This document shows, one piece after another, positions 1 to 64,000 of a stretch of DNA of 64,000 nucleotides (positions within the stretch are counted from its first letter, which is position 1; the number at the start of each line of letters is the position of its first letter). Made by a program: the position numbers and the translations under genes. The DNA lies in contig NZ_JAQUWN010000013.1 in the NCBI RefSeq assembly GCF_028692895.1, positions 1-64,000 on the forward strand, written 5' to 3'. The notes beneath the pieces are model-generated. The model was not told where the DNA came from, ran no database searches, and saw only the letters and a program-made list of their open reading frames with translations. Source of the DNA: Pseudodesulfovibrio sp. (lineage in GTDB: Bacteria > Desulfobacterota > Desulfovibrionia > Desulfovibrionales > Desulfovibrionaceae).

Positions 1-51
1 ACGAAAAGCTTCTACAAACCGATGGACTGATGATACCTTGAGCTTCGCCAT
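1..51 (-). CDS. N-terminal fragment of an unidentified protein, cut by window edge
   Basis: Reading the minus strand from an ATG at 51 gives 17 residues (MAKLKVSSVHRFVEAFR) that run off the left edge. A GGGAGG ribosome-binding site sits five bases before the ATG, so this looks like a genuine start. The fragment is too short to assign a family. The surrounding bases are clearly less GC-rich than the flanking genes, and a large hairpin overlaps the start, so an insertion-sequence or other mobile gene is possible, but that is only inference. Confidence 0.5.
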   Translation of the reverse strand, partial: MAKLKVSSVHRFVEAFR

Positions 52-117
52 GTCGGCCTCCCTTTCGTTTTGGTTTCACTGGTGTTGTTACCAGCAAAAC
101 TCAGGAGTGCCGACATG
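49..117. repeat. Long imperfect hairpin overlapping the start of the left-edge gene
   Basis: The arms CATGTCGGC (49-57) and GCCGACATG (109-117) are perfect complements, and an inner CTGGT/ACCAG stem is nested between them with a GTTTTG/CAAAAC pair around it. The start codon of the left-edge minus-strand gene lies in one arm. There is no T-run, so it does not look like an intrinsic terminator. It may be an operator, a transposase-regulating hairpin or the end of a mobile element. Confidence 0.5.
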
Positions 118-208
118 GTATTTTTGCCGGTTGACTCCGGTCCGGGCTTTGGGCGACTCTGTGCCGACCCATTCATGACGAGCCGACCACTTTATGGCGA
201 GGAAAAAA

Positions 209-937
209 ATGATTGTCCTGACCGAGCTCGAATACGCCTATCCAACGGGCGATCCCGCCCTGGCCGGCCTTTCCCTGGCCGTGCCCGAGGGAGCGCTGGT
301 GGGGCTGGTGGGCGCCAACGGCAGCGGCAAGTCCACGCTGCTCTCGCTGCTGTCCGGGCTGTATACGCCCACCGGCGGCAGCCTGCGCGTGGGCGGCCAT
401 GAGAGCCCCGGCCAGGAGAAGGCGATTCGGTCCCATGTCCGGCTGGTCATGCAGGACGCGGACCTGCAAATCCTCGGCGCTACCGTGGAGGAGGACCTGC
501 TCCTGGGCCGCCGCCGCACCGGCGACATGGTGGCCCGCGCTCGCGACATGGCCGCCCGCTTTCACCTGGCGGGCCACTGGGACCGGCCGGTCCAGACCCT
601 GTCCTGGGGCATGAAGCGCAAGCTCTGCCTGGCCGCCGCGTTGCTGGACGGCCCCACGGTGCTGCTTCTGGACGAGCCGTTCAGCGGCCTCGACTTTCCC
701 GGCGCGCGGGAGATGCGCGCCATCCTGCGAGAGAACCGCGCGGCCGGGCTGACCCAGGTGGTCTCGTCCCACGACCTGGACAGCTTCGTGGACATGGCAG
801 ACCTGCTGGTGGTCCTGAACCGGGGGCGGCTGGCCGTGGCCGGAGCCGTGGAGGACGTCCTGCCCCATGTGCTGGAAAACGACGTCCGGCCGCCGTTCTC
901 CCGCCATCTCGACCTGCCGGACCGGGGCGAGGCGTGA
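209..937 (+). CDS. ABC/ECF transporter ATP-binding protein (CbiO/EcfA-like)
   Basis: A 242-residue cytoplasmic ATPase that would energise import through an energy-coupling-factor transporter. It has a Walker A motif GANGSGKST, an ABC signature region (LSWGMKRKLCLAAALL), Walker B VLLLDEPF and an H-loop SSHDLD. An ATG at 194 is in frame, but GGCGAGGA lies just upstream of the ATG at 209, so 209 is preferred. It overlaps the next gene, a CbiQ/EcfT-like membrane protein, by the GTGA junction, so the two should be co-translated. No S-component is visible, so the substrate (cobalt, nickel, biotin or another vitamin) cannot be named. The upstream DNA looks disrupted or foreign. Confidence 0.88.
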   Translation: MIVLTELEYAYPTGDPALAGLSLAVPEGALVGLVGANGSGKSTLLSLLSGLYTPTGGSLRVGGHESPGQEKAIRSHVRLVMQDADLQILGATVEEDLLLGRRRTGDMVARARDMAARFHLAGHWDRPVQTLSWGMKRKLCLAAALLDGPTVLLLDEPFSGLDFPGAREMRAILRENRAAGLTQVVSSHDLDSFVDMADLLVVLNRGRLAVAGAVEDVLPHVLENDVRPPFSRHLDLPDRGEA

Positions 938-1647
938 CCCGCTCCGTCGCCGCCCGCGTGCGCGGGCTGGACCCGCGCCTCAAGCTGGGGACGGGGCTGG
1001 CCCTGGGCCCGGCCACCTGGCTTCTTGATCCCGCCTGGGTGGGCCTGGGCGCGGCCTGCCTGCTCGTGGTGGTCGGCTCCCTGGCGAGCGACCGGCCCCT
1101 CGGACGGACCATGGTCCGCCGCCTGCTTTTCTTCGTGCTGCTGTGGACCGCCGTCAAGATAGGCCTGGACCTCGTCTCGGGTTTGGCCCTGCGCGAGGCG
1201 GCCCTGGCCGGGCTGCTCCTGGCGGTCCGGCTGGCCGGGCTGGTCCTGCTCGGGCTGGCCCTGGCCCTGTCCACCTCCACCCGCGCCCTGGGCATGGCCG
1301 CCGCCTGGGCGCTGCGCCCCGTGATCGGGCGGGAGCGCGCCTGGCGGACCGCGCTCTCCCTGGCGCTCATGGTCCATTTTCTGCCGCTCTGCCTGGCCAC
1401 CATGGAGCAGGTCTCGGCCGCCTTCCGCCAGCGCTGCCCGCGCGGCGGGCTGTTCCGGCGGCTGACGGTGGTCCCCCTGGCCGTGATCCGCAACCTTGGG
1501 CAGAAGACCTGGAGCCAGACCCTGGCCGTGGCCGGGCGAGGGCTGGACGACGCCTCGGCCTGGGAGCCGGATTTCGCCTGGGCCCTGGCCGACACCCTCT
1601 GGCTAGCCGTGCTTGGCGCGCTCCTCCTCGCCGCGTTTTCCGCCTGA
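934..1647 (+). CDS. ECF transporter T component (CbiQ/EcfT-like)
   Basis: A 237-residue integral membrane protein starting at a GTG that overlaps the TGA of the ATPase gene. Hydrophobic segments fill residues about 20-160, and a C-terminal arginine-rich stretch (FRQRCPRGGLFRRL) resembles the coupling-helix region of the CbiQ family, which links ATPases to the substrate-binding S unit. With the ATPase it makes an A-T pair. The S component must be encoded elsewhere or lie left of the window. No specific substrate can be inferred from this subunit. Confidence 0.8.
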   Translation: MTRSVAARVRGLDPRLKLGTGLALGPATWLLDPAWVGLGAACLLVVVGSLASDRPLGRTMVRRLLFFVLLWTAVKIGLDLVSGLALREAALAGLLLAVRLAGLVLLGLALALSTSTRALGMAAAWALRPVIGRERAWRTALSLALMVHFLPLCLATMEQVSAAFRQRCPRGGLFRRLTVVPLAVIRNLGQKTWSQTLAVAGRGLDDASAWEPDFAWALADTLWLAVLGALLLAAFSA

Positions 1648-1735
1648 GAGCGGCCATTCTCCGCATTGACGCTCCCTTACTCCGTGTCCTATCATTTTGG
1701 GAGAGGCCGTTTCGCAATCAAGCAGGGGGGAGCGT

Positions 1736-2566
1736 ATGTCACCGAACATTCGCATGATGAGTGTTGAGGAAATCAAAGCATATATGGACGGGCACGGGCC
1801 GGAGAAATACACGCTGCTCGACGTCCGCCAGCCGGCCGAGTACGAGCGGGGCCATCTGCCGGGAGCCCGCCTCGTGCCGTTGTCGGAACTGCCGGACCGG
1901 ATGGGCGAGGTCCCCACGGACAAGCCCGTCATCGCCTACTGCGCCAGCGGCGGCCGGTCCATGGCCGCGTCATCGCTGCTGGAGGGGCGGGGCTATGGCG
2001 ACGTGAGCAACATGGTGGGCGGTTTTTCCGCCTGGGAGGGCAGCGCCGCCTTCGGCCCCATGCAACTGGGCATGCACGGCTTCACCGGCCGGGAAACGCC
2101 GCGGGAGGTGGTGCGCAAGGCCTTCGCCATGGAGTGCCGCCTCCAGGAGTTTTACGTGCTCCGGGCGGACCTGGCCGAGACGGAGGAGCGCATAGAGCTG
2201 TTCATGGAGTTGGCCGGGTACGAGGACCGTCACAAGGACGTGCTCCATACCCTCTACGGCCGGTTGACGGGCGAGCTGCCCGACTACGAGACCTTCGAGG
2301 CCGAGATCCTGGACGGAGCCGATGGCATGGTCGAGGGCGGGATCGACATCCAGACCTTCCTGGACAAGCACGCCGAGGCCTTTGACGGCGATCTCGGCAT
2401 CCTCCAGTTCGCCTCCATGGTGGAGGCTCAGGCCATGGACTACTACCTGCGCTGGGCCGCCCAGGCCGAACAGGGCGAAACCCGCGAGACCCTGGAGCTC
2501 CTGGCGCGCGAGGAAAAGGCCCACCTCAAGGTCCTGGCCAGGCACATGGACGAGCTTTCGGAATAG
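1736..2566 (+). CDS. Rhodanese-ferritin-like fusion protein
   Basis: A 276-residue cytoplasmic protein. Residues 1-105 are a rhodanese domain with the catalytic loop CASGGRS (Cys69), typical of persulfide transfer or thiosulfate sulfurtransferase activity. Residues about 125-276 are helical and carry rubrerythrin/ferritin-type metal ligands: E-x-x-H in EDRH and EEKAH near the end. The domain combination suggests a link between sulfane-sulfur handling and iron or peroxide chemistry, as expected in an anaerobic sulfur metaboliser; the partner reaction is not known. The frame is open from 1697, but AGGGGGGAG directly before the ATG at 1736 fixes the start there. It is convergent with the next gene, with only three bases between stops. 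Confidence 0.85.
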   Translation: MSPNIRMMSVEEIKAYMDGHGPEKYTLLDVRQPAEYERGHLPGARLVPLSELPDRMGEVPTDKPVIAYCASGGRSMAASSLLEGRGYGDVSNMVGGFSAWEGSAAFGPMQLGMHGFTGRETPREVVRKAFAMECRLQEFYVLRADLAETEERIELFMELAGYEDRHKDVLHTLYGRLTGELPDYETFEAEILDGADGMVEGGIDIQTFLDKHAEAFDGDLGILQFASMVEAQAMDYYLRWAAQAEQGETRETLELLAREEKAHLKVLARHMDELSE

Positions 2567-2569
2567 GGA

Positions 2570-3451
2570 TCAGGTCCGGGCGCGCTTGCCGAGCATGGCG
2601 AGGCGGGCGTTGGGAATGACGATGCCGAGCACGATCAGGGCCGCGCCGCCCACCTGGAGCGGGACCACGGGCTCTCCCAGGACCAGCGCCGCCAGGATCA
2701 GGGTGACCACCGGCTCGATGGACGAGAAGATGCACGCCCAGGAGCTGCCGATCCGCTCGATGGCCAGGTAGAGCAGGCTTACGGCGATGACGCCCGGCAC
2801 CAGGCCCAGCGCCAGGCCGATGGCCACCGTGGCTTGCGTCGGGCGCAGCCACGCCGTGACGTCCCCCGAGATGGTGAAGGCCACGGCCGCGAAGACCATG
2901 ACCCAGAAGGTGGCCGTCAGCGGCCTGAGCCCCTTGAGCCAGATCTGGACCAGGATCAGATAGCCCGAGAAGAAGGCCATGGCCCCGAAGGCGTAGAGCA
3001 GGCCGCTTGCTTCCACCTCCCGCAGGAAGGCGTCGTAGAAGACCAGGCAGCAGCCGGACATGACCAGCGTGAGTGACAGGACCACGGTCCGGTCGATGCG
3101 CATATCAAGGAACAGTCGCGAGAGCAGGGCCACGGCCACGGGATGGCCGTAGAGCACCAGCGCGGTGGTGGAGGCGGGAATGGTGGCCAGCGCCCGGACG
3201 AAGCAGGTGGTCTGGAGCCAGTATACCACCAGGCCGAGGATGGCGCAGTGCAGCATCCCCGAGCGCGAGATGCGCAGCAGCGACCGGTCCTTCAGGAACA
3301 GGATCGCGCCCAGGATGAGCGCGCCGCAGGTGAAGCGGATCTGCATCATCACCGCCCCGTCCATGCCCGCGTCGTAGCCGAGCTTGACCAGGACGGCCAT
3401 GGAGCCGAAGGCCGTGGCCGAAATGATGGCGTAGATGAGTCCCTGCAACAT
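2570..3451 (-). CDS. DMT-superfamily (EamA) transporter
   Basis: A 293-residue inner-membrane protein made almost wholly of hydrophobic helices, about ten, arranged as two five-helix EamA repeats (first repeat from GLIYAIISATAFGSMAVLV, second from about residue 150). Family members export amino acids or metabolites or act as permeases of unknown substrate. It stands alone, convergent with the rhodanese-ferritin gene and about 57 bases downstream of tlyA, which is on the same strand. The substrate cannot be inferred. Confidence 0.88.
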   Translation of the reverse strand: MLQGLIYAIISATAFGSMAVLVKLGYDAGMDGAVMMQIRFTCGALILGAILFLKDRSLLRISRSGMLHCAILGLVVYWLQTTCFVRALATIPASTTALVLYGHPVAVALLSRLFLDMRIDRTVVLSLTLVMSGCCLVFYDAFLREVEASGLLYAFGAMAFFSGYLILVQIWLKGLRPLTATFWVMVFAAVAFTISGDVTAWLRPTQATVAIGLALGLVPGVIAVSLLYLAIERIGSSWACIFSSIEPVVTLILAALVLGEPVVPLQVGGAALIVLGIVIPNARLAMLGKRART

Positions 3452-3508
3452 GATTGACCTCTAACCGCTTGAAATCCGGGGTGAGATCAATACGACGGCC
3501 GCGCCGGT

Positions 3509-4258
3509 TCAGGCAAGTCTTTTCAGATACGCCAGGTATTCCTGGTTGCCCTTGGGGCCGAGAATCTTGGAGGGCGCCACGCCCTCGACGGAAAGTCCGA
3601 GCTCCTCGCGGCAGAAGCGGGTGACCAGGTCCACGGCCTCCTGCCGGAGCGCCTCGTCGCGGACCACGCCCTTGTCGGTCTGGCCGGGGCCCAGCTCGAA
3701 CTGCGGCTTGATGAGCACCGCCAACTCGCCGCCGGGCCGCAGGAATTGCAGGCAGGCGGGCAGTATCTTGGTCAGGGAGATGAACGAGACGTCGGCCACG
3801 ATGACGTCCACGGGCTCCGGGATCAGGTCCGGCTCGGCGTGGCGGATGTTGGTCCGCTCCAGGTTGACCACGCGTTCGTCCTTGCGCAGCTTCTCGTGCA
3901 ACTGGCCGTAGCCCACGTCCGCCGCATAGACGCGGACCGCGCCGTGCTGGAGCAGGCAGTCGGTGAACCCGCCGGTGGACGCGCCCGCGTCCAGGGCCAC
4001 CTTGCCCGTGAAGTCCAGGGCGAAGGTCTCGATGGCCGTGAGCAGCTTGTAGGCTCCGCGCGACACGAAACGGTCCTCGCCCGCCACCACGAACTCCGTG
4101 TCCTCGGCGAACTGCTGGCCCGGCTTGGTCACCGGGGCCTTCTGGCCGCGCTCCAGGAAGTGGACCTTCCCGGCCATTATCAGCCGCTTGGCCTTTTCCC
4201 GGCTCTCGACGTACCCTCCTGCGGCCAGGAGCTGGTCGGCACGCTGCTTTTTCGCCAC
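3509..4258 (-). CDS. tlyA: TlyA family rRNA methyltransferase/putative hemolysin
   Basis: A 249-residue protein with an N-terminal S4 RNA-binding domain (residues about 4-60, KKQRADQLLAAGGYVESREK) and an FtsJ-like SAM-binding domain with motif I LDAGASTGGFTDCLL. Characterised TlyA proteins 2'-O-methylate cytidines of 16S and 23S rRNA. The frame is open further upstream to an ATG at 4291, but that overlaps thrC. GGGGAG five bases before a GTG at 4258 makes GTG the better start. It follows thrC by 13 bases and is probably co-transcribed with it. Confidence 0.9.
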   Translation of the reverse strand: MAKKQRADQLLAAGGYVESREKAKRLIMAGKVHFLERGQKAPVTKPGQQFAEDTEFVVAGEDRFVSRGAYKLLTAIETFALDFTGKVALDAGASTGGFTDCLLQHGAVRVYAADVGYGQLHEKLRKDERVVNLERTNIRHAEPDLIPEPVDVIVADVSFISLTKILPACLQFLRPGGELAVLIKPQFELGPGQTDKGVVRDEALRQEAVDLVTRFCREELGLSVEGVAPSKILGPKGNQEYLAYLKRLA

Positions 4259-4271
4259 GCGCGCTCCCCGG

Positions 4272-5720
4272 CTACTTTTTTTCCAGCCCAAGCCTGGCCA
4301 CCACCTGGTCGGCGGTGGTCCGGGTGTACTCCTCGGGGCTGAGCCGCTCCTTCTCCTCCGGGGAGATGATAAGCTCCGGCTTGTTGGCCAGGGACATGTC
4401 CGGCTTGACGCCGAACTCGGGCGGGAAGGCGTTTTCGAAGTACATGGTCTGGAAGTTCACGAACTTGAGCTGGTGCGCCGTGGAGTCGAGGATGCACAGC
4501 TCCTCGGGCGAGACCAGCCCCAGCTCCAGAGCGCGCTTGGCTCCGGCGAAGGACTCGCCGCCCTGGGTGCAGGCGATGTGGCCGTTGCGGTTGGCCTGGA
4601 TCATGGAGTCCATGATCTGCTGCTCCGTGACCTGGATGACCTGGAAGGACTCGCGGCCGCCGATGGCCTCGAACTTTTCGGCGAAATACTTGACGCGCGG
4701 GAACGAGACCGGGTTGCCGATCATGGCCGCCTGGGCCACGGAGGCCTGGACCTTGACCGGGTGGTATTCCCGCTCCCTGGGGTCGTCCACCGCGTAGTAG
4801 CGGTAGACCGGGTCCGCGTGGTGGGACTGCACGCCGAAGATGCGGGGCAGGGCGGTGATGACGCCCAGGTCGTACAGCTTGAGGAAACCGGCCATGATGG
4901 CGGTAATGTTCCCCGCGTTGCCGATGGGCACGAAGATGCACTTGCCGCGCAGGTCCCAGTCGAACCATTGGGCGCATTCGAAGGCGTAGGACTCCTGGCC
5001 GAGGATGCGCCAGGCGTTCTTGGAGTTGAGCAGGGCCACTCGGTAGTTGTCGGCCAGGTGCTCCACCACCTTCATGCAGTCGTCGAACACGCCAGGCACC
5101 TCCAGGACCACGGCGCCCGAGCCGAGGGGCTGGGAGAGCTGAGCCGGGGTGACCTTGCCGTGGGGCAGGATGACCACGGACTTGATGGCCCCGCCAACGT
5201 AGGAGGCGTAGAGCGCGGCCGCGGCCGAGGTGTCGCCGGTGGAGGCGCACACGGTCAGGACCTGGTCCCAGCCGTGGCGGCGGATCAGGGCGCGCAGGTA
5301 GGAGAACCCGCAGGCCATGCCCCGGTCCTTGAACGAGGCGGAGGGGTTCTGGCCGTCGTTCTTGTAGGCGGTCCGAAGTCCGGTCTGTCCGTTGAGCGTC
5401 GGGCTCGACTCCACCAGCGGGGTGTTGCCCTCGCCGAGGTAGACGATGTCCTCCTCCTCCAGCACGGGGGCCATCAACTCGTAGAAGCGGAAGATGCCGC
5501 GCAGGGCAGTGCGCTTGGACGCGGCGCGCGCGTCGAAGAGCTTGCGCCACTCCTCGCCCGGGGTTTCCTTCAGCTTGTCGAAGTCGAGGTTGTCGAGCAG
5601 GAACACGCCGCCGCAGTCCGGGCAGGTGTAGTAGAGCTCGTCGGTGGGGAAACGCTTGCCGCAGCCGAGGCAGAAGTACTCCATGCGGCCACGGTAGGAG
5701 GGAAAGGTGTCGGCAATCAT
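4272..5720 (-). CDS. thrC: Threonine synthase
   Basis: A 482-residue PLP enzyme converting O-phosphohomoserine to threonine, the last step of threonine synthesis. The N-terminus carries a zinc-ribbon-like pair (CLGCGKRF and CPDCGG, residues about 14-40), a feature of one threonine synthase subgroup. The PLP lysine lies in SASFKDRGMA, and the phosphate-binding and TGDTSAAAAL region follows. The ATG at 5720 is preferred; an in-frame ATG at 5732 adds four residues and has no ribosome site. The open frame continues to 5927 through non-coding leader. A terminator-like hairpin lies just upstream. Confidence 0.93.
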   Translation of the reverse strand: MIADTFPSYRGRMEYFCLGCGKRFPTDELYYTCPDCGGVFLLDNLDFDKLKETPGEEWRKLFDARAASKRTALRGIFRFYELMAPVLEEEDIVYLGEGNTPLVESSPTLNGQTGLRTAYKNDGQNPSASFKDRGMACGFSYLRALIRRHGWDQVLTVCASTGDTSAAAALYASYVGGAIKSVVILPHGKVTPAQLSQPLGSGAVVLEVPGVFDDCMKVVEHLADNYRVALLNSKNAWRILGQESYAFECAQWFDWDLRGKCIFVPIGNAGNITAIMAGFLKLYDLGVITALPRIFGVQSHHADPVYRYYAVDDPREREYHPVKVQASVAQAAMIGNPVSFPRVKYFAEKFEAIGGRESFQVIQVTEQQIMDSMIQANRNGHIACTQGGESFAGAKRALELGLVSPEELCILDSTAHQLKFVNFQTMYFENAFPPEFGVKPDMSLANKPELIISPEEKERLSPEEYTRTTADQVVARLGLEKK

Positions 5721-5748
5721 CGTCGCATCCATGATGGTTGGGTTGCAC

Positions 5749-5773
5749 AAAAAAAACGGTCCGCTCAACGGCC
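5749..5773 (-). terminator. Terminator-like hairpin in the thrC leader (possible attenuator)
   Basis: On the minus strand GGCCG, a five-base loop and CGGACC (one bulged A) form a short stem followed directly by G and eight T residues. It ends about 16-28 bases before the thrC start candidates and lies downstream of any plausible promoter in the AT-rich region beyond 5830. That position is where an attenuator would sit. The stem is short and bulged, so this is a candidate only. Confidence 0.4.
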
Positions 5774-6013
5774 TGACAGATTCGCCCAAAACCGCGCCGG
5801 GCGCAACCCAAAAGGGAGGAGGCCCCGGACGGTTTCCATTTTGCGAAATTCCATATTGTAACTTTGTATCCGAACGATAAAATAACCTGAAAATGATTGA
5901 ATTAATTTCCCGCAGATACGTTGACAATATTGCGAATTTTATTCATGTCTTTCCGCAACGAAAGTCACCGGGGGCCGCAACGGAGATATTCGGTGCGGCG
6001 CACCCATAAAAAA

Positions 6014-7354
6014 ATGGATCATCTCATGGAAAACCTTCAAAAAAAATACGGGTTCTGGACAGCGGTGGCCATGGTCGTGGGCATCGTCATCGGCTCCGGC
6101 GTCTTCTTCAAGGCGGACAACGTGCTGGCGGCCTCGGGCGGGAGCCTGCCCACGGCCCTGTCCGCCTGGCTCATCGGCGGTGCGATCATGATCGTCACGG
6201 CCTACGTCTTTTCCAAGATCGCCACGCGCATCGAGCGGGTCAACGGCGTGGTGGATTATTTCGAGGCGGCCTACGGTGTAAAGGCCGGATACCTGGTGGC
6301 CTGGTTTCTGACCTTCATCTACTATCCGACCCTGGTGGCGGTCCTGGCCTGGGTCTCGGGCAACTACACGGCCGGGCTCATCAACATGCCGGGCTCGGTC
6401 TGGCCCATGGCCTTCGCCTACCTGACCGTCTTCTTCCTGCTCAACTATTTCTCCCCGGTCCTGGCGGGCCGGTGGCAGGTCACGTCCACCGTGGTCAAGC
6501 TCGTTCCCCTCGGCCTGGTGGCCGTGGTGGGCGGCGCGGCCGGGATGATGAGCGGCCAGACCATGGAGAACTTCGCCCGCAGCGCCAGCGCCGTGGCCTC
6601 CTCCGGCGGCGGCCTGGCCGTGGCCACCCTGTCCACGGCCTTCGCCTACGAGGGCTGGATCATCGCCACGGTCATCAACGCGGAGCTGAAGGACGCCAAG
6701 CGGACCCTGCCCCGCGCGCTGGTGGCGGGCACCTTCGCCGTGGCCGCCATCTACATGCTCTATTACCTGGGCATCTCCGGCGTGCTGACCAACGACGAGG
6801 TCCTGGCCGCGGGCGACGCCGCGCCGGTCAAGGTCATGTCCCTGGTCTTCGGCAACGCGGCCGGGACGCTGCTCACGGTCTTCGTCATCATCTCCTGCCT
6901 GGGCACCCTCAACGGGCTCATCATGGGCTCGGCGCGCGGCATGTACGCCATGGCCATGCGCGGCCTGGGCCCCCGGCCCGACCTCTTCCGCAAGCTCAAC
7001 TCCATGACCAACGCCACCACCCACTCGGCGCTGCTCGGCTACACGCTCTCCTGCGCCTGGCTTGTGGTCTGGTACGGCAACTTCGCAGGCTGGTGGGGCG
7101 CGTTCATGGACGTCTCCGAACTGCCCATCGCCGTGCTCTACGTCATCTACATCGCCATCTATGCCTGGGTAATGAAGACCTTCACCGACCTTGGCGCGTT
7201 CTCCCGCTACGTCTGCCCGCTCCTGGCCGGGGCCGGGTCGCTCTACATCATCTGGGGAGCCATCCAGAAGGACATGTTCCTGACCTTTATGGTCCTCTTC
7301 CTGCTCATCATGGGTGCGGGCGTGGCCCTCAAGGGCGGCCGCAAGCGGTCCTGA
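6014..7354 (+). CDS. APC-family amino acid permease
   Basis: A 446-residue inner-membrane transporter with about 12 helices. The first helix contains the family signature region VVGIVIGSGVFFKADNV. Later helices include the AYEGWIIATVINAEL segment typical of basic or branched amino acid antiporters. The open frame reaches back to 5921, but its first 31 residues are polar, arginine-rich and non-conserved, so the ATG at 6014 (or 6026, MENLQKKYGFW) is the likely start. It is divergent from thrC across an AT-rich spacer of about 290 bases that must hold both promoters; a TTGACA at 5922-5927 could be the -35 for this gene. The substrate is not evident. Confidence 0.87.
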   Translation: MDHLMENLQKKYGFWTAVAMVVGIVIGSGVFFKADNVLAASGGSLPTALSAWLIGGAIMIVTAYVFSKIATRIERVNGVVDYFEAAYGVKAGYLVAWFLTFIYYPTLVAVLAWVSGNYTAGLINMPGSVWPMAFAYLTVFFLLNYFSPVLAGRWQVTSTVVKLVPLGLVAVVGGAAGMMSGQTMENFARSASAVASSGGGLAVATLSTAFAYEGWIIATVINAELKDAKRTLPRALVAGTFAVAAIYMLYYLGISGVLTNDEVLAAGDAAPVKVMSLVFGNAAGTLLTVFVIISCLGTLNGLIMGSARGMYAMAMRGLGPRPDLFRKLNSMTNATTHSALLGYTLSCAWLVVWYGNFAGWWGAFMDVSELPIAVLYVIYIAIYAWVMKTFTDLGAFSRYVCPLLAGAGSLYIIWGAIQKDMFLTFMVLFLLIMGAGVALKGGRKRS

Positions 7355-7439
7355 CCGTTTGGCAGCCGGGCCGACCTGTATTAGACTTGCGTCAGCGCGC
7401 CGGAGCCGTTCCGGCGCGCGAACGACAAGGAGCGGCGTC

Positions 7440-8327
7440 ATGACGGCGAAGAAGACGGTATCCCTGGCCCTGGGCAGCGGCGGGGCGCGCGGGCTGGCCC
7501 ACATCGGCATCATCCGCTGGCTGGAGGCGCACGGATGCGAGATCCGCTCCATCGCGGGCTCGTCCATGGGCGCGCTGGTGGGCGGCATCCACGCCATCGG
7601 CAAGCTCGACGAGTATGAGGCGTGGGTCCGCACCGTGACCAAGGGCGACATGCTGGCCCTGCTGGACGTCTCCCTGGGGACGGACGGGCTCATCAAGGGC
7701 GACAGGATCATCGACACCCTGCGCAACCTCGTGGGCGAGCGGCACATCGAGGACCTGGAAGTCAGCTTCACCGCCGTGGCCGCCAACATCACCCGGCGCA
7801 AGGAGGTCTGGTTCCGCCAGGGGCCCATCTTCGACGCCATCAAGGCGTCCATCTCCCTGCCGCTCCTGTTCAAGCCCTTCATCCTGGACGGCGAGGACCT
7901 CATCGACGGCGGCATCCTCAACCCGGTGCCCATCGCCCCCACCTTCAGCGACCAGACCGACCTGACCGTGGCCGTGAACCTCTGCGCGCCCCATGAAGAC
8001 GGGGCCGAGCTGCCCCCCAACCCCAAGCACGGCGCGGGGGCGAACGGCTCCCTGGTCTCCCGCACCATCTCGGATTTCGTCGATGCCGTGGGCGAGCGGA
8101 TCACCCGCCGCCGCACCGACATCCCGGCCTACAACATCCTCTACCGCTCCTTCGACGCCATGCAGGGGACCATCGCCCGCCAGAAGATCGCGGCCTATCC
8201 GCCCGATTGCGTCATCAACGTCCCGGCCAACCTGTGCAGCCTCATGGACTTCGACCGTGCGGCCCAGCTCATCGAGTACGGCTACCGCAAGGCCGACGAG
8301 GTTCTTTCCGCCAAGCTCAATGGGTAG
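7440..8327 (+). CDS. Patatin-like phospholipase (RssA/NTE family)
   Basis: A 295-residue patatin-fold hydrolase. It shows the glycine-rich oxyanion motif GSGGARGLAHIG near the N-terminus, the nucleophile elbow GSSMG (Ser about 40) and the catalytic dyad aspartate in LIDGGILNPVP. Such proteins hydrolyse acyl-ester bonds of phospholipids; the bacterial substrate is usually unknown. AAGGAG before the ATG at 7440 supports this start. It ends at a strong bidirectional terminator shared with the convergent symporter operon. Confidence 0.9.
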   Translation: MTAKKTVSLALGSGGARGLAHIGIIRWLEAHGCEIRSIAGSSMGALVGGIHAIGKLDEYEAWVRTVTKGDMLALLDVSLGTDGLIKGDRIIDTLRNLVGERHIEDLEVSFTAVAANITRRKEVWFRQGPIFDAIKASISLPLLFKPFILDGEDLIDGGILNPVPIAPTFSDQTDLTVAVNLCAPHEDGAELPPNPKHGAGANGSLVSRTISDFVDAVGERITRRRTDIPAYNILYRSFDAMQGTIARQKIAAYPPDCVINVPANLCSLMDFDRAAQLIEYGYRKADEVLSAKLNG

Positions 8328-8351
8328 TGCCTTCTTCGGCCGCCGCGCAAG

Positions 8352-8388
8352 AAAAAGGGCTTGTCCTGCCGGACAAGCCCTTTGTTTT
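8352..8388. terminator. Bidirectional intrinsic terminator
   Basis: A ten-base perfect stem GGGCTTGTCC/GGACAAGCCC with a TGCC loop, preceded by A5 and followed by TTTGTTTT. It lies between the convergent patatin gene and the MetS-like/symporter operon and should serve both. Confidence 0.88.
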
Positions 8389-8407
8389 CGTTATCGGGAG
8401 CGCGCTT

Positions 8408-8503
8408 CTACTTGCGGCGCATGGCGATGCGCAGACAGACGGTCGCGCCGCCCCAGGTGATGCCCAGGCCGATGAACATGGTCAGCAATGCTGAGAATTC
8501 CAT
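8408..8503 (-). CDS. MetS-like small subunit of an NSS-family symporter
   Basis: A 31-residue peptide beginning MEFSALLTMFIGLGITWGG and ending MRRK: one hydrophobic helix with a WGG motif followed by a basic tail. This matches the size, topology and position of the MetS-type small subunits that accompany NSS/SNF transporters such as MetP of Corynebacterium. GGAGGGG lies eight bases before the ATG, and the gene starts three bases after the symporter stop codon, so translation is probably coupled. It is below usual gene-caller cut-offs. Confidence 0.75.
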   Translation of the reverse strand: MEFSALLTMFIGLGITWGGATVCLRIAMRRK

Positions 8504-8506
8504 GGG

Positions 8507-10012
8507 TTAACCCCTCCTGTTGGATTGATAGGCGAAGGCCGCGTCCCGGTTGTTGCCGCGCCAGAGCGTGATGCACAGGGAGAGCACCAGGAAGCAGAGC
8601 AGCATGGTCCAGCCGAACAGGAAGATGGCCTTGGTGGAGTATCCGCCGTAGTTTTGCGCGAAGTCCTCGATGAAGTTGGAGACCAGGATGGCCCCCAGCA
8701 TCAGCGGCGTGACGAAGCGCAGGCAGACGTTCCAGGCCGAGCCGACCCGGAAGTCCGAGACGTCGTTGATGTAGTCGCGCAGGGCCTTGAGGTTGCAGAA
8801 CCATGCCACGAACATGATCTCCACGAAACCGCCGAGGAGGATGCCGAAGTTGTTGACGAAATGGTCCACGATGTCCAGGAGCAGGAGGCCGCCGCCCGTG
8901 GTGAAGGCCACGCTGCCCAGGCAGCCGAGTCCGCAGACCAGGACCGCCGCCTTCTTGCGGCTCAGCCCCATCTTGTCCTTGGCGGCCGAGACCACGGCCT
9001 CGGTGATGGAGATCATGGAGGTCAGCCCGGCGAACATCAGCGCCAGGAAGAAGAGCGCGCCGAAGAAGATCGGCATGGGCATCAGGTTGATGGCCGTGGG
9101 CAGGGTGATGAAGGCCAGGCCCACGCCGCTGGCGACCACATCCTTGACCGCCACGCCCTGCTGCGCGGCCATGTAGCCGAGCACGCTGAAGATCATGATG
9201 CCCGCCAGCAGGCTGAACCCGCAGTTGATGAACACCGTCATGCAGGCGTTGTTGCTGACGTCCGAGTCCTCGGGCAGGTAGCTGGAGTAGGCGAGCATGA
9301 TGGAGAAGCCCACGGACAGGCTGAAGAAGATCTGGCCGAAGGCGTCGGCCCAGACCTTGCCGTTCAGCAGGGCCGAGAAGTCGGGCCGGAACAGCCAGTT
9401 CAGCCCTTCGGCAGCGCCCTCTAGCATCAGCCCTCGGCCGATGAAGATCAAGACCAGGAAGAAGAGCAGGGGCATGAAAATTTTGTTGGCACGCTCGATG
9501 CCGCCCCGGATGCCCGTGAACACGGCCGTGAAGGCCACCAGCCAGGCGAAGATCGTGGCGCCCAGGATGGGCCAGCGCACGCCGCCGAGGTTGAGGGGCG
9601 AATCCGTCAGCCCGAGGAAGGCGCCGAAGAAGAAGCCCTTGGGATCGGTGGTCCAGGCCTGGGTGAAGGAAAGGAGGAAGTAGTTGATGGTCCAGGCGAT
9701 GACCACCACGTAGTAGCAGGCGATGACGAAGGCCACCAGGACCTGCCACCAGCCGAGCCATTCGGCCTTCCGGGAGATGGACGCGAAGATGCGCGGGGCC
9801 GATCCCCGGAATTTGTGCCCGAGCCCGAACTCCAGCATCATGAACGGGATGCCCGCCAGGAGCATGGCGGTGAAGTAGGGCAGCAGGAACGCGCCGCCGC
9901 CGTTTTCGAAAACCATGTAGGGAAAGCGCCAGATGTTCCCCAGCCCGATGGCGGAGCCCACGGCGGCCAGGATGAACCCGGTTCTGGAGCCCCATGTCTC
10001 ACGTTTGTGCAT
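8507..10012 (-). CDS. Sodium-dependent symporter, NSS/SNF family
   Basis: A 501-residue membrane protein with about 12 helices. The N-terminal motif SRTGFILAAVGSAIGLGNIW followed by RFPY is the sodium/substrate-binding TM1 signature of the neurotransmitter:sodium symporter fold. Bacterial relatives import amino acids such as alanine, methionine or tryptophan with sodium. The ATG at 10012 is preceded by AAGGA; the frame is open to 10102 but the extra 30 residues are not family-like. A MetS-like 31-residue partner follows immediately, favouring the methionine/alanine import subgroup. Confidence 0.92.
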   Translation of the reverse strand: MHKRETWGSRTGFILAAVGSAIGLGNIWRFPYMVFENGGGAFLLPYFTAMLLAGIPFMMLEFGLGHKFRGSAPRIFASISRKAEWLGWWQVLVAFVIACYYVVVIAWTINYFLLSFTQAWTTDPKGFFFGAFLGLTDSPLNLGGVRWPILGATIFAWLVAFTAVFTGIRGGIERANKIFMPLLFFLVLIFIGRGLMLEGAAEGLNWLFRPDFSALLNGKVWADAFGQIFFSLSVGFSIMLAYSSYLPEDSDVSNNACMTVFINCGFSLLAGIMIFSVLGYMAAQQGVAVKDVVASGVGLAFITLPTAINLMPMPIFFGALFFLALMFAGLTSMISITEAVVSAAKDKMGLSRKKAAVLVCGLGCLGSVAFTTGGGLLLLDIVDHFVNNFGILLGGFVEIMFVAWFCNLKALRDYINDVSDFRVGSAWNVCLRFVTPLMLGAILVSNFIEDFAQNYGGYSTKAIFLFGWTMLLCFLVLSLCITLWRGNNRDAAFAYQSNRRG

Positions 10013-10395
10013 GCGATCAGTCCTTGTCTTGAACGGCGCGCCGGGCGGCGCGTCCGTCATTGAAAACAACACGTTGGTATCTGGGAGAGGGGCATATGAC
10101 ATGGATGCCGTAAGGTCAACCGAACCAAGCGGTCATTGCCTAAATTGGTGGGTATTCTTTTCGGGAAAATGGAAATTTGGCATTAATGTGAAATAAAATT
10201 CTGCTTTTGGGGGTCTTGCCGAATTGCCGGGATAGCCGTGGATGAAGTGGAAGAGTCCGGATCGGGGGTGAAAGGGGGTCGGACGTTCATGCCACGTTCG
10301 TTGGCAGGAAGGGGCGAACGTGGCGGCGGCCCCGCTCCCGTAACCGGGCAAGATGCGCAGCCCTTTGGCGCGGGAAGGGCGGTCTGGGACAGACG
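10013..10395. other. Intergenic region upstream of the symporter
   Basis: About 380 bases without a convincing gene. The left half is AT-rich and presumably contains the promoter of the minus-strand symporter gene. The right part contains one ten-base inverted repeat (annotated separately) and the terminator of the DUF456 operon begins at 10402. No tRNA or small ORF with a ribosome site was seen. Confidence 0.5.
10291..10324. repeat. Inverted repeat of unknown role
   Basis: GCCACGTTCG (10291-10300) and CGAACGTGGC (10315-10324) are perfect complements separated by 14 bases. There is no following T-run in either direction and a true terminator lies about 80 bases away, so it may be a regulator site or a structural RNA element. 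Confidence 0.45.
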
Positions 10396-10401
10396 TGAAA
10401 A

Positions 10402-10433
10402 AACGCCCCGGGGGCCGAGGCTTCCGGGGCGTT
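10402..10433 (-). terminator. Intrinsic terminator of the rpsF-to-DUF456 operon
   Basis: AACGCCCCGG (10402-10411) pairs with CCGGGGCGTT (10424-10433) around a 12-base loop. Read on the minus strand the stem is followed by a run of T residues, placing it 25 bases after the DUF456 gene stop. Confidence 0.85.
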
Positions 10434-10458
10434 TCTCCTTGAACTATTCGGGCGCAGG

Positions 10459-10956
10459 TCAGGGCCAGATGCTCGGGATGGCGGTGACCACGATGGCCGC
10501 GCCGATGGCGGTCTTGACGGTGAAGCCCAGGGCCTTGCCCATGAACGCGCCCTTGGCGGCGCGCAGGGCCTCGTCCTTGCTGCGGCCGGGCATCTCGGCC
10601 ACCAGGCAGCCGAGCCAGGCCCCGCCCAGCGCGCCCAGAAGCGCGCCCAGGCCGAGGAAGAAGGGCGCGCCGAAGATGGCCCCGACGATGGCCCCGACAA
10701 TGCCGCCGATGTTCCCTCGGGTGGACGCTCCGTAGCGTCCGGCGAACCGGGCCTGGAGGAAGAACTCCAGCGCCTCGGCCACGGCCGCGAGCACGGCCAG
10801 GACGAGGACGAAGGTCCAGCTCATGGAGGCGGGGTGCAGCCATTTCCACAGGGCGATGATGATGAGCGCCAGCCAGTTGGCGGGCAGGCTGAAGAGCTGG
10901 AGCGCCTGTGCGAGGCACAGCCCCAGGATGCAGAGAATGGCCCAGACGTATTCCAT
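10459..10956 (-). CDS. DUF456 family membrane protein
   Basis: A 165-residue protein with two N-terminal hydrophobic helices, a central glycine-rich helical block (IGGIVGAIVGAIFGAPFF and LGALLGALGGAWLGCLVAE) and a final helix. This pattern of small-residue, glycine-zipper-like helices is that of the DUF456 family, whose function is not established. The start codon follows the paaK stop by one base, so the two are translationally linked, and a good terminator follows. Confidence 0.8.
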   Translation of the reverse strand: MEYVWAILCILGLCLAQALQLFSLPANWLALIIIALWKWLHPASMSWTFVLVLAVLAAVAEALEFFLQARFAGRYGASTRGNIGGIVGAIVGAIFGAPFFLGLGALLGALGGAWLGCLVAEMPGRSKDEALRAAKGAFMGKALGFTVKTAIGAAIVVTAIPSIWP

Positions 10957-10957
10957 G

Positions 10958-12244
10958 CTATTTCCGCCGGTTGTCCACCACGCGCACGGCCTTGCCCTCG
11001 CTCTTGGGAATGGAGTCGTGCTGGACCAGCTCCACGCGCGGCGTGAGCAGGATCTCGTTGCACAGGGTCTTGGCGATCTTCTTCTGGAGGCCCTGGAGGA
11101 CGCGCATGTCCTCGACGAAGTATTCGTCCTTGATCTCGACCTTGACCTTGAGCTGGTCGGAGACGCCCTCGGTGAAAAGTTCGATCAGGTAGTTGTGGCC
11201 CACCTCGGGCATGGCCATGAGGCACTGCTCGACCTGCATGGGGTAGATGTTCACGCCCTTGAGGATGATCATGTCGTCGGCGCGGCCCGTGATGCGGTCG
11301 ATGCGCCGGTGGGTGCGGCCGCACTCGCACTGGCCGGGGATGAACCGGGTCAGGTCGCGGGTGCGGTAGCGGATCAGCGGCATGCCCTCGCGGGTGATGG
11401 TGGTCATGACCAGTTCGCCGACCTCGCCCTCGGGAACGGGCCTGCCGGTCTCGGGGTCGATGATCTCGGCGATGTAGGCGTCCTCCCAGACGTGCATTCC
11501 CTTCTGGTGCTGGCATTCGAAGGCCACGCCCGGCCCGTTGAGCTCGGACATGCCGTAGGAGTTGTAGCACTTGATGTGCATGGTCTCCTCGATCTTGCGC
11601 CGGACCTCCTCGGAGTGGGGCTCCGCGCCGATAAGGGCGATGCGCCAGGGCATCTCGGCCGGGTCGAAGCCTTCCTCGCGGACCCGCTGCGCGAAGTAGA
11701 GGGCGAAGGAGGGGATGATGTGCAGGACCGTGACGTTGAAGTCGCGGATGAGCTTGATCTGGCGCTTGGTGTTGCCCGCGCCCGCCGGGATGGTCAACAT
11801 GCCCAGGCGCTCGCTGCCGTAGTGGATGCCGAGGCCGCCGGTGAACAGGCCGTAGCCCGAGGTGTTCTGGAGCACGTCGGAGCGGCGGCAGCCGCAGCAG
11901 TACATGGAGCGGGCCATGAGGTCGGCCCAGCGGTCAATGTCGCGCTGGGTGTAGAAAATGGCGGTGGGAGTGCCGGTGGTGCCGCTGGAGGCGTGGAGCC
12001 GGACGAACTCGTCCACCGGACGGGTCAGCATGCCGTAGGGATACTGGCTGCGCAGGTCGTCCTTGGTGGTGAAGGGCAGTTTTTCGACGTCGCTCGCGCG
12101 GGTGATCTCGTCGAGATCGAAATCCTTGAGCCGCTCCTTGTAGAACGGGGACTTGCGGGCGTTGGCGACGGTCTTTTTCAGGCGTTCCACCTGGAGGGCT
12201 TCCAGGGAATCGCGGTCCAGGGCTTCCACGGGATCGTAGTACAT
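10958..12244 (-). CDS. paaK: Phenylacetate--CoA ligase family protein
   Basis: A 428-residue cytoplasmic AMP-forming acyl-CoA ligase of the PaaK type. The AMP/ATP-binding loop HASSGTTGTPT, the YGMSELNGPG adenylation motif and a C-terminal domain with RADDMIILKGVNIYP are clear. PaaK activates phenylacetate or related aryl acids to CoA thioesters. In anaerobes such paralogues often accompany indolepyruvate or 2-oxoacid oxidoreductases in aromatic amino acid turnover, but no such genes are here. It follows dnaB by 21 bases without a strong ribosome site and is probably in the ribosomal protein operon. Confidence 0.9.
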   Translation of the reverse strand: MYYDPVEALDRDSLEALQVERLKKTVANARKSPFYKERLKDFDLDEITRASDVEKLPFTTKDDLRSQYPYGMLTRPVDEFVRLHASSGTTGTPTAIFYTQRDIDRWADLMARSMYCCGCRRSDVLQNTSGYGLFTGGLGIHYGSERLGMLTIPAGAGNTKRQIKLIRDFNVTVLHIIPSFALYFAQRVREEGFDPAEMPWRIALIGAEPHSEEVRRKIEETMHIKCYNSYGMSELNGPGVAFECQHQKGMHVWEDAYIAEIIDPETGRPVPEGEVGELVMTTITREGMPLIRYRTRDLTRFIPGQCECGRTHRRIDRITGRADDMIILKGVNIYPMQVEQCLMAMPEVGHNYLIELFTEGVSDQLKVKVEIKDEYFVEDMRVLQGLQKKIAKTLCNEILLTPRVELVQHDSIPKSEGKAVRVVDNRRK

Positions 12245-12265
12245 GGCGGTGGTCGGGGTAGAGGG

Positions 12266-13708
12266 TTAGACCCCTGCGGGGAGTTCCGAGGGATAAGGGG
12301 TGGCGTCCATGTTCTCGAAGAGGGTGAATTCCTTCTTGAAGAAGAGTTCGCACTTGCCCACCGGGCCGTTACGCTGCTTGGCGATGATGACTTCAGCGAT
12401 GTTTTTCAGCGGGTTGTCTTCGTTCTTGTTGTAGGCGGCGTCGCGGTAGAGGAAAATGATGATGTCCGCGTCCTGCTCGATGGCGCCGGATTCGCGGAGG
12501 TCGGCCATCATCGGACGCTTGTCCGAGCGTTCCTCGACTTTGCGGTTGAGCTGCGACAGGGCGATGACCGGGATGTTGAGCTCCTTGGCCAGGGCCTTGA
12601 GGCTGCGCGAAATTTCGGAGATTTCCTGCTCGCGGGAGTCGATGCGGTGGCTGGCCCGCATGAGCTGGAGGTAGTCCACGATGACCAGGCCCAGGTTGTG
12701 CTCCGCCTTGAGGCGGCGGCAGCGGGCCTGGAGCTCCAGGGTGGACAGGGCGGGCGTGTCGTCGATGAAGATCGGCGCGCGCGAGAGCACGTCGCCCGCC
12801 TCGTAGAGCTTCTGCCAGTCGTCGTCTTCCAGGAATCCGGTGCGCAGGTTCTGGAGCCCCACCTTGGCCTGCACGGCCAGCAGGCGGGTCATGAGCTGCT
12901 CCATGCTCATTTCGAGCGAGAAGACCACGGTGGGGACCTCGGACCGGGCCGCCGCGCGCAGCGCCACGTTCAGGGCGAAGGCCGTCTTGCCCATGGAGGG
13001 GCGGCCCGCCATGATGATGAGGTCCGAGTTCTGGAGCCCGGCGGTCATGGAGTCGAAGTCGTTGTAGTGGGTGGCGATGCCTGTGATGGCCGACTTGTTC
13101 TCGTACTTCTTGGTCAGGTCCTCGAAGACGCGGTCGAGCAGACGCTTGGAGTCGAGCTGGTTGTTGTTGGCCTTGGCCTGGGCGATGCGGAAGATTTCCT
13201 TTTCGGACTCGCCGAGGAGCTCCTCTACGTCGGTGGCCTCGTAGCAGTTGGTGATGATGCTGCTCGACGCGCTGATGAGCTGGCGCATGAGCGACTTGTC
13301 GCGGACGATCTTCGCGTAGTGCAGGGCGTTGGCGGCGCTGACCACGGAGTCTGCCGTCTCGAAGAGGTAGACCGCGCCCACTGTTTCGAGGAGCCCCTTG
13401 GCCTCCAGGTGGTTCTTGACCACGACGAGGTCGATGGGCTGCTGCTGGTTGTACAGGTCGATCAGGGCCTGGAAGATCGTCTTGTGGGCCGGGGAATAGA
13501 AATCGTCCGGACCCAGGATGTCGACCAGCTCGTGAAAGATGTTGGGGGACTGGAACACCGCACCGAGAAGTGCTTGTTCCGCTTCAAGATTCTGGGGGGG
13601 GAGTTTGCGTAAAAGCTCGGAAGAGGCCCTTTCCAGGGCCCCTTCCGGGTTGTTATCGAACTGGCCTGAGTTAGGCCTCTGCGTTTGCGGCGTCTTCGGA
13701 CTGGGCAT
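12266..13708 (-). CDS. dnaB: Replicative DNA helicase DnaB
   Basis: A 480-residue hexameric helicase that unwinds DNA at the replication fork. The N-terminal domain begins at PPQNLEAEQALLGAV (residue about 38). The RecA-like ATPase follows with Walker A GRPSMGKTAFALN, Walker B VIVDYLQLM and the SQLNRKVEER region. No intein is present. The only ATG start overlaps the 3' end of rplI by 38 bases, giving a 37-residue low-complexity extension before the conserved region. The gene order rplI-dnaB is widely conserved in bacteria. Confidence 0.95.
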   Translation of the reverse strand: MPSPKTPQTQRPNSGQFDNNPEGALERASSELLRKLPPQNLEAEQALLGAVFQSPNIFHELVDILGPDDFYSPAHKTIFQALIDLYNQQQPIDLVVVKNHLEAKGLLETVGAVYLFETADSVVSAANALHYAKIVRDKSLMRQLISASSSIITNCYEATDVEELLGESEKEIFRIAQAKANNNQLDSKRLLDRVFEDLTKKYENKSAITGIATHYNDFDSMTAGLQNSDLIIMAGRPSMGKTAFALNVALRAAARSEVPTVVFSLEMSMEQLMTRLLAVQAKVGLQNLRTGFLEDDDWQKLYEAGDVLSRAPIFIDDTPALSTLELQARCRRLKAEHNLGLVIVDYLQLMRASHRIDSREQEISEISRSLKALAKELNIPVIALSQLNRKVEERSDKRPMMADLRESGAIEQDADIIIFLYRDAAYNKNEDNPLKNIAEVIIAKQRNGPVGKCELFFKKEFTLFENMDATPYPSELPAGV

Positions 13709-14228
13709 CGGTTGCTTCAGTTTCCTCGGTCGCCTCGGCGGCTGCGGTTGCGGTTTCCTCGACGATCTCTTCCTCGATGGCGCCGCCCTCGCGCAGCACG
13801 GAGAGCTTCAGCTCGCCATGCACGTCCGGGTGCAGCTTGATCTCGACCTCATACTCGCCCAGGGAGCGGATGGGCTCGGCCAGGAGAATCTTGCGGCGAT
13901 CGATCTCGATGCCAGCGGCCTCCATGGCTTCGGCGATGTTGGCGGAGGTGACGGAGCCGTAGAGCTTGTCGCCCTCGCCCACACGCACGCGGATCTCCAC
14001 CGGGGTGGCGGCGATGCGCTCGGCCAGGCCTTCGGCCTGGGTGCGCAGGGAGTCGGCCTCGGCCTGCAGCTTGCGCCGCTCCAGCTCGAAGGCCTTGAGG
14101 TTGGCCTCGGTGGCGGGCTTGGCAAGTCCCTGGGGAATCAGGTAGTTGCGGCCGTAGCCGGGCTTGACGGTAACGATGTCTCCGAGTCGACCCAGAGCGT
14201 CGACGTCAGCGCGTAAGATCAGTTTCAT
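13671..14228 (-). CDS. rplI: 50S ribosomal protein L9
   Basis: A 185-residue L9 protein, which binds 23S rRNA near the L1 stalk. The N-terminal domain (GYGRNYLIPQGLA) and the C-terminal domain are linked by the usual long helix. The C-terminus is extended by about 35 residues rich in glutamate, alanine and threonine (EEEIVEETATAAAEATEET and onward), an acidic tail that is not part of the L9 fold. GGGAGGGA lies just before the ATG. It lies between rpsR and dnaB and its end overlaps the dnaB start. Confidence 0.96.
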   Translation of the reverse strand: MKLILRADVDALGRLGDIVTVKPGYGRNYLIPQGLAKPATEANLKAFELERRKLQAEADSLRTQAEGLAERIAATPVEIRVRVGEGDKLYGSVTSANIAEAMEAAGIEIDRRKILLAEPIRSLGEYEVEIKLHPDVHGELKLSVLREGGAIEEEIVEETATAAAEATEETEATDAQSEDAANAEA

Positions 14229-14243
14229 GTATCCCTCCCTCTC

Positions 14244-14507
14244 CTACATGGAGCTCCGTTTCTTCACATCGGTGCTGTGAACGGTGGTGTAGAACAGAAG
14301 GGCCATCTGACGGGCGCGCTTGATCTCGTTGGTCAGGGCGCGCTGGTGCTTGGCGCAGGTGCCGGTGATGCGGCGGGCAATGATCTTGCCGCGCTCGGTG
14401 ATGAAGTCGCGCAGGATGTCCGGGCGCTTGTAGTCCAGGGGCAGGTCCTTGTCCGCGCAGAAGCGGCAGAACTTCTTCCTCGGGGTGAATTTCTTGCGAA
14501 ATGCCAT
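14244..14507 (-). CDS. rpsR: 30S ribosomal protein S18
   Basis: An 87-residue S18 with a basic N-terminus and cysteines in KFCRFCADK plus a later [10 protein letters not shown], the pattern of the zinc-binding (C+) form. S18 binds S6 on the platform of the small subunit. AGGAGGTC precedes the ATG. It is the second gene of the rpsF-rpsR-rplI cluster. Confidence 0.96.
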
Positions 14508-14519
14508 GGTTGAGACCTC

Positions 14520-14810
14520 CTAGGCAGCCAGTTTGACGGTCATGAACTTGAAGATGCCGTCGGTGATGCGGATGTTGCGTTCCAGCTCGGCCACCAGGGC
14601 GCCGGGGGCCTCGAAGACCAGGCGCACGTAGTATCCGCGGGTCTGTTTCTGCACGGGGTAGGCCAGTTGGCGCATGCCCCAGTCGTCGGTCTCGACCATC
14701 TTGCCGCCTTCGCGCTCCACGATGCCGGTCAGGGAACCCAGGATTTCCTTCCTGTTTTCCTCGGCCAGCTCGGGGGAGAGAAGGACAAGCGTCTCGTAGT
14801 TGTTAACCAT
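14520..14810 (-). CDS. rpsF: 30S ribosomal protein S6
   Basis: A 96-residue S6 with the family beginning NNYETLVLLSPELAEE and the central YPVQKQTRGYYV strand. It heterodimerises with S18, encoded next. AGGAGTTATACGA lies before the ATG. It is the first gene of the operon, with a strong promoter about 70 bases upstream. The acidic C-terminal tail found in enterobacterial S6 is absent. Confidence 0.96.
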   Translation of the reverse strand: MVNNYETLVLLSPELAEENRKEILGSLTGIVEREGGKMVETDDWGMRQLAYPVQKQTRGYYVRLVFEAPGALVAELERNIRITDGIFKFMTVKLAA

Positions 14811-14837
14811 TCGTATAACTCCTTTTGGTCATAGGCC

Positions 14838-14857
14838 CTCTCCAAACAACAGGAGAG
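14838..14857 (-). promoter_or_regulatory. Small hairpin in the rpsF leader
   Basis: On the minus strand CTCTCC and GGAGAG pair around an eight-base loop, between the promoter and the rpsF ribosome site. Leaders of rpsF in many bacteria bind the S6:S18 complex for autoregulation. Whether this small stem is part of such an element cannot be decided by eye. Confidence 0.25.
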
Positions 14858-14875
14858 AGCAAGGCAAGAGGAGAT

Positions 14876-14904
14876 TTATTAGTTTCAATCGGCGTGGCTG
14901 TCAA
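14876..14904 (-). promoter_or_regulatory. Sigma70-type promoter of the rpsF operon
   Basis: On the minus strand a perfect -35 TTGACA (14904-14899) is followed after 17 bases by TAATAA (14881-14876). Transcription would start near 14869, about 58 bases before the rpsF ATG. It lies between the upstream small membrane peptide gene and rpsF. Confidence 0.75.
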
Positions 14905-14929
14905 GCCCGCCGTCCTCCTCTCGGGTTCC

Positions 14930-15085
14930 CTAGTCTTTCTTCTTCGTATCCTTGTCCTCGGGCGGCGTCCAGCCGCACTGGCTATTGCCGACGCCTCATC
15001 CCCCGCCGCCGAGCTTGCGGCGGATGATGTTGCCGACGACCATGGCCAGGAGGAACAGGCCGATCAGTTGCAGCCATTCCATCAT
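14930..15085 (-). CDS. 51-residue single-helix membrane peptide
   Basis: An unrecognised small protein starting ten bases after the purC stop with GGAG eight bases before its first ATG (a second ATG follows directly). Residues 4-20 (WLQLIGLFLLAMVVGNI) form one membrane helix. A glycine turn and a strongly basic tail ending RTRIRRKKD follow, predicting a cytoplasmic C-terminus. It probably belongs to the hisD-purC operon. No function is evident. Similar short membrane peptides are often left out of annotations. Confidence 0.6.
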
Positions 15086-15095
15086 CGCGCGTCTC

Positions 15096-15989
15096 CTAGA
15101 TCTTGAGTTCCGAGCCGGTCAGCAGCCGATAGGCCTTCAGGTAGTTGTCCCGGGTGCGGGACGCGATCTCGGCCGGAATCTTCGGCGCGGGCGGCTGCTT
15201 GTTGAAGCCGATCTCGACCAGCCAGTCGCGGAAATACTGCTTGTCGAAGCTGGGCTGGGACTGGCCGGGCTTGTACCCCTCCATGGGCCAGAAGCGGGAG
15301 GAATCCGGGGTGAGCACCTCGTCGATGAGGATCAGCTCGCCGTCAAGGACGCCGAACTCGAACTTGGTGTCGGCGATGAGGATGCCGCGCTCCTTGGCGT
15401 AGTCGCGGGCACGGCGGTAGATGGCGAGCGCCAGGTCCTCGACTTTGCGCATCATCTCCTCGCCGATGAGCTCGGCGGCGCGCTCAAGGGTGATGTTTTC
15501 GTCGTGCAGGCCGAGCTCCGCCTTGGTGGACGGGGTGAAGAGCGGGGTCTCAAGCATGTCGGATTCCCGGAGGTCGGCCGGGAGCTTGTGTCCGCAGACC
15601 ATGCCGGTCTTCTGGTAGTCCGACCAGCCGGAGCCGGTGATGAAGCCCCGGACGATGCACTCGATGGGCAGGGGCTTGGCCTTTTTGGCCAGCACGGAGC
15701 GGTCCTTGAGCTCGGCCGCGTATTTGCGCAGGGGCTCGGGGTAGTCGTTCACGTCGGTGGCCACGATGTGGTTGGGGACCAGGTCCTTCATCATGTCCAT
15801 CCAGAACAGGGTGATCTGGTTGAGGACCTTGCCCTTGTCCTCGATGGGATCGGGCATGACCACGTCGAAGGCGGAGATGCGGTCGGTGGTCACCAGCAGG
15901 AGCTGGTCGTCGCCCACGGCGTAGATGTCGCGGACCTTCCCCTGGGAGACCAGGGGATAATCGGTGATTGCGGTTTTGAGCACAGCCAT
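15096..15989 (-). CDS. purC: Phosphoribosylaminoimidazole-succinocarboxamide synthase
   Basis: A 297-residue SAICAR synthetase, joining aspartate to CAIR in purine synthesis. Family motifs include SQGKVRDIYAVGDDQLLLVTTD near the N-terminus (ATP-binding strand pair), RGFITGSGWSDYQKTG and the VLTPDSSRFWP segment. GAGGGAACCCC precedes the ATG. It follows hisD by 33 bases on the same strand, combining histidine and purine synthesis genes, two pathways that share precursors and AICAR. Confidence 0.95.
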   Translation of the reverse strand: MAVLKTAITDYPLVSQGKVRDIYAVGDDQLLLVTTDRISAFDVVMPDPIEDKGKVLNQITLFWMDMMKDLVPNHIVATDVNDYPEPLRKYAAELKDRSVLAKKAKPLPIECIVRGFITGSGWSDYQKTGMVCGHKLPADLRESDMLETPLFTPSTKAELGLHDENITLERAAELIGEEMMRKVEDLALAIYRRARDYAKERGILIADTKFEFGVLDGELILIDEVLTPDSSRFWPMEGYKPGQSQPSFDKQYFRDWLVEIGFNKQPPAPKIPAEIASRTRDNYLKAYRLLTGSELKI

Positions 15990-16022
15990 TGGGGTTCCCT
16001 CTTTATATAATTGAATGGATGG

Positions 16023-17327
16023 TTATCTGGTGCGGCATTCCACGCTGCGGGCGTGGGCTTCCAGCCCTTCCAGCCGGGCCAGGCGGGCGATCTTGCCGCC
16101 GTGTTCGGCGACGTAGCCCGGCGTAGTGGCGATCACACTGGACTTCTTGCAGAAATTCTGCACCGACAGGGCCGAGGAGAAGCGAACGGTCCGCAGCGTC
16201 GGCAGGACGTGGTTGGGACCGGCGAAGTAGTCGCCCACGGGTTCGGGCGAGAAGTGGCCCATGAAGATGGCCCCGGCGTGGCGGACCTGGCTGAGGATGG
16301 CCCAGGGATCGGCCACGGCCAGCTCCAGGTGTTCGGGAGCGAGCCGGTTGATCAGGTCGAGGCCGGTGGCCTGGTCGGGCACGGTGACGACCATGCCCCA
16401 TTTTTCCAGGGAGCTGCCTGCGATCTGGCAGCGGGGCAGGGCGGCGCAGCGGTCTTCGAGCTCCAGGCAGACGTCCTCGGCCAGCGCGGCGTCCGGGGTG
16501 ACCAGGATGGCCGCCGCCAGGGGGTCGTGCTCGGCCTGGGAGAGCATGTCGGCCGCCAGCCAGGACGGGTTGGCGGAGCCGTCGGCCAAGATGGCGATTT
16601 CGCTGGGTCCGGCCACCATGTCGATGCCGACCTGGCCGATGAGCTGGGACTTGGCCGTGGCCACGAAGATGTTGCCCGGACCGGCCAGGACGTCGCACGG
16701 GGCGATGGTCTTGGTGCCGTACGCCAAAGCCGCGATGGCCCAGGCCGAGCCGGCCAGGTGGATTTCTTCCAGGCCGAGCAGCGCGGCAGTGGCCAGGATG
16801 TACGGGTTCAGGGTGCCGTCCTTGCGCGGGGGCGAGGCCACGGCGATGGAGGAGACCCCGGCCACCTGGGCGGGAACGGCGTTCATGATCAGGCTGGAGA
16901 TGAGCGGGGTTTCGCCGCCCTGGCCGCCGGGCACGTAGAGGCCCACGCGGTCCACGGGCCGGACCATCTGGCCGAGGATGGTGCCGTCCTCGCCGGTGGT
17001 CCACCAGGACTTTTCCTTCTGGTTGGCGTGAAAATCGCGAATGCGGCCGATGGCTTCCGTCAGGATGGCCGCGTCATCGGCCGGGATTTCCTCAAGGGCG
17101 CGGGCGATGGCTTCGGCGGGCACCCGGATCATGGCCGGGGTGAAGATGTCGCAGTCGAACTTGCGGGTGTATTCGGCCAGGGCCTCGTCGCCTCGCGCCT
17201 TCACGTCGGCGAGGATGTCGCGGACAATGGCGTCCACCTTGGCGTCCGGATTGCGCCGCTCATCCATGCGGGCGGCGATGGGTTCCCAATCCTGTTTGCC
17301 GTTGTATGTCAATTTGTTGCAGGGCAT
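16023..17327 (-). CDS. hisD: Histidinol dehydrogenase
   Basis: A 434-residue zinc enzyme that oxidises L-histidinol to histidine in two NAD-dependent steps. The sequence shows VPGGQGG near residue 130, AGPGNIFVATAKSQL, MVAGPSEIAILADGSANP and the C-terminal GPNHVLPT, all conserved in HisD. AGAGGTG before the ATG at 17327 fixes the start; the frame runs to 17411 but the extra residues are proline/arginine-rich leader. It heads the hisD-purC-small peptide group. Confidence 0.95.
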   Translation of the reverse strand: MPCNKLTYNGKQDWEPIAARMDERRNPDAKVDAIVRDILADVKARGDEALAEYTRKFDCDIFTPAMIRVPAEAIARALEEIPADDAAILTEAIGRIRDFHANQKEKSWWTTGEDGTILGQMVRPVDRVGLYVPGGQGGETPLISSLIMNAVPAQVAGVSSIAVASPPRKDGTLNPYILATAALLGLEEIHLAGSAWAIAALAYGTKTIAPCDVLAGPGNIFVATAKSQLIGQVGIDMVAGPSEIAILADGSANPSWLAADMLSQAEHDPLAAAILVTPDAALAEDVCLELEDRCAALPRCQIAGSSLEKWGMVVTVPDQATGLDLINRLAPEHLELAVADPWAILSQVRHAGAIFMGHFSPEPVGDYFAGPNHVLPTLRTVRFSSALSVQNFCKKSSVIATTPGYVAEHGGKIARLARLEGLEAHARSVECRTR

Positions 17328-17468
17328 GGCCACCTCTGGGTTGGGTCTTGTGGGCAGTGGTGCGCCGCGCCGTTCGCCGGTGCGGCGGGGAGCCAAGGTA
17401 TAGCCGACCACCGTTCAAAAGTCGAGCCGGGAAACGGCCGGATGGCGGAGGGCCGGGCGCCAAAAGGA

Positions 17469-17500
17469 AGAGGGCCGGGGTTTGCACTCCCCGGCCCTCT
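17469..17500 (-). terminator. Terminator downstream of the porin gene
   Basis: AGAGGGCCGGGG (17469-17480) pairs perfectly with CCCCGGCCCTCT (17489-17500) around an eight-base loop. On the minus strand the stem is followed by TCCTTTTGG. It lies about 55 bases past the porin stop codon. Confidence 0.75.
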
Positions 17501-17554
17501 GGGCGTCACTTGGGTTTTGTAGCTGTTAAGCTAAGGTACTCGATCTAAGCAAGC

Positions 17555-18967
17555 TTAGAAAGCGTACAGGATACCGGTGCTGACCTTCCAAGCATCGCCG
17601 CCCTTGTTGTCGGTACCCCAGACGGAGGTCTTGGAGTCGAGGTTCAGGTAGCCCAGATCCAGGGTGAGGGTCAGGCCATCGTAAACCTTGTAGGCGGTGT
17701 TGAAGTCAACTTCGATCAGGGTGTCGTCTTCGGTCAGGGTGCGGCCGTAGGCGACGTTGTAGTTGTACTGACCAGTGGCAGCGGAAGCGCCGGTGTAGGC
17801 GGTGCCGATGGACTTGTCGTTGGTGCCCTGAGCGTACAACAGGGTGGCGGTGTGGGTCAGACCTTCAGCAAAGGACTGGATGTCCTTGAGGGACAGGCCC
17901 AGGGCCCAGAAGCCGAGGTAGGTCGGACGACCGTTGTTGGAACCGGGGAAGGAACCGTCGAGCAGCGTGTCGCCGCCGAAGAAGAAGGAGCCGATGGCCC
18001 AGTTCTGGGCGCGCACGATGGGCATACGCTCGGAGGAGCCGTTACCCTTGGAGGCGTTTCCATCTTCACCGGAGGTGTAGACGAAGAAGGCTTCGGGGGT
18101 CATGAAGTCAAAGCCCTTGTACTCGAGGGAGGCGTCGAACAGCCAGCCGGACATTTCGTTCTGGGTGCGGCGGGAAGCCAGCTTACCGTAGTTCAGGTCA
18201 GCCTTGACGACGAACGGATCGAAGAGATCCATCTGGAAGGCCATGCCGAGCCAGTAGGCGTCGTCCAGAGCGCGGCCGCTGGTGCCCTGGTCGGAAGCGT
18301 TCTGCGCGAGCAGACCGGCCATGTTGGCGGTAGCAGCGGCAGTGGTGCCACCGCCGATGGGGGCATACATACCGAACGGGGTGAAGGAGAAACCGTCGAA
18401 GGACAGGGGCAGAGCGGCGACCCAAGCGTCCACGTTGGCATCAGAGCTGGTGCCGGTGGAGTAGGGACGGGCGTAGCCGAGCAGGTAGCTGACGTTGTCG
18501 GTGATGGCACCGGAAACGACGGCGGAACCCACTTCTTCGTCCAGGATCATGGAGCCGCCACCGATGGCAGCGGGCAGAGACACGGCCTGGTAACCGGCTT
18601 TGACATTGATGGTGGTGTCGGGCCAGTTGAAGTCGACGTAAGCGCGGCGCACCTGGATGGTGTTACCGGCGTTGTTGTCGCCCTGACCGATGCCGAAGGA
18701 GCCCTGGCCCCAAGACTGGGCGCCGTAACGGGTGTACAGAACGCCCTTCAGGTTCTCGTTGGCGATGAACTCGAAGATGGTGTCGGCGCGCTGCTCGATC
18801 TCGAACACGCTGGCGTTGTTGCGGTTGCCGTTGTCCTTGAAGTTCCAGTTGTCTTTCCAGACAGCTTCGATCGCCCACTTACCGGTGGCCTTGATGTCCG
18901 CGGCAGAGGCGGCAGCGGCGCTGAGCACGAAGGCGCAGAGCACTGCAAGCACGATCATACGTTTCAT
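17555..18967 (-). CDS. Desulfovibrio-type outer membrane porin
   Basis: A 470-residue protein with a signal peptide (MKRMIVLAVLCAFVLSAAAASA, cleavage near residue 22) and a long region of alternating hydrophobic/polar strands rich in aromatic residues, glycine and asparagine, ending in a C-terminal aromatic residue (ILYAF) as required for beta-barrel insertion. The opening strand DIKATGKWAIEAVW resembles the outer-membrane homotrimeric porins of Desulfovibrio. Codon use is more uniform than in neighbours, suggesting high expression. GGAAGAA before the ATG sets the start. A terminator follows. Its leader has about 100 AT-rich bases containing adjacent palindromes. Confidence 0.88.
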   Translation of the reverse strand: MKRMIVLAVLCAFVLSAAAASAADIKATGKWAIEAVWKDNWNFKDNGNRNNASVFEIEQRADTIFEFIANENLKGVLYTRYGAQSWGQGSFGIGQGDNNAGNTIQVRRAYVDFNWPDTTINVKAGYQAVSLPAAIGGGSMILDEEVGSAVVSGAITDNVSYLLGYARPYSTGTSSDANVDAWVAALPLSFDGFSFTPFGMYAPIGGGTTAAATANMAGLLAQNASDQGTSGRALDDAYWLGMAFQMDLFDPFVVKADLNYGKLASRRTQNEMSGWLFDASLEYKGFDFMTPEAFFVYTSGEDGNASKGNGSSERMPIVRAQNWAIGSFFFGGDTLLDGSFPGSNNGRPTYLGFWALGLSLKDIQSFAEGLTHTATLLYAQGTNDKSIGTAYTGASAATGQYNYNVAYGRTLTEDDTLIEVDFNTAYKVYDGLTLTLDLGYLNLDSKTSVWGTDNKGGDAWKVSTGILYAF

Positions 18968-19079
18968 AGTAATTCTTCCTTTTTTTGCGGTTGAAACCAA
19001 GTAAACGCCTTTACTGTGAACACCTCTAACCCAACCGCAACCCTTTTGGCAAGGGGGGAGGCTCAAAAAAATGTAGTTT

Positions 19080-19113
19080 GGTAAAAATTTTTTTACCGTT
19101 CAAAAAATTGAAC
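19080..19113. promoter_or_regulatory. Two adjacent palindromes between porin and uvrC
   Basis: GGTAAAAA/TTTTTACC (19080-19097) and, starting immediately after, GTTCAA/TTGAAC (19098-19113, four-base spacer) lie in the AT-rich divergent promoter region. They could be regulator binding sites for the highly expressed porin gene. A TTGAAC on the minus strand could also serve as a -35 element. Confidence 0.4.
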
Positions 19114-19249
19114 TTCATGAGTCGGATTGAAATAAATAAATCATTGAATTCAAGCAAGTTAGTATGCAATTCTGAAAAGAGTGATTTGCGCAGGGAATTG
19201 CTGTATGGTCGGTCAAAATGAAAATTTGTCGGAAAAATACAACAGCGCC

Positions 19250-21061
19250 ATGACCCAGGAGTTCAAATTTTTTGCCGCGGACTATCCGGACACCCCGGGC
19301 GTCTATCTGATGAAGAATGGACGGGGACGGATCATCTACGTGGGCAAGGCCAAGCGGCTTCGGCGGCGGCTCTCCTCCTATTTCCAGCGCAGCAGCGGGC
19401 ACACGCCCAAGACGCAGGCCCTGGTGGCCCAGGTGGCCTCGGTGGACATCCTGCTCACGGCCACCGAGAAAGAGGCGCTCCTGCTCGAAAACGGGCTGAT
19501 CAAGAAGCACCGGCCGCGCTACAACGTCGTGCTCAAGGACGACAAGCAGTACGTCCTGTTCAAGCTCGACAAGCGCTCCGAGTTTCCGCGCCTGACCGTC
19601 ACCCGCAAGGTGGCGCGGGACGGGGCGGTCTATTTCGGCCCCTTCACCTCGGCCGCGGCCGCGCGCACCACCTGGAAGCTTCTCGGCAAGGTCTTTCCCC
19701 TGCGCAAGTGCTCGGACCACGTTTTTCGGAACCGGGTCCGCCCCTGCCTGTACCACGACATCCACCAGTGCTTCGCTCCCTGCGTCAAGGAGGTGGACAA
19801 GGCGCTCTACGCCGACCAGGTCCACCGGGTCGAGATGCTGCTCTCCGGCAAGTCCGGCGAGTTGGTGGATCAGCTCGCCCGGCGCATGGCCGAGGCCTCG
19901 GCCGCGCTGGAGTTCGAGCGCGCGGCCGGGTATCGCGACCAGATCAGGGCCGTGCGCCAGACCGTGGAGGGCCAGGTGGCCGTGATCCACGACCATCGCG
20001 ACCGGGACGTGGTCGGCCTGGCCGAAACACCGGCCGGGCTCGGGCTGGGGCTGCTCTTCGTCCGTCAGGGACGGCTTCTGGACCAGCAGTCTTTTTTCTG
20101 GCCAGGTCTGACCCTGGACGAGGGGCCAGAGGCCGTGCCCAGCTTCCTGGCCCAGTTCTACGGTCCCGGCCGGTTCATCCCCCCGGTCATCGTCGCGCCG
20201 TATGGCGAGGACGACGAGCCCCTGCAACAGGTCCTGGCCGAACGGAGGGAAGGACGGGTGCGCATCGCGCCGCCGCACACCAGCCAGGAGAAGCAGCTCC
20301 TGGAGATCGCCCGGTCCGTGGCCCGGCAGGCGGGTGACCGCAAGGAGTCCATCGCCTCGCGCCTGCGGCGGATGCTGCGCCTGGTCGAGGAGCCCCTGCG
20401 CATCGAGTGCGTGGACGCCTCCCACCTGGGCGGGCGGGACATGCGCGTGGGACAGGTTGTCTTTGACGAGGGGCGGCGCGACAAGGAGGCCTCGCGGCTC
20501 TATGCCTTTCCCGAACTGGAGGGCACGGGCGACGACTATGCGGCCCTGGCCGCCTGGGCGCGGCGGCGGGTGGAGTCCGGCCCGCCCTGGCCGGATCTGG
20601 TGCTCCTCGACGGCGGCAAGGGCCAGCTCGCGGCCGTGGAACAGGCCCTGGCCCAGTGCGAAGAGGACGTCTGCTGGGAGCTGGCCTCCATCGCCAAGGG
20701 AGAGACGCGCCGGGCGGGCGAGCTGGGGGACGTGATTTTTCGGCCGGGGCGCAAGAATCCGATGAACCTCAAGCCCGGCAGCGCGGAGCTGCTGTTCCTG
20801 CAGCGGATGCGCGACGAGGCGCACCGCTTCGTCATCGGGCGGCAGCGGCGGGCGCGCAAGCAGGCGGTGCTGAACAGCGAGGTGACCTCGCTGCCCGGCG
20901 TGGGGCCGAAGACCGCCCGAGTGCTCTGGGACCGCTTCGAGTCGCTGGACGCCATGGTCGCGGCCGGCGTGGGGGACATCGAGTCCCTGCCGGGCATCGG
21001 CAAAAAGCGCGGGGCCAAGATCCACGCCGCCCTGCGCGCGCTCAAGCCGTCGCGCGGCTAG
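19250..21061 (+). CDS. uvrC: Excinuclease ABC subunit C
   Basis: A 603-residue UvrC, which makes both incisions in nucleotide excision repair. It has the N-terminal GIY-YIG nuclease domain (PGVYLMKNGRGRIIYVGKAK), a UvrB-binding UVR stretch near residue 210, the RNase H-like nuclease domain (ECVDASHLGGRDMRVGQ) and tandem helix-hairpin-helix motifs (LPGVGPKTARVL, LPGIGKKRGAKI). The frame is open from 19181, but the ATG at 19250 gives the normal N-terminus; the ribosome site is weak. Its TAG overlaps the stop of the convergent UPF0173 gene within a shared CTAG. Confidence 0.95.
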   Translation: MTQEFKFFAADYPDTPGVYLMKNGRGRIIYVGKAKRLRRRLSSYFQRSSGHTPKTQALVAQVASVDILLTATEKEALLLENGLIKKHRPRYNVVLKDDKQYVLFKLDKRSEFPRLTVTRKVARDGAVYFGPFTSAAAARTTWKLLGKVFPLRKCSDHVFRNRVRPCLYHDIHQCFAPCVKEVDKALYADQVHRVEMLLSGKSGELVDQLARRMAEASAALEFERAAGYRDQIRAVRQTVEGQVAVIHDHRDRDVVGLAETPAGLGLGLLFVRQGRLLDQQSFFWPGLTLDEGPEAVPSFLAQFYGPGRFIPPVIVAPYGEDDEPLQQVLAERREGRVRIAPPHTSQEKQLLEIARSVARQAGDRKESIASRLRRMLRLVEEPLRIECVDASHLGGRDMRVGQVVFDEGRRDKEASRLYAFPELEGTGDDYAALAAWARRRVESGPPWPDLVLLDGGKGQLAAVEQALAQCEEDVCWELASIAKGETRRAGELGDVIFRPGRKNPMNLKPGSAELLFLQRMRDEAHRFVIGRQRRARKQAVLNSEVTSLPGVGPKTARVLWDRFESLDAMVAAGVGDIESLPGIGKKRGAKIHAALRALKPSRG

Positions 21062-21735
21062 AATTTCTTCGGTTCGCCCACCCGCAGTTCCACCAGTTCA
21101 GTCTCCGGGGCCATGACCGCAAGGTGCTCGGCCAGGGCGTCGAGGTTCTGCGCCAGGACCGGGAAGGTGCCCCAGTGCTGCGGGATGAGCTTGCGGCACT
21201 TGAGCAGCTTGCAGGCGTAGGCCGCCTGCCTGGCGTCCATGGTGAAGTGGCCGCCCACGGGCAGGATGGCGATGTCGATGTCGTGGAACTCGGCGAAGAG
21301 GGCCATGTCGCCGAACAGGCCGGTGTCGCCCGCATCGTAGACGCAGGTCCCGTCGGGCAGGGTGAGGATGTATCCGGCCGGTGCGCCGTGCACGGACGAG
21401 TGCATGGCCTGGACCATCTGGATGTCCATGCCCAGCCGGTTGACCGTGCCGCCGATGTTCATGCCCGTGCCGAGCCGCTCGGGCAGCCCCTGGTCGACGA
21501 GGGCGAGGATGATGTCGAACATGGCCACCACCTCGGCGTCGTGGCGCTCGGCCAGCTCCAGGGTCTGGCCCACGTGGTCGCCGTGGTCGTGGGTGAGCAG
21601 GATGAGGTCGCAGGCGTCCACTTCTTTATAAGATATGGGCGCGGTCGGGTTGCCCGCGAAGAACGGATCGATGAACACCGTGCCGTTCGGGGTCTTCAGG
21701 CTGAAATTCGCGTGGCCGTACCAGGTGATCTCCAT
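21058..21735 (-). CDS. UPF0173 metal-dependent hydrolase
   Basis: A 225-residue metallo-beta-lactamase-fold protein. The metal site THDHGDHVG, the strand DAGDTGLFGDM, and histidines in GGHFTMD and PQHWGTF match the UPF0173/YtkL family, putative hydrolases of unknown substrate. AGGAGAAAG precedes the ATG. The gene lies 15 bases after ubiX on the same strand and may be co-transcribed with it. Confidence 0.9.
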   Translation of the reverse strand: MEITWYGHANFSLKTPNGTVFIDPFFAGNPTAPISYKEVDACDLILLTHDHGDHVGQTLELAERHDAEVVAMFDIILALVDQGLPERLGTGMNIGGTVNRLGMDIQMVQAMHSSVHGAPAGYILTLPDGTCVYDAGDTGLFGDMALFAEFHDIDIAILPVGGHFTMDARQAAYACKLLKCRKLIPQHWGTFPVLAQNLDALAEHLAVMAPETELVELRVGEPKKF

Positions 21736-21750
21736 GTGCCTTTCTCCTTG

Positions 21751-22317
21751 CTACTCCCCCCAGCGCGCGAACAGGTCGTGGGGGATGTCCAGTTGATCCA
21801 GAATCTTGCCCGCCAACTGGTCGGCCAGGTCGCCGATGTCGTCCGGGTGGTGATAGAAGCCTGGGCAGGCGGGCAGGATGACGGCTCCGGCCCGGTCGGC
21901 GGCCAGCATGTTGCGCAGGTGGATGGACGAGAGCGGCGTCTCGCGCGGGACCAGGACGAGCCTGCGCCGCTCCTTGAGGGCCACGTCGGCCGCGCGGTGG
22001 ATGAGGTTGTCGCCCCGGCCGGTGGCGATGGCCGAAAGGGTGGCCATGGAGCAGGGGCAGACGATCATGCCGTGGTGTCGCCAGGAGCCGCTTGCTGGCG
22101 GCGCGGCGATGTCGCCGATGGGGTGGACCGCATCGGCCAGTGCGGCCAGCGCGTCCCCGGAAAAGTCGGTCTCCAGGGCCATGACCTTGCGGGCGGCGTC
22201 CGAGACGATGAGATGGAGCTCCACGCCGTCGCACCGCGAGAGGGCGCGGGCCAGGGAGAGGGCATATATGGCGCCGCTGGCGCCGGTCACGGCCAATATG
22301 ATGCGTTTCTTTTCCAT
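21751..22317 (-). CDS. ubiX: Flavin prenyltransferase UbiX
   Basis: A 188-residue flavoprotein that makes prenylated FMN, the cofactor of UbiD decarboxylases. The FMN-binding start RIILAVTGASGAIYALSLA, the CPCSMATLSAIA motif, and VLVPRETPLSSIHLRNM with PACPGFYHHPDD are classic. The start codon abuts a GAAGG with no spacing, which is unusual; no better start is visible. A UbiD homologue lies about 2 kb away on the other strand, so enzyme and cofactor supplier are near neighbours. Confidence 0.94.
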   Translation of the reverse strand: MEKKRIILAVTGASGAIYALSLARALSRCDGVELHLIVSDAARKVMALETDFSGDALAALADAVHPIGDIAAPPASGSWRHHGMIVCPCSMATLSAIATGRGDNLIHRAADVALKERRRLVLVPRETPLSSIHLRNMLAADRAGAVILPACPGFYHHPDDIGDLADQLAGKILDQLDIPHDLFARWGE

Positions 22318-22388
22318 CCTTCAAGTATAGGGTTTAACGGCGCGCGGCCGCAAGCGCTAATCGACGGGCCCGAGCCTTCACGACGGCC

Positions 22389-22415
22389 TTGACAAACGCG
22401 GGGGCGGGGTATAGC
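22389..22415 (+). promoter_or_regulatory. Promoter of tRNA-Arg
   Basis: TTGACA at 22389-22394 and a TATAGC-like -10 at 22410-22415 (spacing 15; TAGCTA gives 17) lie just before the tRNA gene. The GC-rich spacer resembles stringently controlled stable RNA promoters. Confidence 0.5.
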
Positions 22416-22441
22416 TACTTCGTTCCATTCAGTTGAGAAGT

Positions 22442-22518
22442 GGGCTATTAGCTCAGTTGGATAGAGTGCTTGCCTCCGGAGCAAGAGGTCGCAGGTTCGA
22501 ATCCTGCATAGCCCACCA
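22442..22518 (+). tRNA. tRNA-Arg (anticodon CCG)
   Basis: A 77-base cloverleaf. The acceptor stem GGGCTAT/ATAGCCC, a D-arm TTAGCTCAGTTGGATAGAG, the anticodon stem CTTGC/GCAAG with loop CTCCGGA (anticodon CCG, reading CGG), a variable AGGTC and the T-arm GCAGGTTCGAATCCTGC are all present. Discriminator A and an encoded CCA end the gene. It stands alone. Confidence 0.96.
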
Positions 22519-22528
22519 CGAATGCAAG

Positions 22529-22562
22529 GGTCCCGCGCGCAGCGATGCGAGCGGGACCTTTT
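22529..22562 (+). terminator. Intrinsic terminator after tRNA-Arg
   Basis: GGTCCCGC (22529-22536) pairs with GCGGGACC (22551-22558), followed by TTTT. It starts ten bases after the tRNA CCA end. Confidence 0.8.
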
Positions 22563-22645
22563 CCGTTATATGCCTTATTTATTCATTCATTATGGGGTGG
22601 GGATGTGGTATGCGGGACCATCACCCCAACCGAGCGAGGTCGAAG

Positions 22646-23140
22646 ATGCGAAACGTGCTCATCCTTTCCCTGGTCCTGGCCCTGGCCCTGCTGCGGACGT
22701 TGCCCGCCGCGGCCGCCGAGGACGCGGACAAGTTCCGCCAGATCAAGATCCTGGACGACGTCATGGTTTTCGTGGACCTGGACGGCGGCGGGCTCAAGGC
22801 CGAAGAGGTCCGCGGCTACGCCATCGACAGCTTTGTGAAGCACATGCGCGGAATGTTGGTCAACAACGACGCTGTGGTCGACAACTATCCGGCCGAGGGG
22901 CTCAAGCTGGAGAACGTCGGCTACATCATCATGAAGGTCATGGACATCCGCACCAAGGCCGGACTCAACGTCTACCACCTGAACTTCGAGTTCGGCATCC
23001 CGCCCCGCTCGGTGTACTGGGACACGGCCACCATGGGCGTGGCCCCCACCACCCACGACCTGAAGAAGGAAGTGCTGGAGGATGTGGACGAGGTCATGCG
23101 GAAGTTCTCGGACGACTTCTACCGCATCCGGGGCGAGTGA
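22646..23140 (+). CDS. Hypothetical secreted protein
   Basis: A 164-residue protein with a signal peptide (hydrophobic VLILSLVLALALLRTLPAAAA, cleavage near residue 22). The mature part is soluble and acidic/basic mixed (FRQIKILDDVMVFVDLDGG near its start) with no motif I recognise. GAGG six bases before the ATG at 22646 fixes the start; the frame is open further upstream, but only through the tRNA and its terminator. It is convergent with the hemerythrin gene. Confidence 0.72.
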   Translation: MRNVLILSLVLALALLRTLPAAAAEDADKFRQIKILDDVMVFVDLDGGGLKAEEVRGYAIDSFVKHMRGMLVNNDAVVDNYPAEGLKLENVGYIIMKVMDIRTKAGLNVYHLNFEFGIPPRSVYWDTATMGVAPTTHDLKKEVLEDVDEVMRKFSDDFYRIRGE

Positions 23141-23144
23141 CCGG

Positions 23145-23546
23145 TCAGGCGGGCTTTTTCCCGGCCGCGAGGTAGGGAACGTATTCCTTGTCCGCCTCCA
23201 GGATGTGCGTGGCCAGCCAGCGGCTGAGGAAGACGAATATTTTTGACAGGTTCATGCCGCCGTACTGCTCGGCGCGGAACTGGGCCACGGACCGGTTGAA
23301 GGTCTCGTGCAGCCCCTTGTGCCTGGACAGGCCGGGAAAACCGTCGCGCCGCATGTAGTTCTCCTCGGTTTCAAAGTGGGTGCGGGCGTATTGTTGCATC
23401 TTCTCGACGAGTTCGACCATGCGGTGCTCGTCGTGGCTTTGCAGCGCCTCGTAGGCGTCGTTTATCAAATCGATGAGTCGGCGGTGCTGGTCGTCGAGTT
23501 CCTCGACGCCCACGGACATGATTTCGTCCCAGGTTATCAGGGGCAT
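23145..23546 (-). CDS. Bacteriohemerythrin
   Basis: A 133-residue four-helix protein with all non-haem diiron ligands: DDQH, HFETEE (His and Glu), SRHKGLH and HILEAD. Bacteriohemerythrins bind O2 reversibly and are thought to sense, store or scavenge oxygen in anaerobes and microaerophiles. AAGGAGACAACGCC precedes the ATG at 23546; the frame extends upstream but only through a GC-rich leader. It is a single-domain form, unlike the hemerythrin domains fused to chemoreceptors. Confidence 0.93.
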   Translation of the reverse strand: MPLITWDEIMSVGVEELDDQHRRLIDLINDAYEALQSHDEHRMVELVEKMQQYARTHFETEENYMRRDGFPGLSRHKGLHETFNRSVAQFRAEQYGGMNLSKIFVFLSRWLATHILEADKEYVPYLAAGKKPA

Positions 23547-23763
23547 GGCGTTGTCTCCTTGGCGGTGTCGGATGTGAACGATTCCTAACACAATCCCGGG
23601 CGAAGGCAAAGGGAAGCGGCCCTTCCGACCGGGCCGGGCGAGAGATCCCCGCGCCGCCCGGGAGGGAATGCGGACGCCATGCGCCGCCAAAAAATAATAC
23701 CGCGCCAGGAAGGGGTGTGCTTACCTCCAGAATTGGGAAACCAGTTTGTCCGGAGGTGGAATG

Positions 23764-24042
23764 ATGCGTAAATTGTCAACCATTTCAAGTCGTTGTAACA
23801 AGTGCGTCTTTTATCAGCACCGCTGCGTCCTGGGGCATCGCCGTCCGTGGAACGCCGCCGCCTGTGACGACTACCGGCCTTATTGTCTGATCTGCAATTA
23901 TCCCCAGGTCTATTGCAATACCTGCCCGAACCTGCTTTCGCGACGGCTCAAGCCGCTCGCCTTCGACCGCGATGCGCGGCTCGAACGGTTCCAGCCGGTG
24001 GATTTCGACTGCGTGTGGAACGGGTCCGCCCCGACCGCCTAG
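23764..24042 (+). CDS. Small cysteine-rich protein, probably metal-binding
   Basis: A 92-residue protein I do not recognise. Nine cysteines are packed into the first half, including CNKC, CLIC and CNTC pairs and an isolated HRC and AAC, suggesting two metal sites (zinc or iron-sulfur). The second half is basic then acidic and non-conserved looking. GGAGG is seven bases before the ATG at 23764 (ATG at 23761 is also possible). It lies between hemerythrin and ubiD, alone on its strand until ubiD about 100 bases downstream. Confidence 0.7.
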   Translation: MRKLSTISSRCNKCVFYQHRCVLGHRRPWNAAACDDYRPYCLICNYPQVYCNTCPNLLSRRLKPLAFDRDARLERFQPVDFDCVWNGSAPTA

Positions 24043-24143
24043 CCGTTTTTCGTCCCGGTTCCCGCGCCCGGTCCATTTCTCCCCTTAACTTTTCCTTCCG
24101 TTCCGTCTAGATTGACCGGCTGAAACAACCAACGGGAACCGCC

Positions 24144-25988
24144 ATGGGATACAGGAACACCAGGGAATGCCTTGAGGCGCTTGAGGCCAGGGGCGAGCTC
24201 GTGCGCATCGAGAAGTGCGTGGACGCACACCTTGAGGCCGGGGCCATCCAGCGCCGCGTCTGCCGCGCCGGGGGCCCGGCGCTGCTTTTCACCAACGTCA
24301 AGGGATGCCGTTTCCCCATGGCCGCCAATCTCTACGGCACCATGGACCGGATGCGCTTCCTTTTCCGCGACACCGTGGACACGGTCAGGGCCCTGATGCG
24401 GCTCAAGCTCAGCCCCATGGAGGCGTTGAAGAAGCCCCGGCGCTACCTGGGCGCGCCCCTGGCAGCCTGGCACACCCTGCCGAAAAAAGTCGCCACCGGG
24501 CCGGTGCTGCAAAACCAGACCGCCATCTCTCAACTGCCGCACCTGGTCTCCTGGCCCATGGACGGCGGCAGCTACGTGACCCTGCCCCAGGTCTACACCG
24601 AGAATCCGGCCAAGCCGGGATTCGGCGGGTCCAACCTCGGCATGTACCGGGTGCAGCTCACGGGCAACGATTACGCGCCCGACCGCGAGGTGGGGCTGCA
24701 CTACCAGATTCACCGGGGCATCGGCCCCCACCACGCCGAAGCCATCCGCCGGGGCGAGCCGCTCCGGGTCAACATCTTCGTGGGCGGCGCGCCCGCCATG
24801 ACCCTGGCGGCGGTCATGCCCCTGCCCGACGGCTTTCCCGAACTCTTCTTCGCCGGGGCCATGGCCGGGCATCGCATCGCCATGGTCACACCGGGCGGCG
24901 GCCTGCCCATCCCGGCCGAGGCGGATTTCTGCATCAGCGGCATCCTGGAGCAGGGTGGGCAGAAGCCCGAGGGGCCCTTCGGCGACCATCTGGGCTACTA
25001 CAGCCTGGCCCACGATTTTCCTGTGCTGAAGGTGGACAGGGTCTGGCACCGCAACGACGCGATTTGGCCTTTCACCACGGTGGGCCGTCCGCCCCAGGAG
25101 GACACGGTCTTCGGCGCGTTCATCCACGAACTGACCGCCGACCTGGTCTCCTCCGTATTCGCCGGGGTGCACGAGGTCCATGCCGTGGACGCGGCCGGGG
25201 TGCACCCGCTGCTCCTGGCCGTGGGCAGCGAGCGCTACGTGCCCTATGCGGCCGTGCGCCAGCCGCAGGAACTGCTGACCAACGCCATGGCCCTGCTCGG
25301 CACCACCCAGACCTCGCTCTCCAAGTACGTCTTCATCGCGGCGGCCGAGGACCTGCGGCCGGGCGTGACCTGCCACGACGTGCCCGCCTTCTTCCGCCAC
25401 ATGCTGGAGCGGGCGGACCTGACCCGCGACCTGCACTTCATCACCCGGACCACCATCGACACCCTGGACTACTCGGGCATCAGCCTGAACCAGGGGTCCA
25501 AGCTCATTTTTGCGGCCGCCGGGGAGCCCAAGCGCGAGCTGGCCTGCGAGTTGCCGGCCGGCATGGACCTGCCGCGCGGCTTCCGCGACCCCGCGGTTTT
25601 CGCGCCGGGCGTCCTGGTCCTCAAGGGCCCCAGGCACCAGCGCAAGCGCGACCGGCAGGACCCGGCCATGGACCGGCTGGCCGCCGTCCTGGAGAAGGTG
25701 AAGGGCATCGAGGGGTTCCCCCTGATCGTGGTGGCGGACGACGCCGGGTTCACGGCCAAGGACTGGGACAATTTCCTCTGGGTGGCCTTCACCCGGTCGG
25801 ACCCGGCCACGGACATGTACGGGGTGGAGGGTTTTACCCACGCCAAGCACTGGGGCGCGAAAAAGGCCGTGGTCATCGACGCCCGGCTCAAGACCTATCA
25901 CGCGCCGCCGCTGACGCCCGATCCCGAGGTGGAGAAGCGGGTGGACGCCCTGGGCGCGCCCGGCGGCGCATTGCACGGAATCATCTAG
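24144..25988 (+). CDS. ubiD: UbiD-family decarboxylase
   Basis: A 614-residue prenylated-FMN-dependent decarboxylase. Family features include the N-terminal TRECLEALEARGELVRI, GGSYVTLPQVYTENP, the cofactor-contact region NLGMYRVQL, and the catalytic EGPFGDHLGYYS motif. It is larger than the roughly 490-residue ubiquinone enzyme and closer in size to anaerobe menaquinone-type or aryl-acid decarboxylases. The family acts on 4-hydroxybenzoate-like or futalosine-pathway naphthoates; the substrate here is inferred only as an aryl acid, perhaps in menaquinone synthesis. UbiX is encoded nearby. Confidence 0.88.
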   Translation: MGYRNTRECLEALEARGELVRIEKCVDAHLEAGAIQRRVCRAGGPALLFTNVKGCRFPMAANLYGTMDRMRFLFRDTVDTVRALMRLKLSPMEALKKPRRYLGAPLAAWHTLPKKVATGPVLQNQTAISQLPHLVSWPMDGGSYVTLPQVYTENPAKPGFGGSNLGMYRVQLTGNDYAPDREVGLHYQIHRGIGPHHAEAIRRGEPLRVNIFVGGAPAMTLAAVMPLPDGFPELFFAGAMAGHRIAMVTPGGGLPIPAEADFCISGILEQGGQKPEGPFGDHLGYYSLAHDFPVLKVDRVWHRNDAIWPFTTVGRPPQEDTVFGAFIHELTADLVSSVFAGVHEVHAVDAAGVHPLLLAVGSERYVPYAAVRQPQELLTNAMALLGTTQTSLSKYVFIAAAEDLRPGVTCHDVPAFFRHMLERADLTRDLHFITRTTIDTLDYSGISLNQGSKLIFAAAGEPKRELACELPAGMDLPRGFRDPAVFAPGVLVLKGPRHQRKRDRQDPAMDRLAAVLEKVKGIEGFPLIVVADDAGFTAKDWDNFLWVAFTRSDPATDMYGVEGFTHAKHWGAKKAVVIDARLKTYHAPPLTPDPEVEKRVDALGAPGGALHGII

Positions 25989-26001
25989 CAACGGAGAGGA
26001 T

Positions 26002-26511
26002 ATGGACGAGAAAGTGATCCGCGACCTGAAGCTGGCCTTTGCCTGCGACCTGTACGAGACGGTCAAGGCGGCCCGGAAGAATCGGGACGAGCACGCCTTT
26101 CGCCACACCATGGCCGAGGAGGGCGGGAAGATGGTCTTCGCCGCGGTCTTTCCCAAGAAGGACATCCTGGAATTCCCCGACCTGGACGACGATTTCGTCG
26201 CCCGGCTCAAGACCTTCAACCTGCTCGGCGTGGTCACGGACGGCGAGAGCGGGCTGGACGTCTTCCACCTGGGCGGCATGAACAAGCCCTTCACCTCGGC
26301 CGAGGACGGCCGGGACATCGCCAAGGTCCTGGCCGACGAGCCCCTGGCCGCCTTCCTTCGGCTCTACTTTCAGGCCAAGGGCATCCTTATCGACTTCACG
26401 GCCATGAACCATGAGGAATTCCTCCAGGCCGTGGAGGGCGAGGTGTTCAAGAACACCTCCTTCTCCCGCATGCAGGAGGCGGACGAACTGCTCCGCACCC
26501 TGGAGAACTAG
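26002..26511 (+). CDS. Hypothetical protein co-transcribed with ubiD
   Basis: A 169-residue, soluble, acidic protein of mixed helices with no motif I recognise; no signal peptide or membrane segment. It begins 13 bases after the ubiD stop with GGAGAGGAT before the ATG, and a terminator follows, so it is very likely in the ubiD operon. Confidence 0.75.
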   Translation: MDEKVIRDLKLAFACDLYETVKAARKNRDEHAFRHTMAEEGGKMVFAAVFPKKDILEFPDLDDDFVARLKTFNLLGVVTDGESGLDVFHLGGMNKPFTSAEDGRDIAKVLADEPLAAFLRLYFQAKGILIDFTAMNHEEFLQAVEGEVFKNTSFSRMQEADELLRTLEN

Positions 26512-26533
26512 GCGGCTTCCCGCTTCGGACGGC

Positions 26534-26564
26534 AAAGGCCGCGTCCTTCCGGGCGCGGCCTTTT
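26534..26564 (+). terminator. Intrinsic terminator of the ubiD operon
   Basis: AAAGGCCGCG (26534-26543) pairs with CGCGGCCTTT (26554-26563) and is followed by TTTT. It may also serve the convergent HPt/CheV operon. Confidence 0.85.
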
Positions 26565-26594
26565 CGATGTCGGGCCGGTGGGCGGCGCTGGCGG

Positions 26595-26999
26595 TCAGGC
26601 CCCGTCGCGCCCTTTCCGCACGGCCATTTCGAGCATGGCGGTGTGCAGGCGGATGGAGATGGAGTCGCTGCGCTCGACGTTTCCCACCAGTTCGCGGAGT
26701 TTGTCCACGGACTCCAGGCAGGCGGTGATGACCGTCTCGTTGACCAGGAGCCGGCCCTGGCGGATCATCTCCAGGACGTTCTCCAGCTTGTGGGCCAGGG
26801 TCTCGATGTTGGCGAGCTTGAGCAGGTTGGCCCCGGCCTTGATGGAGTGGGCGTCGCGAAAGACGGAGTTGATCACGCCGTCGCCGTCGTCCGAGCCGCT
26901 CTCCAGGCGCAACAGTCCGGACTCCACGGCGTCGAGGCGTTCCGCGGTTTCTTCGAGAAAAACTTCGAGGACCTGGTCCCCGTGATTGATTTCGGTCAA
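26595..26999 (-). CDS. Histidine phosphotransfer (HPt) domain protein
   Basis: A 134-residue single HPt domain resembling the CheA P1 domain. The phosphorylatable histidine is His51 in RDAHSIKAGANLL. The start is a TTG whose bases overlap the TGA of cheV (TTGA), so translation is probably coupled to cheV. A lone P1-like protein next to CheV suggests it may relay or store phosphate with the CheV receiver domain; this partnership is inferred from position only. Confidence 0.82.
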   Translation of the reverse strand: MTEINHGDQVLEVFLEETAERLDAVESGLLRLESGSDDGDGVINSVFRDAHSIKAGANLLKLANIETLAHKLENVLEMIRQGRLLVNETVITACLESVDKLRELVGNVERSDSISIRLHTAMLEMAVRKGRDGA

Positions 27000-27937
27000 G
27001 CGCTTGTTCCTTCGATCAGGGCGATGGCCTGGGCCGGTATGGTGTACAGGTCGGGCTTGGATATCTGGAGATCGGCTCCGACGGAATCGCCCTTGTGCTT
27101 GAGTTCCTTCGTAATGATGGAAGAATACAATATGACCGGGAGCTTTTGCAAGATCGGGTCGGTCTTGATGTTTTTGGTCAGGGAGAAGCCGTCCATGAGG
27201 GGCATCTCGATGTCCGAGACCACGATGTTCACGAATTCGGTGATGTCCTTGCCTTCCGCCTCGGCCTGGCGCTTGAGGGCCATGATGGCCTTGAGGGCCT
27301 CGTCCCCGTTGTTGGTGACGCGCAGTTTGAAGTTGGCCCTGGTCAGTTGCTGCTCCAGCATCATGCGGATGGTGGCGGAGTCGTCGGCCACCAGGACCTT
27401 GTACTCCTTTTCCGAGACCATGATGTCTTCCTTCACGTCGGGCTCGATCTGGGTGAGGATGGTCTCCAGGTCCAGGAGCTGGATGAAGTGGTCGTTCTTG
27501 TCCACCAGGCCGACGATGGAGTCCGTGGACTGGGTGATGACGCTGGTGGGCGGGATGACCTCGCCCCAGCCCACCCGGTGGATCTCGGTGACGCCCGAGA
27601 CCAGGAAGCCGGTGACGGTCTTGCTGAACTCGGTGACGATGACGATGTCCCGGTTGGTCTTGGGCATGTTCAGCTCCAGCCAGACCGAGAGGTCGAGGAC
27701 GGGCAGGATGATGTCGCGCAACGGGATGGTTCCCATGAACGATGGATGGGGCGCCGATTCCGGCGGCTCCAGGTTCGGGGTCTCGATGACCTGCATGACC
27801 TTGGCCACGTTGATGCCGAAGTAGTTTTTCACCTCCCGGCCGTCCTCCATGGTCTCAATGATGTAAAATTCGAGGATTTCCAGCTCATTGGTCCCCGTTT
27901 CCAGGAGAATACCGGTATCGATGGCGCTCTTTTGCAT
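26996..27937 (-). CDS. cheV: Chemotaxis protein CheV
   Basis: A 313-residue protein with an N-terminal CheW-like coupling domain (residues about 10-165, FGINVAKVMQVIETP and HPSFMGTIPLRDIILPVLDL) and a C-terminal receiver domain (VLVADDSATIRMMLEQQ, phosphoacceptor Asp in VVSDIEMPLMDGF, conserved Lys in SKPD). CheV couples receptors to CheA and tunes adaptation. GAGAGGAAAAC precedes the ATG at 27937; the frame extends to 28003. It overlaps the HPt gene. Confidence 0.92.
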   Translation of the reverse strand: MQKSAIDTGILLETGTNELEILEFYIIETMEDGREVKNYFGINVAKVMQVIETPNLEPPESAPHPSFMGTIPLRDIILPVLDLSVWLELNMPKTNRDIVIVTEFSKTVTGFLVSGVTEIHRVGWGEVIPPTSVITQSTDSIVGLVDKNDHFIQLLDLETILTQIEPDVKEDIMVSEKEYKVLVADDSATIRMMLEQQLTRANFKLRVTNNGDEALKAIMALKRQAEAEGKDITEFVNIVVSDIEMPLMDGFSLTKNIKTDPILQKLPVILYSSIITKELKHKGDSVGADLQISKPDLYTIPAQAIALIEGTSA

Positions 27938-28158
27938 GTTTTCCTCTCTTTCCGACTGCGTGCCGTGGGTAAAAAAGGCATACTGGTCTTCGTCTCTGCT
28001 CATATCCCGCCCCGAAAAATATGTCCATGCCGTTAGAATGACGGGGGGAACATTTATAATGCCGTTGCGCTGTTCCCGGCGGCCAGGTCCTTGACTCGCC
28101 CGGGCGGTACATGCACAGTCATCATCAGGGAAAAAGCCCTTTCGGGCGGGAGGTGAGA

Positions 28159-31113
28159 ATGCCGGAATCCCTGTCGGACGGCGCGGGAATCGCCGGGGAG
28201 GTCAAGCGGCGGCTGGGCGACTCCGTGGAGTCGCTGGTCACATGGTTCCACGAGCAGATGCCGGAATACTATTTCCGCACGCACGGCCGGGAGGAGCGCA
28301 TCCGCCACCTCATGGCCCTGGCCTCGGGCATGGTCCGCGAGGAGCGGCAGTCCGTGGTCCTGCACAGCCCGTGCAACTCCATGGTCACCCACATCACCAC
28401 GGGCGGCGACATGCGCGCCCTGGCCGGGGTCCTGGCCGGATATCTGGACCGCGAAATCCAGATGGCCCGCATCTATTCCAGCCGGGACGACGAGATCCGG
28501 CTCGACACCTTTCTCTTCGGCCCGCAGCCTCGCTGCTCGCGCACGGGCGGGGCCCTGCCCGGCGTCCTCGAACGGGTGCGTCGGGGCGGGACGGCCGTCT
28601 CCGGCGACGAGACGGCCCGGTTCGAAACCTTCCTGGCCTCGGCCAGCGAGGACTACGTGGAGAAGTTCGAGGCGGACCGGGCCGTGCGCCATTTCCGCAC
28701 CTGCGGCTGCCTGAGGGGGCGGGAACGGGTGGAGGTGCTGCTGGAAAAGGACGTTCACCCCGGCTTCGACCGCATCGCCGTGGCCATGGAGAACCCGCCC
28801 GCCAGGGGGCTGCTCTACCGGGTGGTCAACGTCTTCGCCCGCGAGGGCGTGCCCGTGGACCGGGCCTATGCCGACCGGTTCGAGCCCGAGGGCGGGGCGA
28901 CCATGGCCATCATGAGCTTCTACGTGGATCAGGCCCGGCTGAACCTTGAGGAGAACGATCCGCGCTGGCTCCGGCTCCGGCGGCAACTGGAGCTGACCAA
29001 GTGGTTCGCCCTGCACGGGCTGGAGACCCTGGCCGACGAGAACGGCTGGGAGCTGGGCAAGGTCATGCTCTTCCAGGCCGCCTGCGAGTTCGCCCATCAG
29101 TTCCTCGTCTCGCGCGACATCCATGCCTATACCTCGGCCCGCATCCTCCACGCCGTGCTCCGCCACCGCGACCTGGCCGAGACGCTCTTCGCCTATTTCG
29201 AGGCGAGGTTCGACCCGGCGCGTTCCGGGGACCGCCGGGCGGCCATGGCCCTGGCGCGGGCGGCCGTGCGCGCCGGGCTGGCCGACGTGGACGACGAGGT
29301 CAGCCGCGACATCCTGACCTACATCTACCGCTTCTTCCGCTACACCCTGCGCACCAACTACTACCTGGCGCACAAGCTGGGCCTGAGCTTTCGCCTGGAC
29401 CCGATCATCCTGGCGCCCCTGCCGTTCCGGGTGCGGCCCTTCGGCATCTACTGCTTCCACGGCCCGTACTGCTTCGCCTTCCACGTCCGCTATCGCGACA
29501 TGGCGCGCGGCGGCGTCCGCGTGGTCCGCACCCGCAGCCAGGAGCAGTTCGAAATGGAGTCCAACCGGCTTCTGGACGAGGCCACCAAGCTGGCGCGGGC
29601 CCAGCAGTTCAAGAACAAGGACATCCCCGAGGGAGGCTCCAAGGCGGTCATTCTGCTCGGGCCCGAGGCGGAGATCGACCTGGCCGTGCGCTCGGTGGTG
29701 GACGCCTTCCTGGACCTGCTGGTCCGGCCCGAGGGGGCCGAGGGGTTCGTGGGGCCGGGCATCGTGGACCACCTGGGCCGCGATGAGGTCATCTTCCTCG
29801 GCCCGGACGAGAACATCACCCCGGCCCACATCGAATGGATGGCGGCCCGGGCGGCCCGGCGGGGCTACCGCTGGCCCGCCACCTTCATGAGCTCCAAGCC
29901 GGGGGCGGGCATCGCCCACAAGCGGTACGGCGTGACCAGCGAGGGGGTCATCGTATTTGCCGAGGCCCTGCTGCGCACCTTGGGCATCGACCCTCGCGCC
30001 CGGCCGTTCTCGGTCAAGCTGACCGGCGGCCCGGCCGGGGACGTGGCCTCCAACGTCATGAAGATCCTCATCCGCGAATACGGCGAGAACGCCCGCATCG
30101 TGGCCATGAGCGACGGCCACGGAGCGGTCTTCGACCCCGAGGGCATGGACCACGCGGAGCTGATGCGGCTCATCGAGGGCGGCCTGCGCGCCTCGGACTT
30201 CGACCCGGCGCGGCTCAGGGGGGAGGGGGCCCTCGTCGCCTCCACGGCCGATCCCGGCGGCGTCCGGCTGCGCAACACGATTCACAACACGGCGCGCGCG
30301 GACCTGTTCATCCCCTCGGGAGGGCGGCCCGAGACCATCAACCGGACCAACTGGAAGCAGTTCCTGGGCCGGGACGGCGTCCCCTCGGCCAGGGGCGTCG
30401 TCGAGGGGGCCAACATCTTCATTTCCGTGGACGCGCGCGTCGAGCTGGAGCGGGCGGGCGTTCCGGTGGTGCCCGGACCGTCGGCCAACAAGACCGGGGT
30501 CATCTGCTCGTCCTACGAGATCCTGGCCGGGCTGGTCCTGAGCGAGGCGGAGTTCCTGGAGATCAAGGAGCGGTACGTCAGCGAGCTGCTGGACATCCTC
30601 CGGGCCAGGGCCGGGGCCGAGGCGAACCTGCTCATGCGCGAGTACCGGCTGGCGGGCGGGAGGCGGACCATCACCGAGCTCTCCTACGCCGTGTCCGAGT
30701 CCATCAACGCGCTGGGGGACGCCGTGGCCGAGGTGCTGGCGGCGGAGGACTCCCGTCCGGCCGACGACCCTGTCCTGCGCGAGGTCATCCTGGCCTATTG
30801 CCCGGCCGTGCTGGCCGAGCGGTACGGCGACCGCGTCCTGAACGACCTGCCGCGGCCCCACCAGATAGCCCTGGTGGCCGCTTTCGTCGCGGCCCGGATG
30901 CTGTACCAGGAGGGGCTGGGCTGGGCCGAGGGGCTCATCGCCGTGCGCGGCGTCAGGGCGGTGGTCTTCGACTACCTGGTGGAAGAGCGGCGGCTTGGCG
31001 CGCTCCTGGCCGAGGTCCGCGCGGCCGGGCTGCCGGACGGCGCGGTCGTGGCCGAGATCCTGGAGCGCGAGGGGCGCAAGCGGCTGACTCTGGACCGCCT
31101 CGGCCTGGGGTGA
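28159..31113 (+). CDS. Large NAD-type glutamate dehydrogenase family protein
   Basis: A 984-residue protein related to the large NAD-specific glutamate dehydrogenases. The N-terminal half (about 1-450) is a regulatory-type region. The catalytic half carries FHVRYRDMARGGVRVVRTRSQEQF, a lysine-containing KNKDIPEGGSKAVILL and a Rossmann-type NAD site further on (GGPAGDVASNVM). Such enzymes convert glutamate and NAD to 2-oxoglutarate and ammonia. GGGAGGTGAG precedes the ATG at 28159. It is monocistronic. The substrate could be another amino acid, as sequence alone does not separate Glu/Leu/Phe/Val members. Confidence 0.85.
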   Translation: MPESLSDGAGIAGEVKRRLGDSVESLVTWFHEQMPEYYFRTHGREERIRHLMALASGMVREERQSVVLHSPCNSMVTHITTGGDMRALAGVLAGYLDREIQMARIYSSRDDEIRLDTFLFGPQPRCSRTGGALPGVLERVRRGGTAVSGDETARFETFLASASEDYVEKFEADRAVRHFRTCGCLRGRERVEVLLEKDVHPGFDRIAVAMENPPARGLLYRVVNVFAREGVPVDRAYADRFEPEGGATMAIMSFYVDQARLNLEENDPRWLRLRRQLELTKWFALHGLETLADENGWELGKVMLFQAACEFAHQFLVSRDIHAYTSARILHAVLRHRDLAETLFAYFEARFDPARSGDRRAAMALARAAVRAGLADVDDEVSRDILTYIYRFFRYTLRTNYYLAHKLGLSFRLDPIILAPLPFRVRPFGIYCFHGPYCFAFHVRYRDMARGGVRVVRTRSQEQFEMESNRLLDEATKLARAQQFKNKDIPEGGSKAVILLGPEAEIDLAVRSVVDAFLDLLVRPEGAEGFVGPGIVDHLGRDEVIFLGPDENITPAHIEWMAARAARRGYRWPATFMSSKPGAGIAHKRYGVTSEGVIVFAEALLRTLGIDPRARPFSVKLTGGPAGDVASNVMKILIREYGENARIVAMSDGHGAVFDPEGMDHAELMRLIEGGLRASDFDPARLRGEGALVASTADPGGVRLRNTIHNTARADLFIPSGGRPETINRTNWKQFLGRDGVPSARGVVEGANIFISVDARVELERAGVPVVPGPSANKTGVICSSYEILAGLVLSEAEFLEIKERYVSELLDILRARAGAEANLLMREYRLAGGRRTITELSYAVSESINALGDAVAEVLAAEDSRPADDPVLREVILAYCPAVLAERYGDRVLNDLPRPHQIALVAAFVAARMLYQEGLGWAEGLIAVRGVRAVVFDYLVEERRLGALLAEVRAAGLPDGAVVAEILEREGRKRLTLDRLGLG

Positions 31114-31164
31114 GCCGGAAATATATCGAAGAAAGTGCTTGATGTTTCATGGACGCAGTTGTAG

Positions 31165-31179
31165 TAATAATGATTATCA
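31165..31179. promoter_or_regulatory. Fur/PerR-like operator upstream of tpx
   Basis: TAATAATGATTATCA is a 7-1-7 inverted repeat with one mismatch from the Fur consensus TGATAATNATTATCA. It overlaps the -10 of a weak TTGATG (31139) promoter and lies 39 bases before the tpx ATG. It could bind Fur or the related peroxide sensor PerR. Confidence 0.65.
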
Positions 31180-31218
31180 CTTAGTTATTCCTTCCACCGA
31201 AAACATAGGAGTTGCATC

Positions 31219-31737
31219 ATGAACGAGAGAAAAGGAGCCGCCGCCTTCGAGGGTAATCCCCTGACCCTGGTGGGGCCTGAACTGAAAGTGGGCGACGCCG
31301 CCCCGGATTTCACCGTCACCGCCAACGACCTGGCCCCGGCCTCCCTGGCCGACTACAAGGGCAAGGTGGTCATCGTGGCCTCGGTGCCCTCCCTGGACAC
31401 CCCTGTCTGCGACATGGAGACCCGCCGCTTCAACACCGAGGCGGCCGCCCTGGGCGACGACGTGGTCATCCTGACCGTGAGCATGGACCTGCCTTTCGCC
31501 CAGTCCCGCTGGTGCGGCGCCGCTGGCGTGGAGGCCGTGAAGACCCTGTCCGACCACAAGGACGCGTCCTTCGGTCTGGGCTGGGGCGCGCTCATCAAGG
31601 AGCTCCGGCTGCTCACCCGCGCCGTCTTCGTCCTGGACCGGAAGGGGACCATCGCCTACGTCCAGTACCTCAAGGAGATCACCGAGGAGCCGGATTACGC
31701 CGCAGCCCTCGACGCCGCCAGAAAACTGGTGGGCTGA
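31219..31737 (+). CDS. tpx: Thiol peroxidase Tpx
   Basis: A 172-residue peroxiredoxin that reduces hydroperoxides using thioredoxin. The peroxidatic Cys64 lies in SLDTPVCDMETRRFN and the resolving Cys99 in RWCGAAG, the spacing of atypical two-Cys Tpx. A Fur/PerR-like box is upstream, linking expression to iron or peroxide status. A strong terminator follows. Confidence 0.95.
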   Translation: MNERKGAAAFEGNPLTLVGPELKVGDAAPDFTVTANDLAPASLADYKGKVVIVASVPSLDTPVCDMETRRFNTEAAALGDDVVILTVSMDLPFAQSRWCGAAGVEAVKTLSDHKDASFGLGWGALIKELRLLTRAVFVLDRKGTIAYVQYLKEITEEPDYAAALDAARKLVG

Positions 31738-31759
31738 TCCGCCCTGCATCCGTTCCATC

Positions 31760-31789
31760 GGCCGCTTCCCGAAAGGGGGCGGCCTTTTT
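31760..31789 (+). terminator. Intrinsic terminator after tpx
   Basis: GGCCGCTTCCC and GGGGGCGGCC pair around GAAA, followed by TTTTT. It ends six bases before the -35 of the arsR promoter. Confidence 0.87.
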
Positions 31790-31795
31790 CATGGC

Positions 31796-31824
31796 TTGAC
31801 AGAGTGGGCGGTTATATCTATATT
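31796..31824 (+). promoter_or_regulatory. Sigma70 promoter of the arsR-type gene
   Basis: A perfect -35 TTGACA (31796-31801) and TATATT -10 (31819-31824) are spaced by exactly 17 bases. The start of transcription would fall at about 31831, at the edge of a candidate operator. Confidence 0.8.
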
Positions 31825-31830
31825 TATAAC

Positions 31831-31850
31831 ATATGAACATTCAAACAGAT
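31831..31850 (+). promoter_or_regulatory. Candidate ArsR/SmtB operator upstream of the regulator gene
   Basis: ATATGAACA at 31831-31839 is the exact half-site of the ArsR/SmtB consensus ATATGAACA-N2-TGTTCATAT; the right half matches at four of nine bases. It sits at the predicted transcription start, ideal for autorepression. Confidence 0.45.
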
Positions 31851-31859
31851 GAGGATGAC

Positions 31860-32216
31860 ATGACCGGAATGGCCTGTAGCGTGACAAGCGAGCACAACCA
31901 CAACGTGAAGATGGTACAGGAGCGGATGCTCTCCGAGCGGGAGTTCCTGTTCCTGGCGGAACTGTTCAAGGCCTTCGGCGACTACACCAGGGCGCGCATC
32001 CTTTTCGCCCTGTCCATCCACGAGCTGTGCGTCTGCGCGCTGGCCGAGGTGCTCGACATGTCGCAGTCGGCCATCTCGCACCAGCTCCGGCTCCTCCGCG
32101 CGGCCAAGCTGGTGCGCTACCGCAAGGAAGGCAAGAACGTGTTTTACGCCCTGGATGACGATCACGTGCGCAACCTCATCGGCCAGGGAATCGACCACAT
32201 CCGGGAGCAGGGGTAG
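31860..32216 (+). CDS. ArsR/SmtB family metal-responsive repressor
   Basis: A 118-residue winged-helix repressor. The recognition helix is MSQSAISHQLRLLRAAKL. A metal site of the alpha-3 type is seen in ELCVCAL (Cys57, Cys59) with Cys6 and His residues near the N-terminus (CSVTSEHNH), and an alpha-5-like DDDHVRNLIGQGIDHIRE follows. These arrangements sense Zn, Cd or Pb. GAGGAT is close before the ATG at 31860; an in-frame ATG at 31833 has no ribosome site and lies inside the operator. It precedes a metal-efflux-type permease with its own candidate operator. Confidence 0.9.
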   Translation: MTGMACSVTSEHNHNVKMVQERMLSEREFLFLAELFKAFGDYTRARILFALSIHELCVCALAEVLDMSQSAISHQLRLLRAAKLVRYRKEGKNVFYALDDDHVRNLIGQGIDHIREQG

Positions 32217-32385
32217 CTTCCGGTTGCGGGCGGGATGGCGGACTCCTTCTCCCTGGCGGCGCCGCAGGGTACGTCCGGCCGGTCGGCAAACAGAGGATCG
32301 ACGAAGTTTGCCATGCCGCTTTTCACAGGCGGTCGGTTCCGTTTGCGGTAAACCGGCCCGGGGTGATATATTTTTTTTCTCTATT

Positions 32386-32405
32386 GCATGAGCAGATACT
32401 CAATT
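32386..32405 (+). promoter_or_regulatory. Candidate ArsR/SmtB operator upstream of the permease
   Basis: Bases 32386-32405 contain CATGAGCAGATACTCAA, with TGAG/CTCA dyad symmetry and 12 of 18 positions matching ATATGAACA-N2-TGTTCATAT. It lies between the repressor gene and the permease, in an otherwise AT-rich short promoter region. Confidence 0.45.
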
Positions 32406-32431
32406 ATGACGAAAGACAAGGTGTTTCAAGG

Positions 32432-33478
32432 ATGGATGTGATCCCGGCGGTGGCGGTGGAGTCCTGGCGCGTGCTGGTGGAGGCCGCGCCCTACGTCCTG
32501 TTCGGATTTTTTGTGGCCGGGCTGCTCAAGGCCTTTGTGCCGGATTCGTTCATGGCCGCGCATCTGGGCGGCAACGGGCTCGGGTCCGTGGTCAAGGCCG
32601 CGCTTCTCGGCGTGCCGCTTCCGCTCTGCTCATGCGGCGTGCTGCCCGCGGCCCTGGGGCTGCGCCGCCAGGGGGCGGGCAGGGGAGCGGCCACGGCCTT
32701 CATGATCGCCACCCCGGAGACGGGCGTGGATTCCATGGCCGTGACCTGGGCCCTCATCGACCCGTTGATGACCGTCATCCGGCCCGTGGCCGCCCTGGTC
32801 ACCGCCGTGTCCGCCGGGTGGCTGGTCAACGTCTTTCCGGAAAAGGAGCCAGCGCCCCCGCCCCTGGCCGCGCCGGTCGCGTCCTGCGGCTGCCAGGACT
32901 GCGGCTGCGGCGGGAATGACCCTGCGGCCCCGACGTTCGCGGCCAGGTTCCGCTCCGGCATGGCCTTCGCCTTCGGCGAGATGATCGGCGACATCGGGCG
33001 CTGGCTGCTCCTGGGCGTGGTGGTGGCGGGCGTCATCGGCGCGGCCGTGCCCGACGACCTGCTCTCCTCCTTTGCCGGGGGGCCGCTCTCCTATCTGGTC
33101 ATGCTGGGGGTGGCTCTGCCGCTCTACGTCTGCGCCACGGCCTCCACGCCCATCGCCGCCTCGCTCCTGCTCAAGGGCATCTCGCCCGGCGCGGCCCTGG
33201 TCTTCCTGCTGGCCGGACCGGCCACCAACGGCGCGACCGTCACGGTCATGCTCAAGACCCTGGGCCGCCGCGCCACCGCGCTCTACCTGGCCTCCATCGT
33301 CACCTGCTCCCTGGGGCTGGCCTTCGTGGTGGACCGCCTCTACGCCGCCCTGGGCCTGGACATCCGCGCCGCCGTGGCCGAGGCGGGGGAGACCCTGCCG
33401 CACTGGGCGGGCGTGGCCTCGGCCCTGGTCCTTCTCGGCCTGGTGGCGCGCGGGCTGCTGCCGCGCCGGGGCGGCTGA
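32432..33478 (+). CDS. SO_0444-type permease (metal efflux, DUF318/YraQ relative)
   Basis: A 348-residue inner-membrane protein with about eight helices in two similar halves. Each half has a conserved loop, PLPLCSCGVLPAALGLRR in the first and PLYVCATASTPIAASLLLKG in the second, the hallmark of SO_0444/YraQ permeases. A cytoplasmic linker holds CGCQDCGCGG, a likely metal-binding cluster. Together with the upstream ArsR-type repressor this points to Cu/Zn-type efflux. The frame is open to a GTG at 32363, but ATG 32432 gives the normal N-terminus; the ribosome site is weak. Confidence 0.87.
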   Translation: MDVIPAVAVESWRVLVEAAPYVLFGFFVAGLLKAFVPDSFMAAHLGGNGLGSVVKAALLGVPLPLCSCGVLPAALGLRRQGAGRGAATAFMIATPETGVDSMAVTWALIDPLMTVIRPVAALVTAVSAGWLVNVFPEKEPAPPPLAAPVASCGCQDCGCGGNDPAAPTFAARFRSGMAFAFGEMIGDIGRWLLLGVVVAGVIGAAVPDDLLSSFAGGPLSYLVMLGVALPLYVCATASTPIAASLLLKGISPGAALVFLLAGPATNGATVTVMLKTLGRRATALYLASIVTCSLGLAFVVDRLYAALGLDIRAAVAEAGETLPHWAGVASALVLLGLVARGLLPRRGG

Positions 33479-33579
33479 GGGGCGTGATCCGATCCCGGTC
33501 GGGATCTGTCCGCTCCGCCTTTTCTTTCCTCTTCGACCGTGGTACATCTCCCGCCACCAAAACCGATGGAGAATCAGGA

Positions 33580-34506
33580 ATGAAGAAACTGCTCATCGCC
33601 GTGTGCTGCGTCCTGCTCTGGGCCACTTCCGTCCGGGCGGAGAAGGTGCGCATCCGTTTCGGCGTGCTGCCGGTGCTGGATACCCTGCCCATGGAAGTGG
33701 CCGTGCGCGACGGCCTGTTCGCCGCCCATGGGCTGGATGTGGAACTGGTCCGCTTCACCTCGGCCCTGGAGCGCGACACCGCCATGCAGGCGGGCCAGAT
33801 CGACGGCTATTTCGGCGACCTGGTGGCCACCCACCTGCTCATCGACCGGGGCGTGCCCATGTACATCGCCCTGACCTCCTGGAGGACCTCGCCCGGCCAT
33901 CCCATGTTCGGCATCGCCCTGTCCCCGGCCAATAAGGACAAGAACACCTCCCAACTGCGCGGCGCCAAGCTGGGCCTCTCCAAGTCCACCATCATGGAAT
34001 TCCTGGGCGACAGGATGGAGCGCAACCTCGGCGTTGCGCCCGACTATTTCTCCCGCATGGAAGTGAAGAAGATGCCCATCCGCTTCCAAATGCTCATGTC
34101 CGACCAGTTGGACGCGGCCCTGCTGCCCGAGCCGCTGCTCTCCCTGGCCCGGCTCCAGGGGGGCGGGGTTCTGGCCATCGCCGACAATCTCGACCTGCCG
34201 CTGACCGTGCTCTGCCTGCACCGCCGCTATTTCAGGGACGGCTCCAAGACCTATCTGGCCTTTGTCGCCGCTTACGGCCAGGCCGTGAGCCGGTTGGCCA
34301 CCACGCCCGAAAGGTACCGTCCGCTCATGGCCGAGACCTGCCGCATTCCCAAACCGCTGGTGGCCAAGTTCCCGGTTTACCCCTATCCGGCCCCGGCCCT
34401 GCCCACCCCGGCGGAGCTGGCCGACGTGCAGCAGTGGATGATCGCCAAGGGGCTGCTCAAGGCGCGCATCCCCGACGCACAGATTCTGCCCCCGGTCGTT
34501 CCCTAG
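33580..34506 (+). CDS. NitT/TauT-type ABC transporter substrate-binding protein
   Basis: A 308-residue protein with a signal peptide (MKKLLIAVCCVLLWATSVRA). The mature part begins EKVRIRFGVLPVLDTLPMEV and contains AMQAGQIDGYFGDL and QLRGAKLGLSKSTIMEFL, typical of family binding proteins for sulfonates, nitrate, thiamine precursors or aromatic compounds. GGAGAATCAGGA precedes the ATG at 33580. The ATPase gene begins on the next base after its stop. The ligand is not identifiable. Confidence 0.9.
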   Translation: MKKLLIAVCCVLLWATSVRAEKVRIRFGVLPVLDTLPMEVAVRDGLFAAHGLDVELVRFTSALERDTAMQAGQIDGYFGDLVATHLLIDRGVPMYIALTSWRTSPGHPMFGIALSPANKDKNTSQLRGAKLGLSKSTIMEFLGDRMERNLGVAPDYFSRMEVKKMPIRFQMLMSDQLDAALLPEPLLSLARLQGGGVLAIADNLDLPLTVLCLHRRYFRDGSKTYLAFVAAYGQAVSRLATTPERYRPLMAETCRIPKPLVAKFPVYPYPAPALPTPAELADVQQWMIAKGLLKARIPDAQILPPVVP

Positions 34507-35241
34507 ATGCTGACCGCCGAGAACCTCGGAAAATCCTACGGCGGCCAGGCCGTCCTGGAAGACGTCTCCTTCTCCCTCGGGGAGGAGGAGACGCTGGCCA
34601 TCGTCGGCCCGTCTGGCTGCGGCAAGACCACGCTGCTCTACCTGCTGAGCGGGCTGGTCAGGCCGGACGCGGGCCGCATCCTGGTGGACGGCGCGCCCGT
34701 GGCCGGTCCGGGCCCGGACATTTCCATCATCCTCCAGGACTACGGCCTGCTGCCCTGGCGCACCGTGGTGGACAACGTGGCCCTGGGCCTCAAGGTGCGC
34801 GGCGTTGGCCGGGCGGAGCGGCTCGACAGGGCCCGCCGCCAACTGGCCGAGCTGGGCATAGCGGGCCGCGACGCCGACTATCCGGCCAACCTGAGCGGCG
34901 GCGAGCAGCAGCGGGTGGCCATCGCCCGCGCTTTTGTCACCCGGCCCCGGCTGATGCTCCTGGACGAGCCCTTTTCCTCTCTCGACGCCCTGACCCGCGA
35001 GCGGTTGCAGTACGCGCTGCTCGACGCCTGGAAGCAGCGGCGCGTGCCCTTCGTCCTGGTGACCCACTCCCTGGAGGAGGCCGTGGTTCTGGGCAAGCGG
35101 ATCATGGTCATGTCCGACCGCCCGGCGCGGCCCGTGCGCGTCTTCGACAACCCCGGCTTCGGCAGCCGCTCCATCCTCGACACCGAGGCGTGCTTCAACC
35201 TCCTGCGCGAGCTGCGGAGCACCGTGGAGGACCTTTGGTGA
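34507..35241 (+). CDS. NitT/TauT-type ABC transporter ATP-binding protein
   Basis: A 244-residue ATPase with Walker A GPSGCGKTTLLYLLSG, Q-loop LQDYGLLPW, signature LSGGEQQRVAIARAF, Walker B LMLLDEPFSSLD and H-loop VTHSLEEAV. The Q-loop ending GLLPW is characteristic of nitrate/sulfonate-type importers. Its ATG directly follows the binding-protein stop, and its TGA overlaps the GTG start of the permease. Confidence 0.93.
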   Translation: MLTAENLGKSYGGQAVLEDVSFSLGEEETLAIVGPSGCGKTTLLYLLSGLVRPDAGRILVDGAPVAGPGPDISIILQDYGLLPWRTVVDNVALGLKVRGVGRAERLDRARRQLAELGIAGRDADYPANLSGGEQQRVAIARAFVTRPRLMLLDEPFSSLDALTRERLQYALLDAWKQRRVPFVLVTHSLEEAVVLGKRIMVMSDRPARPVRVFDNPGFGSRSILDTEACFNLLRELRSTVEDLW

Positions 35242-35996
35242 ACCTGAAGCCGCTTTTGCGCTACGCCCTGGTGGTCCTGGTCCTGGGCCTGATCTGGAAG
35301 GGGGCGGCCACGGCCCTGGGCGGGATCATCCTGCCCGCGCCCGAGGACGCGGCCCGAGCCTTTTTCTCGGCCATGGCCACGGCGGACTTCTGGGCCCATT
35401 TCGCCACCAGCGCCTGGCGGGTGGTGGCGGCCATGGCCCTGGCCTGGCTGACCGCCTTTCCCCTCGGCCTGCTCATGGGCAGCGTGCCGCGCGTCGACGC
35501 GCTCCTGGCCCCGTTCATCTTCCTGACCTATCCCATCCCGAAGATCGTGCTCCTGCCGGTCTTCCTGCTCCTCTTCGGCCTGGGGGACACGGCCAAGATC
35601 GCCATGATCGCCCTGATCCTGGGATATCAGATCCTGGTGACCACCCGCGACGGGGTGAAGTCCATCCATCCCAAGTATTTCGATTCCGTACGCTCCCTGG
35701 GCGGCTCGCGGCGGCACGTCCTGCGCGAGGTCCTGCTGCCCGCGGCGTTGCCCCACGGGTTCACGGCGCTGAGGCTGGGCACGGGCGTGTCCGTGGCCGT
35801 GCTCTTCTTTGTGGAATCCTTTGCCACCACGAGGGGCCTGGGCTATATGATCATGGACGCCTGGGGGGCCATGGACTACCTGACCATGTTCTCCGGCATC
35901 CTGGGCATGTCCCTGCTCGGCGCGGCCCTTTACGAGATCGCCAACTTCCTGGAACGTCGCGCCTGCCGCTGGATGTTCCTGCGCAACAAAGGATAG
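35238..35996 (+). CDS. NitT/TauT-type ABC transporter permease
   Basis: A 252-residue membrane protein of about six helices with the EAA-loop region (KSIHPKYFDSVRSLGGSRRHVLREVLLPAALP) that contacts the ATPase. The start is a GTG overlapping the ATPase stop codon (GTGA). It completes a binding protein-ATPase-permease set. Its stop is followed after 12 bases by phoH, so the transporter and phoH-ybeY genes may form one operon. Confidence 0.92.
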   Translation: MNLKPLLRYALVVLVLGLIWKGAATALGGIILPAPEDAARAFFSAMATADFWAHFATSAWRVVAAMALAWLTAFPLGLLMGSVPRVDALLAPFIFLTYPIPKIVLLPVFLLLFGLGDTAKIAMIALILGYQILVTTRDGVKSIHPKYFDSVRSLGGSRRHVLREVLLPAALPHGFTALRLGTGVSVAVLFFVESFATTRGLGYMIMDAWGAMDYLTMFSGILGMSLLGAALYEIANFLERRACRWMFLRNKG

Positions 35997-36008
35997 GAGG
36001 GTTCCGCT

Positions 36009-36977
36009 CTGCCCGTCATCAAGCTCGAATTCAACGACGCCCGGCTGGCCAACCGCCTCTTCGGCCCGCAGAACCAGCACCTCAAGCTCCTGGGCGAGCG
36101 CCTCGGCGCGACCGTCGAGAGCCGGGGCAACGCCGTGACCATCTCGGCCCCCGAGGGCGAGGAGGACCGGGCCGACCTGGCCGCCCAGGTACTGGGCCAG
36201 CTCTACGCCATGCTCCGCTCGGGCAAGAAGCTCTATCCCCAGGACGTGGATTTCGCCTGCCGCATCCTGGAGCGCCAGCCCACCGCCGACCTGGGCGAGG
36301 TCTTCAAGGAGGACGTGTACGCCGCGTCCGGCAAGCGCACGGTCTCGCCCAAGTCCCTGAACCAGCGCCACTACCTGGACGCCATTCGCGAGCACGACCT
36401 GACTTTCGGCATCGGCCCGGCGGGCACGGGCAAGACCTACCTGGCCGTGGCCATGGCCGTGGGCGCGCTGATCCGGCGCGAGGTCAAGCGCATCGTGCTG
36501 ACCCGCCCGGCCGTGGAGGCCGGGGAGAAGCTCGGGTTCCTGCCCGGCGACCTGGCCGAGAAGATCAACCCGTACCTGCGCCCGCTCTACGACGCCCTGC
36601 ACGACATGCTCGATTTCGCTAAGGTGCAGGAATACCAGGAAAACGGGGTCATCGAGGTGGCCCCGCTGGCCTTCATGCGCGGCCGCACCCTGAACGACGC
36701 CTTCATCATCCTGGACGAGGCCCAGAACACCACGCCCGAGCAGATGAAGATGTTCCTGACCCGGCTGGGCTTCGGCTCGCGCGCCGTGGTCACGGGCGAC
36801 GTCACCCAGGTGGACCTGCCGAGCAACGCCCGCTCCGGCCTGCTCCACGCCCGAGAGATCCTGGCCGGGGTCAAGGGCGTGCGCTTCGTCACCTTCGACG
36901 AGCAGGACGTGGTCCGCCACCCCCTGGTGGGTCGGATCGTCCGCGCCTACGACAAATTCGAGAACGGCGAGCGGTAG
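36009..36977 (+). CDS. phoH: PhoH family ATPase, apparent CTG start
   Basis: A 322-residue cytoplasmic P-loop ATPase. The N-terminal nucleic-acid-binding-like region ([19 protein letters not shown]) precedes Walker [13 protein letters not shown] and Walker [21 protein letters not shown] (35995-36000) is eight bases before CTG at 36009 and no ATG, GTG or TTG is in frame between the stop at 35994 and a GTG at 36135, which would delete 42 residues of the conserved N-terminus. So a CTG start is the best call. PhoH and YbeY genes are adjacent in very many bacteria and are linked to RNA metabolism and ribosome maturation. Confidence 0.88.
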
Positions 36978-36979
36978 GC

Positions 36980-37513
36980 ATGGAAAACACGGTCCGCATA
37001 TTGCGCGAGACGCGGCTCGACCCGCGGTTTCCCCTGTCCCGGCGCGAACTGGCGGGCCTGTGCGCCCTCATCCTGGACTCGCTAGGCCTGGAGGGGATGC
37101 CGGTGACGGTCAAGCTGGTGGACGACCGGGAGATCGCCCGGCTGAACCACGAGTTCCTGGGCTGCGAAGGCCCCACCAACGTCCTGAGTTTCCCGGCCGA
37201 GGAGCCGGATGAGGAAGAGTTTTTGTCCGAAGAAGCGGGCGACGCCGACGAAGCGGACGACATGGATGGCATGGACGAGGCGGACAACGAGGACGGCGAA
37301 CCGGCCGGCCTGGGCGAGCTGGCCCTGTCCGTGGACGCCCTGGCCCGCGAGACCGACCTCTACGGCCAGCCGCCGGTGGCGCACCTGGCGCGGCTGCTGG
37401 CCCACGGGTTCCTGCACCTGGCCGGGTACGACCACGGCGAGGCCATGTACGACCTGACCGACGCGGCCGTGGACCGAGCCCTGCTGGAATATCCGGAGAC
37501 CGAGGAGCGCTGA
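36980..37513 (+). CDS. ybeY: Endoribonuclease YbeY
   Basis: A 177-residue RNase used in 16S rRNA 3' maturation and ribosome quality control. The zinc triad is the H-x3-H-x5-H motif in [15 protein letters not shown] (His142, His146, His152), and [11 protein letters not shown] is the conserved upstream strand. Residues about 74-107 form an unusual acidic low-complexity insertion ([20 protein letters not shown] and onward) between two core strands. It starts two bases after the phoH stop and ends overlapping the next gene in TGATG. Confidence 0.92.
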
Positions 37514-39084
37514 TGCCGACCCGCAACGGCCTGGTAGGCAGGCAACTGTACCGCATCCTTTTCTACGGCGTGATATTCACGGTGCTGGCCGTGGGCGTGC
37601 TGGCCTTCTGGGGCGTGCGCGAGATTCGCCGCGACGCCGCCGTGCTGGCCGTGGAGAACTCGGCGCGCGGCCTGTCGGGCGCGGTGACCGTCCTGGTCAA
37701 CGCGGTGACCAGCGCCAACGACGAGATCGACCTCAAGACCCTGCGTTCCCTCAGTCCCGAGTCCCTGCGCCGGACTCTGTCCGCCATGCTCAAGCGATAC
37801 CCCAACCTGGCCTCGGTCATGGTCTCGGACGGCAAGGGGCTGCGCTACATGCTCACCCGCCAGCCCGACGGGGCCATGGAGGCCTTGCCCGGCCGGGGCG
37901 ACGACCCCTCCACGCGGTGGAATTTCGTCAAACCGGACGGGGAGCTGGAGCCCCGCGACGCCGCGCCCGACTTCAACCGCAAGGAGATGGACGGGGCCCT
38001 GGCCCAGGAGCTGGCGGCGCTCCAGCCCGGCCAGGTCCGCTGGCGCAGCGCCTCCCGCTTCCACAAGGCGGGCGAGTCCTGGCTCACGGCCTCCAGCCTG
38101 GTGGAGAGCGACGGCGAGCACTACCTGATGTCCTACGTCTTTCCCATCAACGCCGTGGCCAACCAGTTGGAAGGGGCGGAGAAGGGCGGCGCGGAACGGA
38201 TTTTCCTTTACTGGACCAACGGCCGGGTCCTGCCCATCTCCGGCCTGGGCGTGACCCCGGAGGACGGCGACGGCATCTCCCGGGCCTACGACGCCGGGGC
38301 CGTGCCCGACCCGGTGGTGGCCGAGGCCACCCGGCGGCTCGCCTCGGGCAGGGCGGCCGAGGGCAAACCCTTCGCCTACGCCGTGAACGGCGAGGCGTGG
38401 TGGAGCTACGTCCTGCCACTGACCGTGTTCGGCGACACCATGGCGCTGGGCGTGGCCGTGCCCAGGAAGAACATCGTTTCGGCCCTGACCAGCGACAGTT
38501 TCCTGATTTTTTTCGGCGGCTTCCTGGCCCTGCTGGCGGCTGCCGCCCTGGTGGTCCTGCATCGCAACAAGGCGCGCATCGAGGCCATGGGCCATCGCCT
38601 GCGCGTCGCGCGTACGGCCCAGGACGTGCTCCGCCTCATCGCCGAGGGGGAGGGCGCCGGGCTGGAGTTCAAGCAGACCCTGCGCTTCAACCTCAAGGCC
38701 GGGAAGAACGGCCGCGAGATCGAGCACGCCAGCCTCAAGACCGTGGCCGGGTTCATGAACTCCGACGGCGGGACCCTGCTGGTGGGCGTGGCCGACGATG
38801 GCGTGGTCACCGGGTTCGAGGAGGACAAATTCGAGAGCCCGGACAAGGCCCTCCTGCATTTCAACAACCTGTTCAACCAGTGCATCGGCACGGAGTTCGC
38901 CCGCTATCTGGACACGGCCGTCATCGAGGTCCAGGGCAAGTCCGTGCTGCGCGCCCACTGTCTGCCCGCCAAGGCCCCGGCCTTCCTCCGGGACGGGAAG
39001 ACCGAGGAATTCTACGTCCGGAGCGGACCGGCCAGCCGCCAGCTCTCGCTCGTCCAGTTCTACGAGTGGCTCAAGAAGCACTAG
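37513..39084 (+). CDS. Two-TM sensor-like protein with C-terminal AlbA_2 (Schlafen-type) domain
   Basis: A 523-residue protein with a TM helix at about 13-34, an extracytoplasmic domain (about 35-325) of a length and layout like Cache sensor domains, a second TM helix (FLIFFGGFLALLAAAALVVL) near 330-350, and a cytoplasmic domain from about 375 with LEFKQTLRFNL and FMNSDGGTLLVGVADDG, the AlbA_2/Schlafen-AAA-like motifs. No kinase, cyclase or methyl-accepting domain is present. It overlaps ybeY, so it probably shares expression with phoH-ybeY. I do not know its function. The domain order suggests an external signal controlling a nucleic-acid- or nucleotide-binding output. Confidence 0.8.
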   Translation: MPTRNGLVGRQLYRILFYGVIFTVLAVGVLAFWGVREIRRDAAVLAVENSARGLSGAVTVLVNAVTSANDEIDLKTLRSLSPESLRRTLSAMLKRYPNLASVMVSDGKGLRYMLTRQPDGAMEALPGRGDDPSTRWNFVKPDGELEPRDAAPDFNRKEMDGALAQELAALQPGQVRWRSASRFHKAGESWLTASSLVESDGEHYLMSYVFPINAVANQLEGAEKGGAERIFLYWTNGRVLPISGLGVTPEDGDGISRAYDAGAVPDPVVAEATRRLASGRAAEGKPFAYAVNGEAWWSYVLPLTVFGDTMALGVAVPRKNIVSALTSDSFLIFFGGFLALLAAAALVVLHRNKARIEAMGHRLRVARTAQDVLRLIAEGEGAGLEFKQTLRFNLKAGKNGREIEHASLKTVAGFMNSDGGTLLVGVADDGVVTGFEEDKFESPDKALLHFNNLFNQCIGTEFARYLDTAVIEVQGKSVLRAHCLPAKAPAFLRDGKTEEFYVRSGPASRQLSLVQFYEWLKKH

Positions 39085-39216
39085 CCCCCCCCGAGGCGCG
39101 CCCCGGGCCGGTTTTCCGGGATTTGGGAACCCAAAGCCCTTTACAATGCCGTCATAATGGGCCAGACTCCATCTCTTTCCATGAATATAGGCAATTGATG
39201 ATGGAGTAACCGTACG

Positions 39217-40113
39217 ATGCCCAAGCATTTCTTGACCATTCTGGACATCCCCAGGGATGAGGTTCGGCAGGTGCTGCTGCGCGCCAAGGAGATGAAGGAC
39301 AACAAGGTCCGCACCGATCTCCTGGCCGGAAAGACCCTGCTGCTGATTTTTGAAAAGGCGTCCACCAGGACCCGCGTTTCCTTCGAGGTCGGCGTCCGAC
39401 AGCTCGGCGGCGACCCGGTGTTCGTCTCCTCGCGCGACTCCCAGCTCGGCCGGAACGAGCCGCTCAGGGACACCGCGCGCGTCCTTTCGCGATACGCGGA
39501 CGGCCTCATCGTGCGCACCTTCGGCCAGCAGAAGCTCGACACCCTGGTCGAGTTCGGCGACATCCCGGTGGTCAACGCCCTTACCGACGAATACCATCCC
39601 TGCCAGGTCATGGCCGACATGCTGACCATGTTCGAGCGCACCCCGGACCTGTCGAAGTGCAAGGTGGCCTGGGTCGGCGACGGCAACAACATGGCCCATT
39701 CGTTCATCAACGCCTCGGCCGCCTTCGGCTTCGAGCTGGCCCTGGCCTGCCCCGAGGGGTACGACCCGGACCCGGAAATCCTGGACAAGGCCGTGAACCT
39801 GGGCGCCAAGGTGACCCTGACCCGCGACCCGGCCGTGGCCGTGTCCGGCGCGCACTACGTCAACACCGACGTATGGGCGTCCATGGGCCAGGAGGCCGAG
39901 CAGAAGAAGCGCGAGGCCGCCTTCGCCGGATTCATGGTGGACGAGGCGCTCATGGCCAAGGGCGCGGACGCGAAGTTCATGCACTGCCTGCCGGTCCACC
40001 GGGGCGAGGAAGTGAGCGAGGCCGTCTTCGAGGGCCCGGCCTCCATCGTCTGGGACCAGGCCGAGAACCGGCTCCATGCGCAAAAGGCCATTCTCGAATG
40101 GATTTATAAATAA
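39217..40113 (+). CDS. argF: Ornithine carbamoyltransferase
   Basis: A 298-residue enzyme that condenses ornithine and carbamoyl phosphate to citrulline. Carbamoyl-phosphate site EKASTRTRVSFE, the ornithine-side HCLPVHRGEEV and the DEYHPCQVMAD segment are conserved. It begins the arginine cluster argF-argG-argH. The promoter region upstream has TTTACA near 39140 and an ARG-box-like TGAATATA near 39182. Confidence 0.95.
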   Translation: MPKHFLTILDIPRDEVRQVLLRAKEMKDNKVRTDLLAGKTLLLIFEKASTRTRVSFEVGVRQLGGDPVFVSSRDSQLGRNEPLRDTARVLSRYADGLIVRTFGQQKLDTLVEFGDIPVVNALTDEYHPCQVMADMLTMFERTPDLSKCKVAWVGDGNNMAHSFINASAAFGFELALACPEGYDPDPEILDKAVNLGAKVTLTRDPAVAVSGAHYVNTDVWASMGQEAEQKKREAAFAGFMVDEALMAKGADAKFMHCLPVHRGEEVSEAVFEGPASIVWDQAENRLHAQKAILEWIYK

Positions 40114-40132
40114 TTCAATCGGATATAATTCA
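40110..40132. promoter_or_regulatory. Possible ArgR half-sites between argF and argG
   Basis: ATAATTCA occurs twice (40110-40117 and 40125-40132), 15 bases apart. On the minus strand each reads TGAATTAT, like half of an ARG box (TGAATWWWWATTCA). They are direct rather than inverted repeats, so this is a weak candidate. Confidence 0.25.
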
Positions 40133-40146
40133 GAGGAATTAATCAG

Positions 40147-41376
40147 ATGAGCAAGATAGAAAAAGTCGTTCTCGCCTATTCCGGCGGTCTGGACACGTCC
40201 ATCATTCTCAAGTGGCTCAAGCTCAACTACGATTGCGAGGTCATCACCATGACGGCCGACCTCGGCCAGGGCGAGGAGATGGACGGCATCGAGGACAAGG
40301 CCCTCAAGACCGGCGCTTCCAAGGCCTACGTGGAGGACCTGCGCGAGGAGTTCGTGCGCGACTATGTCTTCCCCATGTTTCGGGCCAACGCCCTGTACGA
40401 GGGGCGCTACCTGCTCGGCACGTCCATCGCCCGGCCGCTGATCTCCAAGCGCATGGTCGAGATCGCCGAGATGGAAGGGGCCCAGGCCGTGGCCCACGGC
40501 GCGACCGGCAAGGGCAATGACCAGGTCCGGTTCGAGCTGGCCACCATGGCCCTCAACCCGCGCCTCACCACCATCGCCCCCTGGCGCGAGTGGAACCTCA
40601 AGTCCCGCACCGACCTGATCAATTTCGCCCAGGAGAACGGCATCCCGGTCCCGGTGAGCCGCAAGAAGCCCTGGTCCATCGACGCCAACCTGCTGCACAC
40701 CTCCTTTGAGGGCGGCGAGCTGGAGGACCCGTGGAACGCCCCCGGCCCCGACTGCCACCGCACCATCGTCCCGCTGGAGCAGGCCCCGGACGAGGCCGAG
40801 GAGATCACCATCGACTTCGAGGCGGGCGATCCCATCGCCGTCAACTCCGTCAAGTATTCCCCGGCCGCGCTGCTGGCCAAGCTCAACGAGCTGGGCGGCA
40901 AGCACGGCGTCGGACGTATCGACATGGTCGAGAACCGTTTCGTGGGCATGAAGTCCCGCGGCATGTACGAGACCCCCGGCGGGACCATCCTGGCCGCCGC
41001 CCACCGCGACCTGGAAGGGCTGTGCATGGACCGCGAGATGATGCACCTGCGCGACAGCCTCATTCCCCGCTACGCCGAAATGGTGTACAACGGGTACTGG
41101 TTCTCCCCGGAGCGGGAGGCGCTCCAGGCCATGATCGACAAGTCCCAGGAGAAGATCACCGGCACCGTGCGCCTCAAGCTGTACAAGGGCAACGCCGTGC
41201 CGCTGGGCCGCAAGTCGCCGTTCTCCCTGTACAACCCCGAGCTTGCCACCTTCGAGGAGGACTACGTGTACGACCAGGCCGACGCCGCCGGCTTCATCAA
41301 GCTGGTGGGCCTGAGGCTCAAGGGCCGCATGCAGCAGTCCAAGTGGGGCGGCAAGGAAAGCGAAACCAACGAGTAG
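40147..41376 (+). CDS. argG: Argininosuccinate synthase
   Basis: A 409-residue enzyme joining citrulline and aspartate at the expense of ATP. The N-terminal ATP pyrophosphatase P-loop [17 protein letters not shown], the [15 protein letters not shown] segment and the [10 protein letters not shown] motif are standard. GAGGAATTAATCAG precedes the ATG. It lies 33 bases after argF and six bases before argH. Confidence 0.96.
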
Positions 41377-41382
41377 CTGAAG

Positions 41383-42777
41383 ATGGCCGAGAAGAAGATG
41401 TGGGGCGGGCGGTTCGCAGAAGGAACCGCCGCGTCCATGGAGGCGTATTCCGAGTCCGTGTCCTTTGACCGGGCCCTTTACGCCGAGGACATCCGGGGCT
41501 CCCAGGCCCATGCGCGCATGCTGGCGAAGCAGGGCTTCCTCACCGACGGGGAGGCCCGCACGCTTTGCGACGGCCTGGACAAGGTCAGGGCCGAGATCGA
41601 GGCGGGCGAGTTCGTCTGGAAGGTCGAGCTGGAAGACGTGCACATGAACATCGAGTCCCGGCTCACCGAGCTGGTCGGCCCCATCGGCGGCAAGCTGCAC
41701 ACCGCGCGCAGCCGCAACGACCAGGTGGCCCTGGACTTCCGGCTGCACGTCGCCGCCCGGCTGGCCGACTGGCAGGCGCGCCTGGCCGCCCTCGTCGAGA
41801 TCTACGTGGACCGGGCGGACGGGCAGCGGGAAACCCTGCTGCCGGGCTGCACCCATTTCCAGCCCGCCCAGCCCGTCAGCCTCGCCCACCATCTCCTGGC
41901 CTACTGCCAGATGTTCCGGCGCGACTACGAGCGCGTGGCCGACTGCATGAAGCGGGTGCGCGTCATGCCGCTCGGGGCCGCCGCCCTGGCCGGGACCACC
42001 CATCCGGTGAGCCCCCGCGCCGTGGCCGACGACCTGGGCGTGGAGAGGATTTTCGCCAACTCCATGGACGCCGTGTCCGACCGCGACTTCGTGCTGGAGG
42101 CGGTCTTCGCGGGCAGCCTGGTCATGACCCACCTCTCGCGGATGTGCGAGGAGATCATCATTTGGGCCAACCCCAATTTCGGCTATGTGAAGCTGCCGGA
42201 CCACTATTCCACCGGCTCCTCCATCATGCCCCAGAAGAAGAACCCGGACTCCTGCGAGCTGATGCGCGGCAAGACCGGCCGCGTGGTCGGCGACCTGATG
42301 TCGCTCCTGGTCCTGCTCAAGGGACTGCCCATGACCTACAACCGCGACCTCCAGGAGGACAAGGAGCCCTTCTTCGACGCGGACCGGACGGTCTGCGCCT
42401 CGCTGGGCATCATGGCCGGGCTTCTCTCCGAGCTGACCTTCGTGCCGGAGAAGATGCTGGCCACGGTGCGGCGCGGGTTCCTCAACGCCACCGAGCTGGC
42501 CGACTACCTGGCCGCCAAGGGCGTTCCCTTCCGCGAGGCGCACCACATCACCGGCGCGGCCGTGGCCTTTGCCGAGGGCAGGGGCGTCGGCCTGGAGGAT
42601 TTGAGCCTGGAGGAACTGCGGCGGTTCTCCGCCGGCATCGGCGAGGATGTCTACGCCGTTCTCGACTACGAGGCGTGCGTCCGGCGGCGGACTTCCGCCG
42701 GCGGCACCGGGCCCGATTCCGTGGACGGCCAGATCGCCGAACTCAAGGGCTGGCTGGCCTCTGTTCGCGAGGCGTGA
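41383..42777 (+). CDS. argH: Argininosuccinate lyase
   Basis: A 464-residue fumarase/aspartase-superfamily enzyme that splits argininosuccinate to arginine and fumarate. The signature [15 protein letters not shown] holds the catalytic serine loop; [16 protein letters not shown] is the other conserved block. It is the last gene of the arginine cluster, six bases after argG. Confidence 0.96.
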
Positions 42778-42950
42778 GCCGGTTTGGCGAGGCATCGGCT
42801 GTTTTTTGCCGTGCATGACTTGATTTTTCGCGGAAGCGCATTAGGTTAGCATATCGGACGGGTTGAAAATTCATCCGCCGCCATTCCCGTCGCGCGGCGC
42901 CTTCAAGAGGGAATCCGGGTCCACAGCCCGGACGCCCGGAGGACTATTCT

Positions 42951-45008
42951 TTGAACAACCATATGAAAAATCTTGTGATCTGGGCGATCATCTTCATCCT
43001 GATGGTCGTTCTCTTCAATCTTTTCAACCAACCCCCCATGCCGCAGGACCAGCCGTCCTACAGCCAGTTCCTGTCCATGGTGGACAGCGGCGGCGTGGCC
43101 CAGGTGAAGATCCAGGGACAGAGGATCACCGGCGTGAAGAGCTCGGGCGAGCGCTTCCAGGTCTACGCCCCGGACGATCCCAAGCTCATCGACACGCTCA
43201 TCAAGAAGGGCGTGGAGGTCAAGGCCGAGCCGCCGGACGAGTCGCCGTGGTACATGACCCTGCTCCTGTCCTGGTTCCCCATGCTCCTGCTCATCGGCGT
43301 GTGGATTTTCTTCATGCGCCAGATGCAGGGCGGCGGCAGCGGCGGGCGCGGAGCCATGAGCTTCGGCCGGTCCAAGGCGCGCCTCATCAGCGAGGAGACC
43401 GCCAAGGTCACCTTTGACGACGTGGCGGGCGTGGACGAGGCCAAGGAGGAGCTCTCCGAGGTCGTGGACTTCCTGCGCGAGCCGCGCAAGTTCACCCGGC
43501 TGGGCGGCCGCATCCCCAAGGGCGTGCTCCTGGTGGGCAGCCCCGGCACCGGCAAGACCCTGCTGGCCCGAGCCGTGGCCGGCGAGGCCGGGGTGCCGTT
43601 CTACACCATTTCCGGTTCGGACTTCGTGGAGATGTTCGTGGGCGTGGGCGCTTCCCGCGTGCGCGATCTCTTCGCCCAGGGCAAGAAGAACGCGCCCTGC
43701 CTGATCTTCATCGACGAGATCGACGCCGTGGGCCGCCAGCGCGGCGCGGGCCTGGGCGGCGGGCATGACGAGCGCGAGCAGACCCTGAACCAGCTCCTGG
43801 TGGAGATGGACGGTTTCGAGTCCAACGAGGGCGTCATCCTGGTGGCGGCCACCAACCGGCCCGACGTGCTCGACCCGGCCCTGCTCCGGCCCGGCCGCTT
43901 CGACCGCCAGGTGGTGGTGCCCGTTCCCGACCTGCGCGGCCGCGAGCGCATCCTCAAGGTGCACAGCCGCAAGACCCCGCTGGCCGCCGAGGTTGACATG
44001 GAAACCCTCGCGCGCGGCACGCCCGGATTCTCGGGCGCCGACCTGGAGAACCTGGTCAACGAGGCCGCGCTCCAGGCCGCCAAGGCGGGCAAGGACCAGG
44101 TGGACATGTCCGACTTCGAGGAAGCCAAGGACAAACTGATGATGGGCGGCCGCGAGCGGCGCAGCCTCATCCTCTCCGACGACGAGAAGAAGACCACTGC
44201 CTACCACGAGGCGGGACACGCCCTGGTGGCCAAGCTCCTGCCCGGCACCGACCCGGTGCACAAGGTCTCCATCATCCCGCGCGGCCGCGCCCTGGGCGTG
44301 ACCATGCAGCTTCCCGGCGAGGACCGGCACAACTATTCCAAGGATTATCTGCTCAACAACATGGCCGTGCTCATGGGTGGGCGCTGCGCCGAGGAGCTCG
44401 TGCTGAACCAGCTCACCACCGGGGCCAGCAACGACATCGAGCGCGCCACCAAGACCGCCCGCAACATGGTCTGCATGTGGGGCATGAGCGACAAGCTCGG
44501 GCCCATGAGCTTCGGCGACAACCAGGAGCAGGTCTTCCTGGGCAAGGAACTCATCCATAACCGCGACTTCGGCGAAGAGACGGCCAAGCTCATCGACGCC
44601 GAGGTGCGCCGGTTCGTGGAGGAGGCCTACGAGCAGGCCACCGCGCTGCTCAAGGACAATCTGGACGCGCTCGAAGCCATCGCCCAGGCCCTGCTGGACC
44701 GCGAGACCATCACCGGTGACGACATCACCCTGCTCATGGAGGGCAAGGAACTGCCGCCCATGCCGTCCGGCAACGGCGGCAAGCCCGGCTCCTCCGCGCC
44801 GTCCTCCGGCCAGGAAACCGCCCCGGCCGCGCCCACGGGCTACACGGCCGAGGGACGCCCCGCCGGACCGGGCTACACGCCCAAGAGCGAGGCCAGGGGG
44901 GATGACGACTTCATCCTCGAAGAGGACGACGGCCGGGGTTCGGAAGAAAAGGACGACTCCGGCGGCCGGGACGGCTCCGGGGACGACGGCAACTCCAAAA
45001 TCCAGTAG
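42951..45008 (+). CDS. ftsH: ATP-dependent zinc metalloprotease FtsH
   Basis: A 685-residue membrane AAA+ protease with two N-terminal TM helices (about 8-25 and 100-122), Walker [14 protein letters not shown], Walker [15 protein letters not shown] arginine region and the zinc motif HEAGH. It degrades misfolded membrane proteins and regulatory proteins. GGAGG lies eight bases before a TTG at 42951; the first ATG (42963) is too far from it, so TTG is the likely start. The C-terminus is a low-complexity tail rich in proline, glycine and acidic residues. folP follows after ten bases. Confidence 0.95.
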
Positions 45009-45018
45009 TACGGCATCC

Positions 45019-45858
45019 ATGGAAAAATCCGTTTGGACAGTGAAAGGGGGGAGGGTCCTTGGACCCGCCCCCTTCCTTATTGCCGGGATCGTCAACGTGA
45101 CCCCGGACTCCTTCTTCGACGGCGGCGCGCATCCCGACCGCGAAAGCGGGACGGCCCACGCCCTCGCCCTGGCCGCGCAGGGGGCGGACATCCTGGACGT
45201 GGGCGGCGAGTCCACGCGGCCCTATGCCCCGCCCGTGTCCGAGGCCGAGGAGCTGGCCCGGGTCGTGCCGGTCATCCGCGAACTGGCCGGGGCGGCCACC
45301 GGCTGCGCCCTGTCCGTGGACACCTACAAGGCCGGAGTGGCGGCCGCCGCCCTGGAGGCCGGGGCCGACATCGTCAACGACGTCTCGGCCTTCGCCTTCG
45401 AGCCGGAGCTGCTGGACGTGGTGGCCCAGTACAAGCCGGGCTATGTGCTCATGCACAGCCTGGGACGGCCGGAGGAGATGCAGAATGCCCCGTGCTACGG
45501 CGACGTGGTCGGGGAAATCATGGCTTTTTTCGAAGAAAGGATTACTGTGCTCATCAAGGCGGGATTGCCCGAGGACCGCATCGTCCTGGACCCCGGCGTG
45601 GGGTTTGGCAAGCTCCTGAAGCACAACCTGGAGATTCTCCGGGGCATTGAGAGGTTCCGTTCCCTGGGGCTGCCCGTGTACATGGGGCTCTCCAACAAGA
45701 CGGTCTGGCAGGGGCTCCTCGGACTGGCCGTGAGCGAGCGCGGCAACGCCACCCAGATCGGCACGGCGCTGACAGCGGCCAGGGGCGCGTTCATTCATCG
45801 CGTCCATGATGTGAAACTTACGCGGCAGACATTGACCATTGTTCAGGAAATAGCGTAA
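45019..45858 (+). CDS. folP: Dihydropteroate synthase
   Basis: A 279-residue TIM-barrel enzyme that joins pterin pyrophosphate and p-aminobenzoate. GIVNVTPDSFFDGG, DVGGESTRP and NDVSAFAF are the conserved substrate loops. Upstream open frame belongs to the ftsH region; the ATG at 45019 gives the normal start. The ftsH-folP-cdaA-glmM order is kept in several delta-proteobacteria and related groups. Confidence 0.95.
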   Translation: MEKSVWTVKGGRVLGPAPFLIAGIVNVTPDSFFDGGAHPDRESGTAHALALAAQGADILDVGGESTRPYAPPVSEAEELARVVPVIRELAGAATGCALSVDTYKAGVAAAALEAGADIVNDVSAFAFEPELLDVVAQYKPGYVLMHSLGRPEEMQNAPCYGDVVGEIMAFFEERITVLIKAGLPEDRIVLDPGVGFGKLLKHNLEILRGIERFRSLGLPVYMGLSNKTVWQGLLGLAVSERGNATQIGTALTAARGAFIHRVHDVKLTRQTLTIVQEIA

Positions 45859-45867
45859 GATAAAGGC

Positions 45868-46617
45868 ATGTTCGAACTTTTCGGCATACAGGTCACCTGG
45901 CGGGTGCTGCTCGACATCGGGCTGGTCGCCGTCATTTACTACAACATCATCGTCCTGGTCCGGGGGACCCGCGCCGCGGCCGTGCTCTACGGGATGGTGG
46001 TGGTCGTGGTCATCTACTATCTCTCCAGCCTGTTCAACCTGTATACCCTGAACGCCCTGCTGGGCGAGTTCCTGACCTCCATCTTCCTGGTGGTGGTCAT
46101 CCTGTTCAAGAACGACATCCGAAAGGGACTGGCCAGCGTCGGCACCAAACGGTTCTGGAACAAGTCCCAGGTGCGGGACGACACTCTGGACCAGATGGTC
46201 CGGGCGGTCATGGACATGTCCGCCTCCCACACCGGGGCCATCATCGTCATCGAGAAGAACATGCCGCTCGGCGACATCATCGAGCGCGGCATCATCCTGG
46301 ACGCCAAGGTCAACAAGGAGCTCCTGGAGACCATCTTCTTCACCGACACGCCGCTGCACGACGGCGCGGTCATCGTCCGGCGCGACCGGCTGGTGGCCGC
46401 GGCCTGCATCCTGCCGCTCTCCAGCAAGTTGCGCGGCCAGCCCATGTACGGCACCCGGCACCGGGCGGCGCTCGGCATCTCCGAGGGCTCGGACGCCATC
46501 ACCGTGGTCGTCTCCGAGGAGCGCGGCGAGGTGTCCGTGGCCATGAACGGCAGGCTGACCACCAGTCTGGACGAAACCCGCTTGCGCCGCGTGCTGCGCA
46601 ACGCCCTGGGGCGCTGA
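45868..46617 (+). CDS. cdaA: Diadenylate cyclase CdaA
   Basis: A 249-residue membrane enzyme that makes cyclic di-AMP from two ATP. Three N-terminal TM helices (within residues 8-80) are followed by a DisA_N/DAC domain with the catalytic LHDGAVIV and GTRHRAALGISE motifs. Cyclic di-AMP governs potassium and osmolyte balance and cell-wall homeostasis. It starts nine bases after folP and is followed at once by a YbbR-domain gene and glmM, the cdaA-cdaR-glmM order. Confidence 0.93.
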   Translation: MFELFGIQVTWRVLLDIGLVAVIYYNIIVLVRGTRAAAVLYGMVVVVVIYYLSSLFNLYTLNALLGEFLTSIFLVVVILFKNDIRKGLASVGTKRFWNKSQVRDDTLDQMVRAVMDMSASHTGAIIVIEKNMPLGDIIERGIILDAKVNKELLETIFFTDTPLHDGAVIVRRDRLVAAACILPLSSKLRGQPMYGTRHRAALGISEGSDAITVVVSEERGEVSVAMNGRLTTSLDETRLRRVLRNALGR

Positions 46618-46618
46618 C

Positions 46619-47524
46619 ATGGCGAAGAACTGGCAGACCATACTCCTGGCCGTGGCCATGGCCGTCTTCACCTGGTTCCTGGTCACCGGCAGGGAAGTGG
46701 TGGAGACCTGGGTGGACATGCCCGTGGTCATGACCAACCCTCCCGAGGGCATGATCATCGAGGACGGGCTGGTGGACAAGATCCAGGTCCGGCTGCGCGG
46801 CCCCAAGGGGCTGGTGGGCAACCTGACCAACCAGCAGATCTCCTATTCCCTGGACGTGAGCCACCTCCGCCTGGGCCAGCAGGTGGTGGACATCGACGCC
46901 GACAAGCTGCCGCTGCCGCCCACCTACGAGATCATCGAGGTCAAGCCCAACCGGCTCAAGCTCTTCGTCGACCGCCGCACCTCCAAGACCGTGCCCCTGA
47001 CCCCGGCCTGGTCGGGCAAGCTCAATCCCGACTACAAGCTTCTCGACGTGGTGGCCTCGCCCGACACCGTGGACCTGCGCGGGCCCGAGACGCGGATCAG
47101 CAAGATCACCCAGGCCCAGGCCGTGCTCAAGGAGGATTTCCCCGACGACGTGCCCAAGAGCTTCGCCCTGGATGTGGCCGTGGGCGTGCCGGACGAGATC
47201 GAGGCCGCGCCCGGGCAGGTGCGGGTGGAGGCGTTCTTCGGTCCCAAGACCCGCGAGATATGGGTCAAGATGCCCCTTGAAGTGCCCGCGCTGGAAGGCT
47301 ATACGGCCACGGCGTCCCAGGATTACGTCCGGCTGCTCATCGAGGGCCCGGTCTCCCTGTTCCGCAACAACGAATATCGCAACGACATGGGCGTGAAGCT
47401 CGTCTTCGGGAGCCACCTCGCTCCCGGCACCGTCGAGCTCGACTACGACGCGGTCCTGCCGGAAGGCTGCCGCATCGTGAAGAAGAACCCCGAGACCATC
47501 ACAACCGTCCTGAAGAAGAAATAG
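46619..47524 (+). CDS. YbbR-domain protein (CdaR-like regulator of CdaA)
   Basis: A 301-residue protein with one N-terminal TM anchor ([16 protein letters not shown]) and an extracytoplasmic part made of about three YbbR-type beta-domains ([41 protein letters not shown] repeats). In Firmicutes the YbbR protein CdaR binds and tunes CdaA. Here its position directly after cdaA suggests the same role. The start follows the cdaA stop by one base. Confidence 0.85.
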
Positions 47525-47556
47525 GCCGCATCCGGCGGTTTTTTGGAGTTTTGTTC

Positions 47557-48909
47557 ATGAAGCAGAGGCTTTTCGGCACCGACGGCCTGCGCGGGCAGGG
47601 CAACGTCTTCCCCATGACCCCCGAAATCGCGCTCAGGCTGGGCCTGGCCGCCGGTCAGTATTTCCGCAACGGTTCCGGCCGCCACCGCGTGGTCATCGGC
47701 AAGGACACCCGGCTCTCCGGCTACGTGTTCGAGACCGCGCTCACCTCCGGGCTGTGCGCCAACGGCATGGATGTATTCCTGGTGGGGCCCATGCCCACCC
47801 CGGCCATCTCGTTTCTGACCCGCAACATGCGGGCGGACCTGGGCGTGGTCATCTCCGCCAGCCACAACCCGTTCATGGACAACGGCATCAAGTTCTTCGA
47901 CCGCGACGGCTTCAAGCTCCCGGACGAGGTGGAGGACGAGATCAGCGCCCTGGTCCTTAACCAGGACACCGAGTGGAACTATCCCGCGCCCGAGAAGATC
48001 GGCCGGGCACACCGCATCAACGACGCGCGCGGCCGCTACATCGTCTACCTGAAGAACAGCTTTTCGCCGAAGCTCACCCTGGACGGTTTGAAGATCGTGC
48101 TCGACTGCGCCAACGGCGCGGCCTACGGCGTGGCCCCGTACGTCCTGGAGGAGCTGGGGGCCAAGGTCATCAAGGTCGGCGTGGACCCGGACGGCCTGAA
48201 CATCAACGAATACTGCGGCTCGCTCCATCCGGAGGTCATCTCCCATATCGTCAAGGAGCAGGGGGCCGACATGGGCATCGCCCTGGACGGCGACGCGGAC
48301 CGGCTCATCGTCTGCGACGAGAACGGCCGCATCCTGGACGGCGACCAGATCATGGCCCTGTGCGCCCTGGAGCTTATGGAAAAGGACCGGCTGCCTGGCA
48401 ACCTGCTGGTGGCCACGGTCATGAGCAACATGGCGCTCGAGCTGTTCATGCGCGAGCATGGCGGGCGGCTCCTGCGCACCGTGGTGGGCGACCGCTACGT
48501 GGTGGAGGCCATGCGCCGCGAGGGCGCGGTCCTGGGCGGCGAGCAGTCGGGCCACCTCATCTTCATGGAGCATTCCACCACGGGCGACGGCCTCCTGGCC
48601 GCGCTGCAACTCCTGCGCATCATGTGCGAGAAGGAAAAGCCGCTCTCGGAACTGGCCGGGCTGCTGGAGCCGTTCCCCCAGGTGCTCAAGAACGTGCGCG
48701 TGGAACGCAAGGTGCCGTTCGACGACGTGCCCGAGGTGCGGGAGGCGGTGAGCCGGGCGGAGTCCGCCCTCACCGGCAAGGGCCGCGTGCTGCTGCGCTA
48801 TTCGGGCACGGAGTCGGTGTGCCGGGTCATGGTCGAGGGGCCGGACCTGAGCCTGGTGGAGTGTTGCACCGAGGATCTGGTCGAGACCTGCGAGAAATTT
48901 CTGCGTTAG
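47557..48909 (+). CDS. glmM: Phosphoglucosamine mutase
   Basis: A 450-residue phosphohexomutase that converts glucosamine-6-phosphate to glucosamine-1-phosphate for peptidoglycan and LPS precursors. The active-site serine is in [13 protein letters not shown]; the metal loop DGDADRL and sugar-binding [10 protein letters not shown] are clear. GGAG is eight bases before ATG 47557. In Firmicutes GlmM binds and inhibits CdaA, which suits this operon. Confidence 0.95.
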
Positions 48910-49003
48910 GCCACGGTTGCAAATGGCCTGCGCCGCGAGCCGGAATCCTGACCTGGCGCGGCGTGGGCGACGGGCCTGAAGCTCAACTCACGGGAGGAAA
49001 GGC

Positions 49004-49876
49004 ATGGAGATCAAGAAGGCTGTCATTCCCGTGGCCGGCTGGGGCACCCGCTCCCTGCCCGCCACCAAGAACGTGCCCAAGGAGATGCTGCCCATCTTCC
49101 GCAAGCCCATCGTCCAGTACATCGTGGAGGAGGGCATTGACGCGGGACTGACCGACGTGGTCTTTGTCACCAACCAGAACAAGACCATCATCGAGGACCA
49201 TTTCGACCGCAACTTCCTGCTGGAGCAGCTCCTGGCCCGCGCGGCCAAGACCCAGCTCCTGGAGGAGGTCAGGCGGGTGGCCAACCTGGTCAACGTCATC
49301 GCCGTGCGCCAGAAGGAACAGCTCGGCCTGGGCCACGCCGTGCTCACCGCGCGCGAGGTCTGCAAGAACGAGCCGTTCGCCGTCATGCTCGGCGACGACC
49401 TGCTCTTCGGCCGGGGCACGGGCATCGGCGAGCTGATCCGCGCCTCGGAGGAGACGGGCAAGGCCGTGGTCGGCGTCATCGAGGTCCCGGACGAGAAGGT
49501 CAGCAAGTACGGTGTCATCGCCGGGACCAGGCAGGCCGACCGGACCTACCGCGTCACCAGCCTGGTGGAGAAGCCCTCGGCCGCCGAGGCCCCCTCCAAC
49601 CTGGCCATCATCGGCCGCTACGTGCTGCTGCCGGAGATTTTCGATATCCTCCAGAGCCAGAAGCCCGGCGTGGGCGGCGAGATTCAGCTCACCGACGCCT
49701 TGCAGGGGTTGGCGGACCGCGACAAGCTTATCGCGGTCAAGCTGGGCGGCCAGCGTTTCGACGCGGGCGACTGGGTGGAATATCTTACCGCAAACATCTA
49801 TTTTGCCTTGCAGGACGAGGAGTTGCGAGACGAACTCGTGCGCAGGCTTCAGGAGCTCATGCCTTGTTCCAGTTGA
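49004..49876 (+). CDS. galU: UTP--glucose-1-phosphate uridylyltransferase
   Basis: A 290-residue nucleotidyltransferase making UDP-glucose for glycans. It has the start KKAVIPVAGWGTRSLPATKN, the active-site EMLPIFRKPIVQYIVEEG and a sugar-binding EKPSAAEAPSNLAIIGRYV. GGAGGAAAGGC precedes the ATG. The next gene overlaps its end by 13 bases. Confidence 0.94.
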   Translation: MEIKKAVIPVAGWGTRSLPATKNVPKEMLPIFRKPIVQYIVEEGIDAGLTDVVFVTNQNKTIIEDHFDRNFLLEQLLARAAKTQLLEEVRRVANLVNVIAVRQKEQLGLGHAVLTAREVCKNEPFAVMLGDDLLFGRGTGIGELIRASEETGKAVVGVIEVPDEKVSKYGVIAGTRQADRTYRVTSLVEKPSAAEAPSNLAIIGRYVLLPEIFDILQSQKPGVGGEIQLTDALQGLADRDKLIAVKLGGQRFDAGDWVEYLTANIYFALQDEELRDELVRRLQELMPCSS

Positions 49877-50607
49877 TTCGATGGGGGGCGGCCCTGGCCT
49901 TGTGCCTGATCCTGGCCGCTCCCGGCCTCGCCTTCACGCCCGACGACGGCGAGCTGGCGCAGGCCGTCCACTCCAGCTACGGCCCGCTTTCCTCCTGGGA
50001 GGCGGAGATGTCCTTTCCCGGCTATCCCGGCGTGACCGCGCACCTCTGGTATGCGCGCGGCAAGTGGCGCCAGGAGTGGAAATCCGAGGCGGGCAAGGCC
50101 GTGGCCGTGGGCTACCTCGGCAACGTCTTGGCCCGGTGCACGGCAGGGGAGTTCCCCCTGTCGCCGCTCTTCGTCTGGATGACGCCCGCCCCGGTGCAGA
50201 CCTGGAAGTCCTGGGGCGTGGACAACGCCACGGCCGGGTACGGGTTCTGCGAAGATTCGCCGTGCTACCTCTTCGGGGTGGACACCACGGGGACGGGCGA
50301 CAAGCCCGCCGTGTTTCTGGACAACGAATCCCAGGCCCCGTTGCTGATCCGCTACGGCTCGGGCAGCGGCCTGACCACCATCGCCTACGGCGACTATCGC
50401 GTCCTGGGCGGGTTCGGCCTGCCCCAGGCGGTCGCCGTGACCCGCGACGGCGCGACGCTCAAGGCTGCGGTCCGCTGGATCGCGGTCAACCGGGCCGACG
50501 GCGAGGAGCTTTACGCCCGCGACGCGCTCGACCCGGCCCCGTGCTTGGATCCGCCCGAGCCCTTCGCCCTGCTGCGCGGGCTGTTCCGGTACCCGGCGGC
50601 CAAGTAG
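49864..50607 (+). CDS. Hypothetical secreted protein (LolA-like size), TTG start
   Basis: A 247-residue protein with a signal peptide (hydrophobic LIRWGAALALCLILAAPGLA) and a soluble mature part with aromatic-rich strands (LSSWEAEMSFPGYPGVTAHL). The start is a TTG about nine bases after CAGGAG inside the galU end; the ATG at 49859 is out of frame. Size, secretion and strand pattern resemble LolA/outer-membrane-lipoprotein-sorting-like proteins, but no diagnostic motif is seen. Two cysteines sit close together in GFCEDSPC. Confidence 0.62.
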   Translation: MFQLIRWGAALALCLILAAPGLAFTPDDGELAQAVHSSYGPLSSWEAEMSFPGYPGVTAHLWYARGKWRQEWKSEAGKAVAVGYLGNVLARCTAGEFPLSPLFVWMTPAPVQTWKSWGVDNATAGYGFCEDSPCYLFGVDTTGTGDKPAVFLDNESQAPLLIRYGSGSGLTTIAYGDYRVLGGFGLPQAVAVTRDGATLKAAVRWIAVNRADGEELYARDALDPAPCLDPPEPFALLRGLFRYPAAK

Positions 50608-50614
50608 GGCAGCC

Positions 50615-52975
50615 ATGGCCGATCTCTGGCAGGTCACGCTCGTCAGTCCGCCCTACCAGGCGCTGACCTACGAGCGCCCTTCGCACGTGCCCGCTCCCGA
50701 ACCGGGGCAGCGGGTCATCGTGCCGCTGGGCCGCTCCCACCGCATGGGCGTGGTCATGGGCCCGGCCGAGGCCGCTCCGGACGGGGTGGCGCTCAAGTCC
50801 ATCCTCTGGCCGCTGGAGCGGCGGCCGCTGCTTTCGGCCGAATACCTGGACCTGGCGGCCAACCTCGCGGCCAGGCAGATGACCAGCGTGGGCCGCATCC
50901 TCGAAATCCTCCTGCCGCGAGGGCTCCGCACCGCCTCGGTCACCTTCCGGGTGGACCGGCACATGGCGGCCCGCGACCTGCCGACGACCCTCAAGCCCGC
51001 CGGGCTGAACAAGCTGTGCGCCGAGGACCTGGACGTCCTGGGCGAGCTGTGGCGCGCCGGGCGCATGTGGGTCCGTCTCAGCCAGCGGCGCGAGGCCGAG
51101 GAGCGGTTCGCCTCCCTGACCTCGGACCCGCCGTGGCCCGTGCGGCCCAACGCCAAACGGCAGTTGCGCCTCCTGGAGTACCTGCTGGACAACGGGCCGC
51201 GCAGTCTTTTTTCCCTCCGCTTCGCCCTGGGCGACGGGGTGGCCGAAACCCTGATACAGTTGGAGAAGGCCGGGCTGGTCACCCTGGGCCGGGTGGGGGC
51301 GGACACCGTGGACGAGGTGGATCGGGAACCGGCCTGCGCCGGTCCGGCCGAGCTCGGGGTGGAGCCCACGCCCGAGCAGCGGACCGTGCTGGCCGAACTG
51401 ACCGCCACCCTGGACGGCGGGGGAGGGCCGCACCTGGTCCACGGGGTGACCGGCAGCGGCAAGACCCTTCTGTATTTGGAGATGGCCCGCACCTGCCTGG
51501 CGCGCGGCCGCTCGGTCATGCTCCTCGCGCCCGAGGTGGCCCTGGCCTGCTCGCTCTATCGCGAGGCGGCGGCCCGTTTCCCGGACGAAACGGTAGTGCT
51601 TTACCACGGCTACCAGAGCCCCGGAAAGCGCGAGGCGACCTTCGCGAAGATCGCGCGGGAGGAGAGGCCGGTGATCGTGGTCGGCACGCGCTCCTCGCTG
51701 TTCCTGCCCGTGACCCGGCCCGGCATGATCGTGCTGGACGAGGAGCACGACGAGTCCTTCAAGCAGGAGGAGCGGCTGTCCTATCACGCCAAGGAGGTGG
51801 CCTGGTTCCTGGCCGAGAAGGCCGGGGCACTGCTTGTCCTCGGTTCGGCCACGCCGGACGTCAAGACCTTTCAGGCCGCGCGCAGCGGGGCCATCCCCGT
51901 GTCCACGCTGCGCGAGCGCGTGGGCGGCAGCGAACTGCCCGAGGTCCGGCTGGTGGACATCGCCGGGCTGACCGGCGACAACTTTTTCGCGCCCGAGACC
52001 CTGGCGGCCGTCACCGAGACGGTCAAGGCCGGGGAGCAGGTCATCGTCATGCTCAACCGGCGGGGCTACGCGCCGGTCATGTACTGCCTGGACTGCGGCG
52101 AGGCCGTGCGCTGCCCGGAGTGCGAGGTCGGCATGACCTACCACAAGGGGCGAGAGCGCGTGGTCTGCCACTACTGCGGGCTGTCCTATCCCTATCCGCT
52201 GCTCTGCGCCAAGTGCGGCGGCGGCAACTTCGTGCCCATGGGCGAGGGCACCGAGCGGTTGGAGGAGCGACTGGAGGCGGCCCTGCCCGAGGGCGCTGGC
52301 GTGCTCCGCCTGGACCGCGACGCCACACGCCGCCAGGAGCGCATGGAGGAGATTCTCGACGCCTTCGGCCGGGGCGAGGCCCAGGTCCTGGTGGGCACGC
52401 AGATGATCTCCAAGGGGCACCATTTCCCGCGCGTCACCCTGGTGGTGGTGGCCGACGGCGACCTCGGGCTCAACCTGCCGGACTACCGGTCCGGCGAGCG
52501 GACCTTCCAGCTCCTGGTCCAGGTGGCGGGCCGGGCCGGGCGCGGCGAAACGCCGGGCCGCGTCCTCATCCAGACGCGCAACCCGAGCCATCCCATCTGG
52601 AACGAGGTCCTGAGCGGCGACTACGCGGGCTTTTTCGAGCGCGAGATCGGGCGGCGCAAGCTCTTCGGCTATCCGCCGTTCTCCAAGCTGGCCCTGGTGC
52701 GCATCAGCCACCCGGCCAAGTTCGCGGGTGGCCCGGACGCCGTGGCCCGCATCGGCGAGACCCTGCGGGCGCGGGCGGCCGAGCTGGGCGTCACCGCCTT
52801 GGGCCCGGCCCCGGCCCCCCTGAGCATGCTGCGGGGCCGCCGCCGCTTCAACTGCCTGCTCAAGAGCGCGGACTGGGGGCGGCTACGCACCCTCTACGCC
52901 CACCTGGCCCAGGCCAACCCCGCGCCGGGCGAGGTTCGCCTCTCCCTGGACCTGGACCCGCTGTCCACCTTGTGA
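50615..52975 (+). CDS. priA: Primosomal protein N' (replication restart helicase PriA)
   Basis: A 786-residue superfamily-2 helicase that restarts stalled replication forks. Walker A HGVTGSGKTLLY, DEEH helicase box, the zinc-binding cysteine clusters (CLDCGEAVRCPEC and CHYCG/CAKCGG) and helicase motif VAGRAGRGETPGRV are present. The N-terminal 3'-DNA-binding domain is recognisable. It starts seven bases after the preceding secreted-protein gene, so it is probably co-transcribed. Confidence 0.95.
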   Translation: MADLWQVTLVSPPYQALTYERPSHVPAPEPGQRVIVPLGRSHRMGVVMGPAEAAPDGVALKSILWPLERRPLLSAEYLDLAANLAARQMTSVGRILEILLPRGLRTASVTFRVDRHMAARDLPTTLKPAGLNKLCAEDLDVLGELWRAGRMWVRLSQRREAEERFASLTSDPPWPVRPNAKRQLRLLEYLLDNGPRSLFSLRFALGDGVAETLIQLEKAGLVTLGRVGADTVDEVDREPACAGPAELGVEPTPEQRTVLAELTATLDGGGGPHLVHGVTGSGKTLLYLEMARTCLARGRSVMLLAPEVALACSLYREAAARFPDETVVLYHGYQSPGKREATFAKIAREERPVIVVGTRSSLFLPVTRPGMIVLDEEHDESFKQEERLSYHAKEVAWFLAEKAGALLVLGSATPDVKTFQAARSGAIPVSTLRERVGGSELPEVRLVDIAGLTGDNFFAPETLAAVTETVKAGEQVIVMLNRRGYAPVMYCLDCGEAVRCPECEVGMTYHKGRERVVCHYCGLSYPYPLLCAKCGGGNFVPMGEGTERLEERLEAALPEGAGVLRLDRDATRRQERMEEILDAFGRGEAQVLVGTQMISKGHHFPRVTLVVVADGDLGLNLPDYRSGERTFQLLVQVAGRAGRGETPGRVLIQTRNPSHPIWNEVLSGDYAGFFEREIGRRKLFGYPPFSKLALVRISHPAKFAGGPDAVARIGETLRARAAELGVTALGPAPAPLSMLRGRRRFNCLLKSADWGRLRTLYAHLAQANPAPGEVRLSLDLDPLSTL

Positions 52976-53047
52976 ACCGCCTCGACAAGCCGCGCCGTTT
53001 GCGGCTACAGTGCCGTATCCCTTCGTAAGATCAAGAGAGTCTTTCGT

Positions 53048-53557
53048 ATGAAATCATTGAAGATCGTGTTGGCCGGCTGCCTGTTTTTCCTGCTGTGCGC
53101 CCCGGCGGCCGCCGACCAGTTGTCCCGGGTGGGGTTCGTCAATCCCCAGCGCATCATCAACGAGTCCAAGATCGGCCGCATCGCCCAGGAGGACCTGGCG
53201 CGCCTCGGCAAGGAGAAGGACCGGCGGGTGGGCGAGCTGCTTTCGCAGATCGACGGGCTCAAGGCCGAGCTGGAGAAGAGCACGCTCTCGGTGTCCGAGC
53301 AGCAGTTCAAGGAAAAGGAGCTGCGCCTCAATGCGCGCGACTACGAGGAGCTGGTGCAGAACAGCAACCTGGACATTCAGGGCGAGGAGCGGCGGCTTAT
53401 CCAGTTCATCATGCGCCGGGCCGACTCCATCCTGCGGCGCGTCGCCGAGGAGCGCGGCTTCACCATGATCCTGACCGACCCCGAAATCATCGGCTACGTG
53501 TCCCCCGCCATGGACATCACCGACCGGGTCATCCAAGAACTCAACGCCATGCTGTAG
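53048..53557 (+). CDS. OmpH/Skp-like periplasmic chaperone
   Basis: A 169-residue protein with a signal peptide (KSLKIVLAGCLFFLLCAPAAA) and a long, charged, coiled-coil body (KEKDRRVGELLSQIDGLKAE) ending in a C-terminal strand-rich segment (FTMILTDPEIIGYVSPAMD), the layout of Skp/OmpH chaperones that escort outer-membrane proteins. It is followed at eight bases by the SH3-domain secreted protein, and a porin is encoded elsewhere in this window. Confidence 0.83.
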   Translation: MKSLKIVLAGCLFFLLCAPAAADQLSRVGFVNPQRIINESKIGRIAQEDLARLGKEKDRRVGELLSQIDGLKAELEKSTLSVSEQQFKEKELRLNARDYEELVQNSNLDIQGEERRLIQFIMRRADSILRRVAEERGFTMILTDPEIIGYVSPAMDITDRVIQELNAML

Positions 53558-53565
53558 GTGATCCC

Positions 53566-54756
53566 ATGCGCATGAAAATCCTCTTTCTGACGGTCGCCTG
53601 CCTGCTCCTTGCGTCCACATCGGCCCTGGCCTTCGGCCGGATCGTCTATCCGGACCGCCCCCTCAACCTGCGTTCCGCGCGCTCCCCCAAGGCCAAGTGG
53701 GTGGGCTCGCTCCACCCCGGCCAGAAGGTGCGCGTCGGGTTCGAAAAGGACGGCTGGGTGGCCGTGTTCGAGCCCGGCGAGACCCGCGCCGACGAGCGCT
53801 TCGCCGCGGGCTTCTCCAACGCCAAATACCTCCTGGACAAGCGGACGCGCTACGAGCCCGAGCCCTGGGGCGAATACGTCTCCGTGGCGCGCAACCTGAA
53901 CATCCGCGAAAAACCGAGCGTCAAGGGGCGGCGGCTCGACATGCTCAAGGCGGGCGAGGTGGTCAAGATCGACTTCCCGGACGGGGACTGGACCCTGGTC
54001 TTCCGGCCCGACGCCACCATCCGCTCCGACATGAACGGCATCGGCTACGCCAGCGCCAAGTATTTCAAGCCCGCCAAGGGGCCGGCCCCCGAACCGGCTC
54101 CGGCCACGGAACAGGCCAAGGTCTCCCCGGTGGTGGAGGCGGGCAGCGGCCAGGGCCAGGTGTCGAGCAAGGTTTCGCCGCCTCCGGCCCCCGCTCCGGT
54201 GGTGGTTCCGGACCTGCCCGAGGCCGCAACCGCGCCCGCCGCGCCCCTTGCCAAGGCCGAGCCAGAACCGGCTGCCGGGCCCAAGGAGCCGGTGCGGGCC
54301 CCGGAACCCGCCAAGCCCGCGCCCGCGCCGGTCCCCGCGTCCGCCGGAAAGCCCCAGGCCCCGGACGTGGTGACCGAGACCGGGCGCAAGACCATCGTCA
54401 TCGACCGCTCCCGGTTCGCCGGGGCCAAGCGGGCCGATCCCGCGCCCGACCAGACGGCCCATGGCTACCGGTATCGGCTGCTGGAGAAGTCCGAAACCCG
54501 GAAGTACGGGGTGACCTGGATCACGCTCAAGGTCTTCCTGTCCACCAAGGTCCTGCCCAAGGGCGACGCGCTCAAGGATTTCGCCACCACGCTGTGGAAG
54601 GACAGCCGCCGGGCCGGCAAGAACCTGGCCGTGCTCATCTACCTGCCGGGCATGGACACCGGCGACCTGTCCTACGCCGTCATCCAGTTCGACGACTCGC
54701 GGCTGATCGAATACTGGGTCCGTCGGACCACGCTGTTCGGGACGGAGTTCATGTAG
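53566..54756 (+). CDS. Secreted SH3-domain protein with proline/alanine-rich linker
   Basis: A 396-residue protein with signal peptide (ILFLTVACLLLASTSALA), two bacterial SH3-like repeats (LNLRSARSPKAKWVGSLHPG and LNIREKPSVKGRRLDMLKAG), a linker (about 180-290) very rich in proline, alanine and glutamate, and a C-terminal domain with YRLLEKSETRKYGVTWI and LAVLIYLPGMDTGDL. SH3_3 repeats often bind peptidoglycan. The role is unknown; the linker would span the wall or periplasm. The ATG at 53566 is followed by another in frame at 53572. A strong terminator follows. Confidence 0.78.
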   Translation: MRMKILFLTVACLLLASTSALAFGRIVYPDRPLNLRSARSPKAKWVGSLHPGQKVRVGFEKDGWVAVFEPGETRADERFAAGFSNAKYLLDKRTRYEPEPWGEYVSVARNLNIREKPSVKGRRLDMLKAGEVVKIDFPDGDWTLVFRPDATIRSDMNGIGYASAKYFKPAKGPAPEPAPATEQAKVSPVVEAGSGQGQVSSKVSPPPAPAPVVVPDLPEAATAPAAPLAKAEPEPAAGPKEPVRAPEPAKPAPAPVPASAGKPQAPDVVTETGRKTIVIDRSRFAGAKRADPAPDQTAHGYRYRLLEKSETRKYGVTWITLKVFLSTKVLPKGDALKDFATTLWKDSRRAGKNLAVLIYLPGMDTGDLSYAVIQFDDSRLIEYWVRRTTLFGTEFM

Positions 54757-54775
54757 AAGGCGCAAGCGGAAAAGC

Positions 54776-54806
54776 AAAAGCGCGGCCGGAAGGCCGCGCT
54801 TTTTTT
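54776..54806. terminator. Bidirectional intrinsic terminator
   Basis: AAAAGCGCGGCC and GGCCGCGCTTTT form a 12-base stem around GGAA, with a T-run on the right and an A-run on the left. It separates the convergent SH3-domain and zinc-ribbon genes. Confidence 0.88.
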
Positions 54807-54807
54807 G

Positions 54808-55251
54808 CTATCCCATCTCGCGTTCGAGGAAGAGGGGAATGGTCTTTTTCGAGCTCCCGCGCGGGTGCGCCCGTTTTGCGGCGAGCTGTTCCGCCTCGTT
54901 TCGGGGCATCATGTACAGCCCCCGGCAGTTCTGGCATTCCCAGTGCTTGCCGTGCTCCTGCAAGTGGACGAGCAGGCCGTCGCGGTCGTAGCAGACCTGG
55001 CAGAACGGGCCCTTTTTCTCGTTTTCCTCCACCAGCCAGTACTTCTGTCCGTCGAACTGGACCTTTTCCGCCAGGTCCAGCACGTTGGCCACCTCGGTCA
55101 ACTGCGCCTTGAGCGCCTCGTTCTCTTCGCAAACCGCCAGGAACTCGTCCTGGAGGCTTTTGAGGATCGCTTCCGCCTCGCTGTATTTTCCCTCTTTGCA
55201 GAGGAGGATGGCGCGCTTGAAACCGGTGGCCTGATACAAGGTTGAGAACAT
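54808..55251 (-). CDS. Hypothetical zinc-ribbon protein
   Basis: A 147-residue cytoplasmic protein. An N-terminal helical/coiled-coil part (GKYSEAEAILKSLQDEFLAV, ENEALKAQLTEVANVLD) is followed by a zinc ribbon of CQVCYDRDG and HWECQNCRG, then a basic tail. Paired CxxC knuckles with this layout suggest a protein or nucleic-acid contact role. The function is unknown. It reads away from the thi operon promoter region, divergently. Confidence 0.72.
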   Translation of the reverse strand: MFSTLYQATGFKRAILLCKEGKYSEAEAILKSLQDEFLAVCEENEALKAQLTEVANVLDLAEKVQFDGQKYWLVEENEKKGPFCQVCYDRDGLLVHLQEHGKHWECQNCRGLYMMPRNEAEQLAAKRAHPRGSSKKTIPLFLEREMG

Positions 55252-55434
55252 GAGGCTACTCCCCCTTTAGAGTTCGGTCACGGAAAACATATCGGCAGGG
55301 TGGGCGCAAAACTTTAGTGTTTTCAAATCATCCGGGGAAAAAGCCGGACGCGGGGCGGCGGCGATGGGACGCGGCGTCCGGTGAGCAGCTTCATCCCGCT
55401 GAAATAATGGAGGATAAAATTCAGTCACCGTTCC

Positions 55435-55463
55435 TTTACAAGCGCGCGTGATTGGCATACGTT
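55435..55463 (+). promoter_or_regulatory. Possible promoter of the thi operon
   Basis: TTTACA (55435-55440), 17 bases, then TACGTT (55458-55463). Transcription would begin near 55470, where the riboswitch aptamer starts. The -10 is weak, so this is a candidate. Confidence 0.4.
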
Positions 55464-55469
55464 GCAAAA

Positions 55470-55555
55470 AGCTAGGGGGGCCCTACGGGGCTGAGATGGG
55501 TTTTTTCAACCCGACCCTTTGAACCTGATGCGGGTAATACTGCCGTAGGGAAGCT
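55470..55555 (+). ncRNA. TPP riboswitch (THI element)
   Basis: The aptamer contains the hallmark CCCTACGGGGCTGAGATGGG and, further on, GACCCTTTGAACCTGATGCG followed by GGTAATACTGCCGTAGGGA, with AGCT ends pairing. TPP binding should repress the downstream thi genes. A terminator hairpin follows 27 bases later, giving a transcription-termination platform. Confidence 0.96.
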
Positions 55556-55581
55556 GCACAACGTCTGTTTTTTCATGTCGT

Positions 55582-55617
55582 ATGCGCTTGCCAGTCCCGG
55601 CGAGCGCATTTTTTTTT
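55582..55617 (+). terminator. Riboswitch expression-platform terminator
   Basis: ATGCGCTTGCC (55582-55592) pairs with GGCGAGCGCAT (55599-55609; one G-U pair) around a six-base loop and runs into nine T residues. It ends 14 bases before the thiS ATG, so formation when TPP is bound would stop transcription before the operon. Confidence 0.88.
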
Positions 55618-55631
55618 GCAAGGAGCCGACC

Positions 55632-55832
55632 ATGATCGTTGTCGTCAACGGAAAGGAGACCGAACTGCGGGACGGGCAGACCCTGCTCGAACTGCTGGAG
55701 GCCAGGGACATTCCGGCCGACGGGGTGGTGGCCGAACTGAACCGGTCCATCGTGCCGGGCGCGGATTTCGGGAAGACCGTCCTGAACGACGGCGACCACC
55801 TGGAAGTTTTGCGCTTCGTCGGCGGCGGGTAG
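55632..55832 (+). CDS. thiS: Sulfur carrier protein ThiS
   Basis: A 66-residue ubiquitin-fold sulfur carrier ending in the required GG (FVGGG) for adenylation and thiocarboxylation. VVNGKETELRDGQTLLELLE is typical. AAGGAGCCGACC precedes ATG 55632; the open frame reaches back to 55575 through the terminator. It is the first gene of thiSGHFEC. Confidence 0.94.
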   Translation: MIVVVNGKETELRDGQTLLELLEARDIPADGVVAELNRSIVPGADFGKTVLNDGDHLEVLRFVGGG

Positions 55833-55844
55833 GCGGAGGAAATC

Positions 55845-56630
55845 ATGACCAAGGATATTTTGACCATCGGCGGGCTGGAACTGACCAGCCGACTCTTCAC
55901 CGGCACGGGCAAGTACCGTGACGACTCCCTCATCCCCGGCGTCTGCGAGGCGTCGGGCTCCCAGGTCATCACCGTGGCCCTGCGTCGGGTGGACCTGGAG
56001 TCCGGCACGGGCAACGTCATGGACTTCATCCCCAGGCACATGCGGCTCCTGCCCAACACCTCGGGCGCGCGGACGGCGGACGAGGCCGTGCGCATCGCCC
56101 GGCTGGCCCGGGCCATGGGCTGCGGCGACTGGATCAAGATCGAGGTCATCTCGGACAACCGGTATCTGCTGCCCGACGGCTACGAGACCGCAAAAGCCAC
56201 GGAAATCCTGGCCAACGAAGGGTTCGTGGTCCTGCCCTACATCAACCCCGACCTGTACGTGGCCCGCTCCCTGGTGGACGCCGGGGCCGCCGCCGTCATG
56301 CCGCTGGGCGCGCCCATCGGCACCAACCGGGGCATCAGGACCCGCGAGATGGTCCGCATCCTCATCGAGGAGATCGACCTGCCCATCGTTGTCGACGCGG
56401 GCATCGGCCGCCCGAGCGAGGCCTGCGAGGCCATGGAGATGGGCGCGGACGCCTGCCTGGTCAACACGGCCATCGCCACGGCCGACGACCCGGCGATGAT
56501 GGCCCGCGCCTTCGGCCGGGCGGTCCGGGCCGGGCGCGAGGCTTTCCTCTCGGGCCCCGGCGCGCGTGCGGGCATGGCCGTGGCGTCCTCGCCGCTGACC
56601 GGGTTCCTGGATGCGGGGACGGCGGCATGA
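55845..56630 (+). CDS. thiG: Thiazole synthase ThiG
   Basis: A 261-residue TIM-barrel enzyme that forms the thiazole ring of thiamin from DXP, dehydroglycine and ThiS thiocarboxylate. The Schiff-base lysine is likely in WIKIEVI; the phosphate region [18 protein letters not shown] and [19 protein letters not shown] are conserved. Its end overlaps thiH by ATGA. Confidence 0.95.
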
Positions 56631-57760
56631 GCTTTTACGCCACCTGCACGGAGTGGATGAACGCGGGCCTGGACGAGCGCCTGGCGGCCATGACCGAGAC
56701 CGACGTGCGGCGCGCCCTTGGCGCGTCGAATCCCGGCCCGCTGGACCTGCTGGCCATGCTCAGCCCGGCGGCCACGCCGCACCTGGAGACCATGGCCCGC
56801 AAGGCGAGCGGCCTGACCCTCCGGCATTTCGGCCGGACCATCCACCTGTTCACCCCTCTCTACCTCTCCAATTTCTGCACCAACCACTGCGTCTACTGCG
56901 GGTTCAACTCCAACAACCGCATCCCGCGCAGCCAACTGACCATGGAGCAGGTGGAGGCCGAGGCCAGGGCCATCGCCGCCACCGGGCTCAAGAACCTGCT
57001 CATCCTCACCGGCGACTGCCGGGCCAAGGCCGGGCCGGACTATCTGCGCGACTGCGTGGCCGTCCTGCGCCGCCATTTCCCCTCGGTGTGCATCGAGATC
57101 TACGCCATGGAGGAGGCGGAATACGCCGCCCTGGCGGCCGAGGGCGTGGACGGCATGACCATGTTCCAGGAGACCTACGACGAGAAGCTTTATCCCTCGC
57201 TGCACCCGCGCGGTCCCAAGAGCGACTTCCGCTTCCGCCTGGACGCCCCGGAGCGGGCCTGCCGTGCGGGGATGCGCGTGGTCAACATCGGGGCGCTCCT
57301 CGGCCTGTCCGACTGGCGTCATGACGCCTTCCTGACCGGCCTGCACGCCGCCTGGCTCATGGAGCGCCACCCCGAGGCGGACATCGCCACCTCCCTGCCG
57401 CGCATGCGGCCCCATGTCGGGGCCTACCAGCCCGCCACCGTGGTCTCGGACCGCGATCTGGTCCAGGTGCTGCTGGCCCTGCGCATCTTCCGGCCGCGCC
57501 TGGGCATCACCATCTCCACGCGCGAGGCCCCGGCCTTTCGCGAGAACCTTCTGCCCCTGGGCGTGACCCGCATGTCCGCCGGGGTCTCCACGGCCGTGGG
57601 CGGCCATGCGAAGAGCGACGGCGACGGGGAGAGCGTGGGCCAGTTCGAGATCAGCGACGGCCGCAGTGTGGACGAGATGTGCGCCGTGCTCCGCAAGCAC
57701 GGGTACCAGCCCGTGTTCAAGGACTGGGAACCCATCTTCGCCGACCGGGGGGCTGCGTGA
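56627..57760 (+). CDS. thiH: 2-iminoacetate synthase ThiH
   Basis: A 377-residue radical SAM enzyme that cleaves tyrosine to dehydroglycine and p-cresol, the anaerobic route to the thiazole. The Fe4S4 motif is [10 protein letters not shown] (C-x3-C-x2-C). It is followed by the C-terminal BATS-type region. Its end overlaps thiF as GTGA. Confidence 0.95.
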
Positions 57761-58386
57761 ACCTGGCCGAGCGGGGTATGGCCGAGCACCTCGGCCCGGA
57801 GCGGCTCGCCCGGCTCCAGGCTCTGACCGTGGGCGTCGCCGGGGCGGGCGGCCTGGGCTCCAACTGCGCCATGCACCTGGTGCGCAGCGGATTCAGGCGG
57901 TTCGTCATTGCGGATTTCGACGTGGTGGAACCGTCCAACCTGAACCGCCAGGCCTATCGGCTGGATCAGGTGGGGCTGCCCAAGGTGGACGCCCTGGCCG
58001 CCAACCTGCGCCAGGTCAATCCCGACGCCGAGGTGGAGGTCCACCGTCTCCGGCTGGCCCCGGAGAACCTGCGCGACCTCTTCGCCGGGTGCGACGCCGT
58101 GGTCGAGGCCCTGGACGATCCGGCGGCCAAGGCCATGGTGGCGGAAACCTTCTGGTCCGGCGAGGTCCTCCTGGTCCTGGCCTCGGGCATGGGCGGGGCG
58201 GGCGACGCCGACGCCCTGGTCACCCGCCGGGTGCGCGAGGGCGTCTGGCTGGTCGGCGACGGCGAGACCCCGTGCGACGCGGGCCATCCGCCGCTTTCGC
58301 CCCGCGTGGGCGTGGCTGCGGCCAAGCAGGCGGACGTGGTCCTGAGCCATTTCCTCAACCGGATCGACAACGAAGGAGGCGCTTGA
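57757..58386 (+). CDS. thiF: ThiS adenylyltransferase ThiF (short form)
   Basis: A 209-residue E1-like adenylyltransferase that activates the ThiS C-terminus. The nucleotide motif GAGGLGSN and the R-x-x-x-Q region (NRQAYRLDQVG) are seen. It lacks the paired CxxC zinc cysteines present in longer ThiF/MoeB proteins; cysteines in SNCAMHL, AGCDAVV and TPCDAG remain. The GTG start overlaps thiH and its TGA overlaps the thiE ATG. Confidence 0.9.
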   Translation: MNLAERGMAEHLGPERLARLQALTVGVAGAGGLGSNCAMHLVRSGFRRFVIADFDVVEPSNLNRQAYRLDQVGLPKVDALAANLRQVNPDAEVEVHRLRLAPENLRDLFAGCDAVVEALDDPAAKAMVAETFWSGEVLLVLASGMGGAGDADALVTRRVREGVWLVGDGETPCDAGHPPLSPRVGVAAAKQADVVLSHFLNRIDNEGGA

Positions 58387-59045
58387 TGCAGCGGCGCGAA
58401 ATCACGCGGCGGAACATCCTGGACACCGACCTCTACTGCCTGACCGCCGAGAAGTTTTCGAACGGGCGGAGCAACGTCGAGGTGGTCCGGGCCATGCTCG
58501 ACGCGGGCGTCAAGCTGGTCCAGTACCGCGAAAAGGAAAAGAAGACCGGGGCCAAGTACGAGGAGTGCCTGGCCATCCGCCGGATGACCCGCGAGGCCGG
58601 GGCCGCCTTCATCGTCAACGACGACATCGACCTGGCCCTGATGGTCGGGGCGGACGGCGTGCACATCGGCCAGGAGGACTTTCCGGTCCATGCCGTCAGG
58701 CGGCTGGTGGGCGGGAATATGGCCATCGGCCTGTCCACCCACAGCCCGGCCCAGGCGCGGGCCGCCGTGGAGAGCGGGGCGGACTACATCGGCGTGGGGC
58801 CGATCTTCCGCACCTTCACCAAGGACGACGTTGTGGACCCGGTCGGGTACGAATATCTCGAATTTGTGGTGGCCAACCTGGACATTCCGTTCGTGGCCAT
58901 CGGCGGCGTCAAGGAACACAATGTGGCTGAGGTGGTCCGCCGCGGCGCGCGCTGCGTGGCCCTGGTCACCGAAATAGTCGGCGCGGACGACATCGGCGGG
59001 ACCATCGCCGCGTTGCGCCGGGAAATGCAATCCGCAAAGGAGTAA
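58386..59045 (+). CDS. thiE: Thiamin-phosphate synthase
   Basis: A 219-residue TIM-barrel enzyme coupling HMP-pyrophosphate and thiazole phosphate to thiamin phosphate. VQYREKEKKTGAKYEE, the FIVNDDIDLALMVGADGVHI strand and GVGPIFRTFTKDD are the conserved substrate-binding segments. It overlaps thiF (TGATG) and precedes thiC by three bases. Confidence 0.95.
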   Translation: MQRREITRRNILDTDLYCLTAEKFSNGRSNVEVVRAMLDAGVKLVQYREKEKKTGAKYEECLAIRRMTREAGAAFIVNDDIDLALMVGADGVHIGQEDFPVHAVRRLVGGNMAIGLSTHSPAQARAAVESGADYIGVGPIFRTFTKDDVVDPVGYEYLEFVVANLDIPFVAIGGVKEHNVAEVVRRGARCVALVTEIVGADDIGGTIAALRREMQSAKE

Positions 59046-59048
59046 GAC

Positions 59049-60353
59049 ATGCAGTATACCACGCAGATGGACGCGGCCCGGAAAGGGATCGTCACCCCCC
59101 AGATGGAGGCGGTGGCCCGCAAGGAGAACATGCCCGTCGCAACGCTGATGGAGCGCATGGCCAAAGGCACGGTGATCATCCCGGCCAACAAGAACCACAA
59201 GAACCTCGACCCCGAGGGCGTGGGCGAGGGGATGCGCATCAAAATCAACGTCAACCTCGGCATCTCCAAGGATTGCTGCAACCTGGACGCGGAGCTGGAA
59301 AAGGTCCAGGCCGCCCTGGACATGAAGGCCGAGGCCATCATGGACCTGAGCTGCTACGGCAAGACCCGCGAGTTTCGCCAGCGGCTGGTGGCCATGTCCC
59401 CGGCCATGATCGGCACCGTGCCCATCTATGACGCCGTGGGCTTCTACGACAAGAACCTCCAGGACATCACGGCCGACGAGTTCTTCGACGTGGTGCGCAA
59501 GCATGTGGAGGACGGCGTGGACTTCCTGACCATCCACGCTGGCCTCAACCGGCACGCGGCCGAGAAGGTCAAGCTGGGCGGCCGGATCACCAACATCGTC
59601 TCGCGCGGCGGCTCCCTGCTCTTCACCTGGATGGAGATCAACAAGAAGGAAAACCCGTTTTACGAGCATTTCGACCGGCTGCTGGACATCTGCGAGGAGT
59701 ACGACGTGACCCTGAGCCTGGGCGACGGCTGCCGTCCCGGCTGCCTGCACGACGCTACCGACGCCTGCCAGGTGGAGGAGCTGGTCAACCTGGGCGAGCT
59801 GACCAAGCGCGCCTGGGCGCGCAACGTCCAGGTCATGATCGAGGGGCCGGGGCACATGTCCATGAACGAGATTGCGGGCAACATGATGATGGAGAAGCGG
59901 CTGTGCCACAACGCGCCGTTCTACGTCCTCGGCCCGCTGGTCACGGACGTGGCCCCCGGTTACGACCACATCACCTCGGCCATCGGCGGGGCCATCGCGG
60001 GCGCGGCGGGCGCGGATTTCCTGTGCTACGTCACCCCGGCCGAGCACCTGCGGCTGCCCACCCTGGAGGACATGAAGGAGGGCATTGTGGCCACGCGCAT
60101 CGCGGCCCACGCGGCGGACATCGCCAAGGGCTACCCCGGCGCGCGCGACTGGGACGACGACATGGCCCGGGCCCGCGCGGCCCTGGACTGGGACGCCCAG
60201 TTCAAGCTGGCCATGGACCCGGTCAAGCCAGTGGCCTACCGCGAGTCCTCCAAGCCGGAGCACAGCGACTCCTGCACCATGTGCGGCAAGATGTGCGCCG
60301 TGCGCAACATGAACCGCGTCCTGGAGGGCAAGGACATCCAGCTCGACGACTAG
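59049..60353 (+). CDS. thiC: HMP-phosphate synthase ThiC
   Basis: A 434-residue radical SAM enzyme that rearranges AIR to hydroxymethylpyrimidine phosphate. This is the short form without the N-terminal extension of proteobacterial ThiC. The C-terminal cluster motif is SCTMCGKMC (C-x2-C-x3-C), one residue shorter than the common C-x2-C-x4-C but typical of short-form ThiC as far as I recall. It ends the operon, followed by a terminator. Confidence 0.94.
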
Positions 60354-60380
60354 GAGCGGTCCACTCAGAAATGAAGCAAA

Positions 60381-60408
60381 GGCCCGGCGGACGCGCGTCC
60401 GCCGGGCC
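60381..60408 (+). terminator. Terminator after thiC
   Basis: GGCCCGGCGGAC and GTCCGCCGGGCC form a perfect 12-base stem around GCGC. The following bases are TCTTGC, so it is a strong hairpin with a weak U-tract. It can also serve the convergent zinc-ribbon gene. Confidence 0.7.
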
Positions 60409-60432
60409 TCTTGCGCTTCGGAGCCGGGGGCG

Positions 60433-60951
60433 TCACAGGCCGGGCGCGCCGCCCTGGCAGAAGGGACATTTGCGCTGGAATACGTCAGTCCCGTTGGCTT
60501 TGTACCGCTTGCGGCACTTGAGGCATTCCAGCTCATATGCCAGGGCGTTGTGGTCGGTTCCGCTTTCTCCGGTTGCCCCGTGGTTCAACTGGTTGTTTCG
60601 GTTGATGTATCCGGCGCGGGTGGTCCGTCCTTCGCCCGTGCGGTAGCGGCTGGCCTTGGTGAAGAGCCGCCGGTCCTGGCGCACCGGGATGTTCTGCGAG
60701 TCCAGTTGGAAACCGTTGGCCTCCATGATCTGGCGGATCATGTGTCCGATCATCTGCTTGACGCGGTCGGGCCGCACGTCGTCGCCGAAGCTTTCCACGA
60801 GGACGCGCGCCACCGCCTCGGCGGCGGGCTTGCCCAGGTCGACAGCCGTCTCCATGCGGATGACGTTTTCCCTGTCGCAGAGAAACGCCCACAGCCGTTT
60901 TCCCAGGGGCGTCCCCGCGATGTCCGCAAATTTCCAGGCTTGATACTCCAT
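60433..60951 (-). CDS. Hypothetical protein with C-terminal zinc ribbon
   Basis: A 172-residue protein, starting MEYQAWKFADIAGTPLGKRL. The helical N-terminal two-thirds have no motif I recognise. The C-terminus is a zinc ribbon, CLKCRKRYK then CPFCQGG, as in transcription- or ribosome-associated small proteins. The start at 60951 has only a weak GAG site. The promoter side contains five ATAMCCKGT-like motifs. It is convergent with thiC. The function is unknown. Confidence 0.72.
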   Translation of the reverse strand: MEYQAWKFADIAGTPLGKRLWAFLCDRENVIRMETAVDLGKPAAEAVARVLVESFGDDVRPDRVKQMIGHMIRQIMEANGFQLDSQNIPVRQDRRLFTKASRYRTGEGRTTRAGYINRNNQLNHGATGESGTDHNALAYELECLKCRKRYKANGTDVFQRKCPFCQGGAPGL

Positions 60952-60964
60952 CGTTTTTTTCTCA

Positions 60965-61041
60965 TATACCGGTTTAATATAACCTGTCATAACCGGCACG
61001 GATGTGAGTGTCAATGCTTTAACAGGTATTATTATACCTGT
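60965..61041. promoter_or_regulatory. Cluster of repeated ATAMCCKGT motifs
   Basis: Five related elements lie in 77 bases: TATACCGGT (60965), TATAACCTGT (60978), CATAACCGGC (60988) in one orientation, then an inverted ACAGGTAT (61022-61029) facing ATACCTGT (61034-61041), forming an eight-base palindrome. The cluster ends 14 bases before the 60951 gene start and looks like an operator array. Confidence 0.5.
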
Positions 61042-61159
61042 CTAAAATGCGAGTAAGCTAATGTGGCATGGCGTGGATGGTGTCCGGTGAAGCGGCCGTA
61101 TGCTGCGGGTGGGGTTTCGAGAAACGGCGGATGGCGCGCCAGGAGGCAGCGGATGAGGT

Positions 61160-61270
61160 GCCGAGGATGCGGCGAATGATGTGCCGAGGTGCGGCGGGTG
61201 GATTGCCGAGGTGCGGCGGGTGGATTGCCGAGGTGCGGCGGGTGGAGTGCCGAGGTGCGGCGGGTGGGGT
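61160..61270. repeat. 22-bp tandem repeat (minisatellite), four copies plus a degenerate one
   Basis: The unit GCCGAGGTGCGGCGGGTGGA plus two variable bases recurs at 61183, 61205, 61227 and 61249 with exactly 22-base spacing; a degenerate 23-base copy starts at 61160. Being 22 bases, it is not a codon multiple. Open frames across it are arginine/histidine/proline-rich and have no support. There are no spacers, so it is not CRISPR. Confidence 0.85.
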
Positions 61271-61299
61271 GTTGTGTCTGGGCCGATTCGGGGAGGCGG

Positions 61300-62367
61300 T
61301 CAGCGCTTGCGGCCGCAGACCGCGAATACCGGGTCGCTGACGCCGCGCGTCTCCAGGAAGCGGGGATCGTCACGGTCGCGCCAGTCGTTGCGGATGCTGA
61401 CGGTCCGGGCGTCGCGGTCCAGCCCGGCGCGGTGCAGGTATTCCAGGACTAGGCCCATTCGTTCGAAGGCGTGCAGGTCGGTCCAGCCGTGGATGACCTG
61501 GGCGGGGTCCCAGCGGTCTGTGAAGAAGACGGCCACCGGAGCGCCGGACGGCAGACGGTCGGCCACTGTGCGGAGCAGGGCGTCGGGCTCGGCGGCGTAT
61601 TCCAGGACCTGGACGGCTGCGGCCGCCTCGAAGTCCCCGGACGGGACAGGCCCGCAGGGGGAGACGTCGAGCACGCGTATGCCGGGCTGGAGGAAGCGGG
61701 CGCGCAAGGCGGCGATGTTCTCCCGAGCCCTGGCGTCCGGCGCGGGAGGGGCCGGGGGCGCGTCGTCCGCGCACTGGCGGTCAAAGAAGCCGGGCAGGAA
61801 GAAGTCGGTCGGTCGGCCCTCGTGCCGGGCCTGCATGCCCGGTCCCCAGTCGCAGGTGGCCTCGCGCCAGTGGGTGATGGAGCCGTAGGTCCCGACGTCC
61901 CGCTTTTCCAGGTACTGGATGCGCGCCTCGAAGGTGACGGGGATCAGGGCCAGGGGGTGGTTCAGGTCGGCTGTGAACCCGTCGGCCGCGAGCTCGGTGA
62001 GGCGGAAGGGCGTCAGGGTGTCGGGATAGACGTCGAGCAGGCCGTCGATGTGCCCCTGGGGATAGAACCGGCCCACGCGCGGGACGATGGGCTCGGCGCG
62101 GATGGTCTTCTTGCGCAGCCGGTCCATGGGCAGGCGGAGGACCTTGCTCTCGCGGAAGCGGGGAATGCACAGCCTCGGCTCGTAGGTCAGGGTGACGGAT
62201 TCGCCCGCCGTCTTGCCTTCCAGGGCCTCGCGCATGCCGCGCGGAAAGATGTCGTTGACCGGGTTGAACCGCCGTCCGATGAACCGCTCCTCGTGGCGCG
62301 CGCCGTTCTTCTCCCAGGTGACGGAGAACTCCAGGGCGCCGATGGTGTCGTTGCCGAAGCGAAGCAT
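61300..62367 (-). CDS. FKBP-like/methyltransferase-like fusion protein
   Basis: A 355-residue protein. The first 100 residues (NDTIGALEFSVTWEKNGARH, DIFPRGMREALEGKTAGESV) resemble SlyD/FKBP-type peptidyl-prolyl isomerases. A middle region of unclear type (THWREATCDWGPGMQA) follows, then a C-terminal part with a degenerate SAM motif I, IRVLDVSPCGPVPSG, and VLEYAAEPDALLRTVADRLP resembling type-11 methyltransferases. The glycine-rich loop is poor, so activity is doubtful. The start at 62367 is approximate and no strong ribosome site is seen. It is 20 bases after the solute-binding gene and probably in its operon. Confidence 0.7.
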   Translation of the reverse strand: MLRFGNDTIGALEFSVTWEKNGARHEERFIGRRFNPVNDIFPRGMREALEGKTAGESVTLTYEPRLCIPRFRESKVLRLPMDRLRKKTIRAEPIVPRVGRFYPQGHIDGLLDVYPDTLTPFRLTELAADGFTADLNHPLALIPVTFEARIQYLEKRDVGTYGSITHWREATCDWGPGMQARHEGRPTDFFLPGFFDRQCADDAPPAPPAPDARARENIAALRARFLQPGIRVLDVSPCGPVPSGDFEAAAAVQVLEYAAEPDALLRTVADRLPSGAPVAVFFTDRWDPAQVIHGWTDLHAFERMGLVLEYLHRAGLDRDARTVSIRNDWRDRDDPRFLETRGVSDPVFAVCGRKR

Positions 62368-62387
62368 GGGGAGAGCTCGGGCGGTCC

Positions 62388-63131
62388 CTAGTAGAGGGTC
62401 ATGTCCGGGCAGGCGTATCCCCACTTGGTGTAGATGGGCTGGAGCCTCCCTTCCCTAAAGAGGCGGAGCATGCCTTCCTCGTACATCTTTTTGATTCGCT
62501 GCGCCCTCAGGGTGGAGCTGAAGAGGGGAAAGTAGGCCCGGCGTCCCACCTGCCGGGTCGTGAATTCGCTTTCTACATAAGGAATGGTGTTTTCGCCGAG
62601 GGCTTCCCGGATCAGGGCGAGGTCGTCCACGTAGAAGTCCGCGCGGTCCAGCAGGATCATGGACACGGCCTGGGCGCCGGTCATCATCTCGCGGAGATTG
62701 ACCGGGACGGGGAAATTGGCGGACGAGTAGTAGCCGGGCTGGACCAGAATCTCCTTTCCCCACAGGCTTTGCAACCCCTTCCAACGGCCGATGCGCTTTT
62801 TGTTGAAAAAGGCGTAGAAGTCGTTGCTGTACAGGGGGTAGCGGGCCAGCACCAGCGGGGGGCGGACCACGTCGTCGCAGGTCATCATGTCGGTCGCGCC
62901 CGCCTTGACCAGTTCCACGGCCCGTGCGGAGGTGGCGTATTCGTGGCGGACGGTGACGTGGTAGAGGGCGAAGACCTCGCGCAGGACCTCGTGATAGAGG
63001 CCTGTGCCGTCCTGGTTGGTGAAGGTGTCCCAGGCCGGACTGGTGGTGATGACTTCCGCAATATCCGCCGCCGATGCCGCCGAGGGGAGCAGCAACAGCA
63101 GAACAATAGGATACCATTGGCGAAATCTCAT
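62388..63131 (-). CDS. Family-3 extracellular solute-binding protein
   Basis: A 247-residue secreted protein with a signal peptide (WYPIVLLLLLPSAASA). The mature part (AEVITTSPAWDTFTNQDGTGLYHEVL, GATDMMTCDD, LDRADFYVDDLALIREAL) has the SBP_bac_3 type II periplasmic binding fold; with no adjacent permease it may feed a distant ABC transporter or act as a sensor input. AAAGGACATCCG precedes the ATG. Confidence 0.85.
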   Translation of the reverse strand: MRFRQWYPIVLLLLLPSAASAADIAEVITTSPAWDTFTNQDGTGLYHEVLREVFALYHVTVRHEYATSARAVELVKAGATDMMTCDDVVRPPLVLARYPLYSNDFYAFFNKKRIGRWKGLQSLWGKEILVQPGYYSSANFPVPVNLREMMTGAQAVSMILLDRADFYVDDLALIREALGENTIPYVESEFTTRQVGRRAYFPLFSSTLRAQRIKKMYEEGMLRLFREGRLQPIYTKWGYACPDMTLY

Positions 63132-63268
63132 CGGATGTCCTTTGGGCGGGATAAGAGGTCCCAGGGCGATGACGGGGCTTTTAAAACAAATCGGATGGAG
63201 CGTCCAGAAAGTTTACGTAATTATAACCATTGTGCTGTAACGGGAGCGGTCGGTTTTGCGAAGGTGCG

Positions 63269-63300
63269 GGAAACGACGCCCGCCCGGGCGGGCGTCGTTT
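63269..63300 (-). terminator. Perfect palindromic terminator downstream of the FmdE-family gene
   Basis: GAAACGACGCCCGCCC and GGGCGGGCGTCGTTTC are 16-base perfect complements with no separate loop (the centre must open by a few pairs). On the minus strand it is 12 bases after the FmdE gene stop. There is no long T-run, only TTTC. Confidence 0.72.
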
Positions 63301-63312
63301 CGGTGTGGCGGG

Positions 63313-64000
63313 TCAGTGGGCCAGGGCGGCCGCGTAGGGATCGGCTCCGGCCGAGGCAACGTTGTCGGCCAGGGCGGCTGGGCCGGAGAAACGGCGCAGG
63401 TCCTTGATGCAGGCCAGCTTGTCTCTCAACGGCATCTGCGCGAGCTTCCAAGACATTTTTACGCGCGAGATGAAGAAGAGCGGATTCTTCTTCCCACCGG
63501 GCGGAGTGCGGTCCGCGTTGCTCACGCCGGTGAAGGATTCGGATTTATCCCAGTCGAAGCCGAGGAACACGCCGTCGCAGACGTCCTTCTTCTTGTTGAC
63601 GCGCATGGCGATGAGGGTGGGGGCCACACCGTCCTTGGCCATCTTCTCCGCCTTGTCGGGCACGAGCATGGCGTAAGCGCCGTGCTTGCCCATGGTGGCG
63701 CCGTAGGCGGACTGGAGGGCGTCCATGGCGCAGATGGGCGGCGCGCCCACGAAGACGTAGCCGTCACCGGGACCCAGCGGCAGGTGTTGGTCGAGGTAGG
63801 CCTTGGCCAGGAACCCGGCGTTCAGGCCGGGGCAGAAGTGGTCGTGCAGTTCCGCACCCTTGAGCATGGGCCAGGGCGCGCCCGCCGCCCAGGAAAGGGA
63901 GATGGAGGCCACGGAGAACAGGCGGGAGCCGATGAGTCCCTTGGCCGCCGAGGCCCAGGCCTCGGGGACGAAGAGGCTGTCGGGCGAGAGGTTCAGCGCC
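63313..64000 (-). CDS. FmdE-family protein, N-terminus beyond the window
   Basis: At least 228 residues, cut by the right edge; the frame is open to 64000 with no start codon required. The motif GAELHDHFCPGLNAGFLAK is that of the FmdE domain (formylmethanofuran dehydrogenase subunit E family), which binds metal through His/Cys. AGAPPICAMDALQSAYGATMGK is also typical. Members in sulfate reducers lack methanogenesis and have unknown roles, perhaps in molybdenum/tungsten enzyme or haem contexts. The start and N-terminal signal cannot be judged here. Confidence 0.82.
   Translation of the reverse strand, partial: ALNLSPDSLFVPEAWASAAKGLIGSRLFSVASISLSWAAGAPWPMLKGAELHDHFCPGLNAGFLAKAYLDQHLPLGPGDGYVFVGAPPICAMDALQSAYGATMGKHGAYAMLVPDKAEKMAKDGVAPTLIAMRVNKKKDVCDGVFLGFDWDKSESFTGVSNADRTPPGGKKNPLFFISRVKMSWKLAQMPLRDKLACIKDLRRFSGPAALADNVASAGADPYAAALAH

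Follow-up and report, generated by a model that had tools for sequence, protein, structure and literature searches.

A membrane receptor gene between ybeY and argF

The window, by which we mean the whole 64,000-nucleotide stretch of Pseudodesulfovibrio sp. DNA analysed here, contains a gene for a putative membrane receptor directly downstream of phoH and ybeY. The receptor gene, its parts and its neighbours are as follows.

36135-36977, plus strand: phoH, context (Pfam PF02562, E 4e-98)
36980-37513, plus strand: ybeY, context; its stop overlaps the receptor start (Pfam PF02130, E 2.1e-23; sequence)
37513-39084, plus strand: receptor gene, 523 amino acids, arranged as TM - dCache - TM - linker - SLFN_AlbA_2 (reading frame, Pfam, hydropathy, AlphaFold2 model)
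37555-37611, plus strand: transmembrane (TM) helix 1, residues 15-33, which in the model runs on into the first dCache helix (hydropathy, model)
37612-38496, plus strand: extracytoplasmic dCache sensor, residues 34-328 (AlphaFold2 models, Foldseek, VIA)
38503-38559, plus strand: TM helix 2, residues 331-349, followed by the positively charged flank HRNKAR (hydropathy, model)
38650-39045, plus strand: SLFN_AlbA_2 output domain, residues 380-511 (Pfam E 2e-15; profile match to SLFN14 and 5yd0)
38650-38652, plus strand: E380, aligned with SLFN13 E205 (profile alignment)
38665-38667, plus strand: E385 in an EFK motif, aligned with SLFN13 E210 (profile alignment)
38794-38796, plus strand: D428, aligned with SLFN13 D248 (profile alignment)
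39217-40113, plus strand: argF, downstream context (Pfam PF00185/PF02729)

Position and homology give argF, argG, argH, ftsH as the order of the downstream genes, with argF and ftsH confirmed by Pfam. The receptor reading frame comprises 523 codons, begins with ATG and shares a single base with the ybeY stop codon (TGATG); the first-pass annotation of this locus had noticed the overlap with ybeY. It is not a chance reading frame, because full-length orthologues devoid of internal stops are present in 30 Pseudodesulfovibrio genomes, with 44-66% identity outside the window genome. A promoter and terminator scan of positions 35900-39400 returned nothing above chance.

The computed topology comprises two strong TM segments with about 295 residues between them, and the positively charged residues behind the second one fit a C-terminus that probably lies in the cytoplasm. 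A short linker leads from there to the only domain that Pfam recognizes in the protein, SLFN_AlbA_2 (PF04326; 57.8 bits, cut-off 25.3), while NCBIfam yielded no match above its cut-off. This layout bears out the first-pass annotation, which had proposed two TM helices around an external domain of sensor size and an AlbA_2 domain in the output position. The receptor is the sole AlbA_2 protein detected in the genome from which the window derives.

Several further features of the window were recorded. A 1818-amino-acid open frame on the minus strand (37360-42816) lies antisense to the receptor gene, argF, argG and argH and looks like a G+C-driven artefact. On the plus strand, genes for an NMT1-like binding protein and an ABC ATPase and a permease-like reading frame stand in tandem at 33484-35996, possibly encoding an ABC transporter for a thiamine precursor or a similar compound. 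A TPP riboswitch (Rfam RF00059, 77.6 bits) is found at 55464-55568 (plus strand).

A dCache sensor and a Schlafen-type output domain

An AlphaFold2 model of the receptor, computed from a 15-row alignment, reached a mean pLDDT of 79.7 and contains a long helix (residues 9-71) that runs from the first TM segment into the sensor. The best Foldseek matches of this model are dCache ligand-binding domains, with MkcA (9heh, E 2.2e-9) accompanied by PctD, PctA, Tlp3, TlpQ, Mlp24 and others, and VIA superposition gave a Z score of 16.8 and an rmsd of 3.5 over 247 residues. Folded alone, the sensor was modelled with a pLDDT of 77 and a pTM of 0.75 (Foldseek E 4.2e-10; Z scores of 15-16, up to 16.3); over both models, VIA Z scores against many dCache structures lay at 15-17. 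In the predicted structure, two Cache modules and a long N-terminal helix fill the region between the two TM segments. The Pfam Cache families, including dCache_1 (PF02743), did not match the window protein; among 17 receptor relatives, dCache_1 gave one weak match (E 0.0013), and in a relative with a different output it scored 24.6 bits against a cut-off of 45. Judged from these models, the sensor is a divergent dCache domain that is recognizable by its fold only, and such a predicted fold suggests small molecules as ligands. The core R-x-W-Y of the amino-acid dCache motif is absent from the receptor in a simple pattern test, which is not a structural one, and we rejected the presence of this motif.

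A single-sequence search of the PDB for a solved close relative of the receptor found nothing, whereas a profile search with 19 AlbA_2 relatives as the query did find Schlafen proteins. The computed homology extends to SLFN14 (E 2.2e-9), chain 5yd0 (E 2.8e-7) and CbCash (E 5e-5), and further to SLFN11, SLFN12 and SLFN5; 5yd0 is the structure of SLFN13 (PMC10567574), and the PDB table names it Schlafen 8. Cleavage of tRNA by SLFN13 depends on E205, E210 and D248 (PMC5862951), and the three-carboxylate triad characteristic of Schlafen-type endoribonucleases is found in the receptor sequence as E380, E385 and D428. All three residues are invariant in the 34 relatives first aligned, in the 30 orthologues of the genus and at 23 of 27 loci outside it, the four exceptions being three proteins with outputs other than AlbA_2 and one frameshifted gene. 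Four basic residues, K387, R391, K409 and R503, are likewise invariant in the aligned relatives and the genus orthologues. The conserved triad lends substance to the suggestion in the first-pass annotation that the protein might act on RNA, and RNA cleavage by its AlbA_2 domain is likely on the basis of sequence. Most AlbA_2 domains, including those of regulator-like proteins not known to be nucleases, possess this triad, so that its conservation is no proof of catalysis. Each receptor chain carries one Schlafen lobe.

Outside the receptor group, the nearest AlbA_2 sequences (about 33-40% identity) are C-terminal modules of GmrSD-type, BrxL and Eco57I-type restriction proteins; two small membrane-anchored AlbA_2 proteins, one of them with a bPH_2 domain, are also near. 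The typical AlbA_2 protein of our phylum sample carries the domain N-terminally and lacks TM segments, and a C-terminal AlbA_2 domain behind TM segments occurred there only in the receptor group (four receptor-type proteins). Likewise, the AlbA_2 domain of the window protein follows two TM segments and ends the chain, and the protein does not have the soluble, N-terminal layout of regulators. In proteins of other Desulfovibrionaceae (L017-L021), a C-terminal AlbA_2 domain is preceded by an N-terminal part of another kind, which appears to be soluble.

Conserved placement in Pseudodesulfovibrio and relatives in other families

Within Pseudodesulfovibrio, 30 of 36 genomes possess a full-length receptor gene, and in all 30 it lies directly 3' of ybeY, with start codons that range from 13 nt ahead of the ybeY stop to 17 nt behind it. 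Four near-complete genomes of the genus are devoid of it; in at least two of these (G116 and G130), argF directly follows ybeY, as expected of a clean loss. The absences sit on separate branches of the phoH+ybeY tree, with which the receptor gene tree has 17 of 27 splits in common. Because of the fixed position in every orthologue, the scattered absences and the common splits, the gene was, judged from these sequences, probably present in the ancestor of the genus, inherited vertically and lost several times. It is dispensable yet keeps its place, which sets it apart from typical defence genes. Two side observations concern the region behind ybeY: in some Pseudodesulfovibrio genomes, a gene for a Peripla_BP_6 binding protein lies between ybeY (or the receptor gene) and argF (L085:4071-5228; L082:1668-2825), and in five genomes the gap in front of argF measures about 1350 bases.

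The computed placement in the genus is operon-like and suggests co-expression of the receptor with ybeY. The first-pass annotation had gone further, proposing a functional connection to phoH-ybeY to be examined by a survey of co-occurrence, and had named random genomic placement in other species as one of the findings that would speak against its view. The association proved invariant inside Pseudodesulfovibrio and broke down outside it, both in other Desulfovibrionaceae and in other families of the Desulfobacterota, where the neighbours are unrelated, which agrees in part with the random placement that the annotation had named. None of the loci with this architecture that we inspected outside the genus adjoins phoH-ybeY, and we rejected a general functional tie to these genes. 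Since the same architecture stands beside unrelated genes elsewhere, the adjacency to ybeY suggests co-expression in a single genus and reveals little about what the receptor acts on.

Our profile survey covered Desulfobacterota genomes, and 27 of 395 genomes were positive for the sensor outside Pseudodesulfovibrio, a count that includes the window genome. The scan of genome contigs used six short peptides, so that full-length relatives outside the Desulfobacterota may exist unseen. We inspected 19 loci besides the window: 15 encode intact dCache-TM-AlbA_2 proteins (in two of which the called frame does not resolve the first TM segment), one has the same architecture with a frameshift, and three have other outputs, namely SpoIIE phosphatase and guanylate cyclase, with one cyclase that is weak and truncated. 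As SpoIIE phosphatase and guanylate cyclase domains are also joined to this sensor family, AlbA_2 fills an interchangeable output slot. Eight further Desulfovibrionaceae loci have the receptor architecture, which in total spans at least eight families, at least seven of them beyond the Desulfovibrionaceae. Searches for copies on phages found no match, and those on plasmids found AlbA_2-only matches and no full-length copy.

The neighbours outside the genus include NhaA, another Na+/H+ exchanger, histidine kinases, a chemoreceptor, a solute-binding protein, a type II secretion ATPase, a chaperonin and metabolic genes, and do not indicate RNA metabolism. In one family (L074:1176-4759; L070:1264-4843), the receptor gene follows genes for NhaA and an Na_H_Exchanger-TrkA_N antiporter, a hint that ions or pH may be the signal in that family. 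The L070 copy is interrupted by a frameshift right at the E..EFK motif of its AlbA_2 domain (L070:5900-6000), a position at which L074 is intact, and this reflects either an assembly error or a broken gene. The separate sensor and AlbA_2 reading frames of L070 were considered as a natural two-gene form and rejected, given the frameshift beside the triad and the fused counterpart in L074.

Proposed ligand-controlled RNA cleavage and its alternatives

The reading that we favour, and to which we would assign an even chance, is that the protein is a complete receptor by itself, with a periplasmic ligand governing a dimeric ribonuclease of the Schlafen type. We infer ligand gating, dimerisation, catalysis and an RNA target, and the chain of events would run as follows. 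The periplasmic dCache domain would bind a small molecule, and the signal would travel through the two TM helices and the short helical linker, without a HAMP domain, to the cytoplasmic AlbA_2 domain. Cache receptors usually act as dimers. SLFN13 is a pseudo-dimer, whose two lobes clamp RNA between them (PMC5862951), and for these two reasons a dimeric ribonuclease is the simplest model. The AlbA_2 domains would probably pair, so that a receptor homodimer forms one RNA-clamping unit. Ligand binding would alter the geometry of the dimer and thereby switch the Mg-dependent, three-carboxylate RNase on or off; tRNA, rRNA or mRNA are candidate substrates.

A different outcome, distinctly less probable and still worth serious consideration, is that AlbA_2 binds nucleic acid but leaves it uncut, which would make the protein a membrane-tethered one-component regulator of transcription, or a device for sequestering RNA at the membrane, under the control of the dCache ligand. 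Many AlbA_2 proteins of the phylum are soluble with the domain at the N-terminus, a layout usually annotated as that of transcriptional regulators. The invariant basic residues would suit binding, and SLFN5 retains the carboxylates and binds tRNA without cleaving it (PMC8789055). However, the invariance of three acidic residues across very divergent relatives goes beyond any obvious need of binding, and Pfam detects no HTH or other DNA-recognition domain in the receptor.

Improbable in our judgement is a role in phage defence, in which the receptor would be a Schlafen RNase that senses the envelope and sets off abortive infection. A preprint, as cited in PMC12839542, reports bacterial Schlafens in anti-phage defence, and the GmrSD, BrxL and Eco57I-type restriction proteins have the nearest AlbA_2 domains outside the receptor group. 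These are cytoplasmic defence proteins without a sensor or TM segments. The single chromosomal site, the vertical descent and the presence in most genomes of the genus argue against such a role, as do the metabolic, transport or signalling genes that surround the receptor at the loci inspected outside the genus, the lack of phage and full-length plasmid copies in our searches, and a sensor fold that suggests small-molecule ligands. PADLOC did not match the window protein, and 7 of 17 members matched its pAgo model only, probably through the Schlafen-like part of that model. We hence see for this receptor neither a defence profile or neighbourhood nor the patchy distribution of defence genes. 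Slightly less probable still is that AlbA_2 acts on a nucleotide or partner protein instead of RNA, with the signal passing through some messenger: the phosphatase and cyclase found in the output slot of relatives make any enzymatic output possible, but the closest relatives of solved structure are endonucleases of tRNA or rRNA or bind RNA.

The favoured model of a ligand-controlled ribonuclease can be set against known systems. With the dCache receptors, be they chemoreceptors (PctA, Tlp3, MkcA), histidine kinases or diguanylate cyclases, the protein shares the TM - dCache - TM topology and the fold; it differs from them in that its output is AlbA_2 and not a kinase, MCP, GGDEF/EAL, cyclase or phosphatase domain, and in having no HAMP. 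The Schlafen RNases SLFN13, SLFN11 and SLFN14 have the same AlbA_2/Schlafen lobe with its E-E-D triad, but fuse two lobes where the receptor has one per chain; the receptor is a membrane protein, and its cleavage activity is a prediction. In IRE1, the sensor and the RNase lie on opposite sides of the membrane and the signal is transferred within one protein, the same arrangement as proposed here, although the folds of both parts are unrelated, no homology exists and the receptor has no kinase part. The PUCH complex of C. elegans (TOFU-1/TOFU-2/SLFL-3 or -4) likewise has single Schlafen-like domains per chain and one membrane-anchored subunit, but consists of three different subunits and is anchored to mitochondria by one TM helix, with no sensor domain described there (PMC10567574). 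The Cache census of 2016 lists kinases, chemoreceptors, c-di-GMP enzymes, cyclases, phosphatases, Ser/Thr kinases, ion channels and transcription factors as outputs, and no Schlafen or RNase class (PMC4822843). The open literature that we searched yielded no account of a dCache-Schlafen receptor, and InterPro-type databases may already list this domain pair. The receptor is a new combination of known parts and not a new kind of machine.

Extended to the whole group, our proposal becomes more tentative and falls somewhat short of an even chance: a receptor family of the Desulfobacterota through which an extracellular small molecule would directly control a cytoplasmic Schlafen ribonuclease, a counterpart of IRE1 in outline and an RNA-cleaving class of Cache outputs. 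Phosphorylation, cyclic nucleotides, chemotaxis arrays and transcription factors are the means by which known Cache receptors act. An AlbA_2 output that cuts RNA would let bacteria pass in a single step from a molecule outside the cell to RNA cleavage within it. For studies of mechanism, the family provides a simple Schlafen with a single lobe, in which the residues to be mutated are defined. Should the proposal hold true, Schlafen nucleases, with their roles in antiviral defence and piRNA processing, would also serve in ordinary signalling from the environment.

Follow-up and report, generated by a model that had tools for sequence, protein, structure and literature searches.

The protein encoded at this locus has counterparts in the class I SAM methyltransferases, in pseudoenzymes and in SlyD of Thermus thermophilus (PDB 3cgm, 4od series). 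The sheet of class I methyltransferases has the strand order 3-2-1-4-5-7-6. Inactive methyltransferase subunits are also known, and these regulate active partners. Pseudoenzymes have mostly been recognised by lost catalytic residues. SlyD combines an FKBP fold with an insert-in-flap domain, and for its mutants remaining activities of 21% (Y63A), 35% (F128A), 92% (Y13F) and 78% (D23A) are given in one report (PMC5034536). A fusion of a SlyD-like FKBP with a methyltransferase was not described in open-licence literature among the matches listed, and literature on inactive enzymes and methyltransferases held nothing on such a fusion family among the matches listed.

The gene lies on the minus strand of the window, i.e. 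the whole stretch of 64,000 nucleotides that was analysed. Its features and immediate context are as follows.

61303..62367, minus strand: short form of the family, SlyD-like FKBP plus truncated methyltransferase, 355 amino acids (ATG at 62367, stop codon at 61300-61302)
61897..62367, minus strand: SlyD-like FKBP domain with insert-in-flap domain, residues 1-157 (GRFYPQG, DLNHPLA)
61738..61896, minus strand: family-specific linker, residues 158-210 (GPGMQA ... PTDFF), common to short and long forms
61303..61737, minus strand: truncated class I methyltransferase half, residues 211-355 (equivalents of beta1, beta4, beta5, beta6 and beta7)
61627..61665, minus strand: deletion scar, residues ~235-247 (VSPCGPVPSGDFE), where long forms have ~42 further residues
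61507..61509, minus strand: Asp287, conserved in 20/20 short forms; Phe in 24/25 aligned long forms
62388..63131, minus strand: SBP_bac_3-like solute-binding protein, 20 bp upstream of the short gene, context only
59049..60353, plus strand: thiC, convergent to the short gene, context only

The short gene is present as a single copy in its own genome (3.69 Mb assembly searched), and no signal peptide was seen in the short form when judged by eye. With the single sequence as query, no significant match was obtained in Pfam (best E 0.05), in NCBIfam (best an FKBP-type PPIase, E 0.09) or in a sequence search of the PDB (best E 0.89). The Lipase_GDSL_2 match behind the Pfam value was discarded as chance. 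Both halves become visible only via relatives. A profile of 45 family members reached Thermus SlyD with E 3e-8 over profile positions 43-157, and the same profile reached methyltransferases with E 2e-8 over positions 218-329. Pfam Methyltransf_12 was matched by 25/25 long members (see below) at E <= 0.01 and by 18/20 short members at E <= 0.1, a threshold that the window's own copy misses. These matches, together with the alignment to long forms, establish shared ancestry of the C-terminal half with class I SAM methyltransferases. The long fusion itself is caught by family libraries as a generic methyltransferase only (table of the first member).

AlphaFold models of both forms have high scores (pLDDT 95.1 and pTM 0.93 for the short form, 95.5 and 0.93 for the long form). 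The short N-terminal half aligned with Thermus SlyD in Foldseek (E 2e-9, TM 0.61 on the target, rmsd 6.2), and a second structure comparison with SlyD gave Z 8.4 and rmsd 3.3 over 150 aligned residues. Foldseek, the Z score and the family profile thus agree on an FKBP fold with an insert-in-flap domain, yet Pfam FKBP_C misses the window ORF while matching two other places in the same genome. The C-terminal half of the long form aligned with class I methyltransferases (UbiG, MitM, NTMT1, Hvo_0019) over the whole domain with Z 13.0-14.4; class I matches listed in all ranged over Z 12.5-14.4, and Hvo_0019 gave Z 14.4 with rmsd 3.3 over 190 aligned residues. The C-terminal half of the short form resembled methyltransferases weakly, with Z 6.2-7.6 among the matches listed, a range in which a match may reflect a common arrangement only. 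The short-form model differs in that beta2 and beta3 are absent: two strands (long-form residues 255-260 and 272-277) and a helix within long-form residues 255-277 are missing, and the full seven-stranded Rossmann-like sheet is not formed in the predicted model. Given the class I strand order, the deletion would take out a sheet edge as a whole. The original prediction, a SlyD/FKBP-type sequence joined to a methyltransferase-like domain in one chain, is therefore confirmed by the family profile and by the predicted structure. It had named a single known fold, or an unrelated FKBP part, as outcomes that would speak against it; the model does not reduce to a single known fold, and the kinship with SlyD rules out the second.

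A match was found in 61/98 related genomes, nearly all of them carrying one of two forms (fragments only in G056, G068 and G084). The short form has ~355 amino acids, and the match spans its whole length at 49-66% identity. The long form has ~400-405 amino acids, and the match splits in two around extra residues located where a methyltransferase binds SAM (VLDLMSS..SHLP...VTGLGMNxEEMxANP...VHDLN). Among the 36 genomes of the genus, the short form occurs in 20, the long form in 17, both in 5 and neither in 4. Twelve of the 17 long forms were aligned; those of G005, G008, G015, G029 and G030 were counted from a broken match plus an open frame. In a search of 288 genomes of the family, a short-type match was found in 0/252 genomes outside the genus, where G056, G098 and G307 gave short weak matches only. 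A pattern scan of a genome collection yielded 238 encoding loci. The best 80 of 238 were retained, and these provided 79 ORFs of >= 300 amino acids, 3 short and 76 long, with the LDLM motif in 76/76 long ORFs. The three short loci (L068-L070) duplicate exactly the short forms of three same-genus genomes already counted, so that the number of short-bearing genomes is 20 and not 23. The long form occurs in sulfate reducers, Thiobacillus, Thiocapsa and others, and the hosts recorded for the loci also include Thermodesulfobacteriota, Parabeggiatoa and a Chlorobiota bin. The layout had been thought undescribed; this agrees with the literature among the matches listed, but the architecture is widespread in genomes. 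It is a real fusion, and the short form is a real pseudo-enzyme candidate.

The ancestry of the two forms was derived from a tree of 90 rows (48 sequences, 3 short loci and every second long locus; 83 rows different). All short forms fall in a single clade with support 100/100, which is joined at 100/100 with six long rows of the same genus and the same family. The stem branch of the short clade measures 0.58 changes per site. Since the complete fold is present in long forms and these occupy all other branches of the tree, the short state is interpreted as derived by deletion. The computation shows that the 400-amino-acid long family is ancestral to the short form, and that the SAM-binding segment disappeared in a single lineage within the genus.

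The extent of the deletion was read from an alignment (A1) of 45 of 48 sequences, comprising 20 short and 25 long forms, from which L035, L040 and L048 were excluded. Between two conserved positions 13-14 residues are found in 20/20 short forms versus 53-56 in 25/25 aligned long forms. The ~42 residues gone at the scar comprise beta2 and beta3 with the helix between them, as well as the loop that follows motif I; short forms also lack a few columns in the linker. The segment that would hold the Gly-rich motif I and the acidic residue after beta2 is deleted in 20/20 short forms. The SAM motif had been called degraded from the window alone. This proved real and goes further, the whole region having been deleted. 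Long forms also lack a canonical Gly-rich motif I and carry an LDLMSS...SHLP-type sequence instead (residues 236-250 of L071). Loss of SAM binding in the short form is thus suggested by the predicted fold, the long-form motif I itself being atypical. The long fusion L071 of Salidesulfovibrio brasiliensis illustrates the relationship. It shares the domain order, the linker GPGMQA..., the HEFER stretch and 44% identity with the short form, whereas LDLMSS...SHLP, beta2, beta3 and NRWFP are retained by L071 and absent from the short form. Apart from the deletion, only two positions separate the forms nearly absolutely. Position 84 is Leu in 19/20 short forms versus Phe in 25/25 long forms. The equivalent of position 287 falls in the long-form NRWFP stretch, after beta5, and its Phe is also found in 55/55 long forms of alignment A4, in a set that partly overlaps with that of A1 (A4 and A5 cover 55 of 76 long ORFs).

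The FKBP half was compared residue by residue with Thermus SlyD, with 20 short and 77 long sequences aligned to this reference. SlyD Tyr13 is replaced by Phe in 20/20 short and 55/77 long forms, Tyr63 by Ile in 19/20 short forms and by Val, Ile or Leu in 66/77 long forms, and Phe128 by Ile in 18/20 short forms and by Leu, Val or Ile in 75/77 long forms. The window copy keeps Phe128, as Phe146. Asp23 is not retained and is Arg in the window copy, in a stretch where the alignment is uncertain owing to nearby insertions. The active-site set Tyr13, Asp23, Tyr63 and Phe128 is therefore not conserved as a whole. The insert-in-flap residue Tyr92 is conserved in 20/20 short and 73/77 long forms, and His119 is kept in 20/20 short and 75/77 long forms. 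The NHPLA motif is likewise shared with SlyD. The window protein differs from Thermus SlyD in its replaced Tyr63 and Asp23, in an insertion of ~8 residues following GRFY in the insert-in-flap stretch and in its C-terminal methyltransferase half. With active-site residues replaced and the Tyr92 and His119 equivalents kept, isomerase chemistry is probably weakened in the whole family, with the insert-in-flap domain retained.

The reading that best accommodates these data, at a probability of roughly 0.65, is that the short form is a conserved pseudo-methyltransferase that serves to bind other proteins or as a scaffold. From the computed deletion, ancestry, constraint and predicted fold, we infer that SAM is no longer bound and that the protein has a binding role. 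In one lineage the segment with the post-motif I loop, beta2, the helix and beta3, which carries the part of the Rossmann sheet that binds SAM, has been lost, Asp stands in place of Phe after beta5, and the remainder is under purifying selection. The remaining sheet 1-4-5-7-6 could not accommodate SAM as class I enzymes do, and no methylation would take place. The FKBP half, with Tyr63 and Asp23 replaced, would be a poor prolyl isomerase that has kept its insert-in-flap binding surface. Most likely, then, the protein, presumably cytoplasmic, leaves its target unmodified and holds, escorts or sequesters it, the target being either the client of the ancestral enzyme or a partner protein; a client would be bound via the SlyD-like and the residual methyltransferase surfaces. 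The original prediction had offered a chaperone-guided modification enzyme or a pseudo-enzyme. The pseudo-enzyme is supported; a modification enzyme does not suit the window copy, whose model is devoid of beta2, beta3 and the helix, and suits the long relatives, which retain the whole methyltransferase fold. The short form is a conserved protein without the catalytic motif of its family, and it shares with pseudoenzymes in general a lost catalytic motif, a single clade and purifying selection. It differs from them in the loss of a structural module, not of single residues by point changes alone, and in its SlyD-like fusion. Here a cofactor-binding module has been removed in one lineage with the rest conserved. 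The five genomes with long and gutted forms offer a natural pair for methyltransferase capability without the cofactor site.

These same five genomes have to be considered for a second reading, in which the inactive short copy activates or inhibits the active long paralogue, and common descent would indeed allow mixed dimers. However, no long form was detected in 15/20 short-bearing genomes, and the short form therefore cannot depend on a long paralogue. The two forms moreover tend toward exclusion (5 genomes with both, 15 with short only, 12 with long only, 4 with neither; Fisher p 0.006, a value that ignores kinship). Regulation of the long paralogue is accordingly considered unlikely; a regulatory role with a different methyltransferase as partner may exist.

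Gene neighbourhoods were mapped after removal of overlapping ORFs. The two commonest initial 'neighbours' were dropped, being mostly antisense shadow ORFs. The thiC gene lies within four genes of the short gene, convergent to it, in 15/16 mapped short-bearing loci. The region downstream of thiC, retrieved for 11 of the 16 short-less genomes, holds no short gene in any of these, and in 6 of those 11 the genes further out on the glycosyltransferase side keep their order. No functional link to thiC and its neighbours was drawn, because these convergent syntenic genes stay in place in genomes without the short gene. The adjacent solute-binding protein noted in the window is present (SBP_bac_3, weak, E 0.03), but it is no conserved partner: by coordinates it adjoins the short gene in G000 and G023 only, 2/20 short-bearing genomes, and it was dropped as a candidate. 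Matches to it, weak ones included, occur in 35/36 genomes of the genus.

A small divergent gene (e.g. L055:9511-10284) is found 5' of the short gene on the other strand in 14/20 short-bearing genomes, at <= 1.1 kb in 13 of them and at 2.7 kb in one. Its frames encode 213-258 amino acids, and the products scanned gave no Pfam or NCBIfam match. The first ~110 residues recur in longer frames of 353 to 5152 amino acids in 33/36 genomes of the genus, and form the start of all seven longer proteins examined. Both longer proteins that were scanned have RTX repeats, one of them also cadherin-like and Ig-like domains, and by eye the end of the small protein resembles the ends of the longer ones. The small gene may encode a mini-adhesin or a cut-down anchoring module. 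It has been considered whether the short form is a SlyD-like escort for a secreted protein, either this small adhesin-module protein or the giant RTX-type proteins that share its N-terminal module. The association is suggestive: the small gene lies within 2.8 kb in 14 of the short-bearing genomes, whereas 0/16 genomes lacking the short form have a match in an open frame of < 300 amino acids (Fisher p 1e-5, a value that ignores kinship). Longer-frame matches are also more numerous in short-bearing genomes (mean 2.55 versus 1.06 in the others). However, these longer-frame matches occur in 13/16 genomes without the short form as well, both counts are confounded by kinship, and divergent genes need not be partners. 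The small gene is missing from the window's genome and from 5 other short-bearing genomes. In the window its place is occupied by the solute-binding gene, and the two proteins were found to be unrelated on comparison. An escort role in secretion is hence regarded as improbable. A more specific version, in which excision of the cofactor-binding sheet edge turned the enzyme into a non-catalytic handler, a dedicated cytoplasmic chaperone escorting RTX-adhesin-type proteins to type I secretion, is quite improbable.

The residues that survived the deletion bear on the proposal that the short form has remained an active methyltransferase whose unorthodox SAM site is supplied in part, for instance, by another subunit or the FKBP half. 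Glu256 and Tyr257, the Glu-Tyr pair after beta4, as well as W295, F301, E302, R303 and G305, are kept in at least 44/45 short and long forms, and one source (PMC10211241) indicates that in some pseudoenzymes the catalytic residues may have shifted to other positions. All 20 short forms nevertheless lack the segment with beta2 and beta3, and the Phe found at position 287 in nearly all aligned long forms is Asp in the short ones. Retained activity of this kind is very doubtful.

The conserved pseudo-methyltransferase is further characterised by the constraint acting on it. For short forms the median dN/dS was 0.15 in the FKBP half, 0.21 in the linker and 0.21 in the truncated methyltransferase half, values that rest on unsaturated pairs only (110, 131 and 127 of 190, respectively) and for which dS is rough, most pairs being close to saturation at synonymous positions (median pS 0.68-0.70). 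The highest single-pair values were 0.38, 0.99 and 0.70 for the FKBP half, linker and truncated half. In seven close pairs the truncated half showed dN of 0.036-0.166 versus dS of 0.32-2.46. Five long forms of the same lineage gave medians of 0.26, 0.31 and 0.26 for FKBP half, linker and methyltransferase half; as the medians of short and long forms are similar, selective constraint on the truncated half is comparable to that on its intact counterpart. A decaying pseudogene, to which the large internal deletion and the long stem branch could point, can practically be dismissed, because the truncated half is constrained, internal stops within the match are found in none of the 20 short-bearing genomes and mean column identity among the 20 short sequences is 75%.

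The long fusion, found in many sulfur-cycling bacteria, is itself a candidate for an uncharacterised enzyme, in which the chaperone-type domain may present the substrate. One or more of photolyase, SDR-DUF2867, TudS-DUF1722 (RudS) and lipocalin are encoded near the long gene at 25/96 long loci, which include near-duplicates. This is a raw count over flanks of up to ~5 kb (L071-L147, L031-L050), for a gene set chosen after the clusters had been seen and with one representative of each. It hints at a light-stress role of the ancestral long enzyme. One long-form gene (L175:902-2101) carries a single in-frame TGA in the insert-in-flap stretch and is otherwise open over the aligned part; selenocysteine, a sequencing error or decay may account for it.

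Returning to the window, a 193-amino-acid orphan ORF lies between thiC and the short gene (60433-61014, minus strand). By eye it has a four-Cys zinc-ribbon-like motif at its C-terminus, and among the 36 genomes of the genus searched it has matches in its own genome only. Just 3' of the short gene, at 61158-61271, a G-rich tandem repeat is present with a unit of 22 bp in 5.1 copies.
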